From: Aquimarina atlantica
Lineage (GTDB): Bacteria; Bacteroidota; Bacteroidia; Flavobacteriales; Flavobacteriaceae
Direction of reading: 5' to 3'
Length of the DNA: 64,000 nucleotides
NCBI RefSeq assembly: GCF_000626715.1
Contig: NZ_AQRA01000006.1
Coordinates: 1 to 64,000 of the forward strand
In this document: positions 1 through 64,000 of the stretch, piece after piece
Position numbering within the stretch: the stretch's first letter is position 1
Layout of the letters: each line of letters opens with the position of its first letter
The notes under the pieces: generated by a model
Told to the model about the DNA's origin: nothing
The model's input: only the letters and a program-made list of their open reading frames with translations
Databases searched by the model: none
Translations under genes and position numbers: made by a program

Positions 1-943
<943 letters not shown>

Positions 944-951
944 TACATTTG
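944..951 (+). promoter_or_regulatory. Promoter -7 element of tRNA-Gly
   Basis: TACATTTG matches the Bacteroidota -7 consensus TAnnTTTG. It ends 12 nt before the mature 5' end of the tRNA. A TTG at 917-919 lies 24 nt upstream, one base beyond the usual spacing. Confidence 0.6.
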
Positions 952-963
952 TCGCCGCACAAG

Positions 964-1036
964 GCGGGAGTAGCTCAGTTGGTAGAGCGTCAGCCTTCCA
1001 AGCTGAATGTCGCCAGTTCGAACCTGGTCTCCCGCT
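964..1036 (+). tRNA. tRNA-Gly (anticodon TCC)
   Basis: A complete cloverleaf: acceptor stem GCGGGAG at 964-970 pairs with CTCCCGC at 1029-1035, discriminator T at 1036. The D-arm is GCTC...GAGC, the anticodon loop CTTCCAA gives anticodon TCC, and the T-arm contains GTTCGAACC. CCA is not encoded. It is a single-gene transcription unit ended by the hairpin at 1038-1074. Confidence 0.95.
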
Positions 1037-1037
1037 C

Positions 1038-1074
1038 AAAAGCTTTATCAATATCTTGATAAAGCTTTTTTTTT
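1038..1074 (+). terminator. Rho-independent terminator after tRNA-Gly
   Basis: A 14-bp perfect stem, AAAAGCTTTATCAA / TTGATAAAGCTTTT with a 4-nt loop TATC, runs straight into a T tract. It begins one base after the tRNA. Confidence 0.9.
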
Positions 1075-1399
1075 GCAGCAATTATGTTTCTTCTGTTGTA
1101 GTTCAATGAAAAAAAATAGCTTTTGATTTAAATCTTTTAGCGCTATTTAGAGAGCGTTTATACGTTTGTTGGGAAGTTTTACAATGTTTAAATCTGAAAT
1201 TTGACTCAGACATTACCTTATATTGTGCTGCTATTTTTGAAGGCGAAGTAAAATGGTTTCTGCTCAATAAGTTAGTTTAAGTTTGTCGTGACTTATATCA
1301 TATCTTTATAATGTTTATTATGTTTAGTTGTAATCATTTGTTAAATATCTTTTTAATTTTTGGATTTAAAAACTTAGATTTAACTAAAAATTAATTTAA
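1075..1399. other. Non-coding leader of the glycan locus
   Basis: 325 bases without a credible ORF on either strand. TATCTTTA near 1300 is one mismatch from the -7 consensus and could be the promoter of the glycan operon starting at 1400. Nothing else stands out. Confidence 0.4.
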
Positions 1400-2278
1400 A
1401 TGCCAAATAATCTAACCATTGTTATTCCTGCTTATAATGAAGAAGAATGTCTGAAAGAATTTTTTCCTGAAGTGATGAAGCATTGTGAAAGAAAGACCTA
1501 TAAATTGATTGTTGTTAACGATGGTTCTTCTGATGGGACTTTAGATTTACTAAAAGATTTTCAGGAAAAATCTTCTTTGGATTTTGAGATTGTTAATCAT
1601 AAGGTAAATAGAGGGTATGGTGGAGCTTTGAAAAGCGGTATTGAAGCTAGTGTTACTGAATTTGTTATCACAATAGATGCTGATGGCCAACATTACCTCG
1701 AAGATGTTGATAAATTATTTAAGAAAATTAAAGACACTGAAGCAGATTTGATTGTAGGAAGTAGAAAAGGTCAATCTTCAGCATCTCTTTTTAGAGGTAT
1801 TGGTAAGAGAATTATTCGTATGGTTGCTAAAATGCTGATGAAACTACATATATATGATATTAATTCTGGAATGAAAATATATAATACTGATCTGGTTAAA
1901 CAATACCTTAAACTTACTCCGGATACAATGTCTTTTAGTGATGTTATCACTCTTACTTTTGTAAATAATAGACACTTGGTTATTGAAGAACCTATTCGAA
2001 TAAAAGATAGGGTTAAAGGCGCTAGTACTATTGGTGTACGAACTGCTTTTGAAACGGTTATGGAGATTATTAATATAATTATATTGTTTAATCCTGCCAG
2101 AATTTTTCTTCCAATTTCTGCTTTTTTCTTTGTGTTTGGTGTTGTGTGGGGAGCTAATTTTTTCTTCCAAGGTAAAGGAATTAGTATAGGTGCGAGTACC
2201 TTAATACTAACAGGTTTGATTATTTTTTTATTAGGCCTAATTGCAGAACAGTTATCAGCGGTTAGAAAAAATTTATAA
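1400..2278 (+). CDS. Family 2 glycosyltransferase, membrane-anchored (dolichol-phosphate-sugar synthase-like)
   Basis: 292 aa. The N-terminal GT-A fold begins VIPAYNEEE (8-16), with the nucleotide-binding VVNDGSSDGT (38-47) and the metal-binding DAD at 93-95 in TIDADGQ. The C-terminus has two predicted membrane segments, about 230-255 and 266-283. This resembles the DPM1/GtrB type, which loads a sugar onto a polyprenyl phosphate at the cytoplasmic face of the membrane; the sugar cannot be told from sequence. It is the first gene of a same-strand glycan locus reaching 12246, which suggests a role in surface polysaccharide or glycoprotein assembly. Confidence 0.88.
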   Translation: MPNNLTIVIPAYNEEECLKEFFPEVMKHCERKTYKLIVVNDGSSDGTLDLLKDFQEKSSLDFEIVNHKVNRGYGGALKSGIEASVTEFVITIDADGQHYLEDVDKLFKKIKDTEADLIVGSRKGQSSASLFRGIGKRIIRMVAKMLMKLHIYDINSGMKIYNTDLVKQYLKLTPDTMSFSDVITLTFVNNRHLVIEEPIRIKDRVKGASTIGVRTAFETVMEIINIIILFNPARIFLPISAFFFVFGVVWGANFFFQGKGISIGASTLILTGLIIFLLGLIAEQLSAVRKNL

Positions 2279-2376
2279 AAGCCTTTTATAAAAAAACAGA
2301 TTCTTAAGATATCTAAAATTGTATAGCAAAAGTGTTATTATCTATATAAAGTAATTAAAGTTTTTATATGTGATTT

Positions 2377-3240
2377 ATGCAGGAAACTAATAATCACCTT
2401 TTTTTGTTTAGTGTTGACCTAGAAGATGTAAGGTTAAGAGTAGAAAATGGATTGTCATATAAGGCAAGAGTTGAAGCTCTAGTGGATAGGTACTTGGAGT
2501 TTTTAGATAGTTATGATTCTACGGCTACATTTTTTACAGTTGGAGGTATTCCTAAATATTATCCTAGTTTAATTGAAAAGATTGTTAGTCAAGGTCATGA
2601 AATAGCTTGCCATTCTAGTGAACATAAAGCGGTGGTAAATCAAACTAAAGAAGAGTTTAAAGACGATGTTTCTCGTAACATGGAGAGTTTGTATAATGCA
2701 GGAGCCAAAGAAATAAAAGGTTATAGAGCACCAACTTTTTCGGTTACTCCTAAAACTCTATGGGTTTATGAGGTTTTATCTGAATTAGGAATTACTTATT
2801 CCAGTTCTGTTCTTCCTGCTAAGAATCCTCTTTATGGTTGGGAAAGTTTTGGAGAGCACCCGAAAAAAATGAATTCTGATATTTGGGAAATACCAATTAC
2901 TCTAAGGAAAAGTTCTTTGTTTAAAGTTCCTTTTTCCGGAGGAGTTTACTTTAGGTTCTTACCTTTTTATTTTGTTAAAAAAAGTTTTGCGTTTCGTTTC
3001 AGTAATGGTAGCGCAGTAACTAGCTATTTTCATCCATATGATATAGACTTGGATCAGGAACGATTTATGCACCCAGAGATAAATGATAGTCCAATTTATA
3101 ATTACCTGATGTATTATAATCGAAAAAAGGTGTTTTCCAGATTACATAAAATAATGACAACTTTTAAACCAAAAATAATAACCTATAAAAGTTATGTTTC
3201 ATCTCTGGAATTAGAAAACAATAGTAATATAGCTAGTTAG
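2377..3240 (+). CDS. Polysaccharide deacetylase family protein (NodB homology domain)
   Basis: 287 aa, no signal peptide. NodB landmarks are present: the first motif appears as SVDLEDV (12-18) in place of TFDD, the zinc-binding HxxxH is CHSSEH (78-83), and motif 3 is GYRAPTFS (115-122). These residues support a metal-dependent carbohydrate esterase removing N-acetyl groups, probably from a cytoplasmic or lipid-linked glycan intermediate. The region after 130 resembles the C-terminal part (DUF3473-like) of PEP-CTERM/EPS-locus deacetylases, an assignment I hold less firmly. It lies between a GT2 gene and a GNAT gene in the glycan locus. Confidence 0.85.
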   Translation: MQETNNHLFLFSVDLEDVRLRVENGLSYKARVEALVDRYLEFLDSYDSTATFFTVGGIPKYYPSLIEKIVSQGHEIACHSSEHKAVVNQTKEEFKDDVSRNMESLYNAGAKEIKGYRAPTFSVTPKTLWVYEVLSELGITYSSSVLPAKNPLYGWESFGEHPKKMNSDIWEIPITLRKSSLFKVPFSGGVYFRFLPFYFVKKSFAFRFSNGSAVTSYFHPYDIDLDQERFMHPEINDSPIYNYLMYYNRKKVFSRLHKIMTTFKPKIITYKSYVSSLELENNSNIAS

Positions 3241-3302
3241 TAGGTTAATTTATTAATGATTGGTTTATAGGTTTTCTGATCAAAACAAAATATAGAGTAA
3301 TA

Positions 3303-4145
3303 ATGAGTTATGAATTTGTACCAATAAAAACAGATGACAAATCTATAGAAGAGGTGACAAATCTTTTGAGGGTGACTTTTCCTCATGCTAAAAAGTATAC
3401 CAAAGAATTTGTTGTTTGGCAGTATGTGAATAACCCTTTAGGAAATATGATTGGCTATAATGCTTTTTTGAATGGAGAGTTAGCGGCTCATTATGCGTTA
3501 ATGCCAATCCGGGCTAAAGTATTTGGGAAGGAAGAAAATGGGCTGCTCTCACTTAATACAGCCACTCATCCTAATCATCGGGGGAAAAGGTTGTTTACGA
3601 CTCTTGCGGATAGGAGTTATGCATTGGCTTCAGATTTGGGGTTCGGTTTTGTAATTGGAGTTGCCAATGCACAAAGTACCCCAGGGTTTTTAAAAAAGTT
3701 GAATTTTCAGTTTGTCGGAAGATTGGATGCCAAACTTGGATGGGGAAAATTCGCAAGAAAAGTAACTGATGCCAAAATAGATTATTACAGAGTTTGGGAT
3801 GAAACATCCATACAATGGAGATTGTCTAATCCTGAATTACGCTATAAGGTTAAAAATAATAGAGTTTCTTCATCAACAGATAATTTTGCGATCCAAGCTG
3901 TTCTTAAAGATTTTGATTCTGAACATTCATTGGATGATAATCAATTTTCTTTGGGATTTACACCTCTTAAAGTTTGGATAGGAATTGACCATACTGTTGA
4001 TTGGAAACGATCTTTTTATTTTAATATTCCCATGAAAATTAGACCTTCACCGTTGAATTTAATATTTAAAGATCTGACAGATAAAGATCGGAAATTTGAG
4101 TTTTCTGGTGTTACATTTAGCGCTCTCGATTTTGATGCGTATTGA
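3303..4145 (+). CDS. GNAT family acetyltransferase
   Basis: 280 aa, soluble. The N-terminal half has GNAT features: a substrate-side strand around NAFLNGELAAHYALMPI, then ATHPNHRGKRLFTTLADRSY, where HRGKRLF is the acetyl-CoA-binding R/Q-x-x-G-x-G/A-like loop followed by its helix, and IGVANAQSTPGFLKKLNFQF, the usual closing motif. The C-terminal 100 residues are specific to this subgroup. In a glycan locus it may acylate an amino sugar, perhaps one exposed by the deacetylase just upstream or made by the aminotransferase at 8892; that link is inference. Confidence 0.8.
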   Translation: MSYEFVPIKTDDKSIEEVTNLLRVTFPHAKKYTKEFVVWQYVNNPLGNMIGYNAFLNGELAAHYALMPIRAKVFGKEENGLLSLNTATHPNHRGKRLFTTLADRSYALASDLGFGFVIGVANAQSTPGFLKKLNFQFVGRLDAKLGWGKFARKVTDAKIDYYRVWDETSIQWRLSNPELRYKVKNNRVSSSTDNFAIQAVLKDFDSEHSLDDNQFSLGFTPLKVWIGIDHTVDWKRSFYFNIPMKIRPSPLNLIFKDLTDKDRKFEFSGVTFSALDFDAY

Positions 4146-4197
4146 TTTCAAAATTATTTATAAATTGCAATACATCTTTTCTTAAAAGAAACATCTA

Positions 4198-4890
4198 TTG
4201 AAAAAAAAAATAGCGATATCTCAATCAAATTATATTCCTTGGAAAGGATATTTTGATATGATAAATTCAGTAGATGTATTTGTTATATATGATGAAGTCC
4301 AGTATACCAAAAACGATTGGAGAAACAGGAATCTTTTAAAAACTAAACAAGGAATAGAGTGGATAACAATTCCTGTTAGGCAAGAAAAATTAGGACAAAC
4401 AATAGATCAAACTAAAGTATCTAAATCTAATTGGAATATAAAACACTGGAAGACCATTCAAGCAGTATATGGAAAGGCACCGTTTTTTAAAATGTATAAA
4501 GACAAATTTGAAGAGCTTTATTTGACTTGCGATGATGTTTTTTTAAGCGCGATAAACAAAAGGTTTATTTTGGCAATTAATAAGATTTTAAATATTGAAA
4601 CTTCAATCATCGATAGTAGGGAACTAAATCTAAAAGGAGATGCAACAGAGAGACTTATTGAAGCGTGTAAAAAATTAGAAGCCGCTGTTTATGTTTCAGG
4701 CCCAGCAGCAAAAGCGTATATTAGAAATGAATTGTTTTGCAACAATAATATTGAGATAGAATGGATGGATTATTCTGGGTATCCAGAATATTATCAGATG
4801 TCAAAACCTTTTGAGCATGGTGTTAGTATATTAGATTTGATCTTTAATGAAGGAGATTTGGCGAATACATTTTTAAAAAGTTTTAAATGA
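4198..4890 (+). CDS. WbqC family protein
   Basis: 230 aa. The family signature is clear: KIAISQSNYIPWKGYFD at the N-terminus, DEVQYTKNDWRNRN and KHWKTIQAVYGKAPFF further on, and a C-terminal SILDLIFNEG. WbqC-like proteins occur in O-antigen and glycan loci and are thought to act on amino-sugar intermediates, but no reaction is firmly established. The only in-frame start that keeps the conserved N-terminus is TTG at 4198, followed at once by ten A residues (4201-4210). The stop overlaps the next start (ATGATGA), which indicates translational coupling to the GT2 gene. Confidence 0.85.
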   Translation: MKKKIAISQSNYIPWKGYFDMINSVDVFVIYDEVQYTKNDWRNRNLLKTKQGIEWITIPVRQEKLGQTIDQTKVSKSNWNIKHWKTIQAVYGKAPFFKMYKDKFEELYLTCDDVFLSAINKRFILAINKILNIETSIIDSRELNLKGDATERLIEACKKLEAAVYVSGPAAKAYIRNELFCNNNIEIEWMDYSGYPEYYQMSKPFEHGVSILDLIFNEGDLANTFLKSFK

Positions 4891-5819
4891 TGAAACTGTC
4901 GGTTGTAACTACTCTTTATAAGTCAGAACGTTTTGTGGAAGAATTTTATAACCGGGTTATTAAGGTTGTTTTGGAATTCACAAATGATTATGAAATTGTT
5001 TTTGTAAATGATGGCTCTCCAGACAGATCTTGTGAAAAAGTTCTTTCGATTAGACAAAAAGATTCAAAAGTAAAGTTGATCGATTTATCAAGAAATTTTG
5101 GTCATCATAAAGCAGTAATGACTGGTTTAAAATATGCAAAGGGAGATCTGGTTTTTTTACTAGATTCGGATTTGGAAGAAGAACCTGAGTTATTAAGGAT
5201 CTTTATTAATGAAATCCAAAAACATAAGGCAGATGTAATATTTGGTATCCAAAAGGCTAGAAAAGGAAAGTTTTTTGAAAGAATTACAGGAAAAATCTTT
5301 TATAAGATATTTAATAACCTTGCAGATGTGCCAATTGAAGAAAATATTTTGATGGCCAGACTTATGACTAGGAAATACATTGAGGCGCTAAAGGGTTTTT
5401 CTGAAAGAGAACTATTTCTAGGAGGTGTTTTTGCTTTGGTTGGATTTAAACAAGTGGCTATTGAAGTTACGAAGTTAGGGAAGGGAACTACAACGTATAG
5501 TACCAGAAGAAAGTTGGCTTTGTTGGTGAATGCAATTACTTCTTCAACTAAAAATTTATTGATTTATGTATTTTATTTAGGTTTGATAATAAGTTTTTTG
5601 TCTTTTCTATTTATAATGTATTACTTGATATCGAGTTTGTTTTACAAGGATTATTTAAGCGGTTGGCCTTCACTTATTTTATCTATATGGTTTTTAAGTG
5701 GTTTAATTATTTTAAGTGTAGGGATATTAGGAATTTACTTATCCAAAGTGTTTGAGGAGGTAAAACAACGACCTTTAACAATTATCAAAAAAATATATGA
5801 TGAAAACGGTGCCAAATGA
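4887..5819 (+). CDS. Family 2 glycosyltransferase, GtrB/ArnC-like
   Basis: 310 aa. GT-A landmarks: SVVTTLYKSE (5-14), FVNDGSPDRS (39-48), SRNFGHHKAV (68-77) and LLDSDLEEEP (91-100) with DxD at 93-95. SRNFGH is typical of polyprenyl-phosphate glycosyltransferases of the GtrB/ArnC type. Two membrane helices near 225-250 and 265-290 support anchoring in the inner membrane. Start may be 4887 or the next ATG at 4890. It overlaps the WbqC gene by 4 nt and the methyltransferase by 23 nt, so these three are almost certainly one transcript. Confidence 0.88.
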   Translation: MMKLSVVTTLYKSERFVEEFYNRVIKVVLEFTNDYEIVFVNDGSPDRSCEKVLSIRQKDSKVKLIDLSRNFGHHKAVMTGLKYAKGDLVFLLDSDLEEEPELLRIFINEIQKHKADVIFGIQKARKGKFFERITGKIFYKIFNNLADVPIEENILMARLMTRKYIEALKGFSERELFLGGVFALVGFKQVAIEVTKLGKGTTTYSTRRKLALLVNAITSSTKNLLIYVFYLGLIISFLSFLFIMYYLISSLFYKDYLSGWPSLILSIWFLSGLIILSVGILGIYLSKVFEEVKQRPLTIIKKIYDENGAK

Positions 5820-6414
5820 AACCAATATAGTTGATTATTATCAGAAACAAATTAAAAAACATGGTTTCGGAGCAAAAGGAATGGATTGGAAAAATGAAGA
5901 AACTCAATTTTTGAGGTTTAAAACAATCAATAAGTTTATTGATTTCTCCAATATGCCTTCAATTTTAGATGTAGGTTGTGGAGGAGGAGGATATTTGAAA
6001 TATTGCATTGATCATGATCTTGATTTGAAGTATAAAGGAATTGATATCGTTCCTGAAATGGTTGAAAGGGTTAAAAAAGTTTATGGTACTGATAAAGCTC
6101 TGATTAAAGAGATTAAAGATGTTTCTGAGAATTTCGATTATGTTATTGCTTCTGGAACTTATAATGCAAAATTAGATGTAGATTCAAAAGACTGGGAAGA
6201 GTATGTTTTCGATTCAATAAAACACATGTTTAGAGTATCAAATCATAAAGTTATTTTAAATCTTATGACTCCTTATGTAGACTATGAATATGATAGGTTA
6301 TACTACCCTGATTTGAATAGATTAACATCTTATATAGTAAAAAACATTACAAGAAACTTTAGTATCGATCATTCCTATGAACTTTATGAATTTACTCTTG
6401 TTATTTATAAATAG
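5797..6414 (+). CDS. Class I SAM-dependent methyltransferase
   Basis: 205 aa. The SAM-binding glycine loop is ILDVGCGGGGYLKY (56-69), followed by the acidic GIDIVPEMV at the end of strand 2. NHKVILNLMTPY is the expected strand-5 region. The substrate is unknown; position inside the glycan locus suggests a sugar or a glycan end group. The start at 5797 overlaps the preceding GT2 gene by 23 nt. Confidence 0.82.
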   Translation: MMKTVPNETNIVDYYQKQIKKHGFGAKGMDWKNEETQFLRFKTINKFIDFSNMPSILDVGCGGGGYLKYCIDHDLDLKYKGIDIVPEMVERVKKVYGTDKALIKEIKDVSENFDYVIASGTYNAKLDVDSKDWEEYVFDSIKHMFRVSNHKVILNLMTPYVDYEYDRLYYPDLNRLTSYIVKNITRNFSIDHSYELYEFTLVIYK

Positions 6415-6420
6415 CCCATT

Positions 6421-7080
6421 ATGAAATCTATAGTTATTGTTGGTACAGGTGATTATGCTGAAATGGCTTATATGTATTTGAAAAGAGATACAGATTACAA
6501 AATTGTGGCTTTTTCGGTAGAGAAGGAATTTAATACATCCGATGAATTTTGTGGCTTACCTGTAGTGGATTTTGAAGATATTGCAGTTGATTTTCCTAAA
6601 AACGAATATAAACTATTAATTGCTATAGGCCCCAATAAAGCAAACACTGTAAGAGAACGGTTATATAAGGAAGCAAAAAGTATGGGATATAATTTTGTAA
6701 CCTATATTAGCTCAAAAGCATATGTTTGGGATTCAGAAGCTATTGGAGAAAACAGTTTCATTTTTGATGGATGCGTAGTGGAACCCCACGCTAAAATAGG
6801 AATCAATACTGTTCTATGGTCTGGTGCTGTGGTAGCTCATCATTCAGTGATTGGAGATCATTGCTTTTTGGCTCCATCTGTTGCGGTTTCCGGGAAAATT
6901 GTAATTAAAAATAATTGTTTTATCGGGATCAATGCTACAATAAGAGATCATGTAACAGTTGCGGAGAATTGTATTATTGGTTGCGGGGCCGTGATTAAAA
7001 AAGATACCGTAAAAAATGGAGTTTACTCTGCAAAAGGGACGGAATTATTGCGTTCTGATAGTATGAATACCAGGGTATAG
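6421..7080 (+). CDS. NeuD/PglD-like sugar O- or N-acyltransferase
   Basis: 219 aa. An N-terminal Rossmann-like PglD_N domain (SIVIVGTGDYAEMAYMYL, 3-20) is followed by a left-handed beta-helix of hexapeptide repeats from about residue 95 (IGENSFIFDG, IGINTVLWSG, IGDHCFLAPS, IKNNCFIGIN, VAENCIIGCG). The His pair in VVAHHSVIGDH corresponds to the catalytic His of PglD. These trimeric enzymes transfer an acetyl group from acetyl-CoA to an amino sugar or sialic acid. With a WecE-like aminotransferase nearby at 8892, N-acetylation of a 4-amino-sugar nucleotide is a plausible reaction. Confidence 0.83.
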   Translation: MKSIVIVGTGDYAEMAYMYLKRDTDYKIVAFSVEKEFNTSDEFCGLPVVDFEDIAVDFPKNEYKLLIAIGPNKANTVRERLYKEAKSMGYNFVTYISSKAYVWDSEAIGENSFIFDGCVVEPHAKIGINTVLWSGAVVAHHSVIGDHCFLAPSVAVSGKIVIKNNCFIGINATIRDHVTVAENCIIGCGAVIKKDTVKNGVYSAKGTELLRSDSMNTRV

Positions 7081-7109
7081 AGTATGAATATTTTAAAAAT
7101 AAAAATAAA

Positions 7110-8879
7110 TTGATGTTGAATCGTATAATTAGCATTTTTACCAAAAAAATTTCAGCAAAAGGTTTAGCTATTTTTAGAATTGGATATACTCTTAATTTCC
7201 TGTTTGAAATTATAGAAATCTTTAATTACCGAAAACTTTATTTTGATAAAGTACCATATCTTGAATCACAATTTCCGGATACGACATTGCTGTTACTGTT
7301 TTGGATGGTCATTTTGTTTTTTATTACAATTGGTTTGTTTACAAGAGTTTCGACACTAGTTAACTATCTTTTTACTTTAGTTTTTATTTCAAATATTGAA
7401 TACTACGCGTATCATATGTTTTATGTATATATTGGTATTAACTTCATGATTATGTTTCTGCCGATACACAAATCTTTGTCGGTAGATTTATGGCTAAAGA
7501 AGATTAGATATATACAACAAGGAATAGAGTATATTCCTTCAAAAGTATCAAGAATAAATTATTTATTACCGGTCTTTTTAGGACTTGGATTAGTGTATCT
7601 CGATTCTGTTGTTTTTTATAAAATTCAATCTCCAATGTGGCTTAGAGGTCTTGGCCTTTGGTTGCCTTCATCATTAACTCATATTACAATTACAAAAATC
7701 CAGTGGGTGTTGAATCAGGAATTATTAGTTAAATCTATGTCATACTTAACAATGACATTCGAATTTATGTTCGTTTTCTTGTTCTGGAATAAAAAGTTTA
7801 GAATCCCTCTTTTGGTTATAGGTGTTGGTTTACACTTGGGAATATTTATTGAATATCCAATTCCTTATTTTGGATTAGGTTGTGTAGCTATTTATTTATT
7901 AATGGTTCCAATTTCTTTATGGGATAAAATTTGGGACAAAATAAAAATTAAAGAACCAAAGTTTACAGTGTTTTATGATGAAGCTAATATATTGGCTAAT
8001 AGATTTCGATTGATTGTTGGGGGGCTAGATTTTTTTAAAGCAATAAGATTTGTAGGTTTTTCTAAAATCGATGGTGAGAAAAAGAATATACTTTCCCAAC
8101 AAATAAAAGATTTAGAAATTTATGGAACTGATTTGAAAGATATAAATTACTATGGTAGAGACCTTTGTAAAGAAATAGTTAAAACCTCTCCATTGTGTTA
8201 TCCAATACTACTCTTTTCTAATGTTTTTTTTGAAAATAATTACCTGAAAAACCCTGGGAATTTATTAATAAGAATAAAATCAATTCAAATTTTTGATGGC
8301 AACCTAGGGTTGAATCTAAAATTGAATAAATTCAGAAACCGGGCTTTAATATTGTTTTTTTTCTTAGCTCTGGTTCTTCAAGCTCAAGTGCATTATGGTT
8401 TTTTTGGAGATGAAGAAAAGAATTATGCTTCAAAACGGTTCTTGGTGAAATATTTAGGTATTTGTGAACATCCTGTATTTATGGATGATCATTTTAAAGG
8501 ATACGATTATGTATATGGATTGAAATATGATGATGAATTCTTACCGATTTTGAATAAAGAAGGTATGCCAGATACTTATTTGTCTGGAGGGACATACGTA
8601 AATTGGTTGTGGAGAGTTAATAGACCTTATGTAAAAGAAAATTCCGATTCGTTAAGGAAAGGGTTAATAAATTATTCATCCTTTTGGGCTCATCGTAATG
8701 GTATTGATTTAAGAGCAATTCAAGAGTTTGAAATTGTGAGAAAAAAAATATTGGTGTCTTTCGAATGGGAAAAAGATTTGTTTAAAAAGAATCTTGAATC
8801 TTCCTGGGAAAAAGCAGGGGTGTTATCCTGGAAGAATAAAATTCCTCATTTTGATTGGAGTAAAAATGTTAAAAAGTAA
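7110..8879 (+). CDS. HTTM-domain membrane protein fused to a degenerate DCC (DUF393)-like domain
   Basis: 589 aa. Residues about 10-285 form a multi-helix membrane domain resembling HTTM (vitamin K-dependent gamma-carboxylase-like), beginning SAKGLAIFRIGYTLNFLFEI. Around 288-395 comes KFTVFYDEANILANRFR, which matches the start of DCC/DUF393 domains (VLYDGDCxLC), but both redox cysteines are missing. A further helix (ALILFFFLALVLQAQ, about 412-426) and a 160-residue soluble tail follow. HTTM-DCC fusions are known in Bacteroidota; the activity is not established. Start could be 7110 or 7113. It sits in the glycan locus between the acyltransferase and the aminotransferase. Confidence 0.72.
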   Translation: MMLNRIISIFTKKISAKGLAIFRIGYTLNFLFEIIEIFNYRKLYFDKVPYLESQFPDTTLLLLFWMVILFFITIGLFTRVSTLVNYLFTLVFISNIEYYAYHMFYVYIGINFMIMFLPIHKSLSVDLWLKKIRYIQQGIEYIPSKVSRINYLLPVFLGLGLVYLDSVVFYKIQSPMWLRGLGLWLPSSLTHITITKIQWVLNQELLVKSMSYLTMTFEFMFVFLFWNKKFRIPLLVIGVGLHLGIFIEYPIPYFGLGCVAIYLLMVPISLWDKIWDKIKIKEPKFTVFYDEANILANRFRLIVGGLDFFKAIRFVGFSKIDGEKKNILSQQIKDLEIYGTDLKDINYYGRDLCKEIVKTSPLCYPILLFSNVFFENNYLKNPGNLLIRIKSIQIFDGNLGLNLKLNKFRNRALILFFFLALVLQAQVHYGFFGDEEKNYASKRFLVKYLGICEHPVFMDDHFKGYDYVYGLKYDDEFLPILNKEGMPDTYLSGGTYVNWLWRVNRPYVKENSDSLRKGLINYSSFWAHRNGIDLRAIQEFEIVRKKILVSFEWEKDLFKKNLESSWEKAGVLSWKNKIPHFDWSKNVKK

Positions 8880-8891
8880 ACTTGGCCAATT

Positions 8892-10019
8892 ATGATTCCA
8901 TTTAATAAACCGTATATGACTGGTGACGAGCTATATTATATTAAAGATGCTGTAGCTCGTGGAAAAATATCTGGTAATGGGTATTATACTCAAAAGTGCC
9001 ATAATTATTTTAGAGATCAGATGGGATTTCGTAATTGTTTGTTAACTTCGTCCTGCACAGATGCTTTAGAAATGGCTGCCATATTAGTTGATATCCAGCC
9101 AGGAGATGAAGTTATTATGCCATCATATACATTTGTGTCTACAGCAAATGCTTTTGCGTTAAGAGGGGCAAATATTGTTTTTGCCGATAGCTACCCTGAT
9201 AACCCTAATATAAATGCGGATATTCTTGAACAGCTAATTACTCCAAAAACAAAAGCTATTGTTGTTGTTCATTATGCGGGAGTCGCTTGCGATATGGATA
9301 TTATTATGAATATTGCTCAAGAACATGGTTTATTTGTAATTGAAGATGCAGCACAGGCTATTGATTCTTATTATAAAGGGAAACCTCTTGGAAGTATAGG
9401 ACATTTAGCGGCTTTTTCGTTTCACGAAACAAAAAATATTATCTCAGGAGAAGGAGGGATGCTTGTTATTAATGACAAAAGTTTTGATAAGCGAGCAGAG
9501 GTCATATGGGAAAAAGGAACGAATCGTTCAGCTTTTTTTCGGGGAGAAGTTGATAAATATTCATGGGTGGATATTGGTTCATCTTTTTTACCATCCGATG
9601 TAACTGCTGCGTTTTTATATGCGCAATTAGAAAACCTGGAAAAAATTCAATCTCGACGGAAAAACCTTTGGCAAAACTATTACAATGGGTTGATTGATCT
9701 TGAGGTGTTGGGAAAGATTATGCTTCCCAAGATTCCGGACTATGCAACAGTGAACGGGCATTTATTTTATTTAGTCTGCAATAATATAAAAGAACGGACA
9801 GATCTTATATCATTTTTAAAGTCATATAGTGTACATTCAGTTTTTCATTATTTGTCACTTCACAAGAGCCCGTTTTATAGTGCAAAAACTGAGCCTGCTA
9901 TACTTGAAAATTGTGATAGTTTTGCAGATCGATTACTACGCTTGCCATTATTCTATGAACTGGATATGACAGATCAAACTAGGATTATCGATTTAATTGG
10001 ACGTTTTTATAAAAAATAA
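8892..10019 (+). CDS. DegT/DnrJ/EryC1/StrS sugar aminotransferase, WecE (RffA)-like
   Basis: 375 aa, the normal family length. The N-terminus IPFNKPYMTGDELYYIKDA (2-20) is characteristic of dTDP-4-amino-4,6-dideoxygalactose transaminase. PLP-site landmarks are TSSCTDALEMAA (52-63), VIEDAAQAID (149-158) and SFHETKNIISGEGG (176-189), with Lys181 as the expected Schiff-base lysine. The reaction would be transamination of a dTDP-4-keto-6-deoxyhexose with glutamate as amino donor. The close match suggests the surface glycan contains a 4-amino sugar such as Fuc4N; that is inference. Confidence 0.86.
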   Translation: MIPFNKPYMTGDELYYIKDAVARGKISGNGYYTQKCHNYFRDQMGFRNCLLTSSCTDALEMAAILVDIQPGDEVIMPSYTFVSTANAFALRGANIVFADSYPDNPNINADILEQLITPKTKAIVVVHYAGVACDMDIIMNIAQEHGLFVIEDAAQAIDSYYKGKPLGSIGHLAAFSFHETKNIISGEGGMLVINDKSFDKRAEVIWEKGTNRSAFFRGEVDKYSWVDIGSSFLPSDVTAAFLYAQLENLEKIQSRRKNLWQNYYNGLIDLEVLGKIMLPKIPDYATVNGHLFYLVCNNIKERTDLISFLKSYSVHSVFHYLSLHKSPFYSAKTEPAILENCDSFADRLLRLPLFYELDMTDQTRIIDLIGRFYKK

Positions 10020-10023
10020 TTAC

Positions 10024-12246
10024 ATGATTTCTAAGTTTCGCCCTAACTTAAATTTTAAAAATGGATTTGTAATTCTTGCTGTTATTACAGGGATGTTGAT
10101 GCCTGTTCTGAGTCTTGATTATGGAATGACCGAAGATGCAAGAGTTCATCATGAGCATGGAAAACGAATTCTGGATTATTTTAAAGGGTTGGATGATAAA
10201 GCATCTCTAAGTCCGCTGGATGAAAAAGGAAACCTGGTAAATATATCTCTTAGTGATCAATATTTGTTTAAAGGAATGAACGGCTTTGGGGGTTCTTTCG
10301 ATTTCTTATGTAATTTTTTATATCAGTATGTTGATTTTGTTGGAGAATACGAGTTTAGAAATATTATAAGCGCTATTTTGGGATTTCTTTTATTTCTGTT
10401 TTGCGGATTGATAGGTAAGGAGATAGGTGGGTGGAGAATAGGTTTTTTTGCACTCGTGTTTGTTTTGTTAACCCCGGTTTTGTTTGGGCAGGCAATGAAT
10501 AGTCCAAAGGATGTGCCTTTTGCTGCATTTTATGTGTTCTGTATTTTTCATTTAGTCAAGTTAATAAAGGAATTGCCAATAGTATCTTTTAAAAGAGGCT
10601 TTTTTCTCATATTCAATATTTCTATTCTGGTGAATATAAGGTTGGTTGGCTTGGTGTTCTTCGGGTATCTTTTGTTGTTTGTCTTTTTATGGTGGGTTTT
10701 GGAAAACTATAATGAAGGGTTTAAAAAAATTAGGATTAAAGAAACTTTATTAATAGTTAGTAAAATTCTTATAGTTGCTGTGTTATCATATTTTGCCATA
10801 AGCGCCTTTTGGCCTTATGTACAAACTAATCCTTTGTCAGCGCCTATTGAATTGTTTTTTAAAGTTAAAGAGTATAAAGGATTTATTAGTACTCAAGTAT
10901 TCGAAGGAGTTTGGCGTAATAGCTATGATATGCCCTGGTATTATGCATTTAAAAGTTTACTCTATATAGCAATACCATTACATGTGCTTATAGGAATGGT
11001 TTTAATTCCTATAGTGTATTTTAAAACAGACAAAAGAAAATTGCTATTACCTTCTTTAGTTTTGTTTACCTCTCTTTTTCCACTTGTTTTGATGATTTTG
11101 GGTAAGGCAAACAGTTATGATCATTCAAGACAATTTTTGTTTACAGTTGCGCCCATGATTATTGTTGGGGCTTTTGCCTGGGGCAAAATGTTAGATTTTA
11201 TTCCCAATAATCGAACAAAAAATATTGTTTTTGCCGGATTAACAGTATTGTTGTTTCAACCTTTATTATTTATGATCAGAAATCACCCTTTTCAAGCCGC
11301 TTATTTTAGTCCAGTTGTGGGAGGTGTTGAAGGAGCTTACGGGATGTATGAAATAGATTATCTGGGTATTGGGATAAAACCTGCAATAGAATGGTTAGAA
11401 AAAAATATTGATAGCTCTTCTGATCAACCAGCAAGAATTAGAATGTATTATGGAGAACAATTAAAAGCACGTTATTATTTGGATAAAATACCCCATTTAT
11501 CATACGTGCTTGCTAGGAAGGACTCACCTGATTGGGATTATGGTATCGTAATGTTAACAGAGGCTAAATTTGATCAAAATTTGGAAGGAAACTGGCCTCC
11601 AAAAAATACCGTATATCAGGTTGAAGTAGATAATGTTCCTATTTGTTTTGTTGTTAAAAATGATTATAAAATGGATGATGTAGCTGCCTTGGAAGCAAAA
11701 TTGAATAAAAATCCTAATTCTCAGGGATACGTTCAATTGAGTTTGTTATACTATAATCAATCAGATTATTTTAATAGCATAAAAGCTTCAAGACGAGCAA
11801 TTTCTTTGGATTCTAAAAATAGTCTTGCCTATAATAATCTATGTTCGGCATATAATATGCTTTTGATGTATGATGAAGCTGAAAAAGCTGGTAAAAGAGC
11901 AGTTGAATTATCTCCTAATATGGCCATAGCAATTAATAACTTAAAAGTTTCCAGAGAAGGAATTGAAAGAAGGAAAAACAATGAATTTTTAGAAGAAGAA
12001 TATTTAAGCCTTAGTTTTAACTATTATAAGTTAAGGAAATATAAAAAGTGTATAGTTATAAGTAATGAACTATTAATGATGTTTCCAGGTAATAGTGTTG
12101 CTTATAATAATATTTGTTCTTCTTTTAATGAGTTAGGTCAGTACATTAATGCTGTTGATGCTTGTAAAAAAGCATTAGAATTATCTCCTGAATTTAAGTT
12201 GGCCGAGAATAATTTAAAATTTGCAGAAAGCAACTTAAGCAATTAA
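10024..12246 (+). CDS. Polytopic membrane protein (GT39/PMT-like) with C-terminal TPR repeats
   Basis: 740 aa from the ATG at 10024, chosen because it lies just after the previous stop and leads directly into the first hydrophobic helix (GFVILAVITGMLMPVLSL). Acidic residues follow the first helix (YGMTEDARVHHEHGK), as in GT-C glycosyltransferases that use a lipid-linked sugar. About ten membrane helices occupy the first 430 residues. From about 555 there are TPR-like repeats (AYNNLCSAYNMLLMYDEAEK, AYNNICSSFNELGQYINAVD). The best guess is a periplasm-facing GT-C transferase or protein O-mannosyltransferase relative. Its stop codon is 4 nt from that of the convergent TPR gene at 12251. Confidence 0.7.
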   Translation: MISKFRPNLNFKNGFVILAVITGMLMPVLSLDYGMTEDARVHHEHGKRILDYFKGLDDKASLSPLDEKGNLVNISLSDQYLFKGMNGFGGSFDFLCNFLYQYVDFVGEYEFRNIISAILGFLLFLFCGLIGKEIGGWRIGFFALVFVLLTPVLFGQAMNSPKDVPFAAFYVFCIFHLVKLIKELPIVSFKRGFFLIFNISILVNIRLVGLVFFGYLLLFVFLWWVLENYNEGFKKIRIKETLLIVSKILIVAVLSYFAISAFWPYVQTNPLSAPIELFFKVKEYKGFISTQVFEGVWRNSYDMPWYYAFKSLLYIAIPLHVLIGMVLIPIVYFKTDKRKLLLPSLVLFTSLFPLVLMILGKANSYDHSRQFLFTVAPMIIVGAFAWGKMLDFIPNNRTKNIVFAGLTVLLFQPLLFMIRNHPFQAAYFSPVVGGVEGAYGMYEIDYLGIGIKPAIEWLEKNIDSSSDQPARIRMYYGEQLKARYYLDKIPHLSYVLARKDSPDWDYGIVMLTEAKFDQNLEGNWPPKNTVYQVEVDNVPICFVVKNDYKMDDVAALEAKLNKNPNSQGYVQLSLLYYNQSDYFNSIKASRRAISLDSKNSLAYNNLCSAYNMLLMYDEAEKAGKRAVELSPNMAIAINNLKVSREGIERRKNNEFLEEEYLSLSFNYYKLRKYKKCIVISNELLMMFPGNSVAYNNICSSFNELGQYINAVDACKKALELSPEFKLAENNLKFAESNLSN

Positions 12247-12250
12247 TATA

Positions 12251-12688
12251 TTAAGGGGTTTGTTTTTCTTTTTCTGATTTCATCCAGTTAATGTTATTTT
12301 TAGCTAACTGAAAATTTGGGTCAATAGATAAAGCCTTTGAACAATACTCAATTCCTTTATCCCATAGCTGCATATTGGCATAGGCGATGCCTATATTATT
12401 ATATGCAAACTTGTTATTACTGTTTATGGTTAATACCTCTAAGTTAACCTCAATACTTTCTTTATATTTTTTCTGATTGATAAAATGTAACCCTTTATTA
12501 ATTAGAGAATTTTCCAATTGCTCATTTTTATGCTGTTCTTTTTTTTGTTTTGAAATTAGTTCTAAACTATTTTTATTTTGGATAGTGATATAAAAAAATA
12601 TAGTCATTGGAATAATAAGAAAGATAACATATTCAAGAATGACTAAGATCTTTTTTGAGAATGTTTTTCTATTACTTTTATTTTCCAT
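12251..12688 (-). CDS. Small membrane-anchored TPR protein
   Basis: 145 aa. One membrane helix near residues 15-35 (VIFLIIPMTIFFYITI), a short charged linker, then two TPR motifs (KGLHFINQKKYKESIEVNLE and AYNNIGIAYANMQLWDKGIE). It overlaps the upstream TPR gene by 11 nt (start at 12688, upstream stop at 12678), so it is probably translationally coupled to it. The TPR unit closely resembles the last repeats of both neighbours. Function unknown; a protein-binding partner of the 776-aa protein is plausible. Confidence 0.7.
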   Translation of the reverse strand: MENKSNRKTFSKKILVILEYVIFLIIPMTIFFYITIQNKNSLELISKQKKEQHKNEQLENSLINKGLHFINQKKYKESIEVNLEVLTINSNNKFAYNNIGIAYANMQLWDKGIEYCSKALSIDPNFQLAKNNINWMKSEKEKQTP

Positions 12689-15008
12689 TTTTTACCGCCC
12701 AATTATAATTGTTTCTAAGTAATTGATTATTTGGGTTAATTTCTAACCCTTTTTTTCCCACTTCTACAGCTTTACTCCATTTTTTTAATGAATTATATGC
12801 AGCACAAAGATTATTATATAATTTGTCGGATGTTGGATGCTTGATAATTCCTTCTTTAGATGTTTTTATGCAATTTTCAAAAAGCCCATAATTAAAATAT
12901 TGAAGACTCAAATTAAGATAATTTGTTTCATTAGGTTCTTCTGAGATTAAAACTTTTAATTCATTAATTAGATTCTTTCTTTTAAAAATATCATTTAAGT
13001 TATTTTTTGCCAAATCAAAATCTGGTTTTATATCCAGCGCTTTACTACAAGCATCAATCGCTAAATCATATTTGCCCAATAGATTATTAGCTATACATAT
13101 GTTGTTGTAGGCTTCAAAAGATGTTGGTTTTAATTCGAGAGCTTTCTCAGCGGTTTCAATGCATTTTTGGTATTGTTTGTTTTGATAATATTTAAAGCTT
13201 AGATTAAGGTATTTCTCAAGAGAAGGGGCATTAGCGATTTCTCTTTCTTCTATATCTAATTTGCTAATTTTTTGAATACTTGCACGAAGAAATACTTGAG
13301 CTTCTTTATTATCTTTTTCTATTTGAAGTGTGCCATGAGCTAATCTGTTTAGAGCGTCCCATTCTTCAAGTTCAAGATAATTCTCCATAAGTAATCTTCT
13401 CGTTTCTATGTGATATGGTGATAGCTCTAATGACTTAGAAAGTTTTTCAATAGATTCTTGATTTCTAGCTTCACCCCATAAAAATCTACCATAATAAAAC
13501 CAGGAATTAAAGTAATTTCCTCCATATTGAATAGCTTTTTTGAAATGCTCTTCGGCAATCGTTTTGTTTCCTTTTAAATTGAACAATATACCTAGGTTTA
13601 TGTGTAGAAAAGGATAATATGGTTTTATTACAAGAGCTTTTTTAAAATGAGTTTCGGCACTATCATATTCTCCTTTTTCCATTTTTGTAATCCCATAATT
13701 CATTAGTCCTCTGGCATTTTTTGGACTTTTAATAGTGACATCTTTCCATAAGCTTTCGTCATCATGCCATACTTTATTTCTTTGATAAGTTCCAAAAGCA
13801 TATATTACCAGAAAAGAAGAAATAATAATAGGAATGTAGGATGTATTGAATGGATACTTTCTTTGTATAAAATCGATCAAGAGTTTTATAGACCAACCTA
13901 GGCTAATAATTAAACCAACATAAGGGAAAAACATACGATGATCGTTCATAACTTCTGCTAATGGGATAATGCTAGATGTTGGAGCAAGAGCAATAAAAAA
14001 CCAGGCAATACCAAAACTAATAGGGATATATTTTTTAGTTTTAGAGGTGTAAAAAGCGATTATAATTAGTATGATAACAAATAAAGCCCCAATAATAAAT
14101 TTAAAGGACCATATGGTTTCTAGTGCTACCCAATCTGTATCAGCACTAAGATGAATTGGAAGAATCATGCTGCCAAAATAATATAGAATTACATAGGGTT
14201 GAGTAATTAGATAATTATATATGTCTGAAGAACCTGTTTTAAAAGAATCCGGAGTCATCGAGTTATGAAAAATGTACAGAACTAAACAAAAAATAATAAC
14301 TGGTAAAACAACTTTTATAACTCGTAAAATAGAAGGTGTTAACTTTTTTGAAAAAAGACTTAAAAAACTTATGTTTTCTTCAAAAAGTAATACATAGCAA
14401 AAGAACAATGGGGCAAACATAATAGCGGTAGGTTTTGCTAAAGTGCCAATCAGAATAGGGATTAAATACAAGTAATATTTTTTCGAAAAGGCAGAATATT
14501 GATATAATACAAAAGCCAGTAGTACAAAAAAAGTAGACTGTAAATCTGATCGTGCAATAATATAATTTACTGTTTCGGCCATTACTGGATGTACCATATA
14601 CCATAACGTAATTCCTGCTGCTACGTAGAAATTGTATTTATTTTCAAAAGATATGTCTATTATTTTTTTAACGAATAAAAAAATAAGAATTCCTTGTATT
14701 AGAAACAATATAAACGAAGTAAGATGAAAATAGAGTAAGTCATACCCACCACCAAGCCAATAATCAAAGGCTAAGGATGTTGTTACTACAGGTCTGTATG
14801 TTTGATTCTGAGGTAAAGAGCTTATTGTGGTTCCGTCGGTAAAAAAAGTAGGGATATTTTTTAAGCTTCTTATATTAGGGTTTTCAACAATGGTGTGAAT
14901 ATCATCAAAATGAAAAGAGTTATCAAAATGATTAAGATAGGTTATTGTAGTGATTATGATCATAACAATAACAAAATATAATGTTTTCTTTTTTTGGGAT
15001 ATATTCAA
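12678..15008 (-). CDS. Large polytopic membrane protein with long TPR tail (TMTC/PMT-like)
   Basis: 776 aa. The first ~430 residues form about ten membrane helices; after the first helix comes FDNSFHFDDIHTIVENPNIR, where the DD pair resembles the acidic motif of GT-C transferases and the TMTC family. The C-terminal half is a chain of TPRs (for example ARGLMNYGITKMEKGEYDSA, AYNNICIANNLLGKYDLAID, LYNNLCAAYNSLKKWSKAVE). The eukaryotic TMTC family with the same layout are O-mannosyltransferases, so a protein- or glycan-modifying transferase is a reasonable hypothesis. It converges on the glycan locus and shares its TPR type with the gene ending at 12246. Confidence 0.72.
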   Translation of the reverse strand: MNISQKKKTLYFVIVMIIITTITYLNHFDNSFHFDDIHTIVENPNIRSLKNIPTFFTDGTTISSLPQNQTYRPVVTTSLAFDYWLGGGYDLLYFHLTSFILFLIQGILIFLFVKKIIDISFENKYNFYVAAGITLWYMVHPVMAETVNYIIARSDLQSTFFVLLAFVLYQYSAFSKKYYLYLIPILIGTLAKPTAIMFAPLFFCYVLLFEENISFLSLFSKKLTPSILRVIKVVLPVIIFCLVLYIFHNSMTPDSFKTGSSDIYNYLITQPYVILYYFGSMILPIHLSADTDWVALETIWSFKFIIGALFVIILIIIAFYTSKTKKYIPISFGIAWFFIALAPTSSIIPLAEVMNDHRMFFPYVGLIISLGWSIKLLIDFIQRKYPFNTSYIPIIISSFLVIYAFGTYQRNKVWHDDESLWKDVTIKSPKNARGLMNYGITKMEKGEYDSAETHFKKALVIKPYYPFLHINLGILFNLKGNKTIAEEHFKKAIQYGGNYFNSWFYYGRFLWGEARNQESIEKLSKSLELSPYHIETRRLLMENYLELEEWDALNRLAHGTLQIEKDNKEAQVFLRASIQKISKLDIEEREIANAPSLEKYLNLSFKYYQNKQYQKCIETAEKALELKPTSFEAYNNICIANNLLGKYDLAIDACSKALDIKPDFDLAKNNLNDIFKRKNLINELKVLISEEPNETNYLNLSLQYFNYGLFENCIKTSKEGIIKHPTSDKLYNNLCAAYNSLKKWSKAVEVGKKGLEINPNNQLLRNNYNWAVKNGK

Positions 15009-15077
15009 AAAAATAAATTTTAGTAATTAGTTGTTCATAAAATTACTTGTTTTATTAAATACTACCAATTTTGAATC

Positions 15078-15992
15078 TTAAAAAATAGATAATCCTGTTA
15101 AGGTAGTTAGTCGTTCTAGAGCATGCATCCCAAGTTCTGAGTTTCCTTTAGGGTTCAAAGGGGGGCTCCATACTGCAACAGCATATTGCCCAGGGTGTAC
15201 AGCTACAATTCCTCCGCCTACACCACTTTTTCCGGGTAAACCTACTCTATAGCTAAACTCACCGGCTTCATCATAAAAACCACAGGTTTGCATTATTGCA
15301 TTAATACGTTTCACCTTTCTGGATGATAATATTTGTTCATTATCGAATAATCGTTTTCCGCCGTTGGCGTATATCATAAATGCAGTAGATAACTCCTTGC
15401 AAGACATCGCTATAGAACATTGATAGATATAAAAATCAAGTACGGTTTCAATATCATTTTTAATATTGCCAAAAGATTTCATTAGATTTAATAAGGCAGC
15501 ATTACGATAGCTATACGATTTTTCGGATAGAAAAACTTTTGGGTTGATATCAATATCAGTATTGCCCGTAATTTCATGTATGAAATTGAGAAAATCTTTC
15601 TTTGGTTCTTTTAGTAAAGAGATTAAAATATCAGATATTACAAGGGCACCTGCATTAATGAATGGATTTCTGGGGATTCCATTCTCATATTCTAATTGCA
15701 CCAAAGAATTAAAAGGATCTCCAGAGGGTTCTACATCTACACGTTTAAATAGTTCATCATCTAATAATGACATTGCCATGGTTAACGCAAATACTTTCGA
15801 GATACTTTGAATAGAAAACCGTTCTATATGATCTCCAAAATTGTAATGACCAGAATTAATACAATGCAGATGCATCCCAAATTTATCAGGTTTAATTTTT
15901 GCTAATTCGGGAATATATGAGGCTACTTTTCCGGTATAGTGTATCGACGAGAGTTCTGATTTTATCTCGTTAAGTATTTGTTGATAATTCAC
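15078..15992 (-). CDS. glsA: Glutaminase (GlsA family)
   Basis: 304 aa, the normal length of bacterial glutaminases. The beta-lactamase-like fold is recognised by the Ser-x-x-Lys motif in FSIQSISKVFALTMAM (Ser and Lys of SISK), NPFINAGALVIS, and the C-terminal GLPGKSGVGGGIVAV. It hydrolyses glutamine to glutamate and ammonia in the cytoplasm. It lies 10 nt downstream of the peptidase E gene on the same strand, so the two probably form an operon that recycles nitrogen from peptides and amino acids. Confidence 0.93.
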   Translation of the reverse strand: MNYQQILNEIKSELSSIHYTGKVASYIPELAKIKPDKFGMHLHCINSGHYNFGDHIERFSIQSISKVFALTMAMSLLDDELFKRVDVEPSGDPFNSLVQLEYENGIPRNPFINAGALVISDILISLLKEPKKDFLNFIHEITGNTDIDINPKVFLSEKSYSYRNAALLNLMKSFGNIKNDIETVLDFYIYQCSIAMSCKELSTAFMIYANGGKRLFDNEQILSSRKVKRINAIMQTCGFYDEAGEFSYRVGLPGKSGVGGGIVAVHPGQYAVAVWSPPLNPKGNSELGMHALERLTTLTGLSIF

Positions 15993-16002
15993 AGTACGAT
16001 TT

Positions 16003-16710
16003 TTAATTTAATCCAGATAATGAGCTACCCGTTTCTATTTCGTAGGGTTCTTTGTCTTTCTCAAAAATTCTAGCGTTTAAATTTCCTTCCAGAGTTATTT
16101 TATTGTCATAAACTTTTAACCAACTTCCTTCTCGTAAACCTACTACAGGCTGTGGATTTAGATTATGAAACTCTTTGATTCGAGTTTCTCTGGTTTCCCC
16201 TTTATGTGTCGAATTAGGATCAGGATCAAGATAATGTGGGTTAATATTAAATGGTACGATACCCAATGTTGCAAAGTTTGGAGGGTATACAATAGGCATA
16301 TCATTTGTAGTTTTCATAGTAAGGCCACAAATATTACTTCCTGCACTTGTTCCCAGGTAAGGTACTCCCGAATGGATAGCTTTTTTTAAGGGTTCAATGA
16401 TTTCATTTCGATATAATTGATTTACCAAAAGAAAAGTATTTCCACCACCAGTATAAATACCTTTAGCGTTTTTAATAGCTTCAATAGGATCTGAAAACAT
16501 ATGTACGCTAACTATTCTTTTATTTATTTTTTTAAAAATATTATTGACCCCTATGGTGTATTCGTCATGAGAAATTCCACCCGGACGCGCATAAGGTATA
16601 AAAAGAATTTCCTCAATACCTGAGTATAAGTTGATTAAAGTGTCTTGTAAATATGCCAAAGGTTCACTTCCGTGAAGTGTAGATGTACTTGCAATAATAC
16701 AGTTTGCCAT
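16003..16710 (-). CDS. pepE: Peptidase E (alpha-aspartyl dipeptidase)
   Basis: 235 aa, family S51. The Ser nucleophile is in LGTSAGSNICGL, the GxSxG-like elbow of PepE, and INPHYLDPD supplies the expected His. GIYTGGGNTFLLV is the conserved glycine-rich strand. PepE cleaves dipeptides with N-terminal aspartate. It is the upstream gene of a probable two-gene operon with glutaminase (10-nt gap). The start ATG at 16710 is about 100 nt from the divergent start at 16814. Confidence 0.9.
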   Translation of the reverse strand: MANCIIASTSTLHGSEPLAYLQDTLINLYSGIEEILFIPYARPGGISHDEYTIGVNNIFKKINKRIVSVHMFSDPIEAIKNAKGIYTGGGNTFLLVNQLYRNEIIEPLKKAIHSGVPYLGTSAGSNICGLTMKTTNDMPIVYPPNFATLGIVPFNINPHYLDPDPNSTHKGETRETRIKEFHNLNPQPVVGLREGSWLKVYDNKITLEGNLNARIFEKDKEPYEIETGSSLSGLN

Positions 16711-16813
16711 TAGATTTTTTTTATAAAAGTAGTTTAACGTTTTCTTATCCCGAAATCTTCTGTGAAAATAAAAAAATGTAGTATCTTAAAAAATAAAATT
16801 AACCTCGTTTATT

Positions 16814-17602
16814 ATGAAGATAAAATTATCTGTTCTTTTTGTTTGCTTTATAGTTAGTACATCTATAGCCCAAATTACCTCAAGAGTTATGATTCATGGA
16901 AAAATTAGTGCACCTATTGGAGATGATGTAGAAGGTGTAGTGGTTTATAACCGAAGTACTAATAAAGGTACAATTACCAACAAGGAAGGAAAGTTTAAAA
17001 TAGGAGCCGGTATTAATGATAGGATTGAAGTTGTGGCGATGCAATATCAGAATTTTGTAATACTTGTCGATAAAGGAATAGTAGATACTAAGAGATTAAG
17101 TATTTTTCTTAACGAGTCTGTAAACCAGCTAGAAGAAGTCGTAGTAACTCCATATGATTTAGCAGGTAATGTATCTGTAGATGTAAAAAAAATAGGATTT
17201 AGTCAAAGTGGGATAGGAGATGTAGCAGAAGAAACGTCTTCGAGAATAAATGATACCGATTATGATTTTACACCTGATGAGTTATCTCCATTAGAAAATA
17301 AGGTGTTCTTAGAAGATAGAATGATTAATGGGCTTAATTTTGTTAACCTCTTTAAGTTGTTTTATAATACTAAGAAGACCTCTAAAAAGAAAAAGGATTC
17401 TTCTGCTATTGATGTTAGGGTTAGAGATTTATATAATGATGAGTTTTTTAAAGATTACCTGGCATTAGAAATAGATCAAATTAATGATTTCATCTTTTTT
17501 GCTGAAGAAAATGGCTTAAATGAAAAGTATTTTGAATCAGGAAAAGAACTTGATCTTTTACAGTTTTTAGCATATCAAAGTAAGCTTTATCATAAGAAAT
17601 AA
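16814..17602 (+). CDS. CarboxypepD_reg-like domain protein, secreted (paralogue 1 of 3)
   Basis: 262 aa with a signal peptide (1-19, ending TSIAQ). Residues about 25-110 form a carboxypeptidase regulatory-like beta domain: VVVYNRSTNKGTITNKEGKF, VVAMQYQNFVILVDKG and LNESVNQLEEVVV, the same fold that starts many SusC/TonB receptors, here without any barrel. A domain of unknown function of about 120 residues follows, ending in an acidic helical segment. It is the first of three tandem paralogues with the same order of motifs. Likely periplasmic or outer-membrane associated; function unknown. Confidence 0.78.
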   Translation: MKIKLSVLFVCFIVSTSIAQITSRVMIHGKISAPIGDDVEGVVVYNRSTNKGTITNKEGKFKIGAGINDRIEVVAMQYQNFVILVDKGIVDTKRLSIFLNESVNQLEEVVVTPYDLAGNVSVDVKKIGFSQSGIGDVAEETSSRINDTDYDFTPDELSPLENKVFLEDRMINGLNFVNLFKLFYNTKKTSKKKKDSSAIDVRVRDLYNDEFFKDYLALEIDQINDFIFFAEENGLNEKYFESGKELDLLQFLAYQSKLYHKK

Positions 17603-17710
17603 GGCAGGCTAAAAAGAGGCTTTTGTAATTCTATCTTAGTTATATCGTCTTTGGTAGAGAAGATCTTTATGTAGTGGTATTATATAAAGATCATTTCTGA
17701 TGATATTTAT

Positions 17711-18466
17711 ATGACAAGATTATTACTATTTCTACCTCTACTTATTTCATTGCAAACTTTTGGTCAATCTGAAACACTTCAAGGAAAAATTACAGCTGAT
17801 TCTTTACAAGGATACGCCATTAGTATTGTAAATTTTACTAAAGAAATTGGTACAACAAATGATGGGCAGGGTTTTTTTGAAATACCTGCAAGTCCAGGAG
17901 ACTCCATTGTTTTTTCTTCTGTTCAATATCAAATACGATCAATTATAGTTAAGCAAGATCAACTTGAGAATAATAAGATTACAATTGTATTGCATCCCGT
18001 AGTGCAACAATTAGAACAAGTTAAAGTAAGTACAACAGAGCTTTCGGGTAACCTCGATAAAGATGTAGGTATTGTAGAACTACAACCTTTTGTAGATAAC
18101 AAGACATTAGGTCTCCCTTTTAGCGATAAACCACAACCAACAAAGGCCGAAAGAAGAATCTATACTGCAAGAAGCGGAATAATTGATAGACCTATTAATT
18201 ATCTGAGTGGGAAATTAAAAAAATTAAAGAGAATTAAAGCATTAGAAGATCTTGATGCAATAGTACAAAGAGGAGAAACTACTTTTAATACTTCTTTTTT
18301 TGTAGAAGAACTAAAACTACCGGAAGATTTAATCACTGATTTTATGTACTACTGCGCCGAAGACGAATATTTTGCGGACCTTTTGGAAAACTCTAAGAGA
18401 TTAACATTGGTAGAGTTTTTTCAGAAAACGGTAAAATCATATAAAGAACACAAAGAGCTGGATTAG
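17711..18466 (+). CDS. CarboxypepD_reg-like domain protein, secreted (paralogue 2 of 3)
   Basis: 251 aa with a signal peptide (1-19, ending TFGQ). It shares with the gene upstream the elements IGTTNDGQGFFEI, SSVQYQIRSIIVKQD, LHPVVQQLEQVKV and LSGNLDKDV, in the same order and spacing, and the tail keeps the short motif EELKLPEDLITDFMYYC. The sequences are otherwise well diverged, so the duplication is old. Gaps of about 110 nt separate the three genes; they may be one transcript. Function unknown. Confidence 0.77.
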   Translation: MTRLLLFLPLLISLQTFGQSETLQGKITADSLQGYAISIVNFTKEIGTTNDGQGFFEIPASPGDSIVFSSVQYQIRSIIVKQDQLENNKITIVLHPVVQQLEQVKVSTTELSGNLDKDVGIVELQPFVDNKTLGLPFSDKPQPTKAERRIYTARSGIIDRPINYLSGKLKKLKRIKALEDLDAIVQRGETTFNTSFFVEELKLPEDLITDFMYYCAEDEYFADLLENSKRLTLVEFFQKTVKSYKEHKELD

Positions 18467-18581
18467 GATTAGTTGTTTTTTATTGTGAACTGAAGTTTGA
18501 TTTCTCAAAGCTGCAAAAATCATATGAATGCAACATGATTGGATATGATTTGTCTTTAATAATGAATTTTAACGAGCATAA

Positions 18582-19346
18582 GTGCAGAAAAAATATGTAA
18601 CTATAATTTTATTTCATTTTTTCTTTCTTTCGGTTTTCTGTCAAAGAAAAATGATAAAAGGAGTAATAGAAAATGATAGTTCAGAAGGAATTCATGTAAT
18701 TAATAAAACAGCTAATCTATTTACTATTACAAACAAAGAAGGAGTTTTCTTCATAGAAACAACTATTGGGGATGTAGTTGTTATTTCATCTGTTCAATAT
18801 GATCTAAAGATTATTGTGGTAGATAAAAACATGTATGACAATAGAGAGTTTTATATTACACTAAAAGAAAATCTTAATGAATTAGATGAAGTAATGGTAG
18901 GGGTGCAATTATCGGGTAATTTAAATACCGATGTTAGGGATATAAAGACAGAAGAATTGTTTAGCCCCGAAGATGTGGGAATACCTGTTTATGATGGAGT
19001 GCAGATGGAAAAAATTATACCAATGCATGAGGCTATCTCGTTTTACGGTATGGGATTTCGGCTAGATATCGAAGCAACTTATAAAAATTTATCGGGATAT
19101 TATAAAACCTTAAAAACAACAAGAAAATTAGATAAAGAAAATAATAGTTTAGAGGCTATTCAAGATTTCTATGGTAAACAATTTTTGTCTTCAGTATACA
19201 ACATCCCCGAAGAAAAAATATATGATTTTTTATTGTTATGTATCCAAACCAGTGCTATTCAGTATGAATTTGATAAAGAAAACCATAATGTTGTATTAAA
19301 GATATTTTCAGATAAACGAAAAGAGTTTGTGGTAAACAAACAATAA
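18582..19346 (+). CDS. CarboxypepD_reg-like domain protein, secreted (paralogue 3 of 3)
   Basis: 254 aa. The start is GTG at 18582, the only start giving a full signal peptide (hydrophobic IILFHFFFLSVFCQ); the ATG at 18562 is out of frame. Shared family elements are LFTITNKEGVFFI, SSVQYDLKIIVVDKN, LKENLNELDEVMV and LSGNLNTDV. The tail keeps the YNIPEEKIYDFLLLC motif found in paralogue 2 as KLPEDLITDFMYYC. Function unknown; probably exported. Confidence 0.75.
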   Translation: MQKKYVTIILFHFFFLSVFCQRKMIKGVIENDSSEGIHVINKTANLFTITNKEGVFFIETTIGDVVVISSVQYDLKIIVVDKNMYDNREFYITLKENLNELDEVMVGVQLSGNLNTDVRDIKTEELFSPEDVGIPVYDGVQMEKIIPMHEAISFYGMGFRLDIEATYKNLSGYYKTLKTTRKLDKENNSLEAIQDFYGKQFLSSVYNIPEEKIYDFLLLCIQTSAIQYEFDKENHNVVLKIFSDKRKEFVVNKQ

Positions 19347-19485
19347 ATATATTTCTGGAGATAATTAAAATTTAATAGTGAGAGAATAGATTTTAACTCT
19401 TTGTTTTTTAATGATACTAAGTTTGGCATAATTTTTTAATGCATACCATTAAAATTAATTACATTTAACGCTTTACAAATTTTAG

Positions 19486-19998
19486 ATGATGAATAAAATC
19501 TTACTGCTCTTTCTTTTTGTAGTGTCTGTTCCGCTAAGTTCTTTTACAACGGCGCATAAGTTTTATGTAAGTGTAACACAGGTAGATTATAATGCAAAAC
19601 AACAGTCGTTACAGATTGTGTCTAGAGTTTTTGTTGATGATATAGAAGAACTACTAAAAGAACGATATGATAAGTCTACTAATTTAGATAAAGATGAAGA
19701 AAGCCTGGGAGTAGATAAAAATTTAGCGATATACCTTAATCAAAAACTACAATTTGTAGTGAATGGAGAAGAAGTTTCTTTCAAATTTTTAGGGAAAGAA
19801 TATGAAGATGATCTTATCATTTGTTATTTAGAAATAGAAAATATTACTTCTTTAAATACTATAGAAATCACAAATCAAGTTTTGATGGATCTTTTTGAAG
19901 AACAACAGAATATTGTTCATGTTAAAAAAGGAAATCAACGTAAAAGTCTTATACTTGAAAAAGAAAAAGGTGAAGGGATGTTAAAGTTTAGTGAATAA
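19486..19998 (+). CDS. DUF6702 family protein
   Basis: 170 aa with an N-terminal signal peptide (1-22). AHKFYVSVTQVDYN just after it and LQIVSRVFVDDIEELL are the hallmarks of a small exported Bacteroidota family (DUF6702). In this phylum the family commonly lies directly upstream of an M1 aminopeptidase, as here (gene at 20063). The role is unknown; assistance to the peptidase or an envelope function is only inferred from the linkage. Confidence 0.75.
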   Translation: MMNKILLLFLFVVSVPLSSFTTAHKFYVSVTQVDYNAKQQSLQIVSRVFVDDIEELLKERYDKSTNLDKDEESLGVDKNLAIYLNQKLQFVVNGEEVSFKFLGKEYEDDLIICYLEIENITSLNTIEITNQVLMDLFEEQQNIVHVKKGNQRKSLILEKEKGEGMLKFSE

Positions 19999-20062
19999 AT
20001 CAGTAAACTTTTAAAAAACAATTACTTTGCGAAATCATAACATTAAATTCAAAACCATTACA

Positions 20063-22372
20063 ATGAAAAAGATACTTTTAGTCCTTTCGGTGGCTTTTTT
20101 GATATCAGGTATTTCATATGCTCAAAATCAAGAAGAGGCTAAAAATGTTCGCGAATTAGGACACACTAATCAGAACAAATTCAAACAAATGTACGATGAG
20201 TTTGCAACTCCCAACATGTACAGAACAGGTTCTGGAGCCCCGGGGCCGGCTTATTATCAGCAACAAGCTGATTATAAAATGGATATTGAACTTGATGATA
20301 AAAACAAAAAGCTATCTGGAAAAGAAACTATTACGTATACTAATAATTCACCTGATGATTTAGAGTTCCTTTGGGTACAACTGGATCAGAATATGCGAGC
20401 TAAGGATTCTAAAACCCCATTAATTCAATCAAATGGAGTTGATCCGGCAACCACACCAGGAGGTTTTTTAAATAAATATCTTGCAGAACCTTTTGATGGC
20501 GGGTTTAATATTACTGCAGTAAAAGATAGTAATGGAAATCCACTTAAATATACAATTAATAGAACAATGATGCGTGTAGAAATGCCCAAAGATTTGGTAT
20601 CTGGCGAGAAATTTGTATTCTCAATTGATTGGTGGTACAATATTAATGATCATGTAAATGGTAGAGGTAGATCTGGATATGAAGAGTTTGAGGATGGAAA
20701 TAGAGCATATGTGATCGCTCAGTTTTATCCTCGTATGGCAGTGTATAATGATGTTGAAGGATGGCAAAATCATCAGTTTTGGGGTAGAGGAGAGTTTGCA
20801 TTACCATTTGGTAACTTCGAAGTAAATATTACTGTTCCTGCAGATCATATTTTAGATGGAACCGGAGTATTAGTAAATAGAAAAGAAGTATTTACAAAAG
20901 ACATGATGAACCGCTATGAAGCAGCAAAGAAATCATATGATAAGCCAGTTGTTATTGTATCCCAAAAAGAAGCTATAGCAAAAGAAAAAACATTTTCAGA
21001 AAAAAAGAAAACATGGAAGCTAAAAGCCGAAAATGTACGTGACTTTGGTTTTGCTACTTCTAGAAGGTTTATTTGGGACATGATGGCTGTTAAAATAGGA
21101 GGAAAAGATATCATGGCAGTATCAATGTATCCAAAAGAAGGAAACCCTCTTTGGGAAGACTGGTCTACAAAAGTAGTAGCCAGTACATTAAAATCGTATA
21201 GCCGAATGACCTTCGATTATCCATATCACAAAGCTATTTCTGTACATGCAAAAAATCAAGGTATGGAATACCCTATGATTTGCTGGAATTACGGAAGACC
21301 AAAACCTGATGGTAGCTATAGTGATCGTGTAAAATATGGAATGATGAGTGTAATTATCCACGAAGTAGGTCATAACTTTTTCCCGATGATCGTGAATAGT
21401 GATGAACGCCAATGGACCTGGATGGATGAAGGCCTTAATACTTTTGTGCAATATGTAGCAGAACAAGATTTTGGAGAATGGTATCCAAAAGCATTAGGGA
21501 AGGATAAAAAATATCCATCTCGTCGTGGACCAGCAAAAAAGATTATACCCTATATGAGCGGAAATCAAAATTTCTTGTCTCCAATTATGTCTCAATCTAA
21601 TAATATTCATCAATTCGGACCTAATGCATACTCAAAACCAGCAACAGGCTTAAATATCCTAAGAGAGACTGTAATGGGAAGAGATCTTTTTGATTATTCA
21701 TTTAGAACATATGCTCAGCGATGGATGTTTAAACATCCAACACCAGAAGACTTTTTTAGAACTATGGAAGATGCTTCTGCCGTTGATTTAGATTGGTTTT
21801 GGAGAGGATGGTTCTATACCACAGATTATACCGATATTGGAGTGAAAGAAGTAAAGAAATTTGTAGTTTCTAAAGAGCCAAATAAAAGAGTAAAAGAATA
21901 TGCTGCATCTGTAGGTGCTAAAGTTGAAGACCTAGGACCACTTGTATACATGGTTAAAGAAGGAAGCGAAGAATATGAAACGATTAAAAAGAATGGAAAT
22001 ATTATTAGTGATGCCAAAACCTTAAAAGCATACCTAATGGATAATTTTTCTGTTAAAGAGCGCGAAAAACTTAAACAACCTAAGTTTTTCTATGAGATTA
22101 CCTTTGAAAAACCAGGTGGACTCGTAATGCCATTGATCGTAGAATACACTTATGAAGATGGAACAACAGAGACAATAACATATCCTGCAGAAATCTGGAG
22201 AAAAAATGATGCTGAGGTAAAAAGAGCTGTAGCTTCTGAGAAAGAAATTTCTAAAGTTGTCGTTGATCCTAAACAAGAGACAGCAGATATTGATACCTCT
22301 AATAATAGCTGGCCTAAAAGAAAGAAATTAGGAAAATTTGAGCAATTTAAAAATAAGGTAAAGGGACAGTAA
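20063..22372 (+). CDS. M1 family zinc metallopeptidase (aminopeptidase N-like), secreted
   Basis: 769 aa from the ATG at 20063, which gives a proper signal peptide (MKKILLVLSVAFLISG...); the longer frame from 20027 adds a non-signal extension and is less likely. The zinc site is HEVGHNFFP followed 18 residues after the second His by Glu in WMDEGLNTFV, as in M1 enzymes. GMEYPMICWNYG is the GxMEN-like exopeptidase motif. The expected cleavage is removal of N-terminal residues from peptides in the periplasm or outside the cell. The hairpin at 22398-22434 ends the transcript. Confidence 0.9.
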   Translation: MKKILLVLSVAFLISGISYAQNQEEAKNVRELGHTNQNKFKQMYDEFATPNMYRTGSGAPGPAYYQQQADYKMDIELDDKNKKLSGKETITYTNNSPDDLEFLWVQLDQNMRAKDSKTPLIQSNGVDPATTPGGFLNKYLAEPFDGGFNITAVKDSNGNPLKYTINRTMMRVEMPKDLVSGEKFVFSIDWWYNINDHVNGRGRSGYEEFEDGNRAYVIAQFYPRMAVYNDVEGWQNHQFWGRGEFALPFGNFEVNITVPADHILDGTGVLVNRKEVFTKDMMNRYEAAKKSYDKPVVIVSQKEAIAKEKTFSEKKKTWKLKAENVRDFGFATSRRFIWDMMAVKIGGKDIMAVSMYPKEGNPLWEDWSTKVVASTLKSYSRMTFDYPYHKAISVHAKNQGMEYPMICWNYGRPKPDGSYSDRVKYGMMSVIIHEVGHNFFPMIVNSDERQWTWMDEGLNTFVQYVAEQDFGEWYPKALGKDKKYPSRRGPAKKIIPYMSGNQNFLSPIMSQSNNIHQFGPNAYSKPATGLNILRETVMGRDLFDYSFRTYAQRWMFKHPTPEDFFRTMEDASAVDLDWFWRGWFYTTDYTDIGVKEVKKFVVSKEPNKRVKEYAASVGAKVEDLGPLVYMVKEGSEEYETIKKNGNIISDAKTLKAYLMDNFSVKEREKLKQPKFFYEITFEKPGGLVMPLIVEYTYEDGTTETITYPAEIWRKNDAEVKRAVASEKEISKVVVDPKQETADIDTSNNSWPKRKKLGKFEQFKNKVKGQ

Positions 22373-22397
22373 CCTGTTCTTTTTCTAAAGATAAATA

Positions 22398-22434
22398 AAA
22401 GCCATCCCGAAGTCTTTTCAGGATGGCTTTTTTA
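22398..22434 (+). terminator. Terminator after M1 peptidase
   Basis: AAAAGCCATCC at 22398-22408 pairs perfectly with GGATGGCTTTT at 22422-22432 across a 13-nt loop, followed by more T. Confidence 0.85.
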
Positions 22435-22446
22435 CACAATATTGAT

Positions 22447-22454
22447 TATATTTG
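22447..22454 (+). promoter_or_regulatory. TAnnTTTG element of tatA; near-leaderless transcript
   Basis: TATATTTG matches the -7 consensus exactly and ends 7 nt before the tatA ATG. Since transcription normally starts about 5-8 nt after this element, the mRNA would have almost no 5' leader. Confidence 0.6.
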
Positions 22455-22461
22455 TAGAATT

Positions 22462-22755
22462 ATGACAACTTTACCTTTATTTATTAGCGGAACCGAAATT
22501 GCCTTTATTGTTTTTATATTGGTTATGGTTTTTGGAGCAGATAAGATTCCTGAAATTGCACGTGGATTGGGTAAAGGAATGCGTATCGTCAAAGATGCGA
22601 CCAATGATATCAAAACCGAAATTACCAAAAGTGCAGAAAAACACGGTATTGATACCGATATTCCTACCTCTATCACATCAGATATAAAAAAGGAGATCGA
22701 CCAGGTCAAAGATGATATTGATAAAGTTACTGGTCCAATAAAACGCAAATTCTAA
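22462..22755 (+). CDS. tatA: Sec-independent (Tat) translocase subunit TatA/TatE family
   Basis: 97 aa from the ATG at 22462. The single N-terminal membrane helix (ISGTEIAFIVFILVMVFGAD) is followed by the hallmark FGADKIPEIARGLGKGMR, which joins it to the amphipathic helix; a charged tail follows. TatA forms the pore of the twin-arginine export system for folded proteins. The frame can be extended upstream to 22423, but that part overlaps the promoter and terminator and is not conserved in type. No tatC is in the window. Confidence 0.9.
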   Translation: MTTLPLFISGTEIAFIVFILVMVFGADKIPEIARGLGKGMRIVKDATNDIKTEITKSAEKHGIDTDIPTSITSDIKKEIDQVKDDIDKVTGPIKRKF

Positions 22756-23101
22756 ATTGCAATAGCCTTTCTTAAACTTATTTTTGTTTGTTTTTCCTTG
22801 TAAATTCTGATTAATATTCAAAAAAAACCAATATTTTTTTGAAATTTTTTCGCTTTTAATGCCAAACGATTAAATACCCCGTAAACACTGACTTGTAACA
22901 GCGCTTTAATAGCTTTTTTTGGTCCTATGCAAGCATAATATTGAGATTTTTTATGATTATATGATAATATAATTGTAAAATATTTGAATATAATTTAATA
23001 CATTAGCTGTGAAATTATTAAAATGATAATTATTTGCAATTTTTGCGAAATTGTCATTTATGGGCTTTTACACACAAACCTCTTAAAAACTTATTCTAAA
23101 A
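22756..23101. other. Long non-coding gap before the S8 peptidase gene
   Basis: 346 AT-rich bases with no supported ORF. Several ATTTG-ending near matches to TAnnTTTG occur around 22975-23040 and may drive the peptidase gene. I see no strong hairpin or repeat. Confidence 0.4.
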
Positions 23102-24601
23102 ATGAAAAAGATTACTCTTCTAACCTTAGGACTAATTCTTGCGTTTTCTTGTTCTAAAGAAAACCCTAACGAAATTGTAGAACCAAATTCAGAAATTTCT
23201 GAATCTCAAAAATTACTTTCTGTACCAGAAGTTAATGCGTATATCGAAGGTGAATTAAAACAAAATGGTGATGTAAACTGGATAAAAGCACCCTCGACTG
23301 TATTATGGAGTGCCGTGGTACACGGTGGAGAAGTGTTAAGTGTTGGTTTTGGAGAAAAAGGAGAAAGTTTCTCTACCCAAAGATCATCAAGACTAAATGA
23401 CGCTAGAGAAAATATATATAATATTATACAGTCTAAAGAAGGTGCAAATAAGTCTAATTCTGTAATATCTGCAGATGAAATACTTAATGTAACCGATGTG
23501 AAGGTTACTAGTTTAGAAACCATAAAAGCTTTACAAGAAGCAGATCAAATTCGTTACTTAGATCCAATTGGGTATGGTTTTTACCTACAAGAAGATAATT
23601 CAAACCAACAGAAATCTGCGGGATGTAGTAAAAGTGGACAATCTATAAATAGCGGGGATTATAGAGTAATTTCACCTAATGCACGATTACCTTGGAATTT
23701 TGACATTCATAAAGTACCACAGGCTTGGAATTATAGTACTGGGGCAGGTATAACTGTTGGTTTGATTGATACCGGAATTTCTGCAAGTCAGAATTTACTG
23801 GGTAGTGGATTTAATGATGGGGTGTCTAATGGAAGGTTTGTGCAACGATTTGGTACTTTTATCGATTCTCCGTGGTGGTGGTCTAATAACATAGATGGCC
23901 CTAATGATAAGTGTGGGCATGGTACTTCTATGGCATCAGCGATTGCATCACCACGTAATGATGATTTTATGCCAGTAGGAGTGGCATATAATTGTAATTT
24001 GGTCGCCTATAGGGGAACTGAGGATGTTGTGTTAAATGATTATCATGAGCGTAAAGGAGTAAGTAATGCTTTAAAAGCATTAGGAAATAGAGGGGATGTT
24101 AAGATTATTTCGATGTCTATTGGGTATCCCTGGTCCATTGGTAATGTAAAAGATGCTGTAAAATATGCCTACGGAAAAGGAAAAATGATAATCGCAGCTG
24201 GAGGAACATCGACTTCGTTTACAAATTGGTATGGTGTTATTTTTCCGGCAAGTATGTCAGAAACAGTTGCAGTTACAGGTATAAAAGATAATGGATATAA
24301 TCGTTGTAATATCTGTCATGATGGTAGTAAAATCGATTTTACCATTGTAATGGAGAGAGCAGGAAACTCTAGTAGAAATGTACCTGTTATAGGATTTAAT
24401 ACAGGAACACAAACTTATGTAGGAGGATCTTCTGTAGCAACGGCTACCACAGCAGGAATTGCTGCTTTGGTATGGGCACGTAATCCTAATATGACCAGAG
24501 CTCAAGTGCTTGATAAACTAAAGAAAGCAGGAGAGTTTTACCCTAATCGTAATAGTAAATTTGGTTATGGTAATATTGATGCATTAAAAGCGGTTCAATA
24601 A
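23102..24601 (+). CDS. S8 family (subtilisin-like) serine peptidase lipoprotein
   Basis: 499 aa. A lipobox ends AFSC near residue 17, so it is probably a lipoprotein. Residues about 30-190 look like a pro-region. The catalytic triad is visible: Asp in VGLIDTGIS, His in CGHGTSMASAIASP, and Ser in GGSSVATATTAGIAALVW. The oxyanion Asn is not securely placed. A second Cys pair (CNICHDG) occurs before the Ser region. It is followed by a bidirectional terminator at 24624 and faces the convergent O-methyltransferase gene. Confidence 0.87.
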   Translation: MKKITLLTLGLILAFSCSKENPNEIVEPNSEISESQKLLSVPEVNAYIEGELKQNGDVNWIKAPSTVLWSAVVHGGEVLSVGFGEKGESFSTQRSSRLNDARENIYNIIQSKEGANKSNSVISADEILNVTDVKVTSLETIKALQEADQIRYLDPIGYGFYLQEDNSNQQKSAGCSKSGQSINSGDYRVISPNARLPWNFDIHKVPQAWNYSTGAGITVGLIDTGISASQNLLGSGFNDGVSNGRFVQRFGTFIDSPWWWSNNIDGPNDKCGHGTSMASAIASPRNDDFMPVGVAYNCNLVAYRGTEDVVLNDYHERKGVSNALKALGNRGDVKIISMSIGYPWSIGNVKDAVKYAYGKGKMIIAAGGTSTSFTNWYGVIFPASMSETVAVTGIKDNGYNRCNICHDGSKIDFTIVMERAGNSSRNVPVIGFNTGTQTYVGGSSVATATTAGIAALVWARNPNMTRAQVLDKLKKAGEFYPNRNSKFGYGNIDALKAVQ

Positions 24602-24623
24602 AATCACATAAAAATATAAAATA

Positions 24624-24660
24624 AAGGCTGTGGTATTTAAATACTACAGCCTTGTTTTTT
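24624..24660. terminator. Bidirectional terminator between S8 peptidase and O-methyltransferase
   Basis: A 15-bp stem, AAGGCTGTGGTATTT at 24624-24638 against AAATACTACAGCCTT at 24639-24653, has one G-T pair, and TTGTTTTTT follows on the plus strand. It lies between two convergent stop codons. Confidence 0.85.
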
Positions 24661-24669
24661 GTATATAGG

Positions 24670-25311
24670 TTATAATACTCTACTAATCGTTAACCCGTCT
24701 CTAATAGGTAATAAAACAGTTTCTATGCGTTTATCTTCGATCAAAAGCGTATTGTATTTCAAAAGAGCTTTGGTAGAAATATCCTCTTCTTCAACTTTTT
24801 CGATTACTTTACCATTCCACAATACATTATCCGATAAAATTACACCTCCAGAGTTCATTTTAGGAACAACTAATTCGAAATAAGTAGGGTAATTTGGCTT
24901 GTCGGCATCTATAAACACCAGGTCAAATTTCATGTCCAGATTGGGGATGATTTTGGTAGCATCACCAATATGTTGATGAATTTGTTTTCCATAATCAGAA
25001 AGGTCAAAATATTTTCTCTGAAAATCTTCTAACTCCTCATTAATATCAATGGTATGTAATTCTCCATCTTTTCGAATCCCTTCTGCCAGGCATATGGCAG
25101 AATACCCTGTGTAGGTTCCTATTTCCAGTATATTTTTTGGGTGAATAAGCTTAGACAACATGCTTAAAACGCGCCCTTGATACGCACCACTAAGCATTCT
25201 GGGTTGTAATATTTTCTGATATGTTTCACGATTTAATTGTTGTAGTAATTCGGGCTCTTTTTGGGTGTGGTTTACTACATACGTATCCAGTTCTTCAGGG
25301 ATAAAATGCAT
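24670..25311 (-). CDS. O-methyltransferase (class I SAM, family 3)
   Basis: 213 aa. The SAM site ILEIGTYTGYSAICLAEG and the metal/catalytic segment LVFIDADKPNYPTYF are diagnostic of catechol/caffeoyl-CoA-type O-methyltransferases. It is 55 nt downstream of the ACMSD-type gene and on the same strand, so it may be the last gene of the kynurenine operon; a role on a catechol-like intermediate such as 3-hydroxyanthranilate is possible but unproven. A terminator lies just after it. Confidence 0.85.
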   Translation of the reverse strand: MHFIPEELDTYVVNHTQKEPELLQQLNRETYQKILQPRMLSGAYQGRVLSMLSKLIHPKNILEIGTYTGYSAICLAEGIRKDGELHTIDINEELEDFQRKYFDLSDYGKQIHQHIGDATKIIPNLDMKFDLVFIDADKPNYPTYFELVVPKMNSGGVILSDNVLWNGKVIEKVEEEDISTKALLKYNTLLIEDKRIETVLLPIRDGLTISRVL

Positions 25312-25366
25312 GATTATTATTTTTTAGATACAAAATTAGAATGTTTTATAACGATTTTTAATGTTC

Positions 25367-26464
25367 CTAATGAACTTTTTCTTTACCTAAAATCTTATCT
25401 ATTAAATCTTGTTTTGCTTTTTCATTATCTCCAAATAACCAACGTAAAACATTATCTTCCCAGATATCATCATATTCTTCTGTAGTTATAATATTACGAT
25501 CTAATGCTAAATCCAGTATTTTTCCTGGATAAGAAGACTGTGGTTCACTTTCCATTTCACCTAATGGATAAGGATCGTCTAGTCCCATAATTACCTGATT
25601 ACTGCCTTGTCGTTCTACAGTTAGTTTTAAAGAATCGGTGTCGTGTACCAGGGTATCAAAATATATATTAGGATGTCCTACAGCTTTTCGAGGATGTTGT
25701 TTTCCTTTAAAGAGGTCTGGTCTTCCATCAAATCCCTGGATGCGTCTTCCTAAATTCATTTGTGCTAATTGTCCTCCATGAGCAAAGCAAGTTCTAATGT
25801 TTGGATAGCGAGTTTGCATTCCGTTAAGCGTATAAAAATGATAAGCATCGCCACATTGGGCAAGCATCCATACCAAGTGAAAACGCCAGGAAACATTTTC
25901 TAATTTGATCATTTTATCACCATCATAAGGGTGAACTTCTATGGCTAGTTTATATTTGTCTGCTAGTTCAAAAATCGGATCATTTTCTTCATCAAAAATA
26001 CATCGCCACTGTCCAATAGAATCCATAAAATGTGTAGGTAAGCATAGTACATGCATTCCTAATTCTTCTACACAACGTTCCATTTCCCATAGTGCTCCGT
26101 TAATAAATCCGGGGTGTATTACAAAGCCGCAAGAGAACTTATCTGGATGATCTTGTTGTACGTGAGCATTAAAATCATTTTGAAACCGTAATGCATGTTT
26201 CATTTCTTCTAGACGTAAACCATTACCATATAATTGAGAAAGGTTTAATACTACTGCGTGATCAATTTTGTTACGCTCCATCCACTCTAATTTTTCATCT
26301 AAGAAAAAACTAGAATGAGTAACCGGGCGTTTCCACCCTTTTTGTAACATGTACTTACGCTCATCATCTACCCAAAAAATCTCTTTGTCTTTCATAAACT
26401 GAGGAATCTCTTCTGGGTATGGCAGTAAATGTGAATGACCGTTTATGCGAAGTTTTCTTTTCAT
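25367..26464 (-). CDS. 2-amino-3-carboxymuconate-6-semialdehyde decarboxylase (ACMSD-type amidohydrolase)
   Basis: 365 aa. The N-terminal metal motif is NGHSHLLP (HxH). Further metal ligands are expected in VIHPGF, AIEVHPYDGD and CFAHGGQLAQ, and MGLDDPYPLGE is the conserved C-terminal Asp region of ACMSD-like decarboxylases. The enzyme removes CO2 from ACMS, the unstable product of 3-hydroxyanthranilate dioxygenase, giving 2-aminomuconate semialdehyde. That substrate assignment is strongly supported by the neighbours: the dioxygenase is 54 nt upstream and the semialdehyde dehydrogenase is in the same operon. Confidence 0.87.
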   Translation of the reverse strand: MKRKLRINGHSHLLPYPEEIPQFMKDKEIFWVDDERKYMLQKGWKRPVTHSSFFLDEKLEWMERNKIDHAVVLNLSQLYGNGLRLEEMKHALRFQNDFNAHVQQDHPDKFSCGFVIHPGFINGALWEMERCVEELGMHVLCLPTHFMDSIGQWRCIFDEENDPIFELADKYKLAIEVHPYDGDKMIKLENVSWRFHLVWMLAQCGDAYHFYTLNGMQTRYPNIRTCFAHGGQLAQMNLGRRIQGFDGRPDLFKGKQHPRKAVGHPNIYFDTLVHDTDSLKLTVERQGSNQVIMGLDDPYPLGEMESEPQSSYPGKILDLALDRNIITTEEYDDIWEDNVLRWLFGDNEKAKQDLIDKILGKEKVH

Positions 26465-26517
26465 TATAGATGTTATCCCTGTCGTTTATACAGGAATCTT
26501 TTTAATTAGATTATTAT

Positions 26518-27048
26518 TTATTCTTTATTCTTTTGTGGAGCCTCCATTACACTTCCGCAATTAGGACAAGTGCATTTTGTTTTGTCACTATAATATTTAT
26601 CAAAAATTATAGGCATATCGGTTTCTATATTGTCTAATGCAAATTTTTCTCTGTATAGTTGAGTATTGCAGTTTTCACAATACCACTCAAGAGCATCCAG
26701 CATTTTTTCTTCTCTTGGGTATTCAATCACCAAACCTACTGTATTTGCTCCTCGTTGTGGAGAATGTGGCACTTTTGGTGGTAATAGATAAATATCACCT
26801 TCTTTGATATGAACGTCTTTGGGTTCGCCATTATCTATTATTTTTAGTACCATATCTCCTTCTACCTGATAGAAAAACTCTGGGGTCTCATTATAATGAT
26901 AGTCTTTTCTGTTATTAGGCCCCCCAACAACCATAACAATAAAATCTCCGTCTTTCCATACACATTTATTGCCAACAGGAGGTTTTAGTAAATGGCGATG
27001 TTCGTCTATCCAGGCTTTAAAATTTAATGGTGAAACTAGATTGCTCAT
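26518..27048 (-). CDS. nbaC: 3-hydroxyanthranilate 3,4-dioxygenase
   Basis: 176 aa, the bacterial length. The cupin iron site is visible in YHYNETPEFFYQVEGDM (His and Glu) and PPKVPHSPQRG (second His). The C-terminal rubredoxin-like site has two pairs, WYCENCNTQ and CTCPNCGSVM. It opens the ring of 3-hydroxyanthranilate to give 2-amino-3-carboxymuconate semialdehyde. It lies between the SDR gene and the ACMSD gene, in the order of the pathway. Confidence 0.93.
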   Translation of the reverse strand: MSNLVSPLNFKAWIDEHRHLLKPPVGNKCVWKDGDFIVMVVGGPNNRKDYHYNETPEFFYQVEGDMVLKIIDNGEPKDVHIKEGDIYLLPPKVPHSPQRGANTVGLVIEYPREEKMLDALEWYCENCNTQLYREKFALDNIETDMPIIFDKYYSDKTKCTCPNCGSVMEAPQKNKE

Positions 27049-27082
27049 ATGCTTGTTTTAATTTATATGTGTTGTTTATTCT

Positions 27083-27171
27083 ATAGTATAAATACTATCA
27101 TTATAATCTACACTATTGATTCGTATTTTGTATTAAATTTAATTATTTTGATTGTTATTTTGTAATAACAA
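27083..27171 (-). promoter_or_regulatory. Two inverted repeats between the SDR and dioxygenase genes
   Basis: This is the widest gap inside the operon (131 nt). ATAGTAT at 27083-27089 faces ATACTAT at 27092-27098, and TTGTTATT at 27152-27159 faces AATAACAA at 27164-27171. Neither is followed by a T tract in the minus direction. They could be an operator or internal promoter region, or an mRNA processing structure. Confidence 0.4.
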
Positions 27172-27179
27172 ATAGTTAA

Positions 27180-27959
27180 CTATAAGGACTTTGTCCTTCC
27201 TCCATCAACAGGAAGGTTGATTCCGTTGATATAAGATGCAGCTTCAGATGCCAAAAATGCTATGGCATAAGCTATTTCCTGTGGTTTGGCAAATCGTTTT
27301 GCCGGCACCTCGTTTTTCATGGCATCAGAAGCTTCTTCTATTGATTTTCCTAATTTTGTTGCTTTGTTATTAATGATTTCATTTAATCGTTCTGTCGCTG
27401 TGGCACCAGGTAATACGTTGTTTACGGTGATTCCAAATACTCCAAGTTCATTAGCTAATGTTTTTGACCAGTTGGCTACTGCACCGCGAATGGTATTAGA
27501 AACCCCTAAACCATTTAAGGGTTGTTTTACAGAGGTCGAAATAATGTTGATTATTCTTCCATACCCTTCTTTCTTCATTCCAGGTACTACAGTTTGTGCT
27601 AAGATATGATTGCATTTCAGGTGTTGTGTAAAAGCGCGGTCGAATTCCTCTAGAGAGGCATTAAATACTGGTCCTCCAGCAGGTCCTCCTGTATTATTTA
27701 CTAAAATATGAAAAGCTTGCCCTGTAGCAGAAATTTTTTGTTGCAGGTTTTCCGGATTCTGAAAATCTGCTACGATATACGTATGTGATTGCCCCTGATC
27801 TGTTGCTAATTCTGTTAAAACGTGTTGAAGTTTTTCTTCATTCCTTGCAACTAAGGTAACATTAGCTCCTAATTCGGCTAATTGTATGGCAGACGCCTTT
27901 CCTATACCCTGAGTACTCCCACAAACTAATGCATTTTTATGAGTTAGACCTAGATTCAT
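27180..27959 (-). CDS. SDR family protein lacking the usual YxxxK
   Basis: 259 aa with a Rossmann fold: NAD(P)-binding VCGSTQGIGKAS (TGxxxGIG-type) and NNTGGPAGG (NNAG-type). The Ser region IINIISTSV is kept. Where classical SDRs carry Y-x-x-x-K, this protein has VSNTIRGAVANWSKTL, so the catalytic Tyr and Lys are replaced (S-N-x-x-R). Proteins of this subgroup are common next to kynurenine-degradation genes in Bacteroidota. It may have an altered mechanism or a non-redox role in aminomuconate metabolism; function not assigned. Confidence 0.75.
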   Translation of the reverse strand: MNLGLTHKNALVCGSTQGIGKASAIQLAELGANVTLVARNEEKLQHVLTELATDQGQSHTYIVADFQNPENLQQKISATGQAFHILVNNTGGPAGGPVFNASLEEFDRAFTQHLKCNHILAQTVVPGMKKEGYGRIINIISTSVKQPLNGLGVSNTIRGAVANWSKTLANELGVFGITVNNVLPGATATERLNEIINNKATKLGKSIEEASDAMKNEVPAKRFAKPQEIAYAIAFLASEAASYINGINLPVDGGRTKSL

Positions 27960-27989
27960 GATGAATATTTTTAAAATTTATATTATTCT

Positions 27990-29432
27990 TTAATATTGTA
28001 TACAAACGTTTTTAGGTTCGGTAAAAAATCTTAGGGCTTCAAATCCACCTTCTCTACCCACACCAGAATCTTTTGTGCCTCCAAATGGGGTGCGTAAATC
28101 ACGCATCATCCAGGTATTTACCCAAACAATACCAGCTTGTATGTGTTTTGCTAAATGCATACTTCTGTTTAAATTATTTGTCCAAATTGTACATGATAAT
28201 CCGTAGCGTACATTATTTGCCATAGTTAGAGCTTCATCATCAGTATCAAATGGCATAATCGTAACAACTGGTCCAAAAATTTCTTCTTGGGCTAATCTGC
28301 AATCTGTAGTATTAATTTCGATAATGGTTGGTTGTAAGTAATACCCTTTTTCATATCCATTTACCGTTACATAATTACCACCACAGAGAATAGTACCTCC
28401 TTCTTCTTCTGCTATATCGATATATGATTTCACTTTTTCTAAATGTGATTTTGAAACTAACGCGCCTAAGTTGGTTTCGGGATCAAGAGGAGCACCAACT
28501 TTTAATGCTTTGGTTTTTGCAATAAAATCGGTTTTGAATTTATCATAAATCGTTCTTTCTATAAATATTCGAGAGCCACAAAGGCAAATTTGCCCTTGAT
28601 TTGCAAATGATGACCTTAGTGTTGTATTAAGCATGTTGTCATAGTCGCAGTCTGCAAAAATGAGATTAGGGTTTTTACCTCCTAATTCGAGAGATAATTT
28701 TTTAAACATAGGAGCAGCAGTTTTGGCAATATGTGCTCCTGTTGCGGTTCCTCCTGTAAAAGAAATGGCTTTAATGTTTGGATGCTCTATGATGGCTTGT
28801 CCAGTAGTATTTCCTAACCCATGAACAATGTTTAAAACGCCTTTCGGCAAACCTGCTTTAGTGCAGATATCACCTAATAAATAAGCTGTCATTGGTGTAA
28901 TTTCACTAGGTTTGGCTACTACAGTATTACCAGCAGCTAGTGCCGGAGCAATTTTCCATGTAAATAAATACAGTGGTAGATTCCACGGAGAAATACAACC
29001 CACTACACCGATAGATTGTCTTAGAGTAAAGTTAATAGCATTTAGGCCTGTGCTTTCATGCGCCTCGCTTGCAAACTGCGTAATTGCATTAGCAAAAAAT
29101 TGAAAGTTAGAAGATGCTCTTGGGATATCTACACTGGTAGATAAACTTAAAGGTTTACCATTATCTATAGCTTCTGCTTGGGCAAGTTGATCAAGGTTTT
29201 CTATTATCAATGATGCTATCTTAGCTAAGATTTCGCTACGTTGTTGTAATGAAGTTTCTGACCAGGTAGGAAATGCTTGAGCTGCAGCTTCATAAGCGAT
29301 CTGTACATCTGCTGCCGAAGAATTAGGAATTAAACTATATATAGCACCAGTAGATGGGTTGTAATTATCAATCCACTGATCTTGTACAGGAGCTTTGAAC
29401 TCCCCATTAATATAGTTTTTGATTTTTTTCAT
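27990..29432 (-). CDS. Aldehyde dehydrogenase, probably 2-aminomuconate semialdehyde dehydrogenase
   Basis: 480 aa, typical ALDH length. Catalytic signatures: [14 protein letters not shown] with the general-base Glu, and [14 protein letters not shown] with the catalytic Cys. The C-terminal half has [10 protein letters not shown] and [15 protein letters not shown], as in the betaine/hydroxymuconic-semialdehyde group. With HAO, ACMSD and a RidA-type deaminase in the same operon, the likely reaction is NAD-dependent oxidation of 2-aminomuconate semialdehyde to 2-aminomuconate. The substrate is inferred from context. Confidence 0.88.
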
Positions 29433-29451
29433 GCGTTCTCAATTTTTTTAA

Positions 29452-30219
29452 TTAACTGAAAATGTATTTTAGTTGCTCGGCCGTTTGTTTTAAATCTCCT
29501 GTATAGGTTTGAATTTCATTTTCATTAAATCTAGCCGAGGGACCAGAAGTACTTATTGCAGCAATAAACTTTCCTTTAGTACTAAAAACAGGAACAGCTA
29601 CACATACCAATCCTATTTCATTTTCTTCCAGGTCCAAAGCAAAACCATTGTTTTTAATATTCTCAACTTCTGTGATTAGTTTTTGTTTATCGGTTATGGT
29701 GTTTTTAGTAACTGATTCTAAATCAAGATTTTTAATGGTTTTTTTGTAGTCATGCTCTACAAATGCAAGCATAACCTTTCCTAAACCAGTGCAATGCAAA
29801 GGTTTTTCTGTACCAATTTGTGAGTTGATCTGTAAATCATGTCGTCCTACAACTTTGTCTAAGAAATATACTTTTTGATTTTTGTAAATAGCTAAATGAG
29901 CAGTTTCGCCAGCACGTTTTACCAATTCTTCCATATAGGGCCTTGCCTTGGATATAAAATTTTGATTAATACTTACTTTTTGCCCCAATTCGAATAATTT
30001 AAGCCCCAATCTATATTTGCCGTTTTCTGTATTTTGTTGAATAACATTAAGAGCTTCCATAGTTGCTAACATCCTGTATACTGCACTTTTATTGGTGCGC
30101 ATTAGTTTTGCAATTTCGGTAACACCTAATTCTATTGTATCTGTTGAAAAGCAGTCTAGAATATTGAATGCTTTTTCAACTGAAGTGTTTAGAATTTTTT
30201 TGTCTATGGTATTACTCAT
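29452..30219 (-). CDS. IclR family transcriptional regulator
   Basis: 255 aa. An N-terminal winged HTH (FNILDCFSTDTIELGVTEIA through NKSAVYRMLATMEALNVI) is followed by an IclR effector domain with LHCTGLGKVMLAF and the closing LVCVAVPVF and AAISTSGPSARF. It sits inside the kynurenine operon between the RidA and aldehyde dehydrogenase genes. The obvious inference is that it controls this operon in response to a pathway intermediate. A candidate operator is the palindrome at 33460-33472 just after the kynU promoter. Confidence 0.9.
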   Translation of the reverse strand: MSNTIDKKILNTSVEKAFNILDCFSTDTIELGVTEIAKLMRTNKSAVYRMLATMEALNVIQQNTENGKYRLGLKLFELGQKVSINQNFISKARPYMEELVKRAGETAHLAIYKNQKVYFLDKVVGRHDLQINSQIGTEKPLHCTGLGKVMLAFVEHDYKKTIKNLDLESVTKNTITDKQKLITEVENIKNNGFALDLEENEIGLVCVAVPVFSTKGKFIAAISTSGPSARFNENEIQTYTGDLKQTAEQLKYIFS

Positions 30220-30252
30220 GATTACCTTGATTTTTTAAAGAGTACAAACTGT

Positions 30253-30669
30253 TTAGTTTTGTTTTTTATAGGCAACTACCTTTATTTCTATCAATAAATG
30301 AGGATGAGGTAATTGATGCACAGCTACAGTGGTCCTTGTGGGGCCATCATAATCAAAATATTGAGCATAAACCTCATTATAGCCTCCAAAATCGTTCATG
30401 TTGACTAAAAAAGAAGTAACATCAACAATGTCTCTTAGGGTCGCACCTTCTTCTTTTAAAATATCATTAATGTTTTCTAAAACAGCTTTTGTTTGTGCTT
30501 TGATATCTAAATTTGTCGTACCAAATTCATCTACTTCTACTCCTTCGAATGAATTGTCTGGTCTTCTGGAACTTGTGCCAGAAACAAATATAAAATCTCC
30601 GACACGTTTTACATGCGGAAACTTACCTCTTGGAGTGGCTTTGCCTTGTATTAGTTTTCCTTTGTTCAT
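30253..30669 (-). CDS. RidA family protein, probable 2-aminomuconate deaminase
   Basis: 138 aa. RidA/YjgF landmarks: [34 protein letters not shown] and the ending [20 protein letters not shown], with the active-site Arg in TRTTV and the Glu in LIEIKVVA. The RidA member within kynurenine operons corresponds to 2-aminomuconate deaminase, which releases ammonia from 2-aminomuconate to give 4-oxalocrotonate. A 16-bp perfect palindrome lies between this gene and kmo. Confidence 0.85.
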
Positions 30670-30733
30670 GGCTAATAGTATTGAAATATTAATGTTGCGT
30701 ATAGAGAATCTACAATTTTCATTCTTTATTTAA

Positions 30734-30749
30734 GAAAACTTAAGTTTTC
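30734..30749. promoter_or_regulatory. 16-bp perfect palindrome between kmo and the RidA gene
   Basis: GAAAACTTAAGTTTTC is its own reverse complement and lies in the 105-nt gap upstream of the RidA gene. It has no loop, which suits a dimeric protein site better than a terminator. IclR proteins bind such sites, but nothing here proves it. Confidence 0.4.
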
Positions 30750-30774
30750 CTGTCCTTGTTTTTAAGTGTTATAC

Positions 30775-32175
30775 TTATTTTAATCCTGCAATTTTGTCCT
30801 CTTCAAGGATTTCACTGGTTTCTTGTTGTACTTGATCAAATATGCTTTTTAAATCTTTTGAGGTGTCAATTTCATGATCTGCTATTAGATTTAATAATGC
30901 CTTGTCTTGAGCTCTTCCAATCTTCATGGCTTTGGCATACCCAATATTTTCATCAAAAGTCACCATAGAATATTTTGAAAAATAGTTGTCGGGAAATGTT
31001 TTTTCTAAATCCATTTCTAGTTTTCTTTTTTCTTTAAACAAAGGATTAGCTACATGATCGCGCATCTCGAAGTAATTATCGATTGCTAAATCTGCAATGG
31101 CGTCTGTATCTTCTTTTCGCGCTTTTTGGTATGCCTTAAAAGTAGCACTCCAGTCTCCCTGATGTTGTTCTAAAATTTCATCAAAAACCACAACATCTTC
31201 AAAAGAAGCGTTCATTCCCTGACCATAAAATGGTACAATTGCATGGGCAGCATCTCCAATTAATAATGTTTTCCCTTTGTAGCACCACGGTGAGCATTTT
31301 ACAGTACCTAATGCGCCTGTTGGGTTGTTAAAGAACTCATGGTCAATATCTGGGATTAAGTCAAGAGCATCGGGGAATTGTGTTTTAAAGAATTCAGTGA
31401 CTTTTTCAATATTGGTTAGGTTATTAAAATTGTATTCACCTTCATCATAAGATAAAAATAAGGTCACTGTAAAACTACCATCTAAGTTTGGTAAAGCAAT
31501 AAGCATATACTCGCCACGGGGCCAGATGTGTAAATGATCTTTACTTATTTGATGGTTTCCTATCTTGCCTGCAGGAATTTCTAATTCTTTATATCCATGT
31601 GTCAGGTAATTCTGAGAGTAACTGAACAGGAACTTTTTTTCGAGATAATAACTCTTTCTAAGAGCAGAACCTGCACCATCTGCACCAAAGATGATATCTG
31701 CATGTACTTCAAACTTTTCTTTGGTTGCATAGCATTTAAATTTTGCAATTGTATTTTCGATATCAACACCAGTGCATTTTTTGTTAAAATGAATGGTTAC
31801 ATTCTCGTATTTTTCTGCTTCGGTTAGTAATAATCCATTTAAACCTCCTCTAGAAATAGAATTGATGTATTTTCCTGTTCTTCCAGAATAGTTAGAAGCA
31901 AATGTATTTCCTTCGATATCATGAATCATTCTACCATACATGGGGATACAAAATGGAGTTACTTTATCTGCAATACCAACCATTTTCATGGCTTTTAGAC
32001 CACGATCAGACAGCGCAAGATTAATAGAACGTCCTGCAGAAATATCGGTAGTTCTTAAATCAGGCCTACTTTCATATACGGTTACCTGGTATCCTCTTTG
32101 TGCCATTCTTAGTGCCAATAGAGAGCCACATAGACCAGCACCAATGATCAGTATGTTTTCTTCTTTTTGCGTCAT
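30775..32175 (-). CDS. kmo: Kynurenine 3-monooxygenase
   Basis: 466 aa. FAD-binding GAGLCGSLLALRMAQRG at the N-terminus (GxGxxG), the second FAD motif IGDAAHAIVPFYGQGMNASF, and the KMO-specific SINLALSDRG. It hydroxylates L-kynurenine at position 3 using NADPH and O2. The C-terminus has a segment expected to contact the membrane in eukaryotic KMO but no clear helix here. It overlaps the kynU gene by 4 nt (stop of kynU at 32172, start of kmo at 32175), so translation is coupled. Confidence 0.94.
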   Translation of the reverse strand: MTQKEENILIIGAGLCGSLLALRMAQRGYQVTVYESRPDLRTTDISAGRSINLALSDRGLKAMKMVGIADKVTPFCIPMYGRMIHDIEGNTFASNYSGRTGKYINSISRGGLNGLLLTEAEKYENVTIHFNKKCTGVDIENTIAKFKCYATKEKFEVHADIIFGADGAGSALRKSYYLEKKFLFSYSQNYLTHGYKELEIPAGKIGNHQISKDHLHIWPRGEYMLIALPNLDGSFTVTLFLSYDEGEYNFNNLTNIEKVTEFFKTQFPDALDLIPDIDHEFFNNPTGALGTVKCSPWCYKGKTLLIGDAAHAIVPFYGQGMNASFEDVVVFDEILEQHQGDWSATFKAYQKARKEDTDAIADLAIDNYFEMRDHVANPLFKEKRKLEMDLEKTFPDNYFSKYSMVTFDENIGYAKAMKIGRAQDKALLNLIADHEIDTSKDLKSIFDQVQQETSEILEEDKIAGLK

Positions 32176-33440
32176 ACCAGTGTTTTTAATATTTCGGTCA
32201 TTCGATATACATCTTCAAAGCTATTGTATAGTGGCGTTGGAGCGCAACGAATAACATCGGGTTCTCGCCAATCTGTAATAACATGATGGTCTGTGAGTTG
32301 TTGATGTAAACTTTTATCTGCATTCTTAACCTGAACAGATAATTGGCATCCTCTTTCCTCTGGATTAGTGGGAGTAATAATTCTGATTCTGTCGGTATCT
32401 ATCTCGTTAATTAAAAATTCGAAATACGCCGTTAGTGCTTTAGATTTCTTTCTCAAGGCATCCATTCCTACTTCATTAAAAATATCTAGAGAGGCTTTAA
32501 TCGCTGCCATAGATAGAATAGGAGGGTTGCTTAATTGATATCCTTCTGCACCAGGCATGACATCAAATTCCTGACGCATGTTAAAACGAGTATTTTTATT
32601 GTGACTCCACCAACCGGCAAAACGTTTTAGATCTTTGTTATATGCATGTTTTTCATGAACAAATAGACCTCCGAGGCTTCCCGGACCTGAGTTTAAATAT
32701 TTATAGGTACACCAAGCAGCAAAATCAACACCAGAGTCATGTAGTTCTGGTTGAATATTGCCAACACCGTGTGCCAGATCAATACCAACCATACAATTTT
32801 TGGCATGTCCCAGATCTGCAATTTTCTTAAGATCTAAATATTGACCTGTGTAATAATTTACACCTCCAATTAATAATAAAGCAATTTCGTCGCCTTGTTG
32901 ATCAAGAATAGTTTCTAAATCCTCTAATCGCAATAATTCTTCACCAGAACGTGGTTTCCATTCTATTAACCCTTCTTTAGGATCAAAACCATGAAATCGC
33001 AATTGAGATTCTACTGCGTATCGATCAGAAGGAAATGCATCACTCTCTATTACAATTTTATATTTAGTTTTATTGGGTTGGTAAAAAGATACCATTAACA
33101 AATGTAAATTGGTAGTTAACGTATTCATGATAACTACTTCTATAGGTTTTGCACCGACCACTTTTGCCATAGTATCTGTTAAAAACTCATGATATGGCAT
33201 CCAGGGATTTTTGGCTTCAAAATGACCTTCTACACCATAATTGGCCCAATCGTCAAGTTCTTGCTGAATATACTTTTTTGTAGTTTTTGGTTGTAACCCC
33301 AAAGAGTTACCGCACATATATATCCAATCGTTTCCGTTATCGTCTTTTGGAATATGAAACTGATCTCTGTATTGTGCTATACTATCTTTTTGATCAAGCT
33401 CTTTTGCGTATTCTAAACTAGCTTTTGATGCTATGGTCAT
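32172..33440 (-). CDS. kynU: Kynureninase
   Basis: 422 aa. PLP enzyme: NTLTTNLHLLMVSFY near the phosphate site, the Asp in GIDLAHGVGN, and the Schiff-base Lys in CTYKYLNSGPGSLGG. It cleaves kynurenine or 3-hydroxykynurenine to (3-hydroxy)anthranilate and alanine. It is the first gene of the minus-strand operon and has the only strong promoter seen there (33482-33489). Together with kmo it feeds 3-hydroxyanthranilate to the dioxygenase at 26518. Confidence 0.95.
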   Translation of the reverse strand: MTIASKASLEYAKELDQKDSIAQYRDQFHIPKDDNGNDWIYMCGNSLGLQPKTTKKYIQQELDDWANYGVEGHFEAKNPWMPYHEFLTDTMAKVVGAKPIEVVIMNTLTTNLHLLMVSFYQPNKTKYKIVIESDAFPSDRYAVESQLRFHGFDPKEGLIEWKPRSGEELLRLEDLETILDQQGDEIALLLIGGVNYYTGQYLDLKKIADLGHAKNCMVGIDLAHGVGNIQPELHDSGVDFAAWCTYKYLNSGPGSLGGLFVHEKHAYNKDLKRFAGWWSHNKNTRFNMRQEFDVMPGAEGYQLSNPPILSMAAIKASLDIFNEVGMDALRKKSKALTAYFEFLINEIDTDRIRIITPTNPEERGCQLSVQVKNADKSLHQQLTDHHVITDWREPDVIRCAPTPLYNSFEDVYRMTEILKTLV

Positions 33441-33459
33441 TTTAAGTGTTTTAATAATT

Positions 33460-33489
33460 GAAACAGTGTTTCACTAATTTACAAAAATA
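33460..33489 (-). promoter_or_regulatory. kynU operon promoter with palindromic operator candidate
   Basis: On the minus strand TATTTTTG (plus 33489-33482) matches TAnnTTTG. Ten nt further is the perfect 13-mer palindrome GAAACACTGTTTC (33472-33460), which would lie at about +3 to +15 of the transcript. A repressor bound there would block transcription; the IclR protein encoded within the operon is the natural candidate. Confidence 0.55.
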
Positions 33490-33654
33490 AAATGATACTA
33501 AAAGCAATAAATTGAATTTTGATATGTGTAAGATTAAATTAGAAACAATACTATGTGCTATCCAATTAGAAGTAACTCAGTAAAACGAATCTTGAAATGA
33601 GATATGTTACATAATATAAATGACTTCGAAGAAGTATGAAGATTGTTATAGTTT

Positions 33655-34371
33655 TTAATCAGTAATTACTTCAATTTCTGTGAAATAAAGTTTTCTATTC
33701 CCTTCATGCAGCTTATGTGTTTTAGCAATTTTAATACCATTAAAATTCTGATAATTCTCCCAGGTAGTAATCATAGAAGGTTCTGGTTGATTATTTTTTC
33801 GAAACACCCACTCTTTGATGCTAAAATCTCCTTCAAAATAAAAATCATAAGCATCCCCGGGAGTATATCCTCCTTTGTTGTACACTATGGTTAATTTTTG
33901 CATTTCTACATTACTTATAGGAGCAATAGCTTTTACTTCATGTTTTGAAGTAAAACTTGCTGCATCCCACACAAGATTGAAAGGAGCTAACAGCCAATAT
34001 TTGTCATTAATAAATCTTTGATCTGCTTTGGTAGAAGTGCTATCTAATTGAGTTCTGTTATAGGTTATGGTATCCTGCTCAGAGGTTAAGGTTACTATGT
34101 CATTTTTGGGTTTCCAACTCCAGGATCTATGATAATGAATACTGTCTCGATCAACATTAAAGGTGAATTTAATTTCTTTTACCTTGTCCCAATGCTGTAA
34201 TCCGTTAGCATTAGCAATTGCTTCTGCTGTTGTAGGTATTTTCTTTTTATCTACCACAGGTTTTGGGTCTCTAATTTCTATTTCCTCTTCGTATGTATTC
34301 TCTTTTTTAGTGTTGTTGTTACATGCGACACATAATAAAATAGATGATAATGCTACTAAGACTTTTTTCAT
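33655..34371 (-). CDS. Lipoprotein of unknown function
   Basis: 238 aa. The lipobox is LLCVAC (residues 12-17) followed by a charged linker. The body begins IANANGLQHWDKVKEIKFTF, resembling outer-membrane lipoprotein-like Bacteroidota proteins with a single beta-rich domain (DUF6503-like; I am not certain). GGYTPGDAYDFYF and EVITD end strands near the C-terminus. It would be anchored in the envelope. The gene is separated from the cupredoxin-like gene by a terminator. Confidence 0.7.
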   Translation of the reverse strand: MKKVLVALSSILLCVACNNNTKKENTYEEEIEIRDPKPVVDKKKIPTTAEAIANANGLQHWDKVKEIKFTFNVDRDSIHYHRSWSWKPKNDIVTLTSEQDTITYNRTQLDSTSTKADQRFINDKYWLLAPFNLVWDAASFTSKHEVKAIAPISNVEMQKLTIVYNKGGYTPGDAYDFYFEGDFSIKEWVFRKNNQPEPSMITTWENYQNFNGIKIAKTHKLHEGNRKLYFTEIEVITD

Positions 34372-34403
34372 TGTGGGTTATTTTTGGCTAAAATATAAAA
34401 AGA

Positions 34404-34435
34404 AAAACCTTGCTAATCGAGATTAACAAGGTTTT
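34404..34435 (-). terminator. Terminator after the cupredoxin-like gene
   Basis: AAAACCTTG at 34404-34412 pairs with CAAGGTTTT at 34427-34435, with an inner TAATC/GATTA stem. In the minus direction it runs into a T-rich tract. Confidence 0.75.
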
Positions 34436-34458
34436 AGGTTTTAAAAAGATATAGAGAA

Positions 34459-34827
34459 TTACTCTACAACCAAAGTATATTGAGGGGTTTTGTTTAAAGG
34501 GCAAAAATATTTGTAAGTTCCTCTTTGTAATTTAACTGTTTGCGAACTTTCGGTTTTTCCTTCGGCTACGACTTTGGTTACATATGCTGTTTTGATATGA
34601 TTTTCGGCATTAGAAGCATCCTTTCCTTCTGGAACTAGTACAAAACCAACATCTGTTCCTGCATTGTTATTGGTAATATTGAATACATAACTTCCTTCTG
34701 ATAGTTTTATTTCTTTTTGAGTGAATTCTCCTTTAGTCTGCTCTAAAGAAACATTTTTTACTTTTTGTGCTTGTGCGCTAAATGTGATTGCTAAAATAAA
34801 TGAGAATACTGTAATTAACTTTTTCAT
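34459..34827 (-). CDS. Cupredoxin-like secreted protein
   Basis: 122 aa with a signal peptide (1-20, ending FSAQAQ). One small beta-sandwich domain: SYVFNITNNNAGTDVGFVLV, then QTVKLQRGTYKYFCPLNKTP. The YxYFCPLN element aligns with the C-terminal copper loop of cupredoxins (Y-x-x-C-P-x-H), but the His after Cys is replaced and no second His/Met is obvious, so normal type-1 copper binding is doubtful. It is 107 nt downstream of the AhpD-like gene and may share its AraC-controlled promoter. Confidence 0.65.
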   Translation of the reverse strand: MKKLITVFSFILAITFSAQAQKVKNVSLEQTKGEFTQKEIKLSEGSYVFNITNNNAGTDVGFVLVPEGKDASNAENHIKTAYVTKVVAEGKTESSQTVKLQRGTYKYFCPLNKTPQYTLVVE

Positions 34828-34863
34828 GATTTTGATACTTGTATTTAAATTGTTTTTGAAATT

Positions 34864-34922
34864 ATTTTTTTAAACCCCACAGAGAAGATACCGATCGAGT
34901 TTGATATCAATCTGTGAGGTTC
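34864..34922 (-). promoter_or_regulatory. Long-looped hairpin between AhpD-like and cupredoxin-like genes
   Basis: AACCcCACAGA near 34874 pairs with TCTGTGaGGTT near 34911 on either strand, leaving a loop of about 26 nt. In the minus direction it is followed by TTTAAAAAAATAATTT, so it could be a partial terminator after the AhpD-like gene. Confidence 0.4.
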
Positions 34923-34934
34923 AATCGGGGGTAA

Positions 34935-35483
34935 TTAGACTTCGGTAGTTTCTAGTGGTTGTGCAACTGGAAAATCTACAGGAACCTGGGTTGTACTATG
35001 TATATAATTAGAAATTGTTTTATCTCCTACTAATACGATAGTATCTATTAAGTTTCCTTTAGAATATCCAGCATTAAAAAAATTGTCTACAACATCCTGA
35101 TTAGCTTTACCTCTATTTTCTGTAATATTTTTGGCTAATCCGGCTAATGCATTTAGTTTAGTGTCGAAAGAAGCACGGCCAGCTCTAAGCTCTAAAATTT
35201 GCTCATCGGTAAATCCATTCATTTTTCCTATAGCTGTATGGGCAGATAAACAATAAATACAGTCATTTACCTGGCTTACGGCTAAATTCACTACTTCTTT
35301 TTCTTTGGCAGAGAGTGATGTTTTTGCATTTGAAAAGTTTAAATAATTTTCTAGTGCAGTATCACTGTGGGCGTAGGTGGCATATAGATTTGGTACGAAT
35401 CCTAATGCTTTGTTTAGATTGTCAAATATTGCTTGATTACCAGCGTTTACTTCTTCTCTTGTTGGTACATTAAATGTGCTCAT
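34935..35483 (-). CDS. AhpD-like / carboxymuconolactone decarboxylase family protein
   Basis: 182 aa. The redox motif CIYCLSAH (C75-x-x-C78, H82) is that of AhpD-like alkylhydroperoxidases, within VSQVNDCIYCLSAHTAIG. FVPNLYATYAHSDTALENYL is the usual start of peroxidase-related members. It probably acts in peroxide or thiol metabolism. Its promoter region contains an AraC-type direct-repeat site (35593-35622) shared with two other units, so it likely belongs to the regulon of the AraC protein encoded at 36965. Confidence 0.87.
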   Translation of the reverse strand: MSTFNVPTREEVNAGNQAIFDNLNKALGFVPNLYATYAHSDTALENYLNFSNAKTSLSAKEKEVVNLAVSQVNDCIYCLSAHTAIGKMNGFTDEQILELRAGRASFDTKLNALAGLAKNITENRGKANQDVVDNFFNAGYSKGNLIDTIVLVGDKTISNYIHSTTQVPVDFPVAQPLETTEV

Positions 35484-35555
35484 AATATAATTGTTTTAAG
35501 TTATTTTATTAAAATTGAAACCTTTTTGAGTTTCTGTTGTTTTAAATTATTGAGG

Positions 35556-35622
35556 CAAAGATCGTGTTGAAATAGGCGGGATAGAATAGTTGTTTTTCCC
35601 GATTACTTGTCAAATTTTCCCG
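35556..35622 (-). promoter_or_regulatory. AraC-type direct-repeat site and promoter of the AhpD-like gene
   Basis: On the minus strand CGGGAAAA (35622-35615), GACAAG (35611-35606) and CGGGAAAAA (35601-35593) form a direct repeat with a 21-bp period. Exactly 30 nt separate it from ATCTTTG (35562-35556), a -7 element lacking the first T. The same layout stands at 35819-35885. Confidence 0.7.
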
Positions 35623-35636
35623 ATCTATTTTGATAC

Positions 35637-35792
35637 TTATCTTTGTGCAAAAGATTTTTTGGTATCACAATAAAAATCATGAATAGCTTTTTGCTCACAA
35701 TGTGTTTTTGGATGAATAGCAGCAGCTATTTTTTTTCTTCCTTGGCTAAAAATTTCAATTAAATTGAAAATTGATTTATGTTGTACTGTCAT
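35637..35792 (-). CDS. Small ORF (51 aa) in the AraC-controlled set
   Basis: Read from the ATG at 35792 on the minus strand: 51 codons and a stop. The product is soluble and basic (FSQGRKKIAAAIHPKT in the middle), with Cys32 and Cys42 and several His (HPKTHCEQKAIHDFYC). I do not recognise it. Support for it being real: it starts 26 nt after a -7 element and carries upstream the same 30-bp direct-repeat operator as the AhpD-like gene, with identical spacing. Its end lies about 15 nt before the AhpD operator. Confidence 0.62.
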   Translation of the reverse strand: MTVQHKSIFNLIEIFSQGRKKIAAAIHPKTHCEQKAIHDFYCDTKKSFAQR

Positions 35793-35818
35793 TTTTGTAT
35801 TGTTTTAAATTAACAATG

Positions 35819-35885
35819 CAAAGATGCGTCATAGAAGAAGGGAAAGAAATGGTAGTTTTTCCCTGAGGCTTGTCGATTTTTCCCG
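35819..35885 (-). promoter_or_regulatory. AraC-type direct-repeat site and promoter of the 51-aa ORF
   Basis: Minus strand: CGGGAAAAA (35885-35877), GACAAG (35874-35869), AGGGAAAAA (35864-35856), a 21-bp period. Again exactly 30 nt lie between the repeat and ATCTTTG (35825-35819). It is followed upstream by the terminator of the DoxX unit. Confidence 0.7.
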
Positions 35886-35890
35886 AGCAT

Positions 35891-35920
35891 AAAAAAACAC
35901 CTCTATTAAAAAGAGGTGTT
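35891..35920 (-). terminator. Terminator after DoxX unit
   Basis: Minus strand AACACCTCT / AGAGGTGTT (35920-35912 with 35904-35896), loop of 7 nt, followed by a run of T (35897-35891). Confidence 0.8.
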
Positions 35921-35968
35921 GATTACTTTTTTTTGAATACTATAACTTAGTATCTAATCATATTAGAG

Positions 35969-36340
35969 TTAAAAAAACTTGACTTCTTTTCTTCTCATCC
36001 AAAGGATAACAGCACTTAATAGAAAAGTTACTACAGCTGTAATGAAGAGAATTCCGCCATCATTGTTAATTTCAATGCCTAGCTTGGTTAAATGCATCAT
36101 GATAGCTCCTCCTATAATACCAAGGGTTAACATTGCGCCAATCCACGCTGTTTTGGGTATTAATAATAAGACCCCGGCAATTAGTTCGGTTATTCCTGTT
36201 CCTATTCGCCCATAGGGTTCTAATCCAACTTTTGTGAAAATATACACACTGTCTGGATGAGCAGTAAATTTAAATCTTAGTGTTTGAATTAAGATCAATG
36301 CTACGATGATTCGTAACAAGAGGGGTAGAATCTTTTTCAT
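35969..36340 (-). CDS. DoxX family membrane protein
   Basis: 123 aa from the ATG at 36340, which gives MKKILPLLLRIIVALILIQT directly; the frame stays open to 36367, adding nine polar residues. Four membrane helices: about 3-22, 48-66, 72-92 and 98-117. FKFTAHPDSVYIFTKVGLEPYGRI and ITELIAGVLLLIP are DoxX/DoxD-like landmarks. It lies just downstream of the secreted 157-aa gene and is probably on the same AraC-controlled transcript. DoxX proteins are linked to redox homeostasis in several bacteria; the partner here is unknown. Confidence 0.82.
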   Translation of the reverse strand: MKKILPLLLRIIVALILIQTLRFKFTAHPDSVYIFTKVGLEPYGRIGTGITELIAGVLLLIPKTAWIGAMLTLGIIGGAIMMHLTKLGIEINNDGGILFITAVVTFLLSAVILWMRRKEVKFF

Positions 36341-36381
36341 GTTAGGTTGTTGTTTGTTAGCTTTCAAGTGTGGTAAACACG

Positions 36382-36855
36382 TTACAAAACACCGGGTAAA
36401 GCGTCGATTTTCCCATTAAAAGTATTCTTTCTTGAGATAATATACAATTCTTCTAGATTATTATCTTTTTTGAATTGATGAATTAACTCTGGTAATTTCT
36501 TATTAAGAAAGACTTTAAATGACTTAGAATCATTACTTTGGTTAGCACCTCTACGTATGGTTTTTAAATAAGTTGCTGTTAAAATTTGCAGGTTGCTTCT
36601 CTCTGAAAGAAACAATAAATGATCATTGTTTTGGTTAGCTTTTCGAATTTGATTCTTGAAACTGATTTCATTTTTAGCAATAAGGTTACTATTAAAACTG
36701 CTAAAACTATTTGTATACACAACTTCTTCTGCATTTTTATTTAGGTATACAGTCTCTAATTGATCTTCATAAATTATTTGAGCATTACTTATCGAAAGAG
36801 AGAGGAATAAGATGCTAAATATTGCTGTTTTAGCGGTGCGAATTGAAGTTTTCAT
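36382..36855 (-). CDS. Secreted protein of unknown function in the AraC-controlled set
   Basis: 157 aa with a signal peptide (1-25, ending SISNAQ). The mature part is polar and mostly helical, rich in Asn, Lys and Ser (NSNLIAKNEISFKNQIRKAN). I do not recognise the family. It is the first gene of a unit with doxX and is preceded by the third copy of the direct-repeat operator (36948-36977). Confidence 0.65.
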   Translation of the reverse strand: MKTSIRTAKTAIFSILFLSLSISNAQIIYEDQLETVYLNKNAEEVVYTNSFSSFNSNLIAKNEISFKNQIRKANQNNDHLLFLSERSNLQILTATYLKTIRRGANQSNDSKSFKVFLNKKLPELIHQFKKDNNLEELYIISRKNTFNGKIDALPGVL

Positions 36856-36921
36856 ATCTAATATACTTTACCCGAAAATACCTCGGTAATTGATTTTACT
36901 TTTTATAATGTAAAGTTGGGG

Positions 36922-36977
36922 CAAATATGAATAATATAACATATATCTTTTTCCCGTATTCTTGTCAATATTTCCTT
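36922..36977 (-). promoter_or_regulatory. AraC-type direct-repeat site and promoter of the secreted protein/doxX unit
   Basis: Minus strand: a weak half AAGGAAATA (36977-36969), GACAAG (36966-36961) and CGGGAAAAA (36956-36948), with the same 21-bp period. The distance to the -7 element CATATTTG is 19 nt, 11 nt (one helical turn) less than at the other two sites. The distal half overlaps the stop codon of the araC-like gene. Confidence 0.65.
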
Positions 36978-37813
36978 TCGAGTTCTGGTTTCAATTGTTT
37001 TTTAAACTCTGAAGGAGAAAGAGATGTATGTCTTTTAAACATTCTGCTAAGATGAGATGCGTCTTCAAAACCAATTTCATATGCAATCTCTTTAGCAGAT
37101 TTATCTGTATAGATAAGTAGGCGTTTGGCTTCTAAAATTATTCGATCATGAATAATTTGTAACGGACTTTTTTCAAATTTAGCAAAATTATTTGACAAGG
37201 TTTTGGGAGATTTAAATAGTTTTTGAGCATAAAAACCTACAGTATGTTCTTTTCTAAAATGAGTATCTACCAGGATATTAAAATTTCTGATCAAATCTAC
37301 CTGATCTCCAAGATTGTTATAATTGCTTTGTTGTTTAATAAGGCGAGTGGTTGTTATTATAAATCTGGCCATTAGCATGCGCAACATTTCTGCTTGTATG
37401 GTATCTACTGTATCTAATTCATCCAAAAAAACCTTGTGCAATTGGTCTAATTTACTTTGTTCTTTTGTATTTAATTCTACAATAGAGATGGTGGTATTGC
37501 CATGAAAAAGTATTCCCACACAGCTTACTTCTTTATCGTGATCTTTGATACAATAAAACTCTCTGTTAAACTGATATACTAAGGCATTTGATCCATCAAT
37601 AAACTTAAAATATTGATTTGGAGTTAACACTACAATTTTATTTTTTTTGACTGTTGTAGAAATTCCATCAATCTCCATACTAATATCAGTATCTCTTACC
37701 CAGATAAAAGTATATAATTCTACAAGTTTTGATGTCTTATAAGTTTGTAATAGTTCTTCGTTGGCAATTTTTAATACAGCACCGGTCGAAAATTCTTTAA
37801 ATTCTTTTATCAT
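36965..37813 (-). CDS. AraC family transcriptional regulator
   Basis: 282 aa. The C-terminal double HTH is clear: LFKSPKTLSNNFAKFEKSPL for the first helix pair, then SAKEIAYEIGFEDASHLSRM and FKRHTSLSPSEFKKQL, the AraC signature. The N-terminal ~170 residues are a sensing domain of unknown ligand (IVVLTPNQYFKFID suggests a cupin-like fold). Three direct-repeat sites lie within 1.4 kb downstream in front of neighbouring units, so this protein is the likely activator of that set. No site is seen before its own start. Confidence 0.9.
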   Translation of the reverse strand: MIKEFKEFSTGAVLKIANEELLQTYKTSKLVELYTFIWVRDTDISMEIDGISTTVKKNKIVVLTPNQYFKFIDGSNALVYQFNREFYCIKDHDKEVSCVGILFHGNTTISIVELNTKEQSKLDQLHKVFLDELDTVDTIQAEMLRMLMARFIITTTRLIKQQSNYNNLGDQVDLIRNFNILVDTHFRKEHTVGFYAQKLFKSPKTLSNNFAKFEKSPLQIIHDRIILEAKRLLIYTDKSAKEIAYEIGFEDASHLSRMFKRHTSLSPSEFKKQLKPELERKY

Positions 37814-37959
37814 ATAGTGTAGGTCGTTTTTTATGTGACTTTATTACAAATTAATATAAAAGATTTGAGTCTGTGATTTTGATCTTATTGGTGCTCTTTT
37901 GAGTATTAAGTATCTGTAGAATGTGTTTTTCTCGAAACAGAGAAACAATATAGGAGTTG

Positions 37960-37984
37960 TCGATATTCTTATCAAGAATATCGA
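37960..37984 (-). terminator. Hairpin after the 95-aa repeat protein
   Basis: TCGATATTCTT at 37960-37970 pairs perfectly with AAGAATATCGA at 37974-37984 (11 bp, 3-nt loop). It is 28 nt past the stop codon at 38013. No strong T tract follows, so it may stabilise the 3' end rather than act as a classical terminator. Confidence 0.5.
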
Positions 37985-38012
37985 TTATAATAAATTATGG
38001 TAGCTAGGAGGT

Positions 38013-38300
38013 TCAAACTAATAATAATCTAACGATTAATCCAATTGCACCTCGTTGTCCAATCATATTTCTAAGCTCTTGTAAGCTCGATGAGGTTATT
38101 TCTATTTTAGAAGCAAGTCCATTACTTGTACCTCCATCTACAAATGTTTGTAATGAAGAAGTTGTAACCCCAAGCTTATTTGCTATGCCAGATCTTACAT
38201 TTCCTTCGGTAAGATCTCTAAGTGAGTTTAATGTTACACCACTTTTTCTAGCTATTCTATTTAAACTCATATTTATATCTTTTAAAATTAAGTCATTCAT
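38013..38300 (-). CDS. Small protein of three 23-residue HTH-like repeats
   Basis: 95 aa. Three repeats follow each other with a strict 23-residue period: 16-38 (IARKSGVTLNSLRDL...), 39-61 (IANKLGVTTSSLQTF...), 62-84 (LASKIEITSSSLQEL...). The pattern is [IL]A-x-K-x-G-[VI]-T-x-S-S-L-x-x-[LF], which looks like the core of an XRE-type helix-turn-helix. The C-terminus is glycine-containing and hydrophobic (GAIGLIVRLLLV). No signal peptide. It is flanked by about 200 and 280 nt of non-coding DNA and stands alone. I do not know this family. Confidence 0.65.
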   Translation of the reverse strand: MNDLILKDINMSLNRIARKSGVTLNSLRDLTEGNVRSGIANKLGVTTSSLQTFVDGGTSNGLASKIEITSSSLQELRNMIGQRGAIGLIVRLLLV

Positions 38301-38580
38301 AGTTAGTTATAGTAAGTATAAGTAATTATTGATCTGTAAACTGACGTATAATGAGAAGTATATTTTTTGCTATTTCTTTCTCTATTACTAATTTAATACA
38401 GATTTTTTTAGAATTCTTACGGGAAACCTCAACTAAGAAAAAAAAGTAGAAAAAAATAAGGTTTTTTGAATCAAATTATAAGTATAAACAACTTTTGAGT
38501 TGTGTGAAACCTCTTATTTATAAAAGGTGTGCTGATTCTATATATAAAAAATCGAGTTAGAATTTTATATATAAACGATA

Positions 38581-39399
38581 CTATTTTTTATTCGAAAGAT
38601 TAAAGTGTAATACCGAGTTGTCATATAACTGCACAACATCTATCGAATTTGTTTTTTGATTATATTCTATGTCGGCCATCCCATTGCTATTTGTTGCAAT
38701 TTCGGTAAATTCTTTACTGTCATATTTTAAAAGGATACTGTTTTTCCAATCAATTGACCAGCTAGTAAGATAAATTAATCCACTTTTGTCCATTGTAATT
38801 CCATCTAAATGCGGATAATTGGTCTTGACAATTAATGTGGTCTTTTTGCTTTCTAAATCTATTTCGTACACTTCACTTTTATCTATCGTATTACAAACTA
38901 ATAATCTATTTTTTTGAGCATCAAAATAAAGTCCGTTTGGAGTATTAATAGTATTGTTCAGAATTTCATAAGATTTATGGTCAATAGATACTTTGAAAAT
39001 TGTATGTCCTTCGCGATCCGAAATGTATAAATCTCCGGCATTATCAAACTCGATATCATTAAGTTGTTTAGTGTTTGGAATACGTAATGAAAATACTAAC
39101 TTCCCTGTGGATACGTCAAACCCTCTAACAAAATCATCTCCAGATTTATTATCTTCTGCACTATAAATAACTCCATTATGTAGTTTTACACCAAGAAATG
39201 AAGTATATCCCGAGACAAAAGATGTTTTTATACCTGTTTTATCTATTTTAAGGATTTCTCCATTACCAATATTTGAAACATAATAAGAGTCCGTAGCTTC
39301 ATCAAATGTTATACTTTCTGGGGTATTGAAAGATTGTGATTTTCCTGAAAATGAAATACACATAACAAAAACAAAAAATGTAATAGAGAAATTATTCAT
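38581..39399 (-). CDS. SMP-30/gluconolactonase-like beta-propeller protein, secreted
   Basis: 272 aa with a signal peptide (1-21, ending SGKSQ). The body is a series of propeller blades: PESITFDEATDSYYVSNIGN, LNDIEFDNAGDLYISDREGH, NGLYFDAQKNRLLVCNTID and LDGITMDKSGLIYLTSWSID. Their D-x-x-G and YxS elements are as in SMP-30/NHL-type propellers. It may bind or hydrolyse a small ligand, but catalytic metal residues cannot be fixed with confidence. Confidence 0.78.
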   Translation of the reverse strand: MNNFSITFFVFVMCISFSGKSQSFNTPESITFDEATDSYYVSNIGNGEILKIDKTGIKTSFVSGYTSFLGVKLHNGVIYSAEDNKSGDDFVRGFDVSTGKLVFSLRIPNTKQLNDIEFDNAGDLYISDREGHTIFKVSIDHKSYEILNNTINTPNGLYFDAQKNRLLVCNTIDKSEVYEIDLESKKTTLIVKTNYPHLDGITMDKSGLIYLTSWSIDWKNSILLKYDSKEFTEIATNSNGMADIEYNQKTNSIDVVQLYDNSVLHFNLSNKK

Positions 39400-39539
39400 A
39401 ATTATATGATTGAAAACTGATTTTCAAAGTTACAGTTTTGTATTTGTTTTGTACACCTTATTGTTTTTTATTATGTGCTTTAATAGCATTGACTTTATTA
39501 TTTTTATAAAAAAAATACCTGATTAAATTAATTACTACA

Positions 39540-40340
39540 ATGCCTAAAGAACTACACGATTATTTTGAAACCAATAAACAGACCTGGAATAAAAAAGTTG
39601 ATATTCATGCCAGAAGTGATTTTTATGATATGGAGGCTTTTAAAAAAGGAAAAACCTCATTGAAACAATATGAATTAGAAGCGCTTGGAGATGTGTCTGG
39701 TAAATCATTATTACATCTTCAATGTCACTTTGGGCAGGATACATTAAGTTGGAGTAGGTTAGGAGCAAAATGTACAGGTGTTGATCTATCCGAAAAAGGA
39801 ATCGAATTGGCCAAAAGTTTAAATGCAGAGTTGGATCTGGATGCAAAATTTGTATGTTGTAATGTGTTAGATACTTCAGAATATGTTAAAGACAAGTTTG
39901 ATATTGTTTTTACTAGTTATGGGGTCATCGGATGGTTACCAGATCTAAAACCCTGGGGCAAGATGATTGCTGAACGACTAAAACCTGGTGGTGTTTTTTA
40001 TATAGTTGAGTTTCATCCTATAGTATGGATGTTTGATTATTTAAAAGAGAAGCCTATACTGAAATATGGATATCATCAAAAAGATGTGATCTATGAAGAA
40101 TATCAAGGAACCTATGCTAATCCAGAATCTAATATGATTAGTAAGGAGTATGGATGGAATCATGGATTAGGAGAAGTAGTATCATCTCTTACAGAGGCTG
40201 GATTAACTATAGAATATTTAAATGAATATGATGGATCACCTTATGAGGTTTTTCCCAGTTTGATTAAGGATGAAAATAAGATGTTTGTTACAAAAGAGAA
40301 GTTGTATCCACTAGTCTTTGCGATCAAAGCCCGACGATAG
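39540..40340 (+). CDS. Class I SAM-dependent methyltransferase
   Basis: 266 aa. SAM-binding LLHLQCHFGQDTLSWSRLGA (glycine loop H-x-G-Q-D type) and GVDLSEKGIELA at the end of strand 2, then FDIVFTSYGVIGWLPDL and ERLKPGGVFYIVEFHP. The LQCHFGQD form is common in a group of bacterial small-molecule methyltransferases (methyltransferase 11/25-like). The substrate is unknown. It stands alone on the plus strand between minus-strand genes. Confidence 0.85.
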   Translation: MPKELHDYFETNKQTWNKKVDIHARSDFYDMEAFKKGKTSLKQYELEALGDVSGKSLLHLQCHFGQDTLSWSRLGAKCTGVDLSEKGIELAKSLNAELDLDAKFVCCNVLDTSEYVKDKFDIVFTSYGVIGWLPDLKPWGKMIAERLKPGGVFYIVEFHPIVWMFDYLKEKPILKYGYHQKDVIYEEYQGTYANPESNMISKEYGWNHGLGEVVSSLTEAGLTIEYLNEYDGSPYEVFPSLIKDENKMFVTKEKLYPLVFAIKARR

Positions 40341-40396
40341 ATGTTAATGCTTTTTTATCAAATTATTGAAAACAACTTTAACTAGTTACGATGTAC

Positions 40397-41761
40397 TTAC
40401 CCGATAATTCTTTTTAACCATTTCAACTTTTTTGTACTATATGGAGCATACTTTAAATTAAGTTCTATCCAAAATGGTTTTTGAAGAATACCTTTGAAGT
40501 GAGAAAAGGTATCAAATCCATATTTTCCATGATAATTTCCGATACCACTGTCACCAACACCTCCAAAAGGAAGAGATTGTTCTGCAAAATGCATTACAGC
40601 ATCATTTACAGCACCACCTCCAAAGGATATTTCGTTTAGAATTTTGTTTTTTACAGCTTTGTTTTTAGTAAAAACATAGCAAGAAAGAGGTTTGGATAGT
40701 GTTTTAACTTTTGTGATAGCCTCATCGATAGAGTCAAATGAAAGCACTGGTAAAATAGGACCAAAGATTTCTTCTTGCATTACTTTATCAGAAAAAGAAA
40801 TATCTTTAAGAATTGTTGGAGGTATTACTCGCTCTTCTGGATCACCCAAGCCACCTACATATATTTTATCGGGATCTATTAAGCTATTAAGTCGATCAAA
40901 ATTCTTATCATTAATGATCTGTGTATAATTATGATGAGTTACTTTATAATCAGCTTTATTAATGTGATTTTTCATCGCTGCTAAGAATTGATCATATATA
41001 GAGGATTCTACCAAGACATAATCGGGGGCAATACAAGTTTGCCCGGCATTAAGAAATTTGGCCCAAACCAATCTTTTGGCTGCCATATTAATATGTATAC
41101 CTTTAGTTACAATTGCAGGGCTTTTTCCTCCTAATTCCAGGGTAACCGGAGTAAGATGTTTTGCGGCTGCCTGATAGATTATTTTTCCTACTGATACACT
41201 ACCTGTAAAAAATATTTTATCGAATTTAACTTTTAAAAGATCAGATGTTTCTTGTACTCCGCCTTCGATAACTTTAAAAAAAGCAGGATCAAAATTTTGA
41301 TTGATAAGCGAAGCCATCGCCTTAGAGGTATGAGATGGTACCTCACTTGGTTTAAGAATAACAGTACATCCAGCAGCAATTGCTGCTATCGCAGGACAAA
41401 GTGATAACTGGTAGGGATAATTCCATGCTCCAATTACAAGAATACTTCCGTAAGGTTCTGGGATAATGTAACTTCTCCCAGGAAGATTTGCCAAACCTGT
41501 AGAAGCTTTTCTTTTTCGGGCCCATTTTTTAATTTTTACTAAAGCAAGATCAATTTCGTGATAGATTATGGATAACTCGGTAACATAAGTTTCAAATTCA
41601 GATTTTTTAAAATCTGTATAAATAGACGCATAAAGTAGCTTCTCATTTTTTTGTAAAACATTTTTTAGCTTCTTTAGTTCTCTACTTCTAAAAGAGATGT
41701 CTTTTGTCGCATTCGTATTAAAAAACAAACGTTGTTGATCTATGACATCTTGGTAGTCCAT
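40397..41761 (-). CDS. Aldehyde dehydrogenase, class 3 type
   Basis: 454 aa, shorter than the ALDH of the kynurenine operon, as expected for the ALDH3 class. Catalytic features: TLELGGKSPAIV with Glu and NAGQTCIAPDYVLV with the catalytic Cys; SFGGGAVNDAVMHF and LPFGGVGDSGIGNYHGKYGF are typical of class 3. It probably oxidises fatty or aromatic aldehydes to acids with NAD(P). It lies 42 nt upstream of the sterol desaturase-like gene on the same strand. Confidence 0.9.
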   Translation of the reverse strand: MDYQDVIDQQRLFFNTNATKDISFRSRELKKLKNVLQKNEKLLYASIYTDFKKSEFETYVTELSIIYHEIDLALVKIKKWARKRKASTGLANLPGRSYIIPEPYGSILVIGAWNYPYQLSLCPAIAAIAAGCTVILKPSEVPSHTSKAMASLINQNFDPAFFKVIEGGVQETSDLLKVKFDKIFFTGSVSVGKIIYQAAAKHLTPVTLELGGKSPAIVTKGIHINMAAKRLVWAKFLNAGQTCIAPDYVLVESSIYDQFLAAMKNHINKADYKVTHHNYTQIINDKNFDRLNSLIDPDKIYVGGLGDPEERVIPPTILKDISFSDKVMQEEIFGPILPVLSFDSIDEAITKVKTLSKPLSCYVFTKNKAVKNKILNEISFGGGAVNDAVMHFAEQSLPFGGVGDSGIGNYHGKYGFDTFSHFKGILQKPFWIELNLKYAPYSTKKLKWLKRIIG

Positions 41762-41803
41762 AATGATAAATATTCTTGAGAATCTTAAAAATAAGGATTT
41801 TTA

Positions 41804-42733
41804 TTAAGCTTTTTGTTTTTTAAGCTTAAGTTCTCGTTGCATTTGTTTTACGGTCAAAGTACTACCGTCATGACTCCAACCGGGAGGGCCAAAAATATAC
41901 ATGAATTTATGATACCAGTTTTTTGATTTTTTGGTGTCATTCCATATATCCTTATATTCATGAGTAAGAATCACCCAGGGATTATATGAATTTGGTGCAT
42001 GTGTAACACCATATTGTATTTCTATGTCTTCGTCTAGTTCTTTCCAGGTACCAAATATCTTATCAAAAATATTGAGAAATCCACCATGGTTTTTATCCAT
42101 GTATTCTACATTTTTGGCATGATGTACCTGATGCATAGTGTGTGTATTGAATATTTTTTCCACAAATCCCATTTTAGGAACATACACCGAATGAAGTTGA
42201 AATTGCCATAAAGCTTCAATACCCAGGCAAACTATTACCATCTCGGGGGGGAAACCTATTGCCGGTAACCACATATAAAATAATGGTTTGTAAAGAAGAG
42301 TAAACCACCCATTTCTTACAGCAGTACCCAGGTTAAAATTATCCGAAGAATGGTGTACAATGTGGGCAGCCCACAAAACTCTTACCATATGATTTTGTCT
42401 ATGAAACCAATAATAAGTATAGTCATCTGCAAGCTGACATAAAAGCCAAACATACCATGCAAATCCAAAGGATTTCCAACCCATAATATTAGTTCGCACC
42501 CCATCGATTTCTGGGTTAAAAAGTTCATATACAAAATGAAAAAGTACAATAGAAAAAATAGTTTTGATCAATGGCCCTATGATTGCAGATCCCACACCCA
42601 TAGTTAAGCTGGCAGTTAAATCTTTCCAGTTGTATAAGTCTTTGTTATTGTGGGTTTTACTGTAGGTGAGTTCTAATAAAATTAGTACCAAAAAAAGAGG
42701 CACTCCATAGGTCAAGGGTTTAATAAATTCCAT
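41804..42733 (-). CDS. Sterol desaturase / fatty acid hydroxylase superfamily protein
   Basis: 309 aa with four or more membrane helices. The His clusters of the di-iron site are HRQNH, HIVHHSSDNFN and HTMHQVHHAKN, with further His in HGGFLNIFDKIFGTW. This family hydroxylates or desaturates sterols, fatty acids or lipid A at the membrane. The substrate is not known. A long TM domain precedes the His clusters. The ALDH directly downstream could process an aldehyde derived from its product; inference. Confidence 0.88.
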   Translation of the reverse strand: MEFIKPLTYGVPLFLVLILLELTYSKTHNNKDLYNWKDLTASLTMGVGSAIIGPLIKTIFSIVLFHFVYELFNPEIDGVRTNIMGWKSFGFAWYVWLLCQLADDYTYYWFHRQNHMVRVLWAAHIVHHSSDNFNLGTAVRNGWFTLLYKPLFYMWLPAIGFPPEMVIVCLGIEALWQFQLHSVYVPKMGFVEKIFNTHTMHQVHHAKNVEYMDKNHGGFLNIFDKIFGTWKELDEDIEIQYGVTHAPNSYNPWVILTHEYKDIWNDTKKSKNWYHKFMYIFGPPGWSHDGSTLTVKQMQRELKLKKQKA

Positions 42734-42924
42734 TCTTCTTTTTCTGTTTTATTCCATAGTGGCGGAATATAGGGAGAATTTTTAGGATATCATCTACAAA
42801 ATCAAAGTATTCGATTACGAACCCTATTTTAGTATTAATTTGTATAAAAGAAACGGTTTAAAAAATAAACGAACATATTGTTAATCTATTTTTTTAAACC
42901 GCTTATTTTAGGTTTTTTTATAAT

Positions 42925-43746
42925 TTAATGAAGCTCTCTAAGCAGATCAAAGGCTGCCAAAACATTTTTCATAGATTTCTTCTCTGCTTTACTTACAATC
43001 CTTGAGTCAACATCTTCTTTTCCGAAATATGTTATTTTAACTTTTTTTCCTGAAGCAATTGCTTTTATCATAGGCATCTCAAGCTGTTTTACAACACGAT
43101 CAATCCATTCTCTTTTTCCTCCGGATTCTTCTTTCGAATTAAATTCTCCTGGTGTATCTTCTTCTACATCATAAATTTTACCATCTACATCTATTTCGAT
43201 TCTTTGAACAAATAACCAATCTTTTTTGGTAAAATAGTTTATAGAAAATCCTAACCAAGGTTTGCGATTATCTTTTTTACCAATATAAATCTGAAAATAA
43301 CTTTTAGTATTTACCTGGATAGAAGATTTATCTGAGTACCAGGTCACCTCATTCACAGCATCATACTTCTTCCGCATTTTAGCAATCGCTTTTTGATACT
43401 CTTTAGAGTTATTTTTTTCTGTTAACTCATCTTTATTTAGTGCTTTTTCAGCTTGAAGAATCTCTTTCTTAACCTTTTTTAATAAGCTTTTTCCTTTCTT
43501 GGTTTCGCTAGAGTTAGGGTATTTATCTAACAGAACTTCAAGACGTTCTTTACTTCTGATATAATCTAAGGCATCATGATACTCCTGCGCTTGCTCAAGT
43601 ATTTGACTAGGAGTTAACTGGCATTCTGCGATTTCTTTTTTTAATTTATCATTTTCTTCCTTTAATTTATCAAGATCAGCCTGAGGAACACCACAGCTAA
43701 CTAGAATCAAAGTCATTAAAATATTAAAAAGTATAATTCTTCTCAT
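42925..43746 (-). CDS. Lipoprotein with coiled coil, unknown function
   Basis: 273 aa. Lipobox ILVSC ends at residue 18. Residues about 22-45 form a coiled coil (ADLDKLKEENDKLKKEIAEC), followed by a TPR-like segment (SQILEQAQEYHDALDYIRSK, LLDKYPNSSETKKGKSLLKK). The C-terminal 130 residues form a beta-rich domain with IQVNTKSYFQIYIGKKDN and VKITYFGKEDVDSR. Envelope-anchored; function unknown. Confidence 0.75.
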   Translation of the reverse strand: MRRIILFNILMTLILVSCGVPQADLDKLKEENDKLKKEIAECQLTPSQILEQAQEYHDALDYIRSKERLEVLLDKYPNSSETKKGKSLLKKVKKEILQAEKALNKDELTEKNNSKEYQKAIAKMRKKYDAVNEVTWYSDKSSIQVNTKSYFQIYIGKKDNRKPWLGFSINYFTKKDWLFVQRIEIDVDGKIYDVEEDTPGEFNSKEESGGKREWIDRVVKQLEMPMIKAIASGKKVKITYFGKEDVDSRIVSKAEKKSMKNVLAAFDLLRELH

Positions 43747-43968
43747 TACTAAACTTTTTGAGATTATGGTTATTAATTGTTTAAAACAAAATTATAATTA
43801 GGTTAAATATGTTAAAAAACAGCAAAAAATTTGCTTATAGCCCTAATATAATAAAAATCCTTTAAAATACGTAATTTAAGCCTTGATCTTAATAGAAAGG
43901 TAGGATTATACTTACATTTTATTTGTGAAATGCTCTTTTTCTGCTTACTATAGAGAGATAAGAGTTGC

Positions 43969-44394
43969 CTATTTTGCAAAAATTTGGGAGGTGTCTTTAA
44001 ATGATTTAAACTCTAATGCATTACCACAAGGATCATAAAAGAACATAGTAGCTTGTTCTCCAACTTCTCCCTTAAACCTGATATAAGGCGCTATAACAAA
44101 TTGTATATTTTTATCTGATAGTTTTTTTGCAAGATCTTGCCATATATTCCATTCTAGAATGATCCCGAAATGAGGAACAGGAACATCCTTACCATCTACC
44201 AAATTATTATGATTGTCTTCTATGTTTGTTTTTGACTTATAATGAATTACCAATTGATGACCAAAAAAATTAAAATCTACCCAGTGATCACTACTTCGAC
44301 CTTCTTCAAGTTCCAGGATATTCTTATAAAAATTTCTGGCATTTGCTAAATCATGGACAGGAATTGCCAGATGAAAAGGGGATAAGGTATTCAT
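43969..44394 (-). CDS. VOC family protein (glyoxalase/dioxygenase fold)
   Basis: 141 aa. The first beta-alpha-beta module begins [20 protein letters not shown] with the metal His in FHLAIPV, and the second has [10 protein letters not shown]. The C-terminal [14 protein letters not shown] contains the usual Glu ligand. Enzyme or antibiotic-resistance role cannot be told; single-gene family members are common. Confidence 0.85.
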
Positions 44395-44415
44395 TTTCTA
44401 ATGAAATTATTAGGG

Positions 44416-45372
44416 TTATTTTTTTATTCTATTCCAAATGTCCAAATACATTTTCCATTGATCGTTAACTTTTTTCCAGATAACGACATATTTTCCTTGA
44501 TAGGTTACTTCGGTTCCGTCATCATTTTTATTTTTTCCTTTATAGGTTCCATAATCATGAGCAGTATTTCCGAGAATTATAATTTCTTCGGGAGTTATTT
44601 CATGTTCGATAGGTGTGTAACCATTTGACCCCTCCCATCTTTTTTTAATAGCTTCATATCCTTTAATGATAGGTGCATCGGTTGGAAATATTTTTGCATT
44701 ATCGGTGTAAATTTTTGCGATAGCTTCATAATCTTGTCTTAGATAAGCATCAGAAAATGCTTTTGCCTCGGCTCTTATTAGTTCTTCATCAAAGAGTTGT
44801 TCTGTGTTTTCTTGTCTGGTACATTCAATTTTCCAGGTCGGAAAAGCAATAGACTCATTTGTATCTACCCATTCACCAAGCCATTTAAATCCTTTGTCAT
44901 TAATATCATAAAAACTAAGCTTAGAAAAACCTTCCATACCATTAGGAGCTTTTTGTTTACGATATAAAATGATCTTTCCGTCTTTCTTATTTCCTTTCCA
45001 GGAAGACAGTACAGGGGTGGCTCTTACCGATGAATAATAATGCACATACCATTGACTACTATCGGCATTAAATTGTCTTATGCTACCAGAATGTCGACCA
45101 TCTGCTTTTAAGGTTTGATCCTGAACAGCCATCCCGTTCATAATATACTTAAATTCCCAGGTCATTTTATTTGGCTCTCCCCAGGTTCGATCTTGATTTC
45201 TGGTTTGGGAAATGCAATTACATTTTCCTATAAGAGGTGCAAAATCCAAAATTTCTTTTGGTGCTTCAGGATTCGGCTGCCCAAAAGGATGTGCTTCTGA
45301 AGGCTCATATTCTGACTGGCTCCAAGTTGTAATACTTACCAAAAAAAATAAAGAAAACAGTATACGCGTCAT
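44416..45372 (-). CDS. Secreted two-domain protein with C-terminal SnoaL/NTF2-like domain
   Basis: 318 aa with a signal peptide (1-19). Residues about 35-180 form a domain with LIGKCNCISQTRNQDRTWGE and WYVHYYSSVRATPVLSSWKG, like a lipocalin-type DUF1579-like fold. Residues 195-318 are NTF2/SnoaL-like (FSDAYLRQDYEAIAKIYTDN, GNTAHDYGTYKGKN, KYVVIWKKVNDQWKMYLDIW). It is likely a periplasmic protein binding a small hydrophobic ligand; no catalytic residue can be named. Confidence 0.75.
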   Translation of the reverse strand: MTRILFSLFFLVSITTWSQSEYEPSEAHPFGQPNPEAPKEILDFAPLIGKCNCISQTRNQDRTWGEPNKMTWEFKYIMNGMAVQDQTLKADGRHSGSIRQFNADSSQWYVHYYSSVRATPVLSSWKGNKKDGKIILYRKQKAPNGMEGFSKLSFYDINDKGFKWLGEWVDTNESIAFPTWKIECTRQENTEQLFDEELIRAEAKAFSDAYLRQDYEAIAKIYTDNAKIFPTDAPIIKGYEAIKKRWEGSNGYTPIEHEITPEEIIILGNTAHDYGTYKGKNKNDDGTEVTYQGKYVVIWKKVNDQWKMYLDIWNRIKK

Positions 45373-45469
45373 GGGATCGAGAATTGATTAGTAAGACAAT
45401 TTAGGTATTTTAGAAAAGGAAAAAACTTGCGAATAAGGAAATTAAGATATAATTAACAACGAAAAAAAG

Positions 45470-46339
45470 CTAGTTTCTTCGATCTTTTCTCTTTTTGTCT
45501 CTAGATCTTTGAGCGCTTCTTTTATTAGAATTTCCTTTTTTGTGGTTTTTAGAAGTAAACCGTCTTGAGTTATTAGTTCTTTTCTTTGGTTGAGTATCTT
45601 CTAATACAGAAGCTTCTTCTGTTTTACTCGAATCTCCAACATCGGTATTAAGAATCTCTAATTCTTTTTCTGTTAAATACCTCCATTCTCCTAAAGGAAC
45701 ATCAAGAGGAACATTCATGATTCTAATTCGTTTAAGCTTCATCACTTCGTATCCCAGGTATTCGCACATTCTTCGAATTTGACGATTAAGGCCTTGAGTC
45801 AACACGATTCTAAAATCATATTTACTAATTTGTTCTACTTCACATTTACGGGTTATAGTATCGAGAATCGGAACTCCATTACTCATTCGTTTTATAAATA
45901 ATGGATTGATTAATTTATTTACCGTTACTACATATTCTTTTTCATGATTATTTCTCGCTCTAAGAATTTTATTGACGATATCTCCATCACTAGTTAAAAA
46001 AATAAGCCCTTCACTAGGTTTATCTAATCGACCGATAGGAAAAATACGTTTAGGATAATTGATATAGTCAATGATATTATCCTTTTCATTTTTTGCTGTT
46101 GTACAAACTATACCAACAGGTTTATTAAAAGCAAGGTAGACGTGTTTTTCTTTCGTTTGATTTACTAAATCACCATCTACCCGAACAATATCATCGGGAG
46201 TAACTTTGGTTCCCATTTCTGGGACTTTACCATTAATAGTTACACGACCCTGGTCGATTAATTTATCTGCCTCACGACGTGAGCAATAGCCCACTTCGCT
46301 TAGATATTTATTAAGTCTGGTGAAATTTTTTTCAAGCAT
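45470..46339 (-). CDS. rluF: 23S rRNA pseudouridine synthase, RsuA/RluF type
   Basis: 289 aa. N-terminal S4 domain ([20 protein letters not shown]) and the catalytic motif [17 protein letters not shown], whose Asp is the nucleophile. [20 protein letters not shown] is the C-terminal signature of RluF/RsuA. A low-complexity, basic tail (residues about 245-289, rich in Lys, Arg and Ser) extends the enzyme and probably binds RNA. It modifies a uridine of 23S rRNA; RluF (U2604) is the best assignment, RluB possible. Confidence 0.87.
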
Positions 46340-46391
46340 ACAATAAAAATAGTATGCAAAGATAATGGTTATAACAAAATGATAAATGGTA

Positions 46392-47405
46392 TTAATTTAA
46401 TTTTAATTCTTTAATATCAACCTTCCCATCTGGTGAGATTAAGAAATATTTTGGGTTTGTAACTTCTTTTTCAATTGGTTTTTGCTCCTTTGGTTTAGGT
46501 GTATACTGTAGTTTTATTTCCATACCTATTTGCACAACAGGTTCAACTATTGAGCTATTTATGACCATATCATAACCTTTATAAGAGATAGGATCATAAT
46601 AATATGTGGTTTGTTTTTTTGCAGCTACAATCCCTTGCTTCTTATTAAATGTGTCCAAAGAAGTGCTATGAAAAGCTTGGTAGCTTTTATAAAATTCTTT
46701 TGGAAAATGACAATATTTAGTATCTGCTATTGTTGGGTGATATGACGTTAAATCAAAACCCAAATCGGTATAGAATTGTTGTTTTTCTTTAAGAGTTTTC
46801 AGTATCTCTGTACGTAGTTGTTTGTATACAGTTTGTATATCGTTTATAAAATAGTCTACTTTTACAAGATTATAAATTTCGTTATTTGCACAGGTAGAAA
46901 GTATTTTCTCAAATTGATTTACATTAGTGAATTTTATATGGATGTTTTGTTGTAATTCAAAACCTTTAGGAACTTCATTGTATTTTTTGCTGAATAATTT
47001 TTTTTCTACTACAGTTTCATATACAGGAACAAATGAAATGACATCTATAATAAGATCTCCCTCTAAAATACCTTTGGTTCGCAATTCGTCTTTTACTTTT
47101 TCTACTCTCTCGTTCATTATCGTATTAGTTTCTTGGGATGTTTTTCCAATTTGTACGATATTAAAAATTGCTGTATACGAATCGGCAACAATATTGTTTA
47201 ATACTTTAGCATCAATTGTTATCACGGGATTAGGCGTTAAATCCTTTTGCCTAAATTGTTGTATTTGATTTCCATAAATATCAGCATTTGCTAATTCTGT
47301 GGGAACTATTATATTTTGCCTAGAAATAATTGTTGCGTTTCCTTTAATTTGAGCAAAAGCGGATAAACTAGAGAATACTAAGAAGATATAAATTAAATTT
47401 TTCAT
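46392..47405 (-). CDS. SIMPL domain (DUF541) protein
   Basis: 337 aa with a signal peptide (1-18, ending SAFAQ). SIMPL features: [12 protein letters not shown] near the start, [19 protein letters not shown] and the two [20 protein letters not shown]-like beta elements typical of DUF541. Members are exported and form oligomeric cages in some bacteria. The C-terminus contains a proline and lysine-rich linker ([12 protein letters not shown]). Function unknown. Confidence 0.82.
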
Positions 47406-47532
47406 GATATAGATTTGTCGTAAATCTATGTTGAAAGCCGGTTTTAGGAAAACAATAATGAGTAAATGGCCCTTTTAAATGAGGGAATTGCTTTTTTTTC
47501 AAAGAAAAGCTCTATTAGGATTTGTTTATGGC

Positions 47533-48372
47533 TTATGCTTTTAAAAAATCAATAATTATATTGTCAACTTCATCAAAAAATAGAGAGTGACCATAATTTT
47601 CTGTAGTTATAAATTGGGCATTGTTCCAATTTTTGCTAATACCTTCGGCTTCACTATATGGGGCGATATCATCATTTTTATCATGAATTAAAAGCCCTTT
47701 AACTACTAAATTTTTAGCGAAATTAGCCATAGAAAATTCATCAAAGTAGTAACCATGTTTTTCTTTAAAATAATGATTCAATGCCTTCATAAATTTAGGA
47801 GATAGTTTTAATATCTCCTGATACCCTTTCATGATCCTGGAAAGCTCTGAAGGAGGAGCTAATACAATTAGTTTTTCTATTTCTTCATTTTGATAGGTAT
47901 ATTGATGAAATATTGTTGCCATACCCCCAACAGAATGCCCAATCATATGATTAGGTCGATAGAGCTCAACGATTTTCTGAAGACACTTGGTGTATAAAGG
48001 GACGTTTAATATTTTTCCTGTAGAATTACCATGTGCGGGTGCATCAAAAGCAATTATATTGAATCCTTTTTTATGTAATTTTTGTATGAGTACTTTCCAT
48101 CGATGTGTATTACTTTCCCATCCATGAATTAATAAAATAGTTTCTCCCATACTAGACCATCTATAGGTTTGGATATAGACAGTATCAATAAGAATTATTT
48201 CATCTTCTGCTTCTTCGAGAAAACCTTCTTGTTCGGGTAATATTTTACCTTTTCTTGGGGTGCAGAATAAAGTGTAGGCTTTGTTAATTGCCTTTTTTGA
48301 ATTAAAAAAGAAAAGAAATTGGATGTATTTTCCAATAATAAGAGGCAAGTATTTTTTATATTTTTCTTTCAT
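47533..48372 (-). CDS. Alpha/beta hydrolase
   Basis: 279 aa. The oxyanion segment ILLIHGWESNTHRW, the nucleophile elbow MIGHSVGGMA (G-H-S-V-G), Asp in LLIHDKNDDIAPY and His in NYGHSLFF complete a catalytic triad. Substrate unknown. It overlaps the cupin gene by 4 nt, and the two are probably translated together. Confidence 0.88.
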   Translation of the reverse strand: MKEKYKKYLPLIIGKYIQFLFFFNSKKAINKAYTLFCTPRKGKILPEQEGFLEEAEDEIILIDTVYIQTYRWSSMGETILLIHGWESNTHRWKVLIQKLHKKGFNIIAFDAPAHGNSTGKILNVPLYTKCLQKIVELYRPNHMIGHSVGGMATIFHQYTYQNEEIEKLIVLAPPSELSRIMKGYQEILKLSPKFMKALNHYFKEKHGYYFDEFSMANFAKNLVVKGLLIHDKNDDIAPYSEAEGISKNWNNAQFITTENYGHSLFFDEVDNIIIDFLKA

Positions 48373-48737
48373 TCACCTTCACGATGTACTGCTTCCATAG
48401 TAAACGCAGGGAGGCAAATGGAAAGATACTCACATGCTGAATCAAAAGGGTTAGCATATTGAATTCTTGTGTTTTTTTCAATTTTAATAGATTGCCCTGA
48501 TTCTAATATTATTTTTTCTCCATCAATGATAAACTGTTTTTTGCCCCTAATAATATAGGTGTATTCATCAAACTCTGGAGTTTGAAAAGGTTCGCTCCAA
48601 TAAGGTGGCGCAATCATATGTGCGATACTAATTTGAGAATTTTGATCAGTTGCCATACCAAAATGCTCTTCTATTAATTTTCCATCGGTAGTCGGAACAA
48701 TAAAAGGGGATTTTTGGATCTGATATTTTTTACTCAT
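48369..48737 (-). CDS. Cupin domain protein
   Basis: 122 aa. One cupin barrel: AHMIAPPYWSEPFQTPEFDE with the first motif, FIIDGEKIILESGQSIKIEK with the second. The metal-binding His pattern of motif 1 (GxHxxxE) is only partly kept: SEPFQTPEFDEYTY has Glu but no clear His pair, so metal binding is uncertain. It is coupled to the hydrolase gene by a 4-nt overlap and preceded by a lipoprotein gene. Confidence 0.8.
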   Translation of the reverse strand: MSKKYQIQKSPFIVPTTDGKLIEEHFGMATDQNSQISIAHMIAPPYWSEPFQTPEFDEYTYIIRGKKQFIIDGEKIILESGQSIKIEKNTRIQYANPFDSACEYLSICLPAFTMEAVHREGE

Positions 48738-48748
48738 TTTTTTGTTTT

Positions 48749-49318
48749 TTAATTCGCCGTATCCCAGCTTATCCAGAAATGTTTAATTTTTGCAGAATCA
48801 GGTATATCTGTAGCTGTTATTTCTATATCTGTAGTAGATTGAAACTTTTTAGATAATTCTTTTTTATCGATGGTAAAATATGCCTGAATACTATCTACAA
48901 ATATTACTGCTGTACTTAGTGTGTTATTAATTTTTGAGATATTGTAATGGTCTTTGATATCTTTAAAAACTCCATCAGAAGATAAGCCCGAAGCAGTTTT
49001 ATATCTTGGATCTACAATTTGAATATTTTCTATAGTAGACAACGGATCTGATTCTTTATGAGCTTCTAAAACTAATAGCTTTGTTCCTCCTTTTTCATAA
49101 ATTTCTATTTCATTTACATTATTAAGAAATTGATCTCCAGCAGTTCTTTTTGCAATAGAATCATTGGCGTAGATAGAATCTAATTCTTTGATTTGTATTT
49201 CGTTGGTTAATAGCCCTATTCTATTATTGGTAATCTCAAACGGATCTTGTTTTTGTTCTTTTTGACAGCTATATAGTAATAGTGAAATAAGAAGAATTTT
49301 TAACATTCTCTTTGCCAT
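48749..49318 (-). CDS. Lipoprotein of unknown function
   Basis: 189 aa; lipobox LLLYSC near residue 19. The mature part has LGLLTNEIQIKELDSIYAND-like segments and FVDSIQAYFTIDKKELSKK; the ending IKHFWISWDTAN is unusual. I do not recognise the family. It lies 11 nt upstream of the cupin gene on the same strand, so the lipoprotein, cupin and hydrolase may be one unit. Confidence 0.7.
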   Translation of the reverse strand: MAKRMLKILLISLLLYSCQKEQKQDPFEITNNRIGLLTNEIQIKELDSIYANDSIAKRTAGDQFLNNVNEIEIYEKGGTKLLVLEAHKESDPLSTIENIQIVDPRYKTASGLSSDGVFKDIKDHYNISKINNTLSTAVIFVDSIQAYFTIDKKELSKKFQSTTDIEITATDIPDSAKIKHFWISWDTAN

Positions 49319-49358
49319 AACTAGATGATTTAGTGATTTGTTAAATTATAAACGTAAA

Positions 49359-50894
49359 TTATTTCAATAACTTATTAAGTACTCCTAAAGCTCCTCGAAT
49401 AAAAGTGGCACTGGTAAGTACTTTTATCACTGCTTTTTCTGTAGCACTAGCTCTTCTACTTTTAGATCGAGAACTAGATGAGCCCCTATTTAGTTTTTCT
49501 CTTTCCTTTTTGGCGGCTGCTTTAGCTTCTTCTGCTTCTGCTTTCTCAATTTTTTCGTTTAAAAGCTCATAAGCACTTTCCCTATCTATCTCTTCATTAT
49601 ACTTAGGGATGAGCTTTGATTTTTTAAGTAAGGCTTTTAATTCATTATCGCTTAGGATGTCCATTCGACTCATAGGAGCTCTTAGCATAGTTGCTGCCAA
49701 TGGGGTAGGACGTCCTTTTTCATCAAGAGCAGATACCAAAGCTTCCCCAATTCCCAAAGAAGTAAGTATTTCTTTGGTATCATAATATTCTGAAATGGGA
49801 TAATTCTCTGCAGTGAGTTTAATTGCTTTTCTATCCTTGGCTGTAAATGCTCTAAGTGCATGCTGAACTTTGAGCCCTAATTGACTTAAAACTCCATCAG
49901 GAACATCAGTTGGGTTTTGAGTTACAAAGTAAAGACCAACACCTTTGGATCGTATTAATTTTACGATACTCTCGATCTGGCCCATAAGTGCATTAGAAGC
50001 TTCTTTAAAAATGAGATGAGCCTCATCAAGAAAGATCACTAGTTCTGGTCTCCCGCTGTCCCCTTGTTCTGGGAAAGTACCATATATTTCTGCAAGAAGA
50101 CTAAGCATAAATGTAGAAAACAACTTTGGCTTATCCTGTATATCTGTTAACCTAATAATATTGATAATACCTCTACCGTTTTCATCAATTCTACATAAAT
50201 CCTGAACTTCAAAAGATTTTTCACCAAAAAAGAGATCCGCTCCCTGTTGTTCTAATTCGACAATTTTACGTAAAATTGATCCCGTTGATGCAGTAGAAAT
50301 ACGTCCATAATCCTTTTCTAATTCCTTTTTACCTTCTTGAGTAGCATATTGTAAGACTTTTTTTAGATCTTTTAAATCTAACAATGGTAATTTGTTATCA
50401 TCACAATATTTAAATATGATAGAAATAATTCCTGCTTGAGTTGTAGTAACATCAAGAATTCTGGATAGTAGAACTGGTCCGAACTCACTTACTGTAGCTC
50501 TTAGCCGAACACCATCCTGATCAGAAAGAGATAAAATCTCTACAGGAAAATCTTTGGCTTCGAATGGGATGCCTATTTTTTCATGACGTTCATCAATTTT
50601 GGGATGACCAGGACTGGCAGCTGCAATCCCACTAAGATCTCCTTTTATATCCATTAACAGTACAGGTATTCCTTGTTCACTTAGATTTTCTGCAAGTACT
50701 TGTAGAGTCTTAGTTTTACCTGTACCTGTAGCACCGGCAATTAATCCGTGGCGATTTAATGTTTTTAAAGGGATTTTTACATGAGCATCGGTTACTGTTT
50801 CACCATTATACATAGCGGCTCCCATAGTTAGGAAATCACCTTTGGTTTTATAGCCTTCGTTAATATGTTCAAGAAATGCCTGATTATCACTCAT
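49359..50894 (-). CDS. HerA-like helicase/ATPase (DUF853 family)
   Basis: 511 aa. Walker A in IAGATGTGKTKTLQVLAENL, Walker B in VIFLDEAHLIFKEAS, and GLYFVTQNPTDVP plus a further HerA-type motif. YKTKGDFLTMGAAMYNGETV at the N-terminus is the family start. A Lys/Ala/Ser-rich linker near residues 455-490 separates the ATPase from a short C-terminal helix. DUF853 members are often called helicase HerA-like; the partner nuclease NurA is not seen here. Housekeeping role is unclear. Confidence 0.87.
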   Translation of the reverse strand: MSDNQAFLEHINEGYKTKGDFLTMGAAMYNGETVTDAHVKIPLKTLNRHGLIAGATGTGKTKTLQVLAENLSEQGIPVLLMDIKGDLSGIAAASPGHPKIDERHEKIGIPFEAKDFPVEILSLSDQDGVRLRATVSEFGPVLLSRILDVTTTQAGIISIIFKYCDDNKLPLLDLKDLKKVLQYATQEGKKELEKDYGRISTASTGSILRKIVELEQQGADLFFGEKSFEVQDLCRIDENGRGIINIIRLTDIQDKPKLFSTFMLSLLAEIYGTFPEQGDSGRPELVIFLDEAHLIFKEASNALMGQIESIVKLIRSKGVGLYFVTQNPTDVPDGVLSQLGLKVQHALRAFTAKDRKAIKLTAENYPISEYYDTKEILTSLGIGEALVSALDEKGRPTPLAATMLRAPMSRMDILSDNELKALLKKSKLIPKYNEEIDRESAYELLNEKIEKAEAEEAKAAAKKEREKLNRGSSSSRSKSRRASATEKAVIKVLTSATFIRGALGVLNKLLK

Positions 50895-51005
50895 AATTAA
50901 ATATAATTTTGCATAAAAATAGGAATCTTAACTTTTCTATAGAAATTATAAGTTACTTTTAATATAAAGTAAATCATAATACTAATTTTTTATTATTTAG
51001 GATCC

Positions 51006-51464
51006 ATGAAAAAAATAACATTAATAATTTGTTTCTTCGCTTTTTTAATGAGTTGTAATACAAATACTATAAAGTCTGTAGATACGGTAGTTTTTCATAA
51101 AACGCACGAGCCTAAAAAATCAGCTGCTCCTTTTTCTGATGCTGTACAGGTAGGAAATCTATTTTTTCTGTCTGGCCAGGTAGGAATGGATCATAGTGTG
51201 AGAAAATTGGTGTCAGGAGGAATACAACCCGAAACAAAACAAACTTTAGAAAATATTAAAGCAGTTTTACAACATCATGGTATGAATATGGAAGATGTCG
51301 TAAAATGTACTGTGATTTTAGCTGATATAGAAGATTTTTCTGCTTTTAATGAAGTGTATAAAACCTACTTCCCACAAAAACCAGCACGTACCACCTTTGC
51401 TGCCAAAGGATTGGCTGTTGGTGCTAAGATCGAAATAGAATGTATCGCGGTTAAATCTGAATAA
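51006..51464 (+). CDS. RidA family lipoprotein
   Basis: 152 aa. A signal sequence with lipobox AFLMSC (residues 12-17) precedes a complete RidA domain: LFFLSGQVGMDHSVRKLVSG, LENIKAVLQHHGMNMEDVVK and the ending PARTTFAAKGLAVGAKIEIE with Arg and Glu of the imine-hydrolase site. RidA is normally cytoplasmic, so an exported lipid-anchored form is unusual. It precedes queE on the same strand by 133 nt; no functional link is obvious. Confidence 0.82.
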   Translation: MKKITLIICFFAFLMSCNTNTIKSVDTVVFHKTHEPKKSAAPFSDAVQVGNLFFLSGQVGMDHSVRKLVSGGIQPETKQTLENIKAVLQHHGMNMEDVVKCTVILADIEDFSAFNEVYKTYFPQKPARTTFAAKGLAVGAKIEIECIAVKSE

Positions 51465-51582
51465 AGAAGAGGTGTGTACAATGCTATAGATAGCAGATTA
51501 AGCCATTTTTGTTTGTATCTTATAATTTGATTAGTAGAGTTTTTAAGATGTAATTATTCTAAAATCGTAATTTAATATTATT

Positions 51583-51590
51583 TACATTTG
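51583..51590 (+). promoter_or_regulatory. TAnnTTTG element of queE; near-leaderless
   Basis: TACATTTG ends 7 nt before the queE ATG at 51598, so the transcript should have little or no 5' leader, as for tatA (22447). Confidence 0.55.
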
Positions 51591-51597
51591 CAACCTT

Positions 51598-52227
51598 ATG
51601 CAAAAGAGTATACAGAAATTGGTGAATGATGGTAAGATGCTTCCTTTGATGGAAGAGTTTTATACTATCCAGGGAGAAGGTTATCACAAAGGAACGGCAG
51701 CATATTTTGTTAGGATAGGTGGTTGTGATGTTGGGTGCCATTGGTGTGATGTAAAAGAAAGTTGGAATGCAGATTTACATCCTCCTACAGATACAAATGT
51801 TATCGTAGAAAATGCACTACAATATAGCGATGTAATTGTGGTTACAGGAGGAGAACCTCTTACCTGGGATATGACTATGTTAACTCAAGGACTTAAAAGC
51901 AAAGGAGCTAAAACTCATATTGAAACATCTGGGGCATATCCTCTGACAGGAGAATGGGACTGGATTTGTCTTTCTCCCAAAAAAGTAAAACTTCCTAAAG
52001 AGGAAGTTTATAAAAAGGCAGATGAGTTAAAATGCATTGTTTATAATAAAAGTGATTTTGAGTTTGCAGAAAGGCAAGCAGACAAGGTTTCTGATCATTG
52101 TGTATTGTATCTTCAACCCGAATGGAGTGTCCGCGAAAAAGTGATTCCTCTGATTGTGGATTATGTTATGAAAAATCCAAAATGGAAAGTTTCTCTTCAA
52201 ACTCATAAATACCTAAATATTCCTTAA
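51598..52227 (+). CDS. queE: 7-carboxy-7-deazaguanine synthase
   Basis: 209 aa, radical SAM. The [4Fe-4S] motif CDVGCHWCDVKESW is C-x3-C-x2-C, and the preceding FYTIQGEGYHKGTAAYFVRI is diagnostic of QueE. VTGGEPLTWD supplies the SAM-binding GGEP. It converts 6-carboxy-5,6,7,8-tetrahydropterin to 7-carboxy-7-deazaguanine, the committed step of queuosine precursor synthesis. Other que genes are not in the window. Confidence 0.95.
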   Translation: MQKSIQKLVNDGKMLPLMEEFYTIQGEGYHKGTAAYFVRIGGCDVGCHWCDVKESWNADLHPPTDTNVIVENALQYSDVIVVTGGEPLTWDMTMLTQGLKSKGAKTHIETSGAYPLTGEWDWICLSPKKVKLPKEEVYKKADELKCIVYNKSDFEFAERQADKVSDHCVLYLQPEWSVREKVIPLIVDYVMKNPKWKVSLQTHKYLNIP

Positions 52228-52370
52228 AAAATTCTATCACTTTGATTCTTAAGGCTTTTTAAATAAAAATACAAGTATTTAATGATTAATGGGTTATGGT
52301 TTTTCCATAATGTTGGGGATAATTCCCCATATTGTATTTTTTATTTTGAAGGAAAAAGACTACATTGTTT

Positions 52371-52478
52371 ATGGTTTTTCAATATTTTATATACTTTTTA
52401 CCCAGCTCTTTAAGTATTTATATCGAAATTATCATTTTTGTTTTACTACTTGTTTTGGTAGTGTTTAAATTTATGTGA
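52371..52478 (+). CDS. Candidate 35-aa hydrophobic ORF upstream of peptide gene 1
   Basis: ATG at 52371 to TGA at 52476: 35 codons, almost wholly hydrophobic (IEIIIFVLLLVLVVFKFM at the end), like a single membrane helix. It ends 21 nt before the first 32-aa peptide ORF and its last codons overlap that gene's -7 region. Upstream are small hairpins (TTATGG-CCATAA near 52294-52310, GGGGA-TCCCC near 52315-52328). It is not clearly related to the 32-aa family. AT-rich chance ORF is possible. Confidence 0.25.
   Translation: MVFQYFIYFLPSSLSIYIEIIIFVLLLVLVVFKFM
52466..52473 (+). promoter_or_regulatory. Near-consensus -7 element of peptide gene 1
   Basis: TAAATTTA differs from TAnnTTTG in the last base. 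It lies 26 nt before the ATG at 52500, the same spacing as in peptide gene 2, and the following AACAATTT resembles the leader of gene 3. Confidence 0.4.
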
Positions 52479-52499
52479 ACAATTTAAAATCAGTTTCTT

Positions 52500-52598
52500 A
52501 TGAAAAATTTTTACACTACATTTGGGTTAACTTTTAGGGCTTTTATCAGTTTTATAAAAGAATTACCAGGGGCATCTCTATATGCTATGCGTAGATAA
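52500..52598 (+). CDS. Tandem 32-aa peptide, copy 1
   Basis: 32 codons and TAA. The peptide starts MKNFYTTFGLTFRAFISF and ends IKELPGASLYAMRR. It aligns without gaps with three other ORFs in this island: 19 of 32 residues match copy 4 and 17 match copy 2. Shared residues are F4, F8, F18, L22-P23, A25 and A29, with a basic last residue. Hydrophobic residues at 4, 8, 12, 15, 18 and 22 fall on one face of an alpha helix. No signal peptide is recognised; the peptide is basic. Family and function are unknown to me. Confidence 0.72.
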   Translation: MKNFYTTFGLTFRAFISFIKELPGASLYAMRR

Positions 52599-52729
52599 CT
52601 ATCGTATAAAATATTATATAAACTTTTTGATTTTGAACGCGAATTTACCTTTCGTCGAATGTAAATGTCGTTTTAATTATTCTTTTAGACCAGCTAACGA
52701 TTTTTTTACTTACCAATGTAAATATGAGA

Positions 52730-52737
52730 TAAATTTG
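52730..52737 (+). promoter_or_regulatory. -7 element of peptide gene 2
   Basis: TAAATTTG matches TAnnTTTG exactly and ends 26 nt before the ATG at 52764. The -33 region has only a weak TTA (52706-52708, spacing 21). Confidence 0.6.
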
Positions 52738-52763
52738 TAACTGTAATTAAAAACCAGACAGTT

Positions 52764-52862
52764 ATGAAATATTTTACCTCTATTTTCGGATTAAGTTTTA
52801 ATGTAGTAATTAATTTTTTAAAAGATCTTCCAGGAGCATCTCAATATGCAATCAATAAATGA
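52764..52862 (+). CDS. Tandem 32-aa peptide, copy 2
   Basis: 32 codons and TGA, 165 nt after copy 1. It begins MKYFTSIFGLSFNVVINF and ends LKDLPGASQYAINK. The core LPGAS is encoded with different codons from copies 1 and 4 (CTT CCA GGA GCA TCT versus TTA CCA GGG GCA TCT), so the amino acids are kept while silent sites drift. A strong hairpin terminator follows at 52915. Function unknown. Confidence 0.72.
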   Translation: MKYFTSIFGLSFNVVINFLKDLPGASQYAINK

Positions 52863-53546
52863 TTATGATGAATGTACTAGTTTATTATCTTCGACCATTT
52901 TATTTATTAGATCCTTAGTAAGAGATTGTTTTGAGAAACAATCTCTTACTAATTTTTATAAGTAAGAAAAATATGATATAGTATATAAGAAAAAGACTAT
53001 ATCTTTTTGATAATAAATGTTCCTTTTTAAAAAATTGTTTTTTTGATTCTGATTAACCAAAAATACTTCATCTTCCCAGTATAATTAATAGTTTCTTAGG
53101 AATTTCAGGTCACTTTTAGTGATCAATTTGTTTTTAAGTTTTTATAAGAATAAACACTACAATTATTTTGATCAATAGACTTCATTATTTTCTCATAGTA
53201 TAACATTCATACTGAAGGAAAAAATATAGAAAAAAGTTATAAAGTATTTAGCATAATTTCCTTATTTGTATTTATAATAAGGAAGGAGTAACAGTATTTC
53301 CAGAATAATATATAAATATAATTGTGCTTTTTGGTTGTTTTGTACGTCTTAAGAAAATTTGATTAAAAAGATATAAAGGAAAAAAGGGGGAGAAAACCCC
53401 TAAAACACAGTTATATTGTGTAGGAAAAAACTCCAAAAATTAACATTCAAAAATCCATTTTTGATATTATAGCGTTTTTTGATGGTTTTACGTCTAAAAT
53501 TTCATTTTATCAAAGTTAATTTTTATTGGTCAAATGGGATAGACAT
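52863..53546. other. Hairpin-rich non-coding stretch between peptide genes 2 and 3
   Basis: About 680 bases without a related peptide ORF on either strand that I can find. It holds several inverted repeats: the terminator at 52915, TTCCTTATT/AATAAGGAA at 53258-53266 with 53276-53284, GGGG-CCCC near 53384-53400, CACA-TGTG near 53406-53420, and TCAAAAA/TTTTTGA at 53447-53464. A small RNA could be encoded here, but no promoter-terminator pair is clear. Confidence 0.45.
52915..52957 (+). terminator. 17-bp perfect terminator hairpin after peptide gene 2
   Basis: TTAGTAAGAGATTGTTT at 52915-52931 pairs fully with 52936-52952 across a TGAG tetraloop, followed by TTTTTA. It closes the copy 2 transcript about 50 nt after its stop codon. 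Confidence 0.88.
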
Positions 53547-53554
53547 TATCTTTG
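53526..53554 (+). promoter_or_regulatory. Promoter of peptide gene 3
   Basis: TTG at 53526-53528, 18-nt spacer, TATCTTTG at 53547-53554: a full match to the Bacteroidota consensus. The gap to the ATG at 53580 is 25 nt. Confidence 0.75.
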
Positions 53555-53579
53555 TATAACAATTTTAAATCAAAAGATG

Positions 53580-53678
53580 ATGAAGCTATTTTACGGTATT
53601 TTTTTTGTTGATATAAAGGCTTTAAAAACCTTTTTAAGACAATTACCATCGGCTTGCAGTAATGCAATCCATAGATAA
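53580..53678 (+). CDS. Tandem 32-aa peptide, copy 3
   Basis: The ATG at 53580 gives exactly 32 codons and aligns without gaps to the other copies; another ATG lies one codon earlier at 53577. The peptide begins MKLFYGIFFVDIKALKTF and ends LRQLPSACSNAIHR. It is the most diverged copy (about 14 of 32 identical to copy 4) but keeps F4, F8, F18, L22-P23, A25, A29 and the terminal Arg. The LPGAS core reads LPSAC, and Cys26 is unique to this copy. A short hairpin (AAAATTG / CAATTTT, 53688-53709) follows. Confidence 0.7.
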   Translation: MKLFYGIFFVDIKALKTFLRQLPSACSNAIHR

Positions 53679-53763
53679 GAATTTTTTAAAATTGTTGAGG
53701 GGCAATTTTGAAAACTAAATGAAACGAAAAAGAATAAGCTTTTGAAAAATTTATGTTAAGGAA

Positions 53764-53790
53764 TTGAGGGAAATTACCCCATTATCCTTG
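53764..53790 (+). promoter_or_regulatory. Fifth promoter-like element in the peptide island
   Basis: TTG at 53764-53766 and TATCCTTG at 53783-53790 (16-nt spacer, one mismatch to TAnnTTTG). CATTATCCTTGTATAA closely copies the promoter of gene 3 (CATTATCTTTGTATAA). It stands 32 nt before a short ORF at 53823. Confidence 0.45.
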
Positions 53791-53822
53791 TATAAAATAA
53801 CAAAGCATTAGGGGGTGGATTT

Positions 53823-53876
53823 ATGAGAACTAAGATTTTAGTGCTTATTATCGATAAAATCTTGATTTATATCTAA
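53823..53876 (+). CDS. Candidate 17-aa ORF, possible diverged unit
   Basis: ATG to TAA, 17 codons: MRTKILVLIIDKILIYI. It is hydrophobic with basic residues near the start. The distance from the -7-like element to the ATG is 32 nt, the same as in peptide gene 4. There is no clear sequence match to the 32-aa family. A 9-bp inverted repeat (AAGATTTTA 53832-53840 with TAAAATCTT 53855-53863) lies within it, so the transcript may instead be a structured RNA. Confidence 0.25.
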   Translation: MRTKILVLIIDKILIYI

Positions 53877-53892
53877 AATATATATAAATTTA

Positions 53893-53923
53893 TTGACATC
53901 GAGTTATATCAGTATTATATTTG
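53893..53923 (+). promoter_or_regulatory. Promoter of peptide gene 4
   Basis: TTG at 53893-53895, 20-nt spacer, TATATTTG at 53916-53923: a full consensus match. The start codon is 32 nt further. Confidence 0.75.
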
Positions 53924-53955
53924 AATAACAATTACATTAATTTTAAACGTAACAT

Positions 53956-54054
53956 ATGGGGCTATTTTACACAAAATTTAGATTAACTTTTAGAATTGTA
54001 ATGGATTTTCTAAAAGAGTTACCTGGGGCATCTGGTCATGCTATTCACAGATAA
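53956..54054 (+). CDS. Tandem 32-aa peptide, copy 4
   Basis: 32 codons and TAA. It begins MGLFYTKFRLTFRIVMDF and ends LKELPGASGHAIHR, combining features of the other copies: FYT-x-F-x-LTFR as in copy 1 and AIHR as in copy 3. It is followed at 54107-54146 by a strong terminator shared with the convergent DUF2911 gene. The independent promoter and terminator argue against it being a leader peptide for a downstream gene. Function unknown. Confidence 0.72.
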   Translation: MGLFYTKFRLTFRIVMDFLKELPGASGHAIHR

Positions 54055-54106
54055 CATAAGAACTTATTATCTCTTTTCGAGATAAAAACAAATACAAAAG
54101 TTGAGG

Positions 54107-54146
54107 AAAAAAATAGCTTGAAAATTTATTTTCAAGCTATTTTTTT
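54107..54146. terminator. Bidirectional terminator between peptide gene 4 and the DUF2911 gene
   Basis: AAATAGCTTGAAAA at 54111-54124 pairs perfectly with TTTTCAAGCTATTT at 54129-54142 (loop TTTA), flanked by A and T tracts on the two sides. Confidence 0.9.
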
Positions 54147-54174
54147 ATGAATTAAATTCTAAATTCTTTGTTTG

Positions 54175-54708
54175 CTATAGATAAAAAGGCACTTCTACAC
54201 GAGTAGTATCCCATCCCATTACCATGTGATATCCTTTATCTACTTTTTTGAAAGCTATAGAGAACACTTCTAATTCATCACCACTTGCAACTGGGACCTT
54301 AATTCTAGCAACATCTTTACTTTTATCATAAGAGTAAGCTCCCCAACTATCTAGATCAGAATTTATAATAATAGTCCATTCTTTTTCTCCCGGGATAGTG
54401 AATAATGAATATGTTCCTGTTTTAATAGCTTTATCTCCCATTTTTACATCCTGAGAAAATCTAATTTCAGTAGCTTCATCAGCGCCAGTTCTCCATACTT
54501 TGTCATACGCAGCTAAGCTACCAAATATTTTACGCCCTTTCTTTTGCGGACGGCTATAGACAACTTTAATCTCTGGTTTGGCATTTCTATCTTTCTTGGC
54601 ATAAGAAATGTCGGTTGGACTTTTCTGTAGTCCTGCAAATTTTTGAGCGTTTACACTTGATAATGTACCCAAAAACATAATAATAACTAATACGAGTGAT
54701 TTTTTCAT
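54175..54708 (-). CDS. DUF2911 family secreted protein
   Basis: 177 aa with a signal peptide (1-21, ending SSVNAQ). The family pattern is clear: KSPTDISYAKKDRNAKPEIK and VVYSRPQKKGRKIFGSLAAY, KVWRTGADEATEIRFSQDV, GTYSLFTIPGEKEWTIIINS and WGAYSYDKSKDVARIKVPV. DUF2911 proteins are abundant in Bacteroidota and of unknown role. It points toward the peptide island and shares its terminator with copy 4. Confidence 0.88.
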   Translation of the reverse strand: MKKSLVLVIIMFLGTLSSVNAQKFAGLQKSPTDISYAKKDRNAKPEIKVVYSRPQKKGRKIFGSLAAYDKVWRTGADEATEIRFSQDVKMGDKAIKTGTYSLFTIPGEKEWTIIINSDLDSWGAYSYDKSKDVARIKVPVASGDELEVFSIAFKKVDKGYHMVMGWDTTRVEVPFYL

Positions 54709-54911
54709 AATTTGATTTTAATTTTTATGACAGACGTAAAGATATCGTTGAACTTACAATTGAAATGTTAATCGAGTCTATAAATTCTGTTAAATGTTTG
54801 AGATAACAATTTGGTAGTATAGATAAGAATATATCCCTTTAGAAGTTTATTTTTATTATGATTTTACATGTTTTTTATTTTAATGTGTAAGTTATAATGT
54901 GTTTATTGTTT

Positions 54912-54919
54912 TAATTTTG
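54912..54919 (+). promoter_or_regulatory. -7 element of asnB
   Basis: TAATTTTG matches TAnnTTTG and lies 49 nt before the asnB start codon. The -33 TTG is not clear. Confidence 0.5.
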
Positions 54920-54968
54920 TAACTATAAAGCAACCTTTGACCTTTCAAATTAATAGAAAAAGAAGAAT

Positions 54969-56648
54969 ATGTGTGGAATTGTTTGTGCTTTTGATATAAA
55001 GCAAGATTCAGAGATGTTACGACCTCAATTACTTGAGATGTCAAAAAAAATTAGACATAGAGGCCCAGATTGGAGTGGGATATATTCTAGCAAAAATGCA
55101 ATATTAGCACATGAAAGATTGGCTATAGTAGATCCGGTTTCTGGTAAACAACCATTGTTTAGTGCGGATAATAAATTGGTATTAGCGGCTAACGGAGAAA
55201 TTTATAATCATAGAGAGCTTCGTAAACAGTTTGAAGGAACTTATGATTTTCAAACAGAATCTGATTGTGAAATAATTTTAGCACTATATGAACAAAAAGG
55301 TGTAGATTTCTTAGATGATCTTAACGGTATTTTTGCTTTTGCACTATATGATGTAGAAAAAAATACGTATCTCATTGCCAGAGATCATATGGGGATTATT
55401 CCTCTTTATATGGGGTGGGATCAAAACGGTACTTTCTATGTGGCATCTGAGTTAAAAGCTCTGGAAGGAGTTTGTACCAAAATAGAATTATTTCCTCCTG
55501 GACATTATTTATCAAGCGAAGAAAAAGAGCCAAAGAAGTGGTATGTTAGAGATTGGTCTGATTATGAAGCAGTGAAGGAAAATCAAACCAGTATTGATGA
55601 ACTAAGAGATGCTCTAGAAGCAGCTGTTCATAGACAATTAATGTCCGATGTTCCTTATGGGGTGCTGTTGTCTGGTGGATTAGATTCTTCGGTAACCTCT
55701 GCTATAGCAAAAAAATATTCAGAAAAACGAATAGAATCTGATGACACCAAAGATGCATGGTGGCCAAAATTACACTCGTTTTCTGTTGGATTAGAAGGTT
55801 CACCAGATTTGAAAGCTGCACAAAAAGTAGCTGATCATATAGGAACCATACATCACGAAATAAAATTTACCATTCGAGAAGGTCTCGATGCGATAAAAGA
55901 TGTGATCTATAATTTAGAGACTTATGATATTACTACTATAAGAGCTTCGACGCCAATGTACCTGATGGCTAGAGTTATTAAATCTATGGGAGTAAAGATG
56001 GTGCTGTCGGGAGAAGGAGCCGATGAGATTTTTGGAGGGTATTTATATTTTCATAAAGCACCAAATGCAAAAGAATTTCATGAAGAAACTGTGCGTAAAC
56101 TCAATAAATTACATATGTATGATTGTTTACGAGCAAATAAATCACTTGCTGCATGGGGAATTGAAGGGCGAGTTCCGTTTCTAGACAAAGAGTTTATGGA
56201 TGTTGCAATGCGAATTAACCCAAAAGATAAAATGATCAATGGAGAGAGAATGGAAAAATGGGTTATTCGTAAAGCTTTTGAATCCTATTTACCAGAAAGT
56301 GTAGCCTGGAGACAAAAAGAACAATTCTCTGATGGAGTAGGGTATAGCTGGATTGATACATTAAAAGAAATTGTTGAGGTAGAAGTTACAGATGAACAAA
56401 TGGCGAATGCGCATTTTAGATTCCCAATACAAACACCTCAAAACAAAGAAGAATTTTACTATCGAACTATTTTCGAAGGACATTTTCCTAGTGATACAGC
56501 TGCGTTAAGTGTTCCTCAAGAACCATCGGTAGCATGCAGTACAAAAATTGCTTTAGAATGGGATGAAGCCTTTAAAAATATGAATGACCCAAGTGGTAGA
56601 GCTATTGCTAATGTACATGAAGAAGCTTATGATGATGTTACTATATGA
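54969..56648 (+). CDS. asnB: Asparagine synthase B (glutamine-hydrolysing)
   Basis: 559 aa, close to the E. coli length. Cys2 in MCGIVCAFD is the glutaminase nucleophile (class II amidotransferase), with KIRHRGPDWSGIYS and LAANGEIYNHRELR in the same domain. The synthetase domain has the PP-loop VLLSGGLDSSVTSA and LSGEGADEIFGGYLYFHKAP. It makes asparagine from aspartate, glutamine and ATP. A terminator follows at 56696. It stands alone with its own promoter. Confidence 0.96.
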   Translation: MCGIVCAFDIKQDSEMLRPQLLEMSKKIRHRGPDWSGIYSSKNAILAHERLAIVDPVSGKQPLFSADNKLVLAANGEIYNHRELRKQFEGTYDFQTESDCEIILALYEQKGVDFLDDLNGIFAFALYDVEKNTYLIARDHMGIIPLYMGWDQNGTFYVASELKALEGVCTKIELFPPGHYLSSEEKEPKKWYVRDWSDYEAVKENQTSIDELRDALEAAVHRQLMSDVPYGVLLSGGLDSSVTSAIAKKYSEKRIESDDTKDAWWPKLHSFSVGLEGSPDLKAAQKVADHIGTIHHEIKFTIREGLDAIKDVIYNLETYDITTIRASTPMYLMARVIKSMGVKMVLSGEGADEIFGGYLYFHKAPNAKEFHEETVRKLNKLHMYDCLRANKSLAAWGIEGRVPFLDKEFMDVAMRINPKDKMINGERMEKWVIRKAFESYLPESVAWRQKEQFSDGVGYSWIDTLKEIVEVEVTDEQMANAHFRFPIQTPQNKEEFYYRTIFEGHFPSDTAALSVPQEPSVACSTKIALEWDEAFKNMNDPSGRAIANVHEEAYDDVTI

Positions 56649-56695
56649 TAAAAATTACAGTTTATTTTAGCTGAAAGTTGAGTTAATTGAGATTT

Positions 56696-56731
56696 AAGGT
56701 CCTGAGAAAGTATTTTCACAGGACCTTTTTT
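56696..56731 (+). terminator. Terminator after asnB
   Basis: AAGGTCCTG (56696-56704) pairs with CAGGACCTT (56719-56727), followed by T. Confidence 0.85.
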
Positions 56732-56802
56732 GTAGTTGTAATACGCAACTTATTGAAAAACAAAACATCTTATAAGTGTAGAAAATAAAAAAGATAATAA
56801 TT

Positions 56803-57225
56803 ATGAAATTACAAGCTTTAACTCTAATACTTATTGTTGCATTTGGGATATCAACAAGTTGTCATAGTGATGATGATGGTCCTGTGGAAAAAGAAAAGAC
56901 TATTAATGGTGTTTGGAATTTGAAAAATGTAAGTGGAGGACTTCAAGGAATAAATCTTGATTATAATAAAGGAGAGGTATTGTGGACTTTTAATGAAACA
57001 ACAGGGAAATTGATTGTTGAGAATAATGTCATCACCCAGGGACCAAAAAATATCCATAGTGGTTTAAGAAGTGGTACTTATAATTATGAAATAAAAGAAG
57101 AGGAAGGGAGCAAGGTGTTGTTTGTAAAAGGAATTAAACGAGGAATAATAACTACCTTGCGAGAAAGTATGAAAATAGATGATGGAGTCGAAGTAGATGG
57201 TTTCATAAATGAATTTGAAAGATAA
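56803..57225 (+). CDS. Small lipoprotein, lipocalin-like
   Basis: 140 aa; lipobox near GISTSC (residue 20), then an Asp-rich linker. NGVWNLKNVSGGLQGINLDY and GEVLWTFNETTGKLIVENNV are beta-strand segments of the type found in lipocalin-like Bacteroidota lipoproteins (TINGVWxLxxVSGG). Function unknown. It lies between the asnB terminator and gyrB. Confidence 0.75.
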   Translation: MKLQALTLILIVAFGISTSCHSDDDGPVEKEKTINGVWNLKNVSGGLQGINLDYNKGEVLWTFNETTGKLIVENNVITQGPKNIHSGLRSGTYNYEIKEEEGSKVLFVKGIKRGIITTLRESMKIDDGVEVDGFINEFER

Positions 57226-57422
57226 AATTAAATGCTACCCTTAAAATAGTACATACTAAAAACTAAAAATCTTGCAAATTGAAATCTTCCTTTCTATAAT
57301 ATAAATAAATCTTAAATTCATTTTAAGGGCATTTTTATCGTTTTTAAGAGCGTTTTTTATTTTTCTAGTACTATTCTTAACTAATTGTTGATAACTCGTT
57401 AAATCCTTCTTGAGAAAACTCT

Positions 57423-57451
57423 TTGATCCTTTTACTCTTTTTTTATCTTTG
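57423..57451 (+). promoter_or_regulatory. gyrB promoter
   Basis: TTG at 57423-57425, 18-nt spacer, TATCTTTG at 57444-57451: a full consensus match, 40 nt before the gyrB ATG. Confidence 0.75.
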
Positions 57452-57479
57452 TTTGTTGTCAAAAAAATAAAATAATTAA

Positions 57480-59432
<1,953 letters not shown>

Positions 59433-59458
59433 ACAACAGTTTAGATTTATATTTAAGA

Positions 59459-59491
59459 TCCGCTATATAATAGGTATAGCGGATTTTTTTT
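59459..59491 (+). terminator. Terminator after gyrB
   Basis: ATCCGCTATA (59459-59468) pairs with TATAGCGGAT (59476-59485), followed by TTTTTT. Confidence 0.88.
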
Positions 59492-59521
59492 ATATTGCAA
59501 TGCCTATTAAACCCAAATCTT

Positions 59522-60523
59522 ATGAAAAAATGTACTTTGCTGTTGGCATTACTTCTAGGTCATGTTACGTTTTCGCAAACAGATATCGATCAAATTCTTG
59601 AAATAGGAATTGAAAATGCCCAGAGATTTAGTGAAGATTATTTTGCATCTGCAGGAGAATCTTTGGTAAATGCTATGTCTAATGGTTGGTATAATACAGC
59701 AGAAACAAAGAAATTGTGGCATTTCGAAGTTGGGATTGTAGGTAACCTTTCTTTTATAAGAGAAGAAAAACAATCTTTTGTTCTAAATGTGCAGGATTAT
59801 ACAGATTTAACGTTTAGAAATGGTCAAAACAGTCAGAGTGTTGCAAATGCATTGGGTGTAAACCGAGAAGAAATAGCAGTAGTGATAAATCGAGGTCAAG
59901 CCACAGAATTAGAAGTTATTTTACCAAACGGTATTGGTGATTCTGAAATTAATTCTTTACCAAGTGGGTTTATTCAGGGATCATTAGGATTGATAAAAAG
60001 TACTGAAATAAAACTTAGGTTTTTGCCAAGAATTAAAGCAGTACAAGATGCAGAAATACAACTGTATGGTGTTGCTTTTCAGCATGAGTTTACCGATTGG
60101 GTTTTTCCGTTAAAAAGATGGCCTGTTAGACTATCTGCATTATTAGGATATACCAATGTAAAAGGTTTTTATGATATAAATGCTAGTAGTGGAATAGAAG
60201 GAGTAGATCAGGAAGTACGCTTAAATACTAATTCGTGGTTAATCACAGGTATTGTATCTACCAAATTACCGGTTTTAAACTTTTATGGGGGACTAGGGTA
60301 TTATTTTGGTTCGAGTGATGCAGATTTACTAGGAACCTATCAAATCCAGAATGGACCACTTACATCACAAACAGTAATAGATCCGATAAGTGTGAAAAAC
60401 AAAACAAATGGGGTTAAAGCGTCAATTGGCGCAAAAGTACAATTTGGTATTTTTAGAGCTAATCTTGATTATACATTGCAAAACTATAATAACCTTTCTT
60501 TAGGACTTAATTTTGGCTGGTAA
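59522..60523 (+). CDS. DUF6588-like secreted protein, probable outer-membrane beta protein
   Basis: 333 aa from the ATG at 59522, which gives a proper signal peptide (1-19, ending VTFSQ); the frame opens nine codons earlier. It has alternating beta-rich segments such as GFIQGSLGLIKSTEIKLRFL, FKRWPVRLSALLGYTNVKGF-like strands and the ending ANLDYTLQNYNNLSLGLNFG, fitting a beta-barrel in the outer membrane. Between gyrB and mdh, a position it holds in many related genomes. Function unknown. Confidence 0.75.
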   Translation: MKKCTLLLALLLGHVTFSQTDIDQILEIGIENAQRFSEDYFASAGESLVNAMSNGWYNTAETKKLWHFEVGIVGNLSFIREEKQSFVLNVQDYTDLTFRNGQNSQSVANALGVNREEIAVVINRGQATELEVILPNGIGDSEINSLPSGFIQGSLGLIKSTEIKLRFLPRIKAVQDAEIQLYGVAFQHEFTDWVFPLKRWPVRLSALLGYTNVKGFYDINASSGIEGVDQEVRLNTNSWLITGIVSTKLPVLNFYGGLGYYFGSSDADLLGTYQIQNGPLTSQTVIDPISVKNKTNGVKASIGAKVQFGIFRANLDYTLQNYNNLSLGLNFGW

Positions 60524-60562
60524 TTAACACTCTATTTGTTAATTAATTCATCAAAGAATTCG

Positions 60563-60570
60563 TATTTTTG
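60563..60570 (+). promoter_or_regulatory. -7 element of mdh
   Basis: TATTTTTG matches TAnnTTTG, 39 nt before the mdh ATG. A TTG at 60536-60538 is 24 nt upstream. Confidence 0.6.
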
Positions 60571-60609
60571 CGAAATAAATAAGTTTAATTACATTCAAAA
60601 AAATATACC

Positions 60610-61536
60610 ATGAAAGTTACAGTAGTAGGAGCTGGTGCAGTAGGTGCTAGTTGCGCTGAATATATAGCAATAAAGAATTTTGCTTCAGAAGTAGTAGTAT
60701 TAGATATTAAAGAAGGATATGCAGAAGGAAAAGCGATGGATCTCATGCAAACCGCTTCTTTAAATGGGTTTGATACCAAAATCACAGGTACTACAGGAGA
60801 TTATTCTAAAACTGCAGGAAGTGATATTGCTGTAATTACCTCAGGAATTCCTCGTAAACCAGGAATGACAAGAGAAGAATTAATTGGTATTAATGCTGGG
60901 ATTGTTAAATCAGTATCTTCAAGTTTAATAGAGCACTCTCCTAATGCAATTATTATTGTGGTTAGTAATCCTATGGATACAATGACCTATTTGGTGCATA
61001 AAACAACTAATCTTCCTAAAAATAGAATTATAGGTATGGGTGGTGCTTTAGATAGTGCCCGTTTTAAATATAGATTGGCAGAAGCATTAGGTGCTCCTAT
61101 TTCTGATGTTGACGGAATGGTAATTGGTGGGCATAGCGATAAAGGTATGGTACCGTTAACAAGATTGGCTACAAGAAATAGCGTGCCTGTTTCAGAATTT
61201 ATTTCAGAAGAAAGAATAGAACAAGTAGCAGCAGATACTAAAGTTGGTGGAGCTACATTAACTAAATTATTGGGGACATCGGCATGGTATGCTCCTGGAG
61301 CTGCAGTATCTGGTTTAGTACAGGCAATCGCTTGTGACCAAAAGAAAATTTTTCCTTGTTCTACCTTATTAGAAGGAGAATATGGATTAAATGATCTTTG
61401 TATCGGTGCGCCAGTTGTATTAGGTAAAAATGGAATCGAAAAGATTGTTGAAATAGAACTTAACGATGCAGAAAAAGCTAAACTTGCAGAAAGTGCAGAA
61501 GGTGTTAAGAAAACAAACGGATTATTAGAATTGTAA
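60610..61536 (+). CDS. mdh: Malate dehydrogenase (LDH-like type)
   Basis: 308 aa. NAD-binding VVGAGAVGASCAEYIA (4-19); substrate-binding loop SGIPRKPGMTREEL with its Arg residues; catalytic His in GGHSDKGMVPL, and GMGGALDSARFKYRLA. It interconverts malate and oxaloacetate in the TCA cycle. The LDH-like type without the MDH-type loop is the normal form in Bacteroidota. Confidence 0.95.
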   Translation: MKVTVVGAGAVGASCAEYIAIKNFASEVVVLDIKEGYAEGKAMDLMQTASLNGFDTKITGTTGDYSKTAGSDIAVITSGIPRKPGMTREELIGINAGIVKSVSSSLIEHSPNAIIIVVSNPMDTMTYLVHKTTNLPKNRIIGMGGALDSARFKYRLAEALGAPISDVDGMVIGGHSDKGMVPLTRLATRNSVPVSEFISEERIEQVAADTKVGGATLTKLLGTSAWYAPGAAVSGLVQAIACDQKKIFPCSTLLEGEYGLNDLCIGAPVVLGKNGIEKIVEIELNDAEKAKLAESAEGVKKTNGLLEL

Positions 61537-61557
61537 TATATCCTTACAAATAAATTT

Positions 61558-61592
61558 AATAAGAGCTGCTTTATGCAGCTCTTATTGTTTTT
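61558..61592 (+). terminator. Terminator after mdh
   Basis: AATAAGAGCTGC (61558-61569) pairs perfectly with GCAGCTCTTATT (61575-61586), then GTTTTT. Confidence 0.88.
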
Positions 61593-61772
61593 ACAGTAGT
61601 GTAGAAATATGATTTTCTCCGGATTAATGAAGTTTTTTACGGTAATACAAACCTTGGTTTTGATGTTTTTTAAATAGTGGTAAATACCAAAATTGAAACT
61701 TATACGTTTTGATGTTCGAAGATTACAATAGATATTTATTTGAAGACTTTAGAAATGCAGTTTTAATTTTTT

Positions 61773-61780
61773 TATATTTG
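61773..61780 (+). promoter_or_regulatory. TAnnTTTG element directly before the hypothetical gene
   Basis: TATATTTG ends only 4 nt before the ATG at 61785, which again implies a leaderless transcript. Confidence 0.5.
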
Positions 61781-61784
61781 CCGG

Positions 61785-62405
61785 ATGAAGAAAAAATGGT
61801 ACTTCGGAATTTTAATTTCTGCTCTAGCAACACTTGTTGTTATCCAGCAGCAAACCGTAGTGCCTAATCAGGAAATTGTATTAGAGTTTGTTAATAATGA
61901 AATTACTTCTGTTGAAGCTCAAAATGCGATAACACTTGTAAAAAAACAACTGCAATCTATAGGAGTGCAGCATACAAGGATATCAAAAGGGCTAAAAAAT
62001 GGTAAGCTCAAAATTGCTTATTATAGTGATGCAGATGTAGAGTACATAAAAAGAATACTTTCTGAAGCACAAGACGTAGCTCTAGATCATGTTTTTTATG
62101 ATCAAAACGAAGATGGTGATCAGTTTCCTTTAAATAAAAATTCTCAAGACTATAATCTCGATGTTTATGAAATCCAGAAAAGTACTGATTTTGATGCTGA
62201 CTTTAATGGAAAGTATGTTTTAGAAGTAAAACATGAACGTGATGGATACTCTGGTTCTAACTCGTTTAGTTTTATTAAAGAAAATGATACCGATGATATA
62301 GGCAGACTTGTAAAAGTAGCCCAAAAAGTAAACACAAATATTGCAATTGCAATAGACTGCACTTCGCATAACATTCCGGAAGTAAGAGCTGGCCCCATTT
62401 CTTGA
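61785..62405 (+). CDS. Membrane-anchored or exported protein of unknown function
   Basis: 206 aa. One N-terminal hydrophobic segment (WYFGILISALATLVVIQ), then a mixed alpha/beta domain (QEIVLEFVNNEITSVEAQNA, LKIAYYSDADVEYIKRILSE, VLEVKHERDGYSGSNSFSFI). The C-terminal VNTNIAIAIDCTSHNIPEVR is distinctive. It occurs just upstream of secDF; I do not recognise the family. Confidence 0.68.
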   Translation: MKKKWYFGILISALATLVVIQQQTVVPNQEIVLEFVNNEITSVEAQNAITLVKKQLQSIGVQHTRISKGLKNGKLKIAYYSDADVEYIKRILSEAQDVALDHVFYDQNEDGDQFPLNKNSQDYNLDVYEIQKSTDFDADFNGKYVLEVKHERDGYSGSNSFSFIKENDTDDIGRLVKVAQKVNTNIAIAIDCTSHNIPEVRAGPIS

Positions 62406-62571
62406 TTGGGATTCTGAAATTCCTAAAAACTACCATATTTTAAAAATAGGGCTTTTGTCATGAGTATGATAAAGCTCAATCACATAGTATTAAATAATAA
62501 AAATAATTGTCAAATCTAAAGAAGAATATTGTAAGTACTCGCTTTAGCAGATTTGACCAAAATAAATAACA

Positions 62572-64000
62572 ATGCAAAATAAAGGACTTGTTAGGGTATT
62601 TGCTATTTTATTTGGCTTGGTATGTATTTACCAATTGTCATATACATACATGGCTTACACAAAAGAAGCAGAAGCAGAAGCTTATGCACAACAAAAATAT
62701 CCCGAGAGCGTAGAGGATTACTCAAAATTGAGGGAAACAGCAGAGCGTAATTATCTGGATTCTATAGGTAAAGAAGAAATTTTTGCCGGCATAACGTATA
62801 ATGATGCAAAGGATAAAGAGCTTAATAAAGGGCTTGACCTTAAAGGAGGGATTAATGTAATTCTACAAATTTCTGTAAAAGATATTTTAAGTGGACTTGC
62901 AAATAAATCTAAAGCCCCTTCATTTAATCAGGCCTTACTTGCTACCGATGAGGTGCAGAAAAATAGTCAAAATACATATATAGAAGATTTCTTTATAGAG
63001 TTTGAGAAGATTCCGGATGCAAAATTAGCATCACCAGATATTTTTGCTAATAAAAATTTAAGTGATGATATCACTTATGATATGACCAACGAGCAGGTTA
63101 AACCTGTATTGAGACGTAAAATCGATGAATCTATAGCGTCAGCTTTTGAAGTATTACGTAAACGTATCGATAAGTTTGGAGTTACGCAGCCTAACATCCA
63201 GCGTTTAGGAGAATCTGGTCGTATTTTGGTTGAATTACCAGGAGCAAAAGATATTGATCGTGTACGAAGCTTGGTAACCAGTACAGCTCAATTAGAATTT
63301 TGGGATGTATATAAGATGGAAGAGGTTTTTAATCATCTTATTGCTGCCAATAACTTGATTAAAGAAGAGCTTGAAGGTGTAGAAAAAATAAAAGAAAAAG
63401 TTGCAGAAACCAGTGAAGCGGTAGTAGATTCTACCCAGGTAGATACTGCAAAAGTTGATTCTACAACAACTGATGCTGATGCAGCTATTGAAAACTTATT
63501 AGAAGATGCCGAAGATTCTACAGATATTGAAGCACAGGTAAATCCATTGTTTGACCTAATCGTAGGACAGGGAAGACAAGGAGGGCCAGTAGTAGCTACT
63601 GTAGAGAAGAAGAATGCAGATCAATTTATGGCATATCTTAATGATCCTAAAGTAAAAGCTTTATTGCCGGTAGAGCAACGTTATATGAAATTTGCATGGG
63701 GAAAACCCGAAAATGATTCTGAGTTTTTAGACTTATATGCTATAAAAGGAAATAGAGATAATGAACCAGAACTAAGTGGTGGTGTTATTACAGATGCAAG
63801 GCAAGAATATAGCCAATTAGGTAAAGTAACAGTTACCATGCAAATGGATGGTAAAGGAGCTAAAAAATGGGAAGAAATGACCGGTCGTGCTTTTAATCAA
63901 AGCAGCCAGATAGCAGTTGTATTAGATGATATAGTATATTCTGCTCCAGGTGTTACGACAGGAGCGATTAGTGGAGGTAGAAGTGAGATTACCGGAGACT
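62572..64000 (+). CDS. secD: Protein translocase SecD (fused SecDF expected), 5' part
   Basis: 476 codons before the window edge. The N-terminal membrane helix (VRVFAILFGLVCIYQLSY) is followed by the conserved ELNKGLDLKGGINVILQIS. The periplasmic P1 domain includes FEVLRKRIDKFGVTQPNIQR and LPGAKDIDRVRSLVTSTAQL, and a charged, low-complexity insertion (about residues 280-325) that is common in Bacteroidota. In this phylum SecD and SecF are usually one fused protein, so the gene probably continues far beyond 64000. It drives protein export with the proton gradient. Confidence 0.93.
   Translation, partial: MQNKGLVRVFAILFGLVCIYQLSYTYMAYTKEAEAEAYAQQKYPESVEDYSKLRETAERNYLDSIGKEEIFAGITYNDAKDKELNKGLDLKGGINVILQISVKDILSGLANKSKAPSFNQALLATDEVQKNSQNTYIEDFFIEFEKIPDAKLASPDIFANKNLSDDITYDMTNEQVKPVLRRKIDESIASAFEVLRKRIDKFGVTQPNIQRLGESGRILVELPGAKDIDRVRSLVTSTAQLEFWDVYKMEEVFNHLIAANNLIKEELEGVEKIKEKVAETSEAVVDSTQVDTAKVDSTTTDADAAIENLLEDAEDSTDIEAQVNPLFDLIVGQGRQGGPVVATVEKKNADQFMAYLNDPKVKALLPVEQRYMKFAWGKPENDSEFLDLYAIKGNRDNEPELSGGVITDARQEYSQLGKVTVTMQMDGKGAKKWEEMTGRAFNQSSQIAVVLDDIVYSAPGVTTGAISGGRSEITGD

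What the first reader, a model, noticed from the sequence alone, without database searches (positions are those of the whole stretch)
52500..54054. Island of four tandem, unannotated 32-aa peptide genes of one family
A stretch of almost 2 kb that would be called intergenic holds four ORFs of exactly 32 codons, all on the plus strand (52500, 52764, 53580, 53956). They align end to end without gaps. M1, F4, F8, F18, L22, P23, A25 and A29 are identical in all, position 20 is K/R and position 32 is R/K. The core is ELPGAS or a variant. Silent codon differences within the core (CTT/TTA, CCA/CCT, GGA/GGG, GCA/GCT) show that the protein, not the DNA, is conserved. Hydrophobic residues at 4, 8, 12, 15, 18 and 22 lie on one helix face. 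I do not know such a family. Hypotheses: type I toxin-like membrane peptides (which also occur as tandem copies), secreted signal peptides, or membrane-active peptides.
Basis: partly seen in the sequence, partly recalled or inferred. Interest (0 to 1): 0.92.

Follow-up and report, generated by a model that had tools for sequence, protein, structure and literature searches.

The report
Small-peptide gene family of flavobacteria
Four tiny genes in a gap between ordinary genes belong to a real, strongly conserved family of roughly 32-residue helical peptides, found in several copies per genome in most Aquimarina sampled and more sparsely in other flavobacteria; what they do is unknown, but they look more like stand-alone regulatory peptides than toxins.

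Summary
In detail: four 32-codon ORFs lie between queE and a DUF2911-like gene. They are one locus of a larger family. This genome has three more clear copies; 20 of 21 same-genus genomes searched (Aquimarina, from named relatives) have 1-15 matches. Selection is on the protein (dN/dS 0.07-0.26). Relatives in other Flavobacteriaceae genera differ at the N-terminus but are of like length and end A-[S/C]-x-Y-A-I-H-R at the stop codon. Pfam, NCBIfam, PHROGs, PDB sequences and plasmids gave no credible match. The family-average profile is one cationic amphipathic helix without a transmembrane-like stretch. About half the copies have a consensus -7 element; no antisense promoter or constant neighbour was found. 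A type I toxin is not supported, though not excluded. ORF1, ORF3 and ORF4 share a ~190-bp upstream module found at these places only, and ORF4-class genes fix rare codons at positions 2, 3 and 5, so nucleotides matter too. Best reading: stand-alone regulatory microproteins whose helix lies on the membrane or a partner and whose fixed C-terminus docks. Partner unknown; no expression data.

The parts
52500..52598 (+). ORF1, 32-aa peptide MKNFYTTFGLTFRAFISFIKELPGASLYAMRR
   Evidence: orthologues in the same gene gap of relatives; dN/dS 0.24 for the class
52764..52862 (+). ORF2, 32-aa peptide MKYFTSIFGLSFNVVINFLKDLPGASQYAINK; no upstream module
   Evidence: dN/dS 0.26 for the class; no strong module hit upstream; absent in L054, remnant with a stop in G019
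53580..53678 (+). ORF3, 32-aa peptide MKLFYGIFFVDIKALKTFLRQLPSACSNAIHR
   Evidence: dN/dS 0.10 for the class
53956..54054 (+). ORF4, 32-aa peptide MGLFYTKFRLTFRIVMDFLKELPGASGHAIHR; the most conserved class
   Evidence: dN/dS 0.07 over 38 sequences; codons 2, 3 and 5 nearly fixed rare codons
52466..52473 (+). -7-like element of ORF1 (TAAATTTA, one base off TAnnTTTG)
   Evidence: position enriched family-wide
52730..52737 (+). -7 element of ORF2 (TAAATTTG)
53547..53554 (+). -7 element of ORF3 (TATCTTTG)
53893..53923 (+). promoter-like site of ORF4 (TTGACA ... TATATTTG)
52313..52433 (+). upstream module of ORF1; palindrome GGGGATAATTCCCC at 52315-52328
   Evidence: (E 6e-10)
53386..53503 (+). upstream module of ORF3; palindrome GGGGAGAAAACCCC at 53387-53400, TCTAAAA at 53493-53499
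   Evidence: (E 6e-18)
53766..53882 (+). upstream module of ORF4; AGGGAAATTACCCC at 53767-53780, TATCTAAA at 53870-53877
   Evidence: (E 1e-12)
52915..52952 (+). terminator-like hairpin after ORF2 (17 pairs, then T run)
54107..54146 (.). inverted repeat after ORF4 (arms 54107-54125 and 54128-54146, fully complementary, 2 nt between), terminator-like by eye
   Evidence: not listed by the scan, which asks for a loop of 3-8; terminator-like hairpins follow 37 of 42 ORF4-class genes

Best explanation
The four ORFs are members of a Flavobacteriaceae family of stand-alone microproteins. Shown: they are protein-coding by their pattern of change, under strong purifying selection, mostly 32 residues long, with a fixed C-terminal motif at the stop codon, about half with a consensus -7 promoter element (ORF4 class mostly with a terminator-like hairpin), and in Aquimarina multiplied into a conserved tandem island plus scattered copies. 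Inferred: each is a cationic amphipathic helix that works inside the cell, lying on the inner membrane or on a partner. The conserved C-terminal half (L22-P/A23-x-A25-[S/C]26-x-[Y/N/H]28-A29-[I/M]30-[H/R]31-[R/K]32-COOH) docks on a target shared by the family. Paralogues under different promoters put the same kind of regulator under different signals. The partner and the process are unknown.
For: Selection: dN/dS 0.07-0.26 with the start codon kept. One syntenic spot across the genus, and several scattered copies at shared positions in different species (by reading). Same C-terminus with divergent N-terminus in other genera. DNA pattern for A-x-x-[Y/H]-A-I-H-R-stop: 22 matches in 17 of 249 family genomes, none for the reversed pattern; 21 of the 22 (16 genomes, 2 of them the own genus) end short ORFs of this kind. 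Helix: family-average periodicity at 100 degrees, AlphaFold helix 2-31. Separate units: -7 element in 83 of 163 upstream regions against 6.4 in shuffles; terminator-like hairpins in 64 of 160 against 1 shuffled.
Against: No evidence of expression, location or partner. Taken singly, only 64 of 135 Aquimarina peptides and 2 of 18 from other genera are more amphipathic than shuffles at p<=0.05. The AlphaFold model is moderate (pLDDT 74, pTM 0.32). Single paralogues are dispensable: ORF2 is missing in L054 and is a remnant with a stop in G019; ORF4 was not seen in L036 and L038. Most sampled family genomes had no match (388 of 397, 383 of 397, 232 of 249), so the target would have to work without the peptide there. 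Only 3 of 49 ORF3-class genes have a terminator-like hairpin, so not all units are clearly separate. In the other genera, 4 of 19 copies have a same-strand gene within 150 nt downstream, and peptidase genes (S41, M28) recur near copies in 3 regions each. The nucleotide constraint at the start of the ORF is not explained by this reading.
Confidence: 0.4

Rival explanations
1. Secreted leaderless amphipathic peptides that act as surfactants or membrane-active weapons, working like phenol-soluble modulins (surface spreading, killing competitors).
For: Cationic helices of the right size, amphipathic in the family average; tandem copies; no signal peptide needed for that class (recalled).
Against: The fixed C-terminus and very low dN/dS of the ORF4 class are not needed for a surfactant and would be unusual for a weapon; I noticed no transporter gene constantly beside the copies, but neighbours were mostly read from translations and only 10 were tested with Pfam.
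Confidence: 0.15
2. Precursors of short signalling or modified peptides in which the C-terminal 7-11 residues are the mature product.
For: Variable N-terminal half, conserved C-terminus at the stop codon; S41 and M28 peptidase genes near copies in 3 of 15 regions each in other genera.
Against: No maturation or export gene seen constantly beside the copies; the C-terminus is nearly the same across genera, where signalling peptides usually diversify (recalled); residues 28 and 31 change between paralogues.
Confidence: 0.12
3. Type I toxins: small membrane toxins held down by an RNA antitoxin.
For: Short amphipathic peptides in tandem and scattered copies in gene gaps; amphipathic type I toxins exist (PMC8309996, passages seen).
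Against: Best 18-residue hydropathy averages 0.88 and none of 135 reaches 1.6; antisense promoter over ORF and 150 nt of 3' flank in 1 of 169 regions against 5 of 169 in one shuffle, -7 element alone 17 against 25. A divergent promoter upstream is found in 6 of 163 against a shuffle mean of 2.0, a small excess that I cannot use either way. Strong vertical conservation of one class through a genus would be unusual (recalled).
Confidence: 0.1
4. Dual-function RNAs: the transcript carries an RNA-level function besides the peptide.
For: In the ORF4 class the rare codons GGG (39/39, genome 0.13), CTA (37/38, 0.12) and TAC (39/39, 0.19) are nearly fixed; TTTTAC lies in the first 24 nt in 39 of 39 ORF4, 42 of 49 ORF3 and 5 of 9 ORF2-like genes, in the last one base earlier and out of register; a hairpin in the 3' flank of ORF4, by eye.
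Against: TTTTAC is in only 29 of 64 other members, and the three scattered copies of this genome lack it; no covariation in the upstream module (0 of 6 pairs); no Rfam match at gathering score in 52000-54300.
Confidence: 0.1
5. Cis-acting leader or arrest peptides that control a following gene.
For: Conserved C-terminus right at the stop codon; in other genera 4 of 19 copies have a same-strand gene within 150 nt downstream (L190 first copy, L194, L202, L203).
Against: ORF4 is followed by a terminator-like hairpin and a gene on the other strand; in other genera the next gene downstream is on the opposite strand for 10 of 19 copies; neighbours differ in kind.
Confidence: 0.04

Closest known systems
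Phenol-soluble modulins of staphylococci
   Same: short, leaderless, amphipathic, often in tandem copies (recalled)
   Different: no sequence relation shown or tested directly; here the C-terminus is fixed and no dedicated exporter was noticed
SpoVM and similar small amphipathic membrane-surface proteins
   Same: size, a cationic amphipathic helix, conservation over a lineage (recalled)
   Different: different phylum; not compared directly by sequence; several copies per genome here
Membrane-associated type I toxins (TisB, Fst/Ldr, Zor)
   Same: size, tandem or scattered copies in gene gaps
   Different: no membrane-span-like stretch, no antisense promoter, strong vertical conservation
Phr/PapR-type signalling peptides
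   Same: small protein with a conserved C-terminal stretch (recalled)
   Different: no receptor or exporter gene noticed alongside; C-terminus hardly diversified between genera

Membership tests
membrane-associated type I toxin-antitoxin | hydrophobic helical transmembrane segment in the toxin | tested here: not met
   0 of 135 Aquimarina peptides and 0 of 18 from other genera reach a mean Kyte-Doolittle value of 1.6 over 18 residues; feature from passages of PMC8309996; the threshold is a recalled rule of thumb
membrane-associated type I toxin-antitoxin | cis-encoded antisense RNA over the toxin gene | tested here: not met
   consensus antisense promoter in 1 of 169 regions against 5 of 169 in one shuffle; sequence consensus only, no RNA data
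membrane-associated type I toxin-antitoxin | trans-encoded or divergent antitoxin RNA nearby | tested here: inconclusive
   divergent promoter-like sites in 6 of 163 upstream regions, shuffle mean 2.0
membrane-associated type I toxin-antitoxin | toxicity on overexpression | not testable with these tools
   needs an experiment
phenol-soluble modulins | amphipathic helix without signal peptide | tested here: met
   family average, helix; but singly only 64 of 135 and 2 of 18 beat shuffles; lack of a signal peptide judged by eye
phenol-soluble modulins | export and surfactant or lytic activity | not testable with these tools
   needs an experiment
cis-acting leader peptide | a regulated gene directly downstream on the same strand | tested here: not met
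   not met for ORF4, which faces a gene on the other strand, nor for 10 of 19 copies in other genera; 4 of 19 do have a same-strand gene within 150 nt
modified (RiPP) or signalling peptide precursor | maturation, export or receptor genes linked to the precursor | tested here: inconclusive
   none seen constantly at 18 regions with scattered copies (by reading) or in 10 Pfam-scanned neighbours, but S41 and M28 peptidases recur near copies in 3 of 15 regions each
any curated protein family | match to Pfam, NCBIfam or PHROGs | tested here: not met
   best E 0.014, none near a curated cut-off shown; PHROGs scanned with the Aquimarina type only

The most novel reading that the evidence does not exclude
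A previously undescribed class of peptide regulators in Flavobacteriaceae: short helices with an almost invariant C-terminal code (ASSYAIHR in most of the other-genera copies found by the pattern search, diversified into paralogue versions in Aquimarina) read by an unknown conserved receptor, with the Aquimarina island under a compact multi-site control region and a second, nucleotide-level signal written into the first codons.
Probability: 0.3. Interest if true: 0.85.

Novelty: new variant of a known kind. Interest (0 to 1): 0.62.

Why it matters
A family present in nearly every Aquimarina genome sampled, with up to 15 matches per genome, and reaching other genera, matched no curated protein library tested. 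Its conservation (dN/dS 0.07 for one class) says that the peptide matters to the cell. The near-invariant C-terminal eight residues are a ready bait for finding the partner, and the short length makes synthetic-peptide tests cheap. Whether a specialist database of small proteins already holds it I could not check.

Tried and rejected
Wider taxa: the class samples gave nothing credible outside Flavobacteriaceae. Of the weak matches in G024, G846, G819, G1038 and G1076 (E 4e-4 to 0.01) only that of G024 was looked at: the frame runs 12 residues past the motif and overlaps a 294-aa reading frame. The two pattern matches outside the family end frames of 19 and 11 codons without an ATG. Of the weak family-sample matches, L158 was translated and does not end in the motif, L156 has the motif-like stretch inside a longer frame without an ATG, and L154 and L155 lie in frames of 329 and 259 aa and were not looked at further. 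G102 has a stop inside.

Type I toxin, leader peptide, antisense RNA and structured-RNA readings were tested and not supported. The upstream palindrome as an RNA hairpin got no covariation; it could still be a weak terminator of the gene before it, since the simple scan flags two of the three, but its fixed distance to the following ATG speaks for belonging to the downstream gene. The sigma-70 scan showed no excess in the gap (14 sites, shuffle mean 16.0), as expected for a genus with another promoter type (recalled). Complementarity between the upstream module and the ORF start was looked at by eye only. Genes recurring near other-genera copies (S41 peptidase, M28 peptidase, NT5C nucleotidase, a small lipoprotein-like gene and others, each in 2-4 of 15 regions) were not taken as a functional link, because related genomes share gene order and orientation varies; this is a judgement, not a test.

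Rows dropped: and 23 hits without an in-frame ATG 24-40 codons before the stop, and duplicates; members that are not 32 aa, and identical DNA;-38 members with under 260 bases upstream; in A5 43 of the 72 non-redundant modules were used; 15 modules of the ORF4 class; in A7 only 32-residue members; one row of the other-genera set with wrong coordinates. One search found nothing because my search expression was wrong and was repeated. The shuffles keep base composition only.
Full report
What is there. The gap between queE (ends 52227) and a DUF2911-like gene on the other strand (54175-54708; both names are my reading of the translations) holds four plus-strand ORFs of exactly 32 codons at 52500, 52764, 53580 and 53956. 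They align without gaps, with M1, F4, F8, F18, L22, P23, A25 and A29 identical. A single-sequence search with ORF1 over the 5.7-Mb genome finds ORF2 and ORF4 at E about 3-4e-6 and copies on C1 and C10. The four-row profile gives a third scattered copy at E 3e-10, and the next match has E 0.07. The genome thus has seven clear copies: the four here, C1:56337-56432, C10:202803-202898 and C6:357591-357686 (minus).

The family in the genus. In 36 genomes drawn as relatives, 22 had a match at E<=0.1. Among the 21 same-genus genomes (own included) 20 had 1-15 matches; the one without is 55% complete. Two further same-genus genomes in the family sample had 5 and 3. Named loci show the genus: 38 of 39 loci come from records titled Aquimarina, one from a record titled Bacteroidia bacterium. 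Collected loci gave 127 distinct peptides, 121 of them of 32 residues; the others have 28 (3), 35 (2) and 26 (1, probably chance). In the 121, M1, F18, L22 and P23 are invariant, A25 is 118, residue 26 is S or C in all, A29 is 111, and residue 32 is R or K in 109. The island between queE and the DUF2911-like gene is syntenic in the loci long enough to show it, with from one (L037, L075) to six (L087) copies listed by my filters, which drop duplicates. Where an ORF4-class gene is listed it is the copy nearest the DUF2911-like gene; L036 and L038 list none. ORF2 is expendable: it is missing in L054 and a remnant with a TAG lies in G019.

Selection. Nei-Gojobori estimates with Jukes-Cantor correction of the means give dN/dS of 0.07 (ORF4 class, 38 sequences), 0.10 (ORF3, 39), 0.24 (ORF1, 12) and 0.26 (ORF2, 8). 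Among pairs with moderate synonymous divergence the medians are 0.07, 0.15, 0.25 and 0.25. The ORF3 mean rests on high synonymous divergence (pS 0.62) and is rough. The protein is what is kept.

A second layer of constraint. In the ORF4 class, codon 2 is GGG in 39 of 39 (genome frequency 0.13), codon 3 CTA in 37 of 38 (0.12) and codon 5 TAC in 39 of 39 (0.19). Most later codons vary, though R9 (AGA 37/37, 0.48) and L10 (TTA 36/37, 0.42) are also nearly fixed. Across subfamilies the Tyr-5 codon is TAC in 125 of 129 ('genome' frequencies are from long reading frames of the window). TTTTAC occurs in the first 24 nt of 39/39 ORF4, 42/49 ORF3, 5/9 ORF2-like and 29/64 other members, in the ORF2-like ones one base earlier, out of register with the codons. 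I cannot explain this; it points to a nucleotide-level signal at the start of many island genes.

Control region. Upstream of the collected genes (163 regions, mostly island copies) lie elements at fixed distances from the ATG: GGGG-N6-CCCC near -195 (83 of 163 with at most one mismatch, 82 of them starting at -200 to -171, against 1 of 163 shuffled), GTAGG near -165, GTCG/ATCGAT near -110, TCTAAAA near -95, and the -7 element TAnnTTTG near -35 (83 of 163 against a shuffle mean of 6.4; the full two-part promoter in the last 80 nt 41 of 163 against 1.65). A sequence model of this module finds in the own genome the places upstream of ORF1, ORF3 and ORF4 (E 6e-10, 6e-18, 1e-12), then a drop to 1e-3 (150 of 11116 first-look candidates were scored). 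The model was trained on these three places too, so their scores are partly by construction; the point is that no other scored place comes near, and that ORF2 has none. The three scattered copies of this genome lack the palindrome (by eye). In 15 sequences of the ORF4-class module 0 of 6 predicted pairs show a double change, so a DNA control region is likelier than an RNA. Terminator-like hairpins follow 37 of 42 ORF4-class, 3 of 49 ORF3-class and 24 of 69 other genes, in all 64 of 160 against 1 shuffled. So not every member ends in a terminator of its own.

Other genera. Profile searches in 397 family genomes gave 9 genomes with the full profile at E<=0.001 (three are the own genus, one match holds a stop) and 14 with the C-terminal profile at E<=0.01 (three own genus, several weak ones chance). 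In one other genus 11 of 12 genomes have a match, one genome two; one of the 11 (G773) is a C-terminal piece without an ATG. In the four loci of that genus whose neighbours I read it lies beside what I read as rplU. Members outside Aquimarina differ at the N-terminus but end alike. A DNA pattern for A-x-x-[Y/H]-A-I-H-R-stop gave 22 matches in 17 of 249 family genomes and none with the reversed pattern. 21 of the 22, in 16 genomes (two of the own genus), end short ORFs of this kind; the other has no stop there. In the 109-genome class sample two further genomes matched, neither in such an ORF. Since those copies were chosen by the pattern, their C-terminal identity is partly by construction; independent support is Ser-27 (free in the pattern) and L19 in all 18 aligned, and an ATG giving exactly 32 codons in 13 of the 18 (in the rest 33-40). 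The A7 alignment of both types has no gaps, but I put only 32-residue members into it.

Shape. The average hydrophobicity profile of 135 Aquimarina peptides peaks at 100 degrees per residue over the whole length (8 of 2000 shuffles as strong for residues 2-32). AlphaFold gives one helix, 2-31 (pLDDT 74, pTM 0.32). Net charge averages +3.4 (range -1 to +9), and no 18-residue stretch reaches a mean hydropathy of 1.6. Singly, 64 of 135 peptides, and 2 of 18 from other genera, beat shuffles at p<=0.05, so the amphipathic reading rests on the family average and is weak for the other genera. The set of 135 includes the few members collected from other genera that fit the same expression.

Neighbours. 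Of 20 regions fetched around scattered matches in six genomes, 18 show the peptide by my expression; genes on either side differ, and several positions are shared between species (by reading; no clustering was run there). For the other genera 15 regions with 19 copies were read: the next gene downstream is on the opposite strand for 10 of 19 copies and on the same strand within 150 nt for 4 of 19; similar genes recur in 3-4 regions. Ten neighbours scanned with Pfam gave peptidases S41 and M28, NT5C twice, a haem peroxidase, an amine oxidoreductase, DUF6090 and three without a match. By the clusters the S41 and the M28 type each lie near copies in three regions. I see no constant partner, but a link to the peptidases is not excluded.

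Known families. No match near a cut-off in Pfam, NCBIfam (12, 58) or PHROGs (45, Aquimarina type only); PDB sequences gave only chance-level matches (best E 0.5); BFVD structures none (86); plasmids none (47) and phages one at E 10 (48), both with ORF4 alone; Rfam nothing at gathering score in 52000-54300 (13). Viral contigs were not searched. Papers: the searches listed nothing on this family, judged from titles and the starts of abstracts; the strings SSYAIHR, ASSYAIHR, SYAIHR and ACSYAIHR occur in no held paper. I saw passages of PMC8309996 and PMC11118758; the latter reports RiPP potential in Aquimarina and Kordia, and the passages seen do not describe this peptide. Whether public annotations or small-protein catalogues already hold some copies I could not check.

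Mechanism. The best reading is a stand-alone regulatory microprotein with the C-terminal half as docking end. Coding, selection, family, syntenic island, promoter-like elements and the shared C-terminus are shown; helix shape is predicted; membrane or partner binding, intracellular site and regulatory role are inferred. Rivals are secreted amphipathic peptides, signalling precursors, type I toxins and dual-function RNA, in that order of standing with me; a leader peptide is contradicted for ORF4 and unlikely for the rest.

Noticed in passing
window 53956-53970 and orthologues: The first 15 nt of ORF4 (ATGGGGCTATTTTAC) hardly vary although they use rare codons; the shared TTTTAC sits one base out of register in ORF2.
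   Followed up: partly
window 54054-54107 and orthologues: The 3' flank of ORF4 seems to hold a small hairpin (TTATCTC...GAGATAA here) whose arms appear to change together between species, before the terminator-like hairpin; seen by eye, not counted.
   Followed up: no
L038 1109-1590: One genome (G012) has three 28-residue copies in tandem, ending ...KELPGASQR (two) or ...KELPGAANR, shorter at the C-terminus than the others seen.
   Followed up: no
L133 2998-6894, L143 2998-3290, L101: A 28-residue subfamily (for example MKPFRINFKFIREFLKELPSACSHAIHR), in part as close pairs, at scattered sites.
   Followed up: no
L161 and G019:C1:2164141-2164188: Apparent decayed copies carrying a stop codon, suggesting that single paralogues get lost.
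   Followed up: no
L189, L190, L191, L192: Four genomes of other genera carry two copies each, about 4-8 kb apart, with genes between them.
   Followed up: partly
L189, L191, L195 (S41) and L190, L191, L194 (M28): Peptidase genes recur near copies of the peptide in other genera; in L194 the M28 gene starts 148 nt downstream on the same strand.
   Followed up: partly
window 52289-52309 and 52364-52384: A 21-nt direct repeat (ATGGGTTATGGTTTTTCCATA, 86% alike) upstream of ORF1; its first copy looks like a further palindrome that recurs in the ORF1 class of relatives.
   Followed up: no
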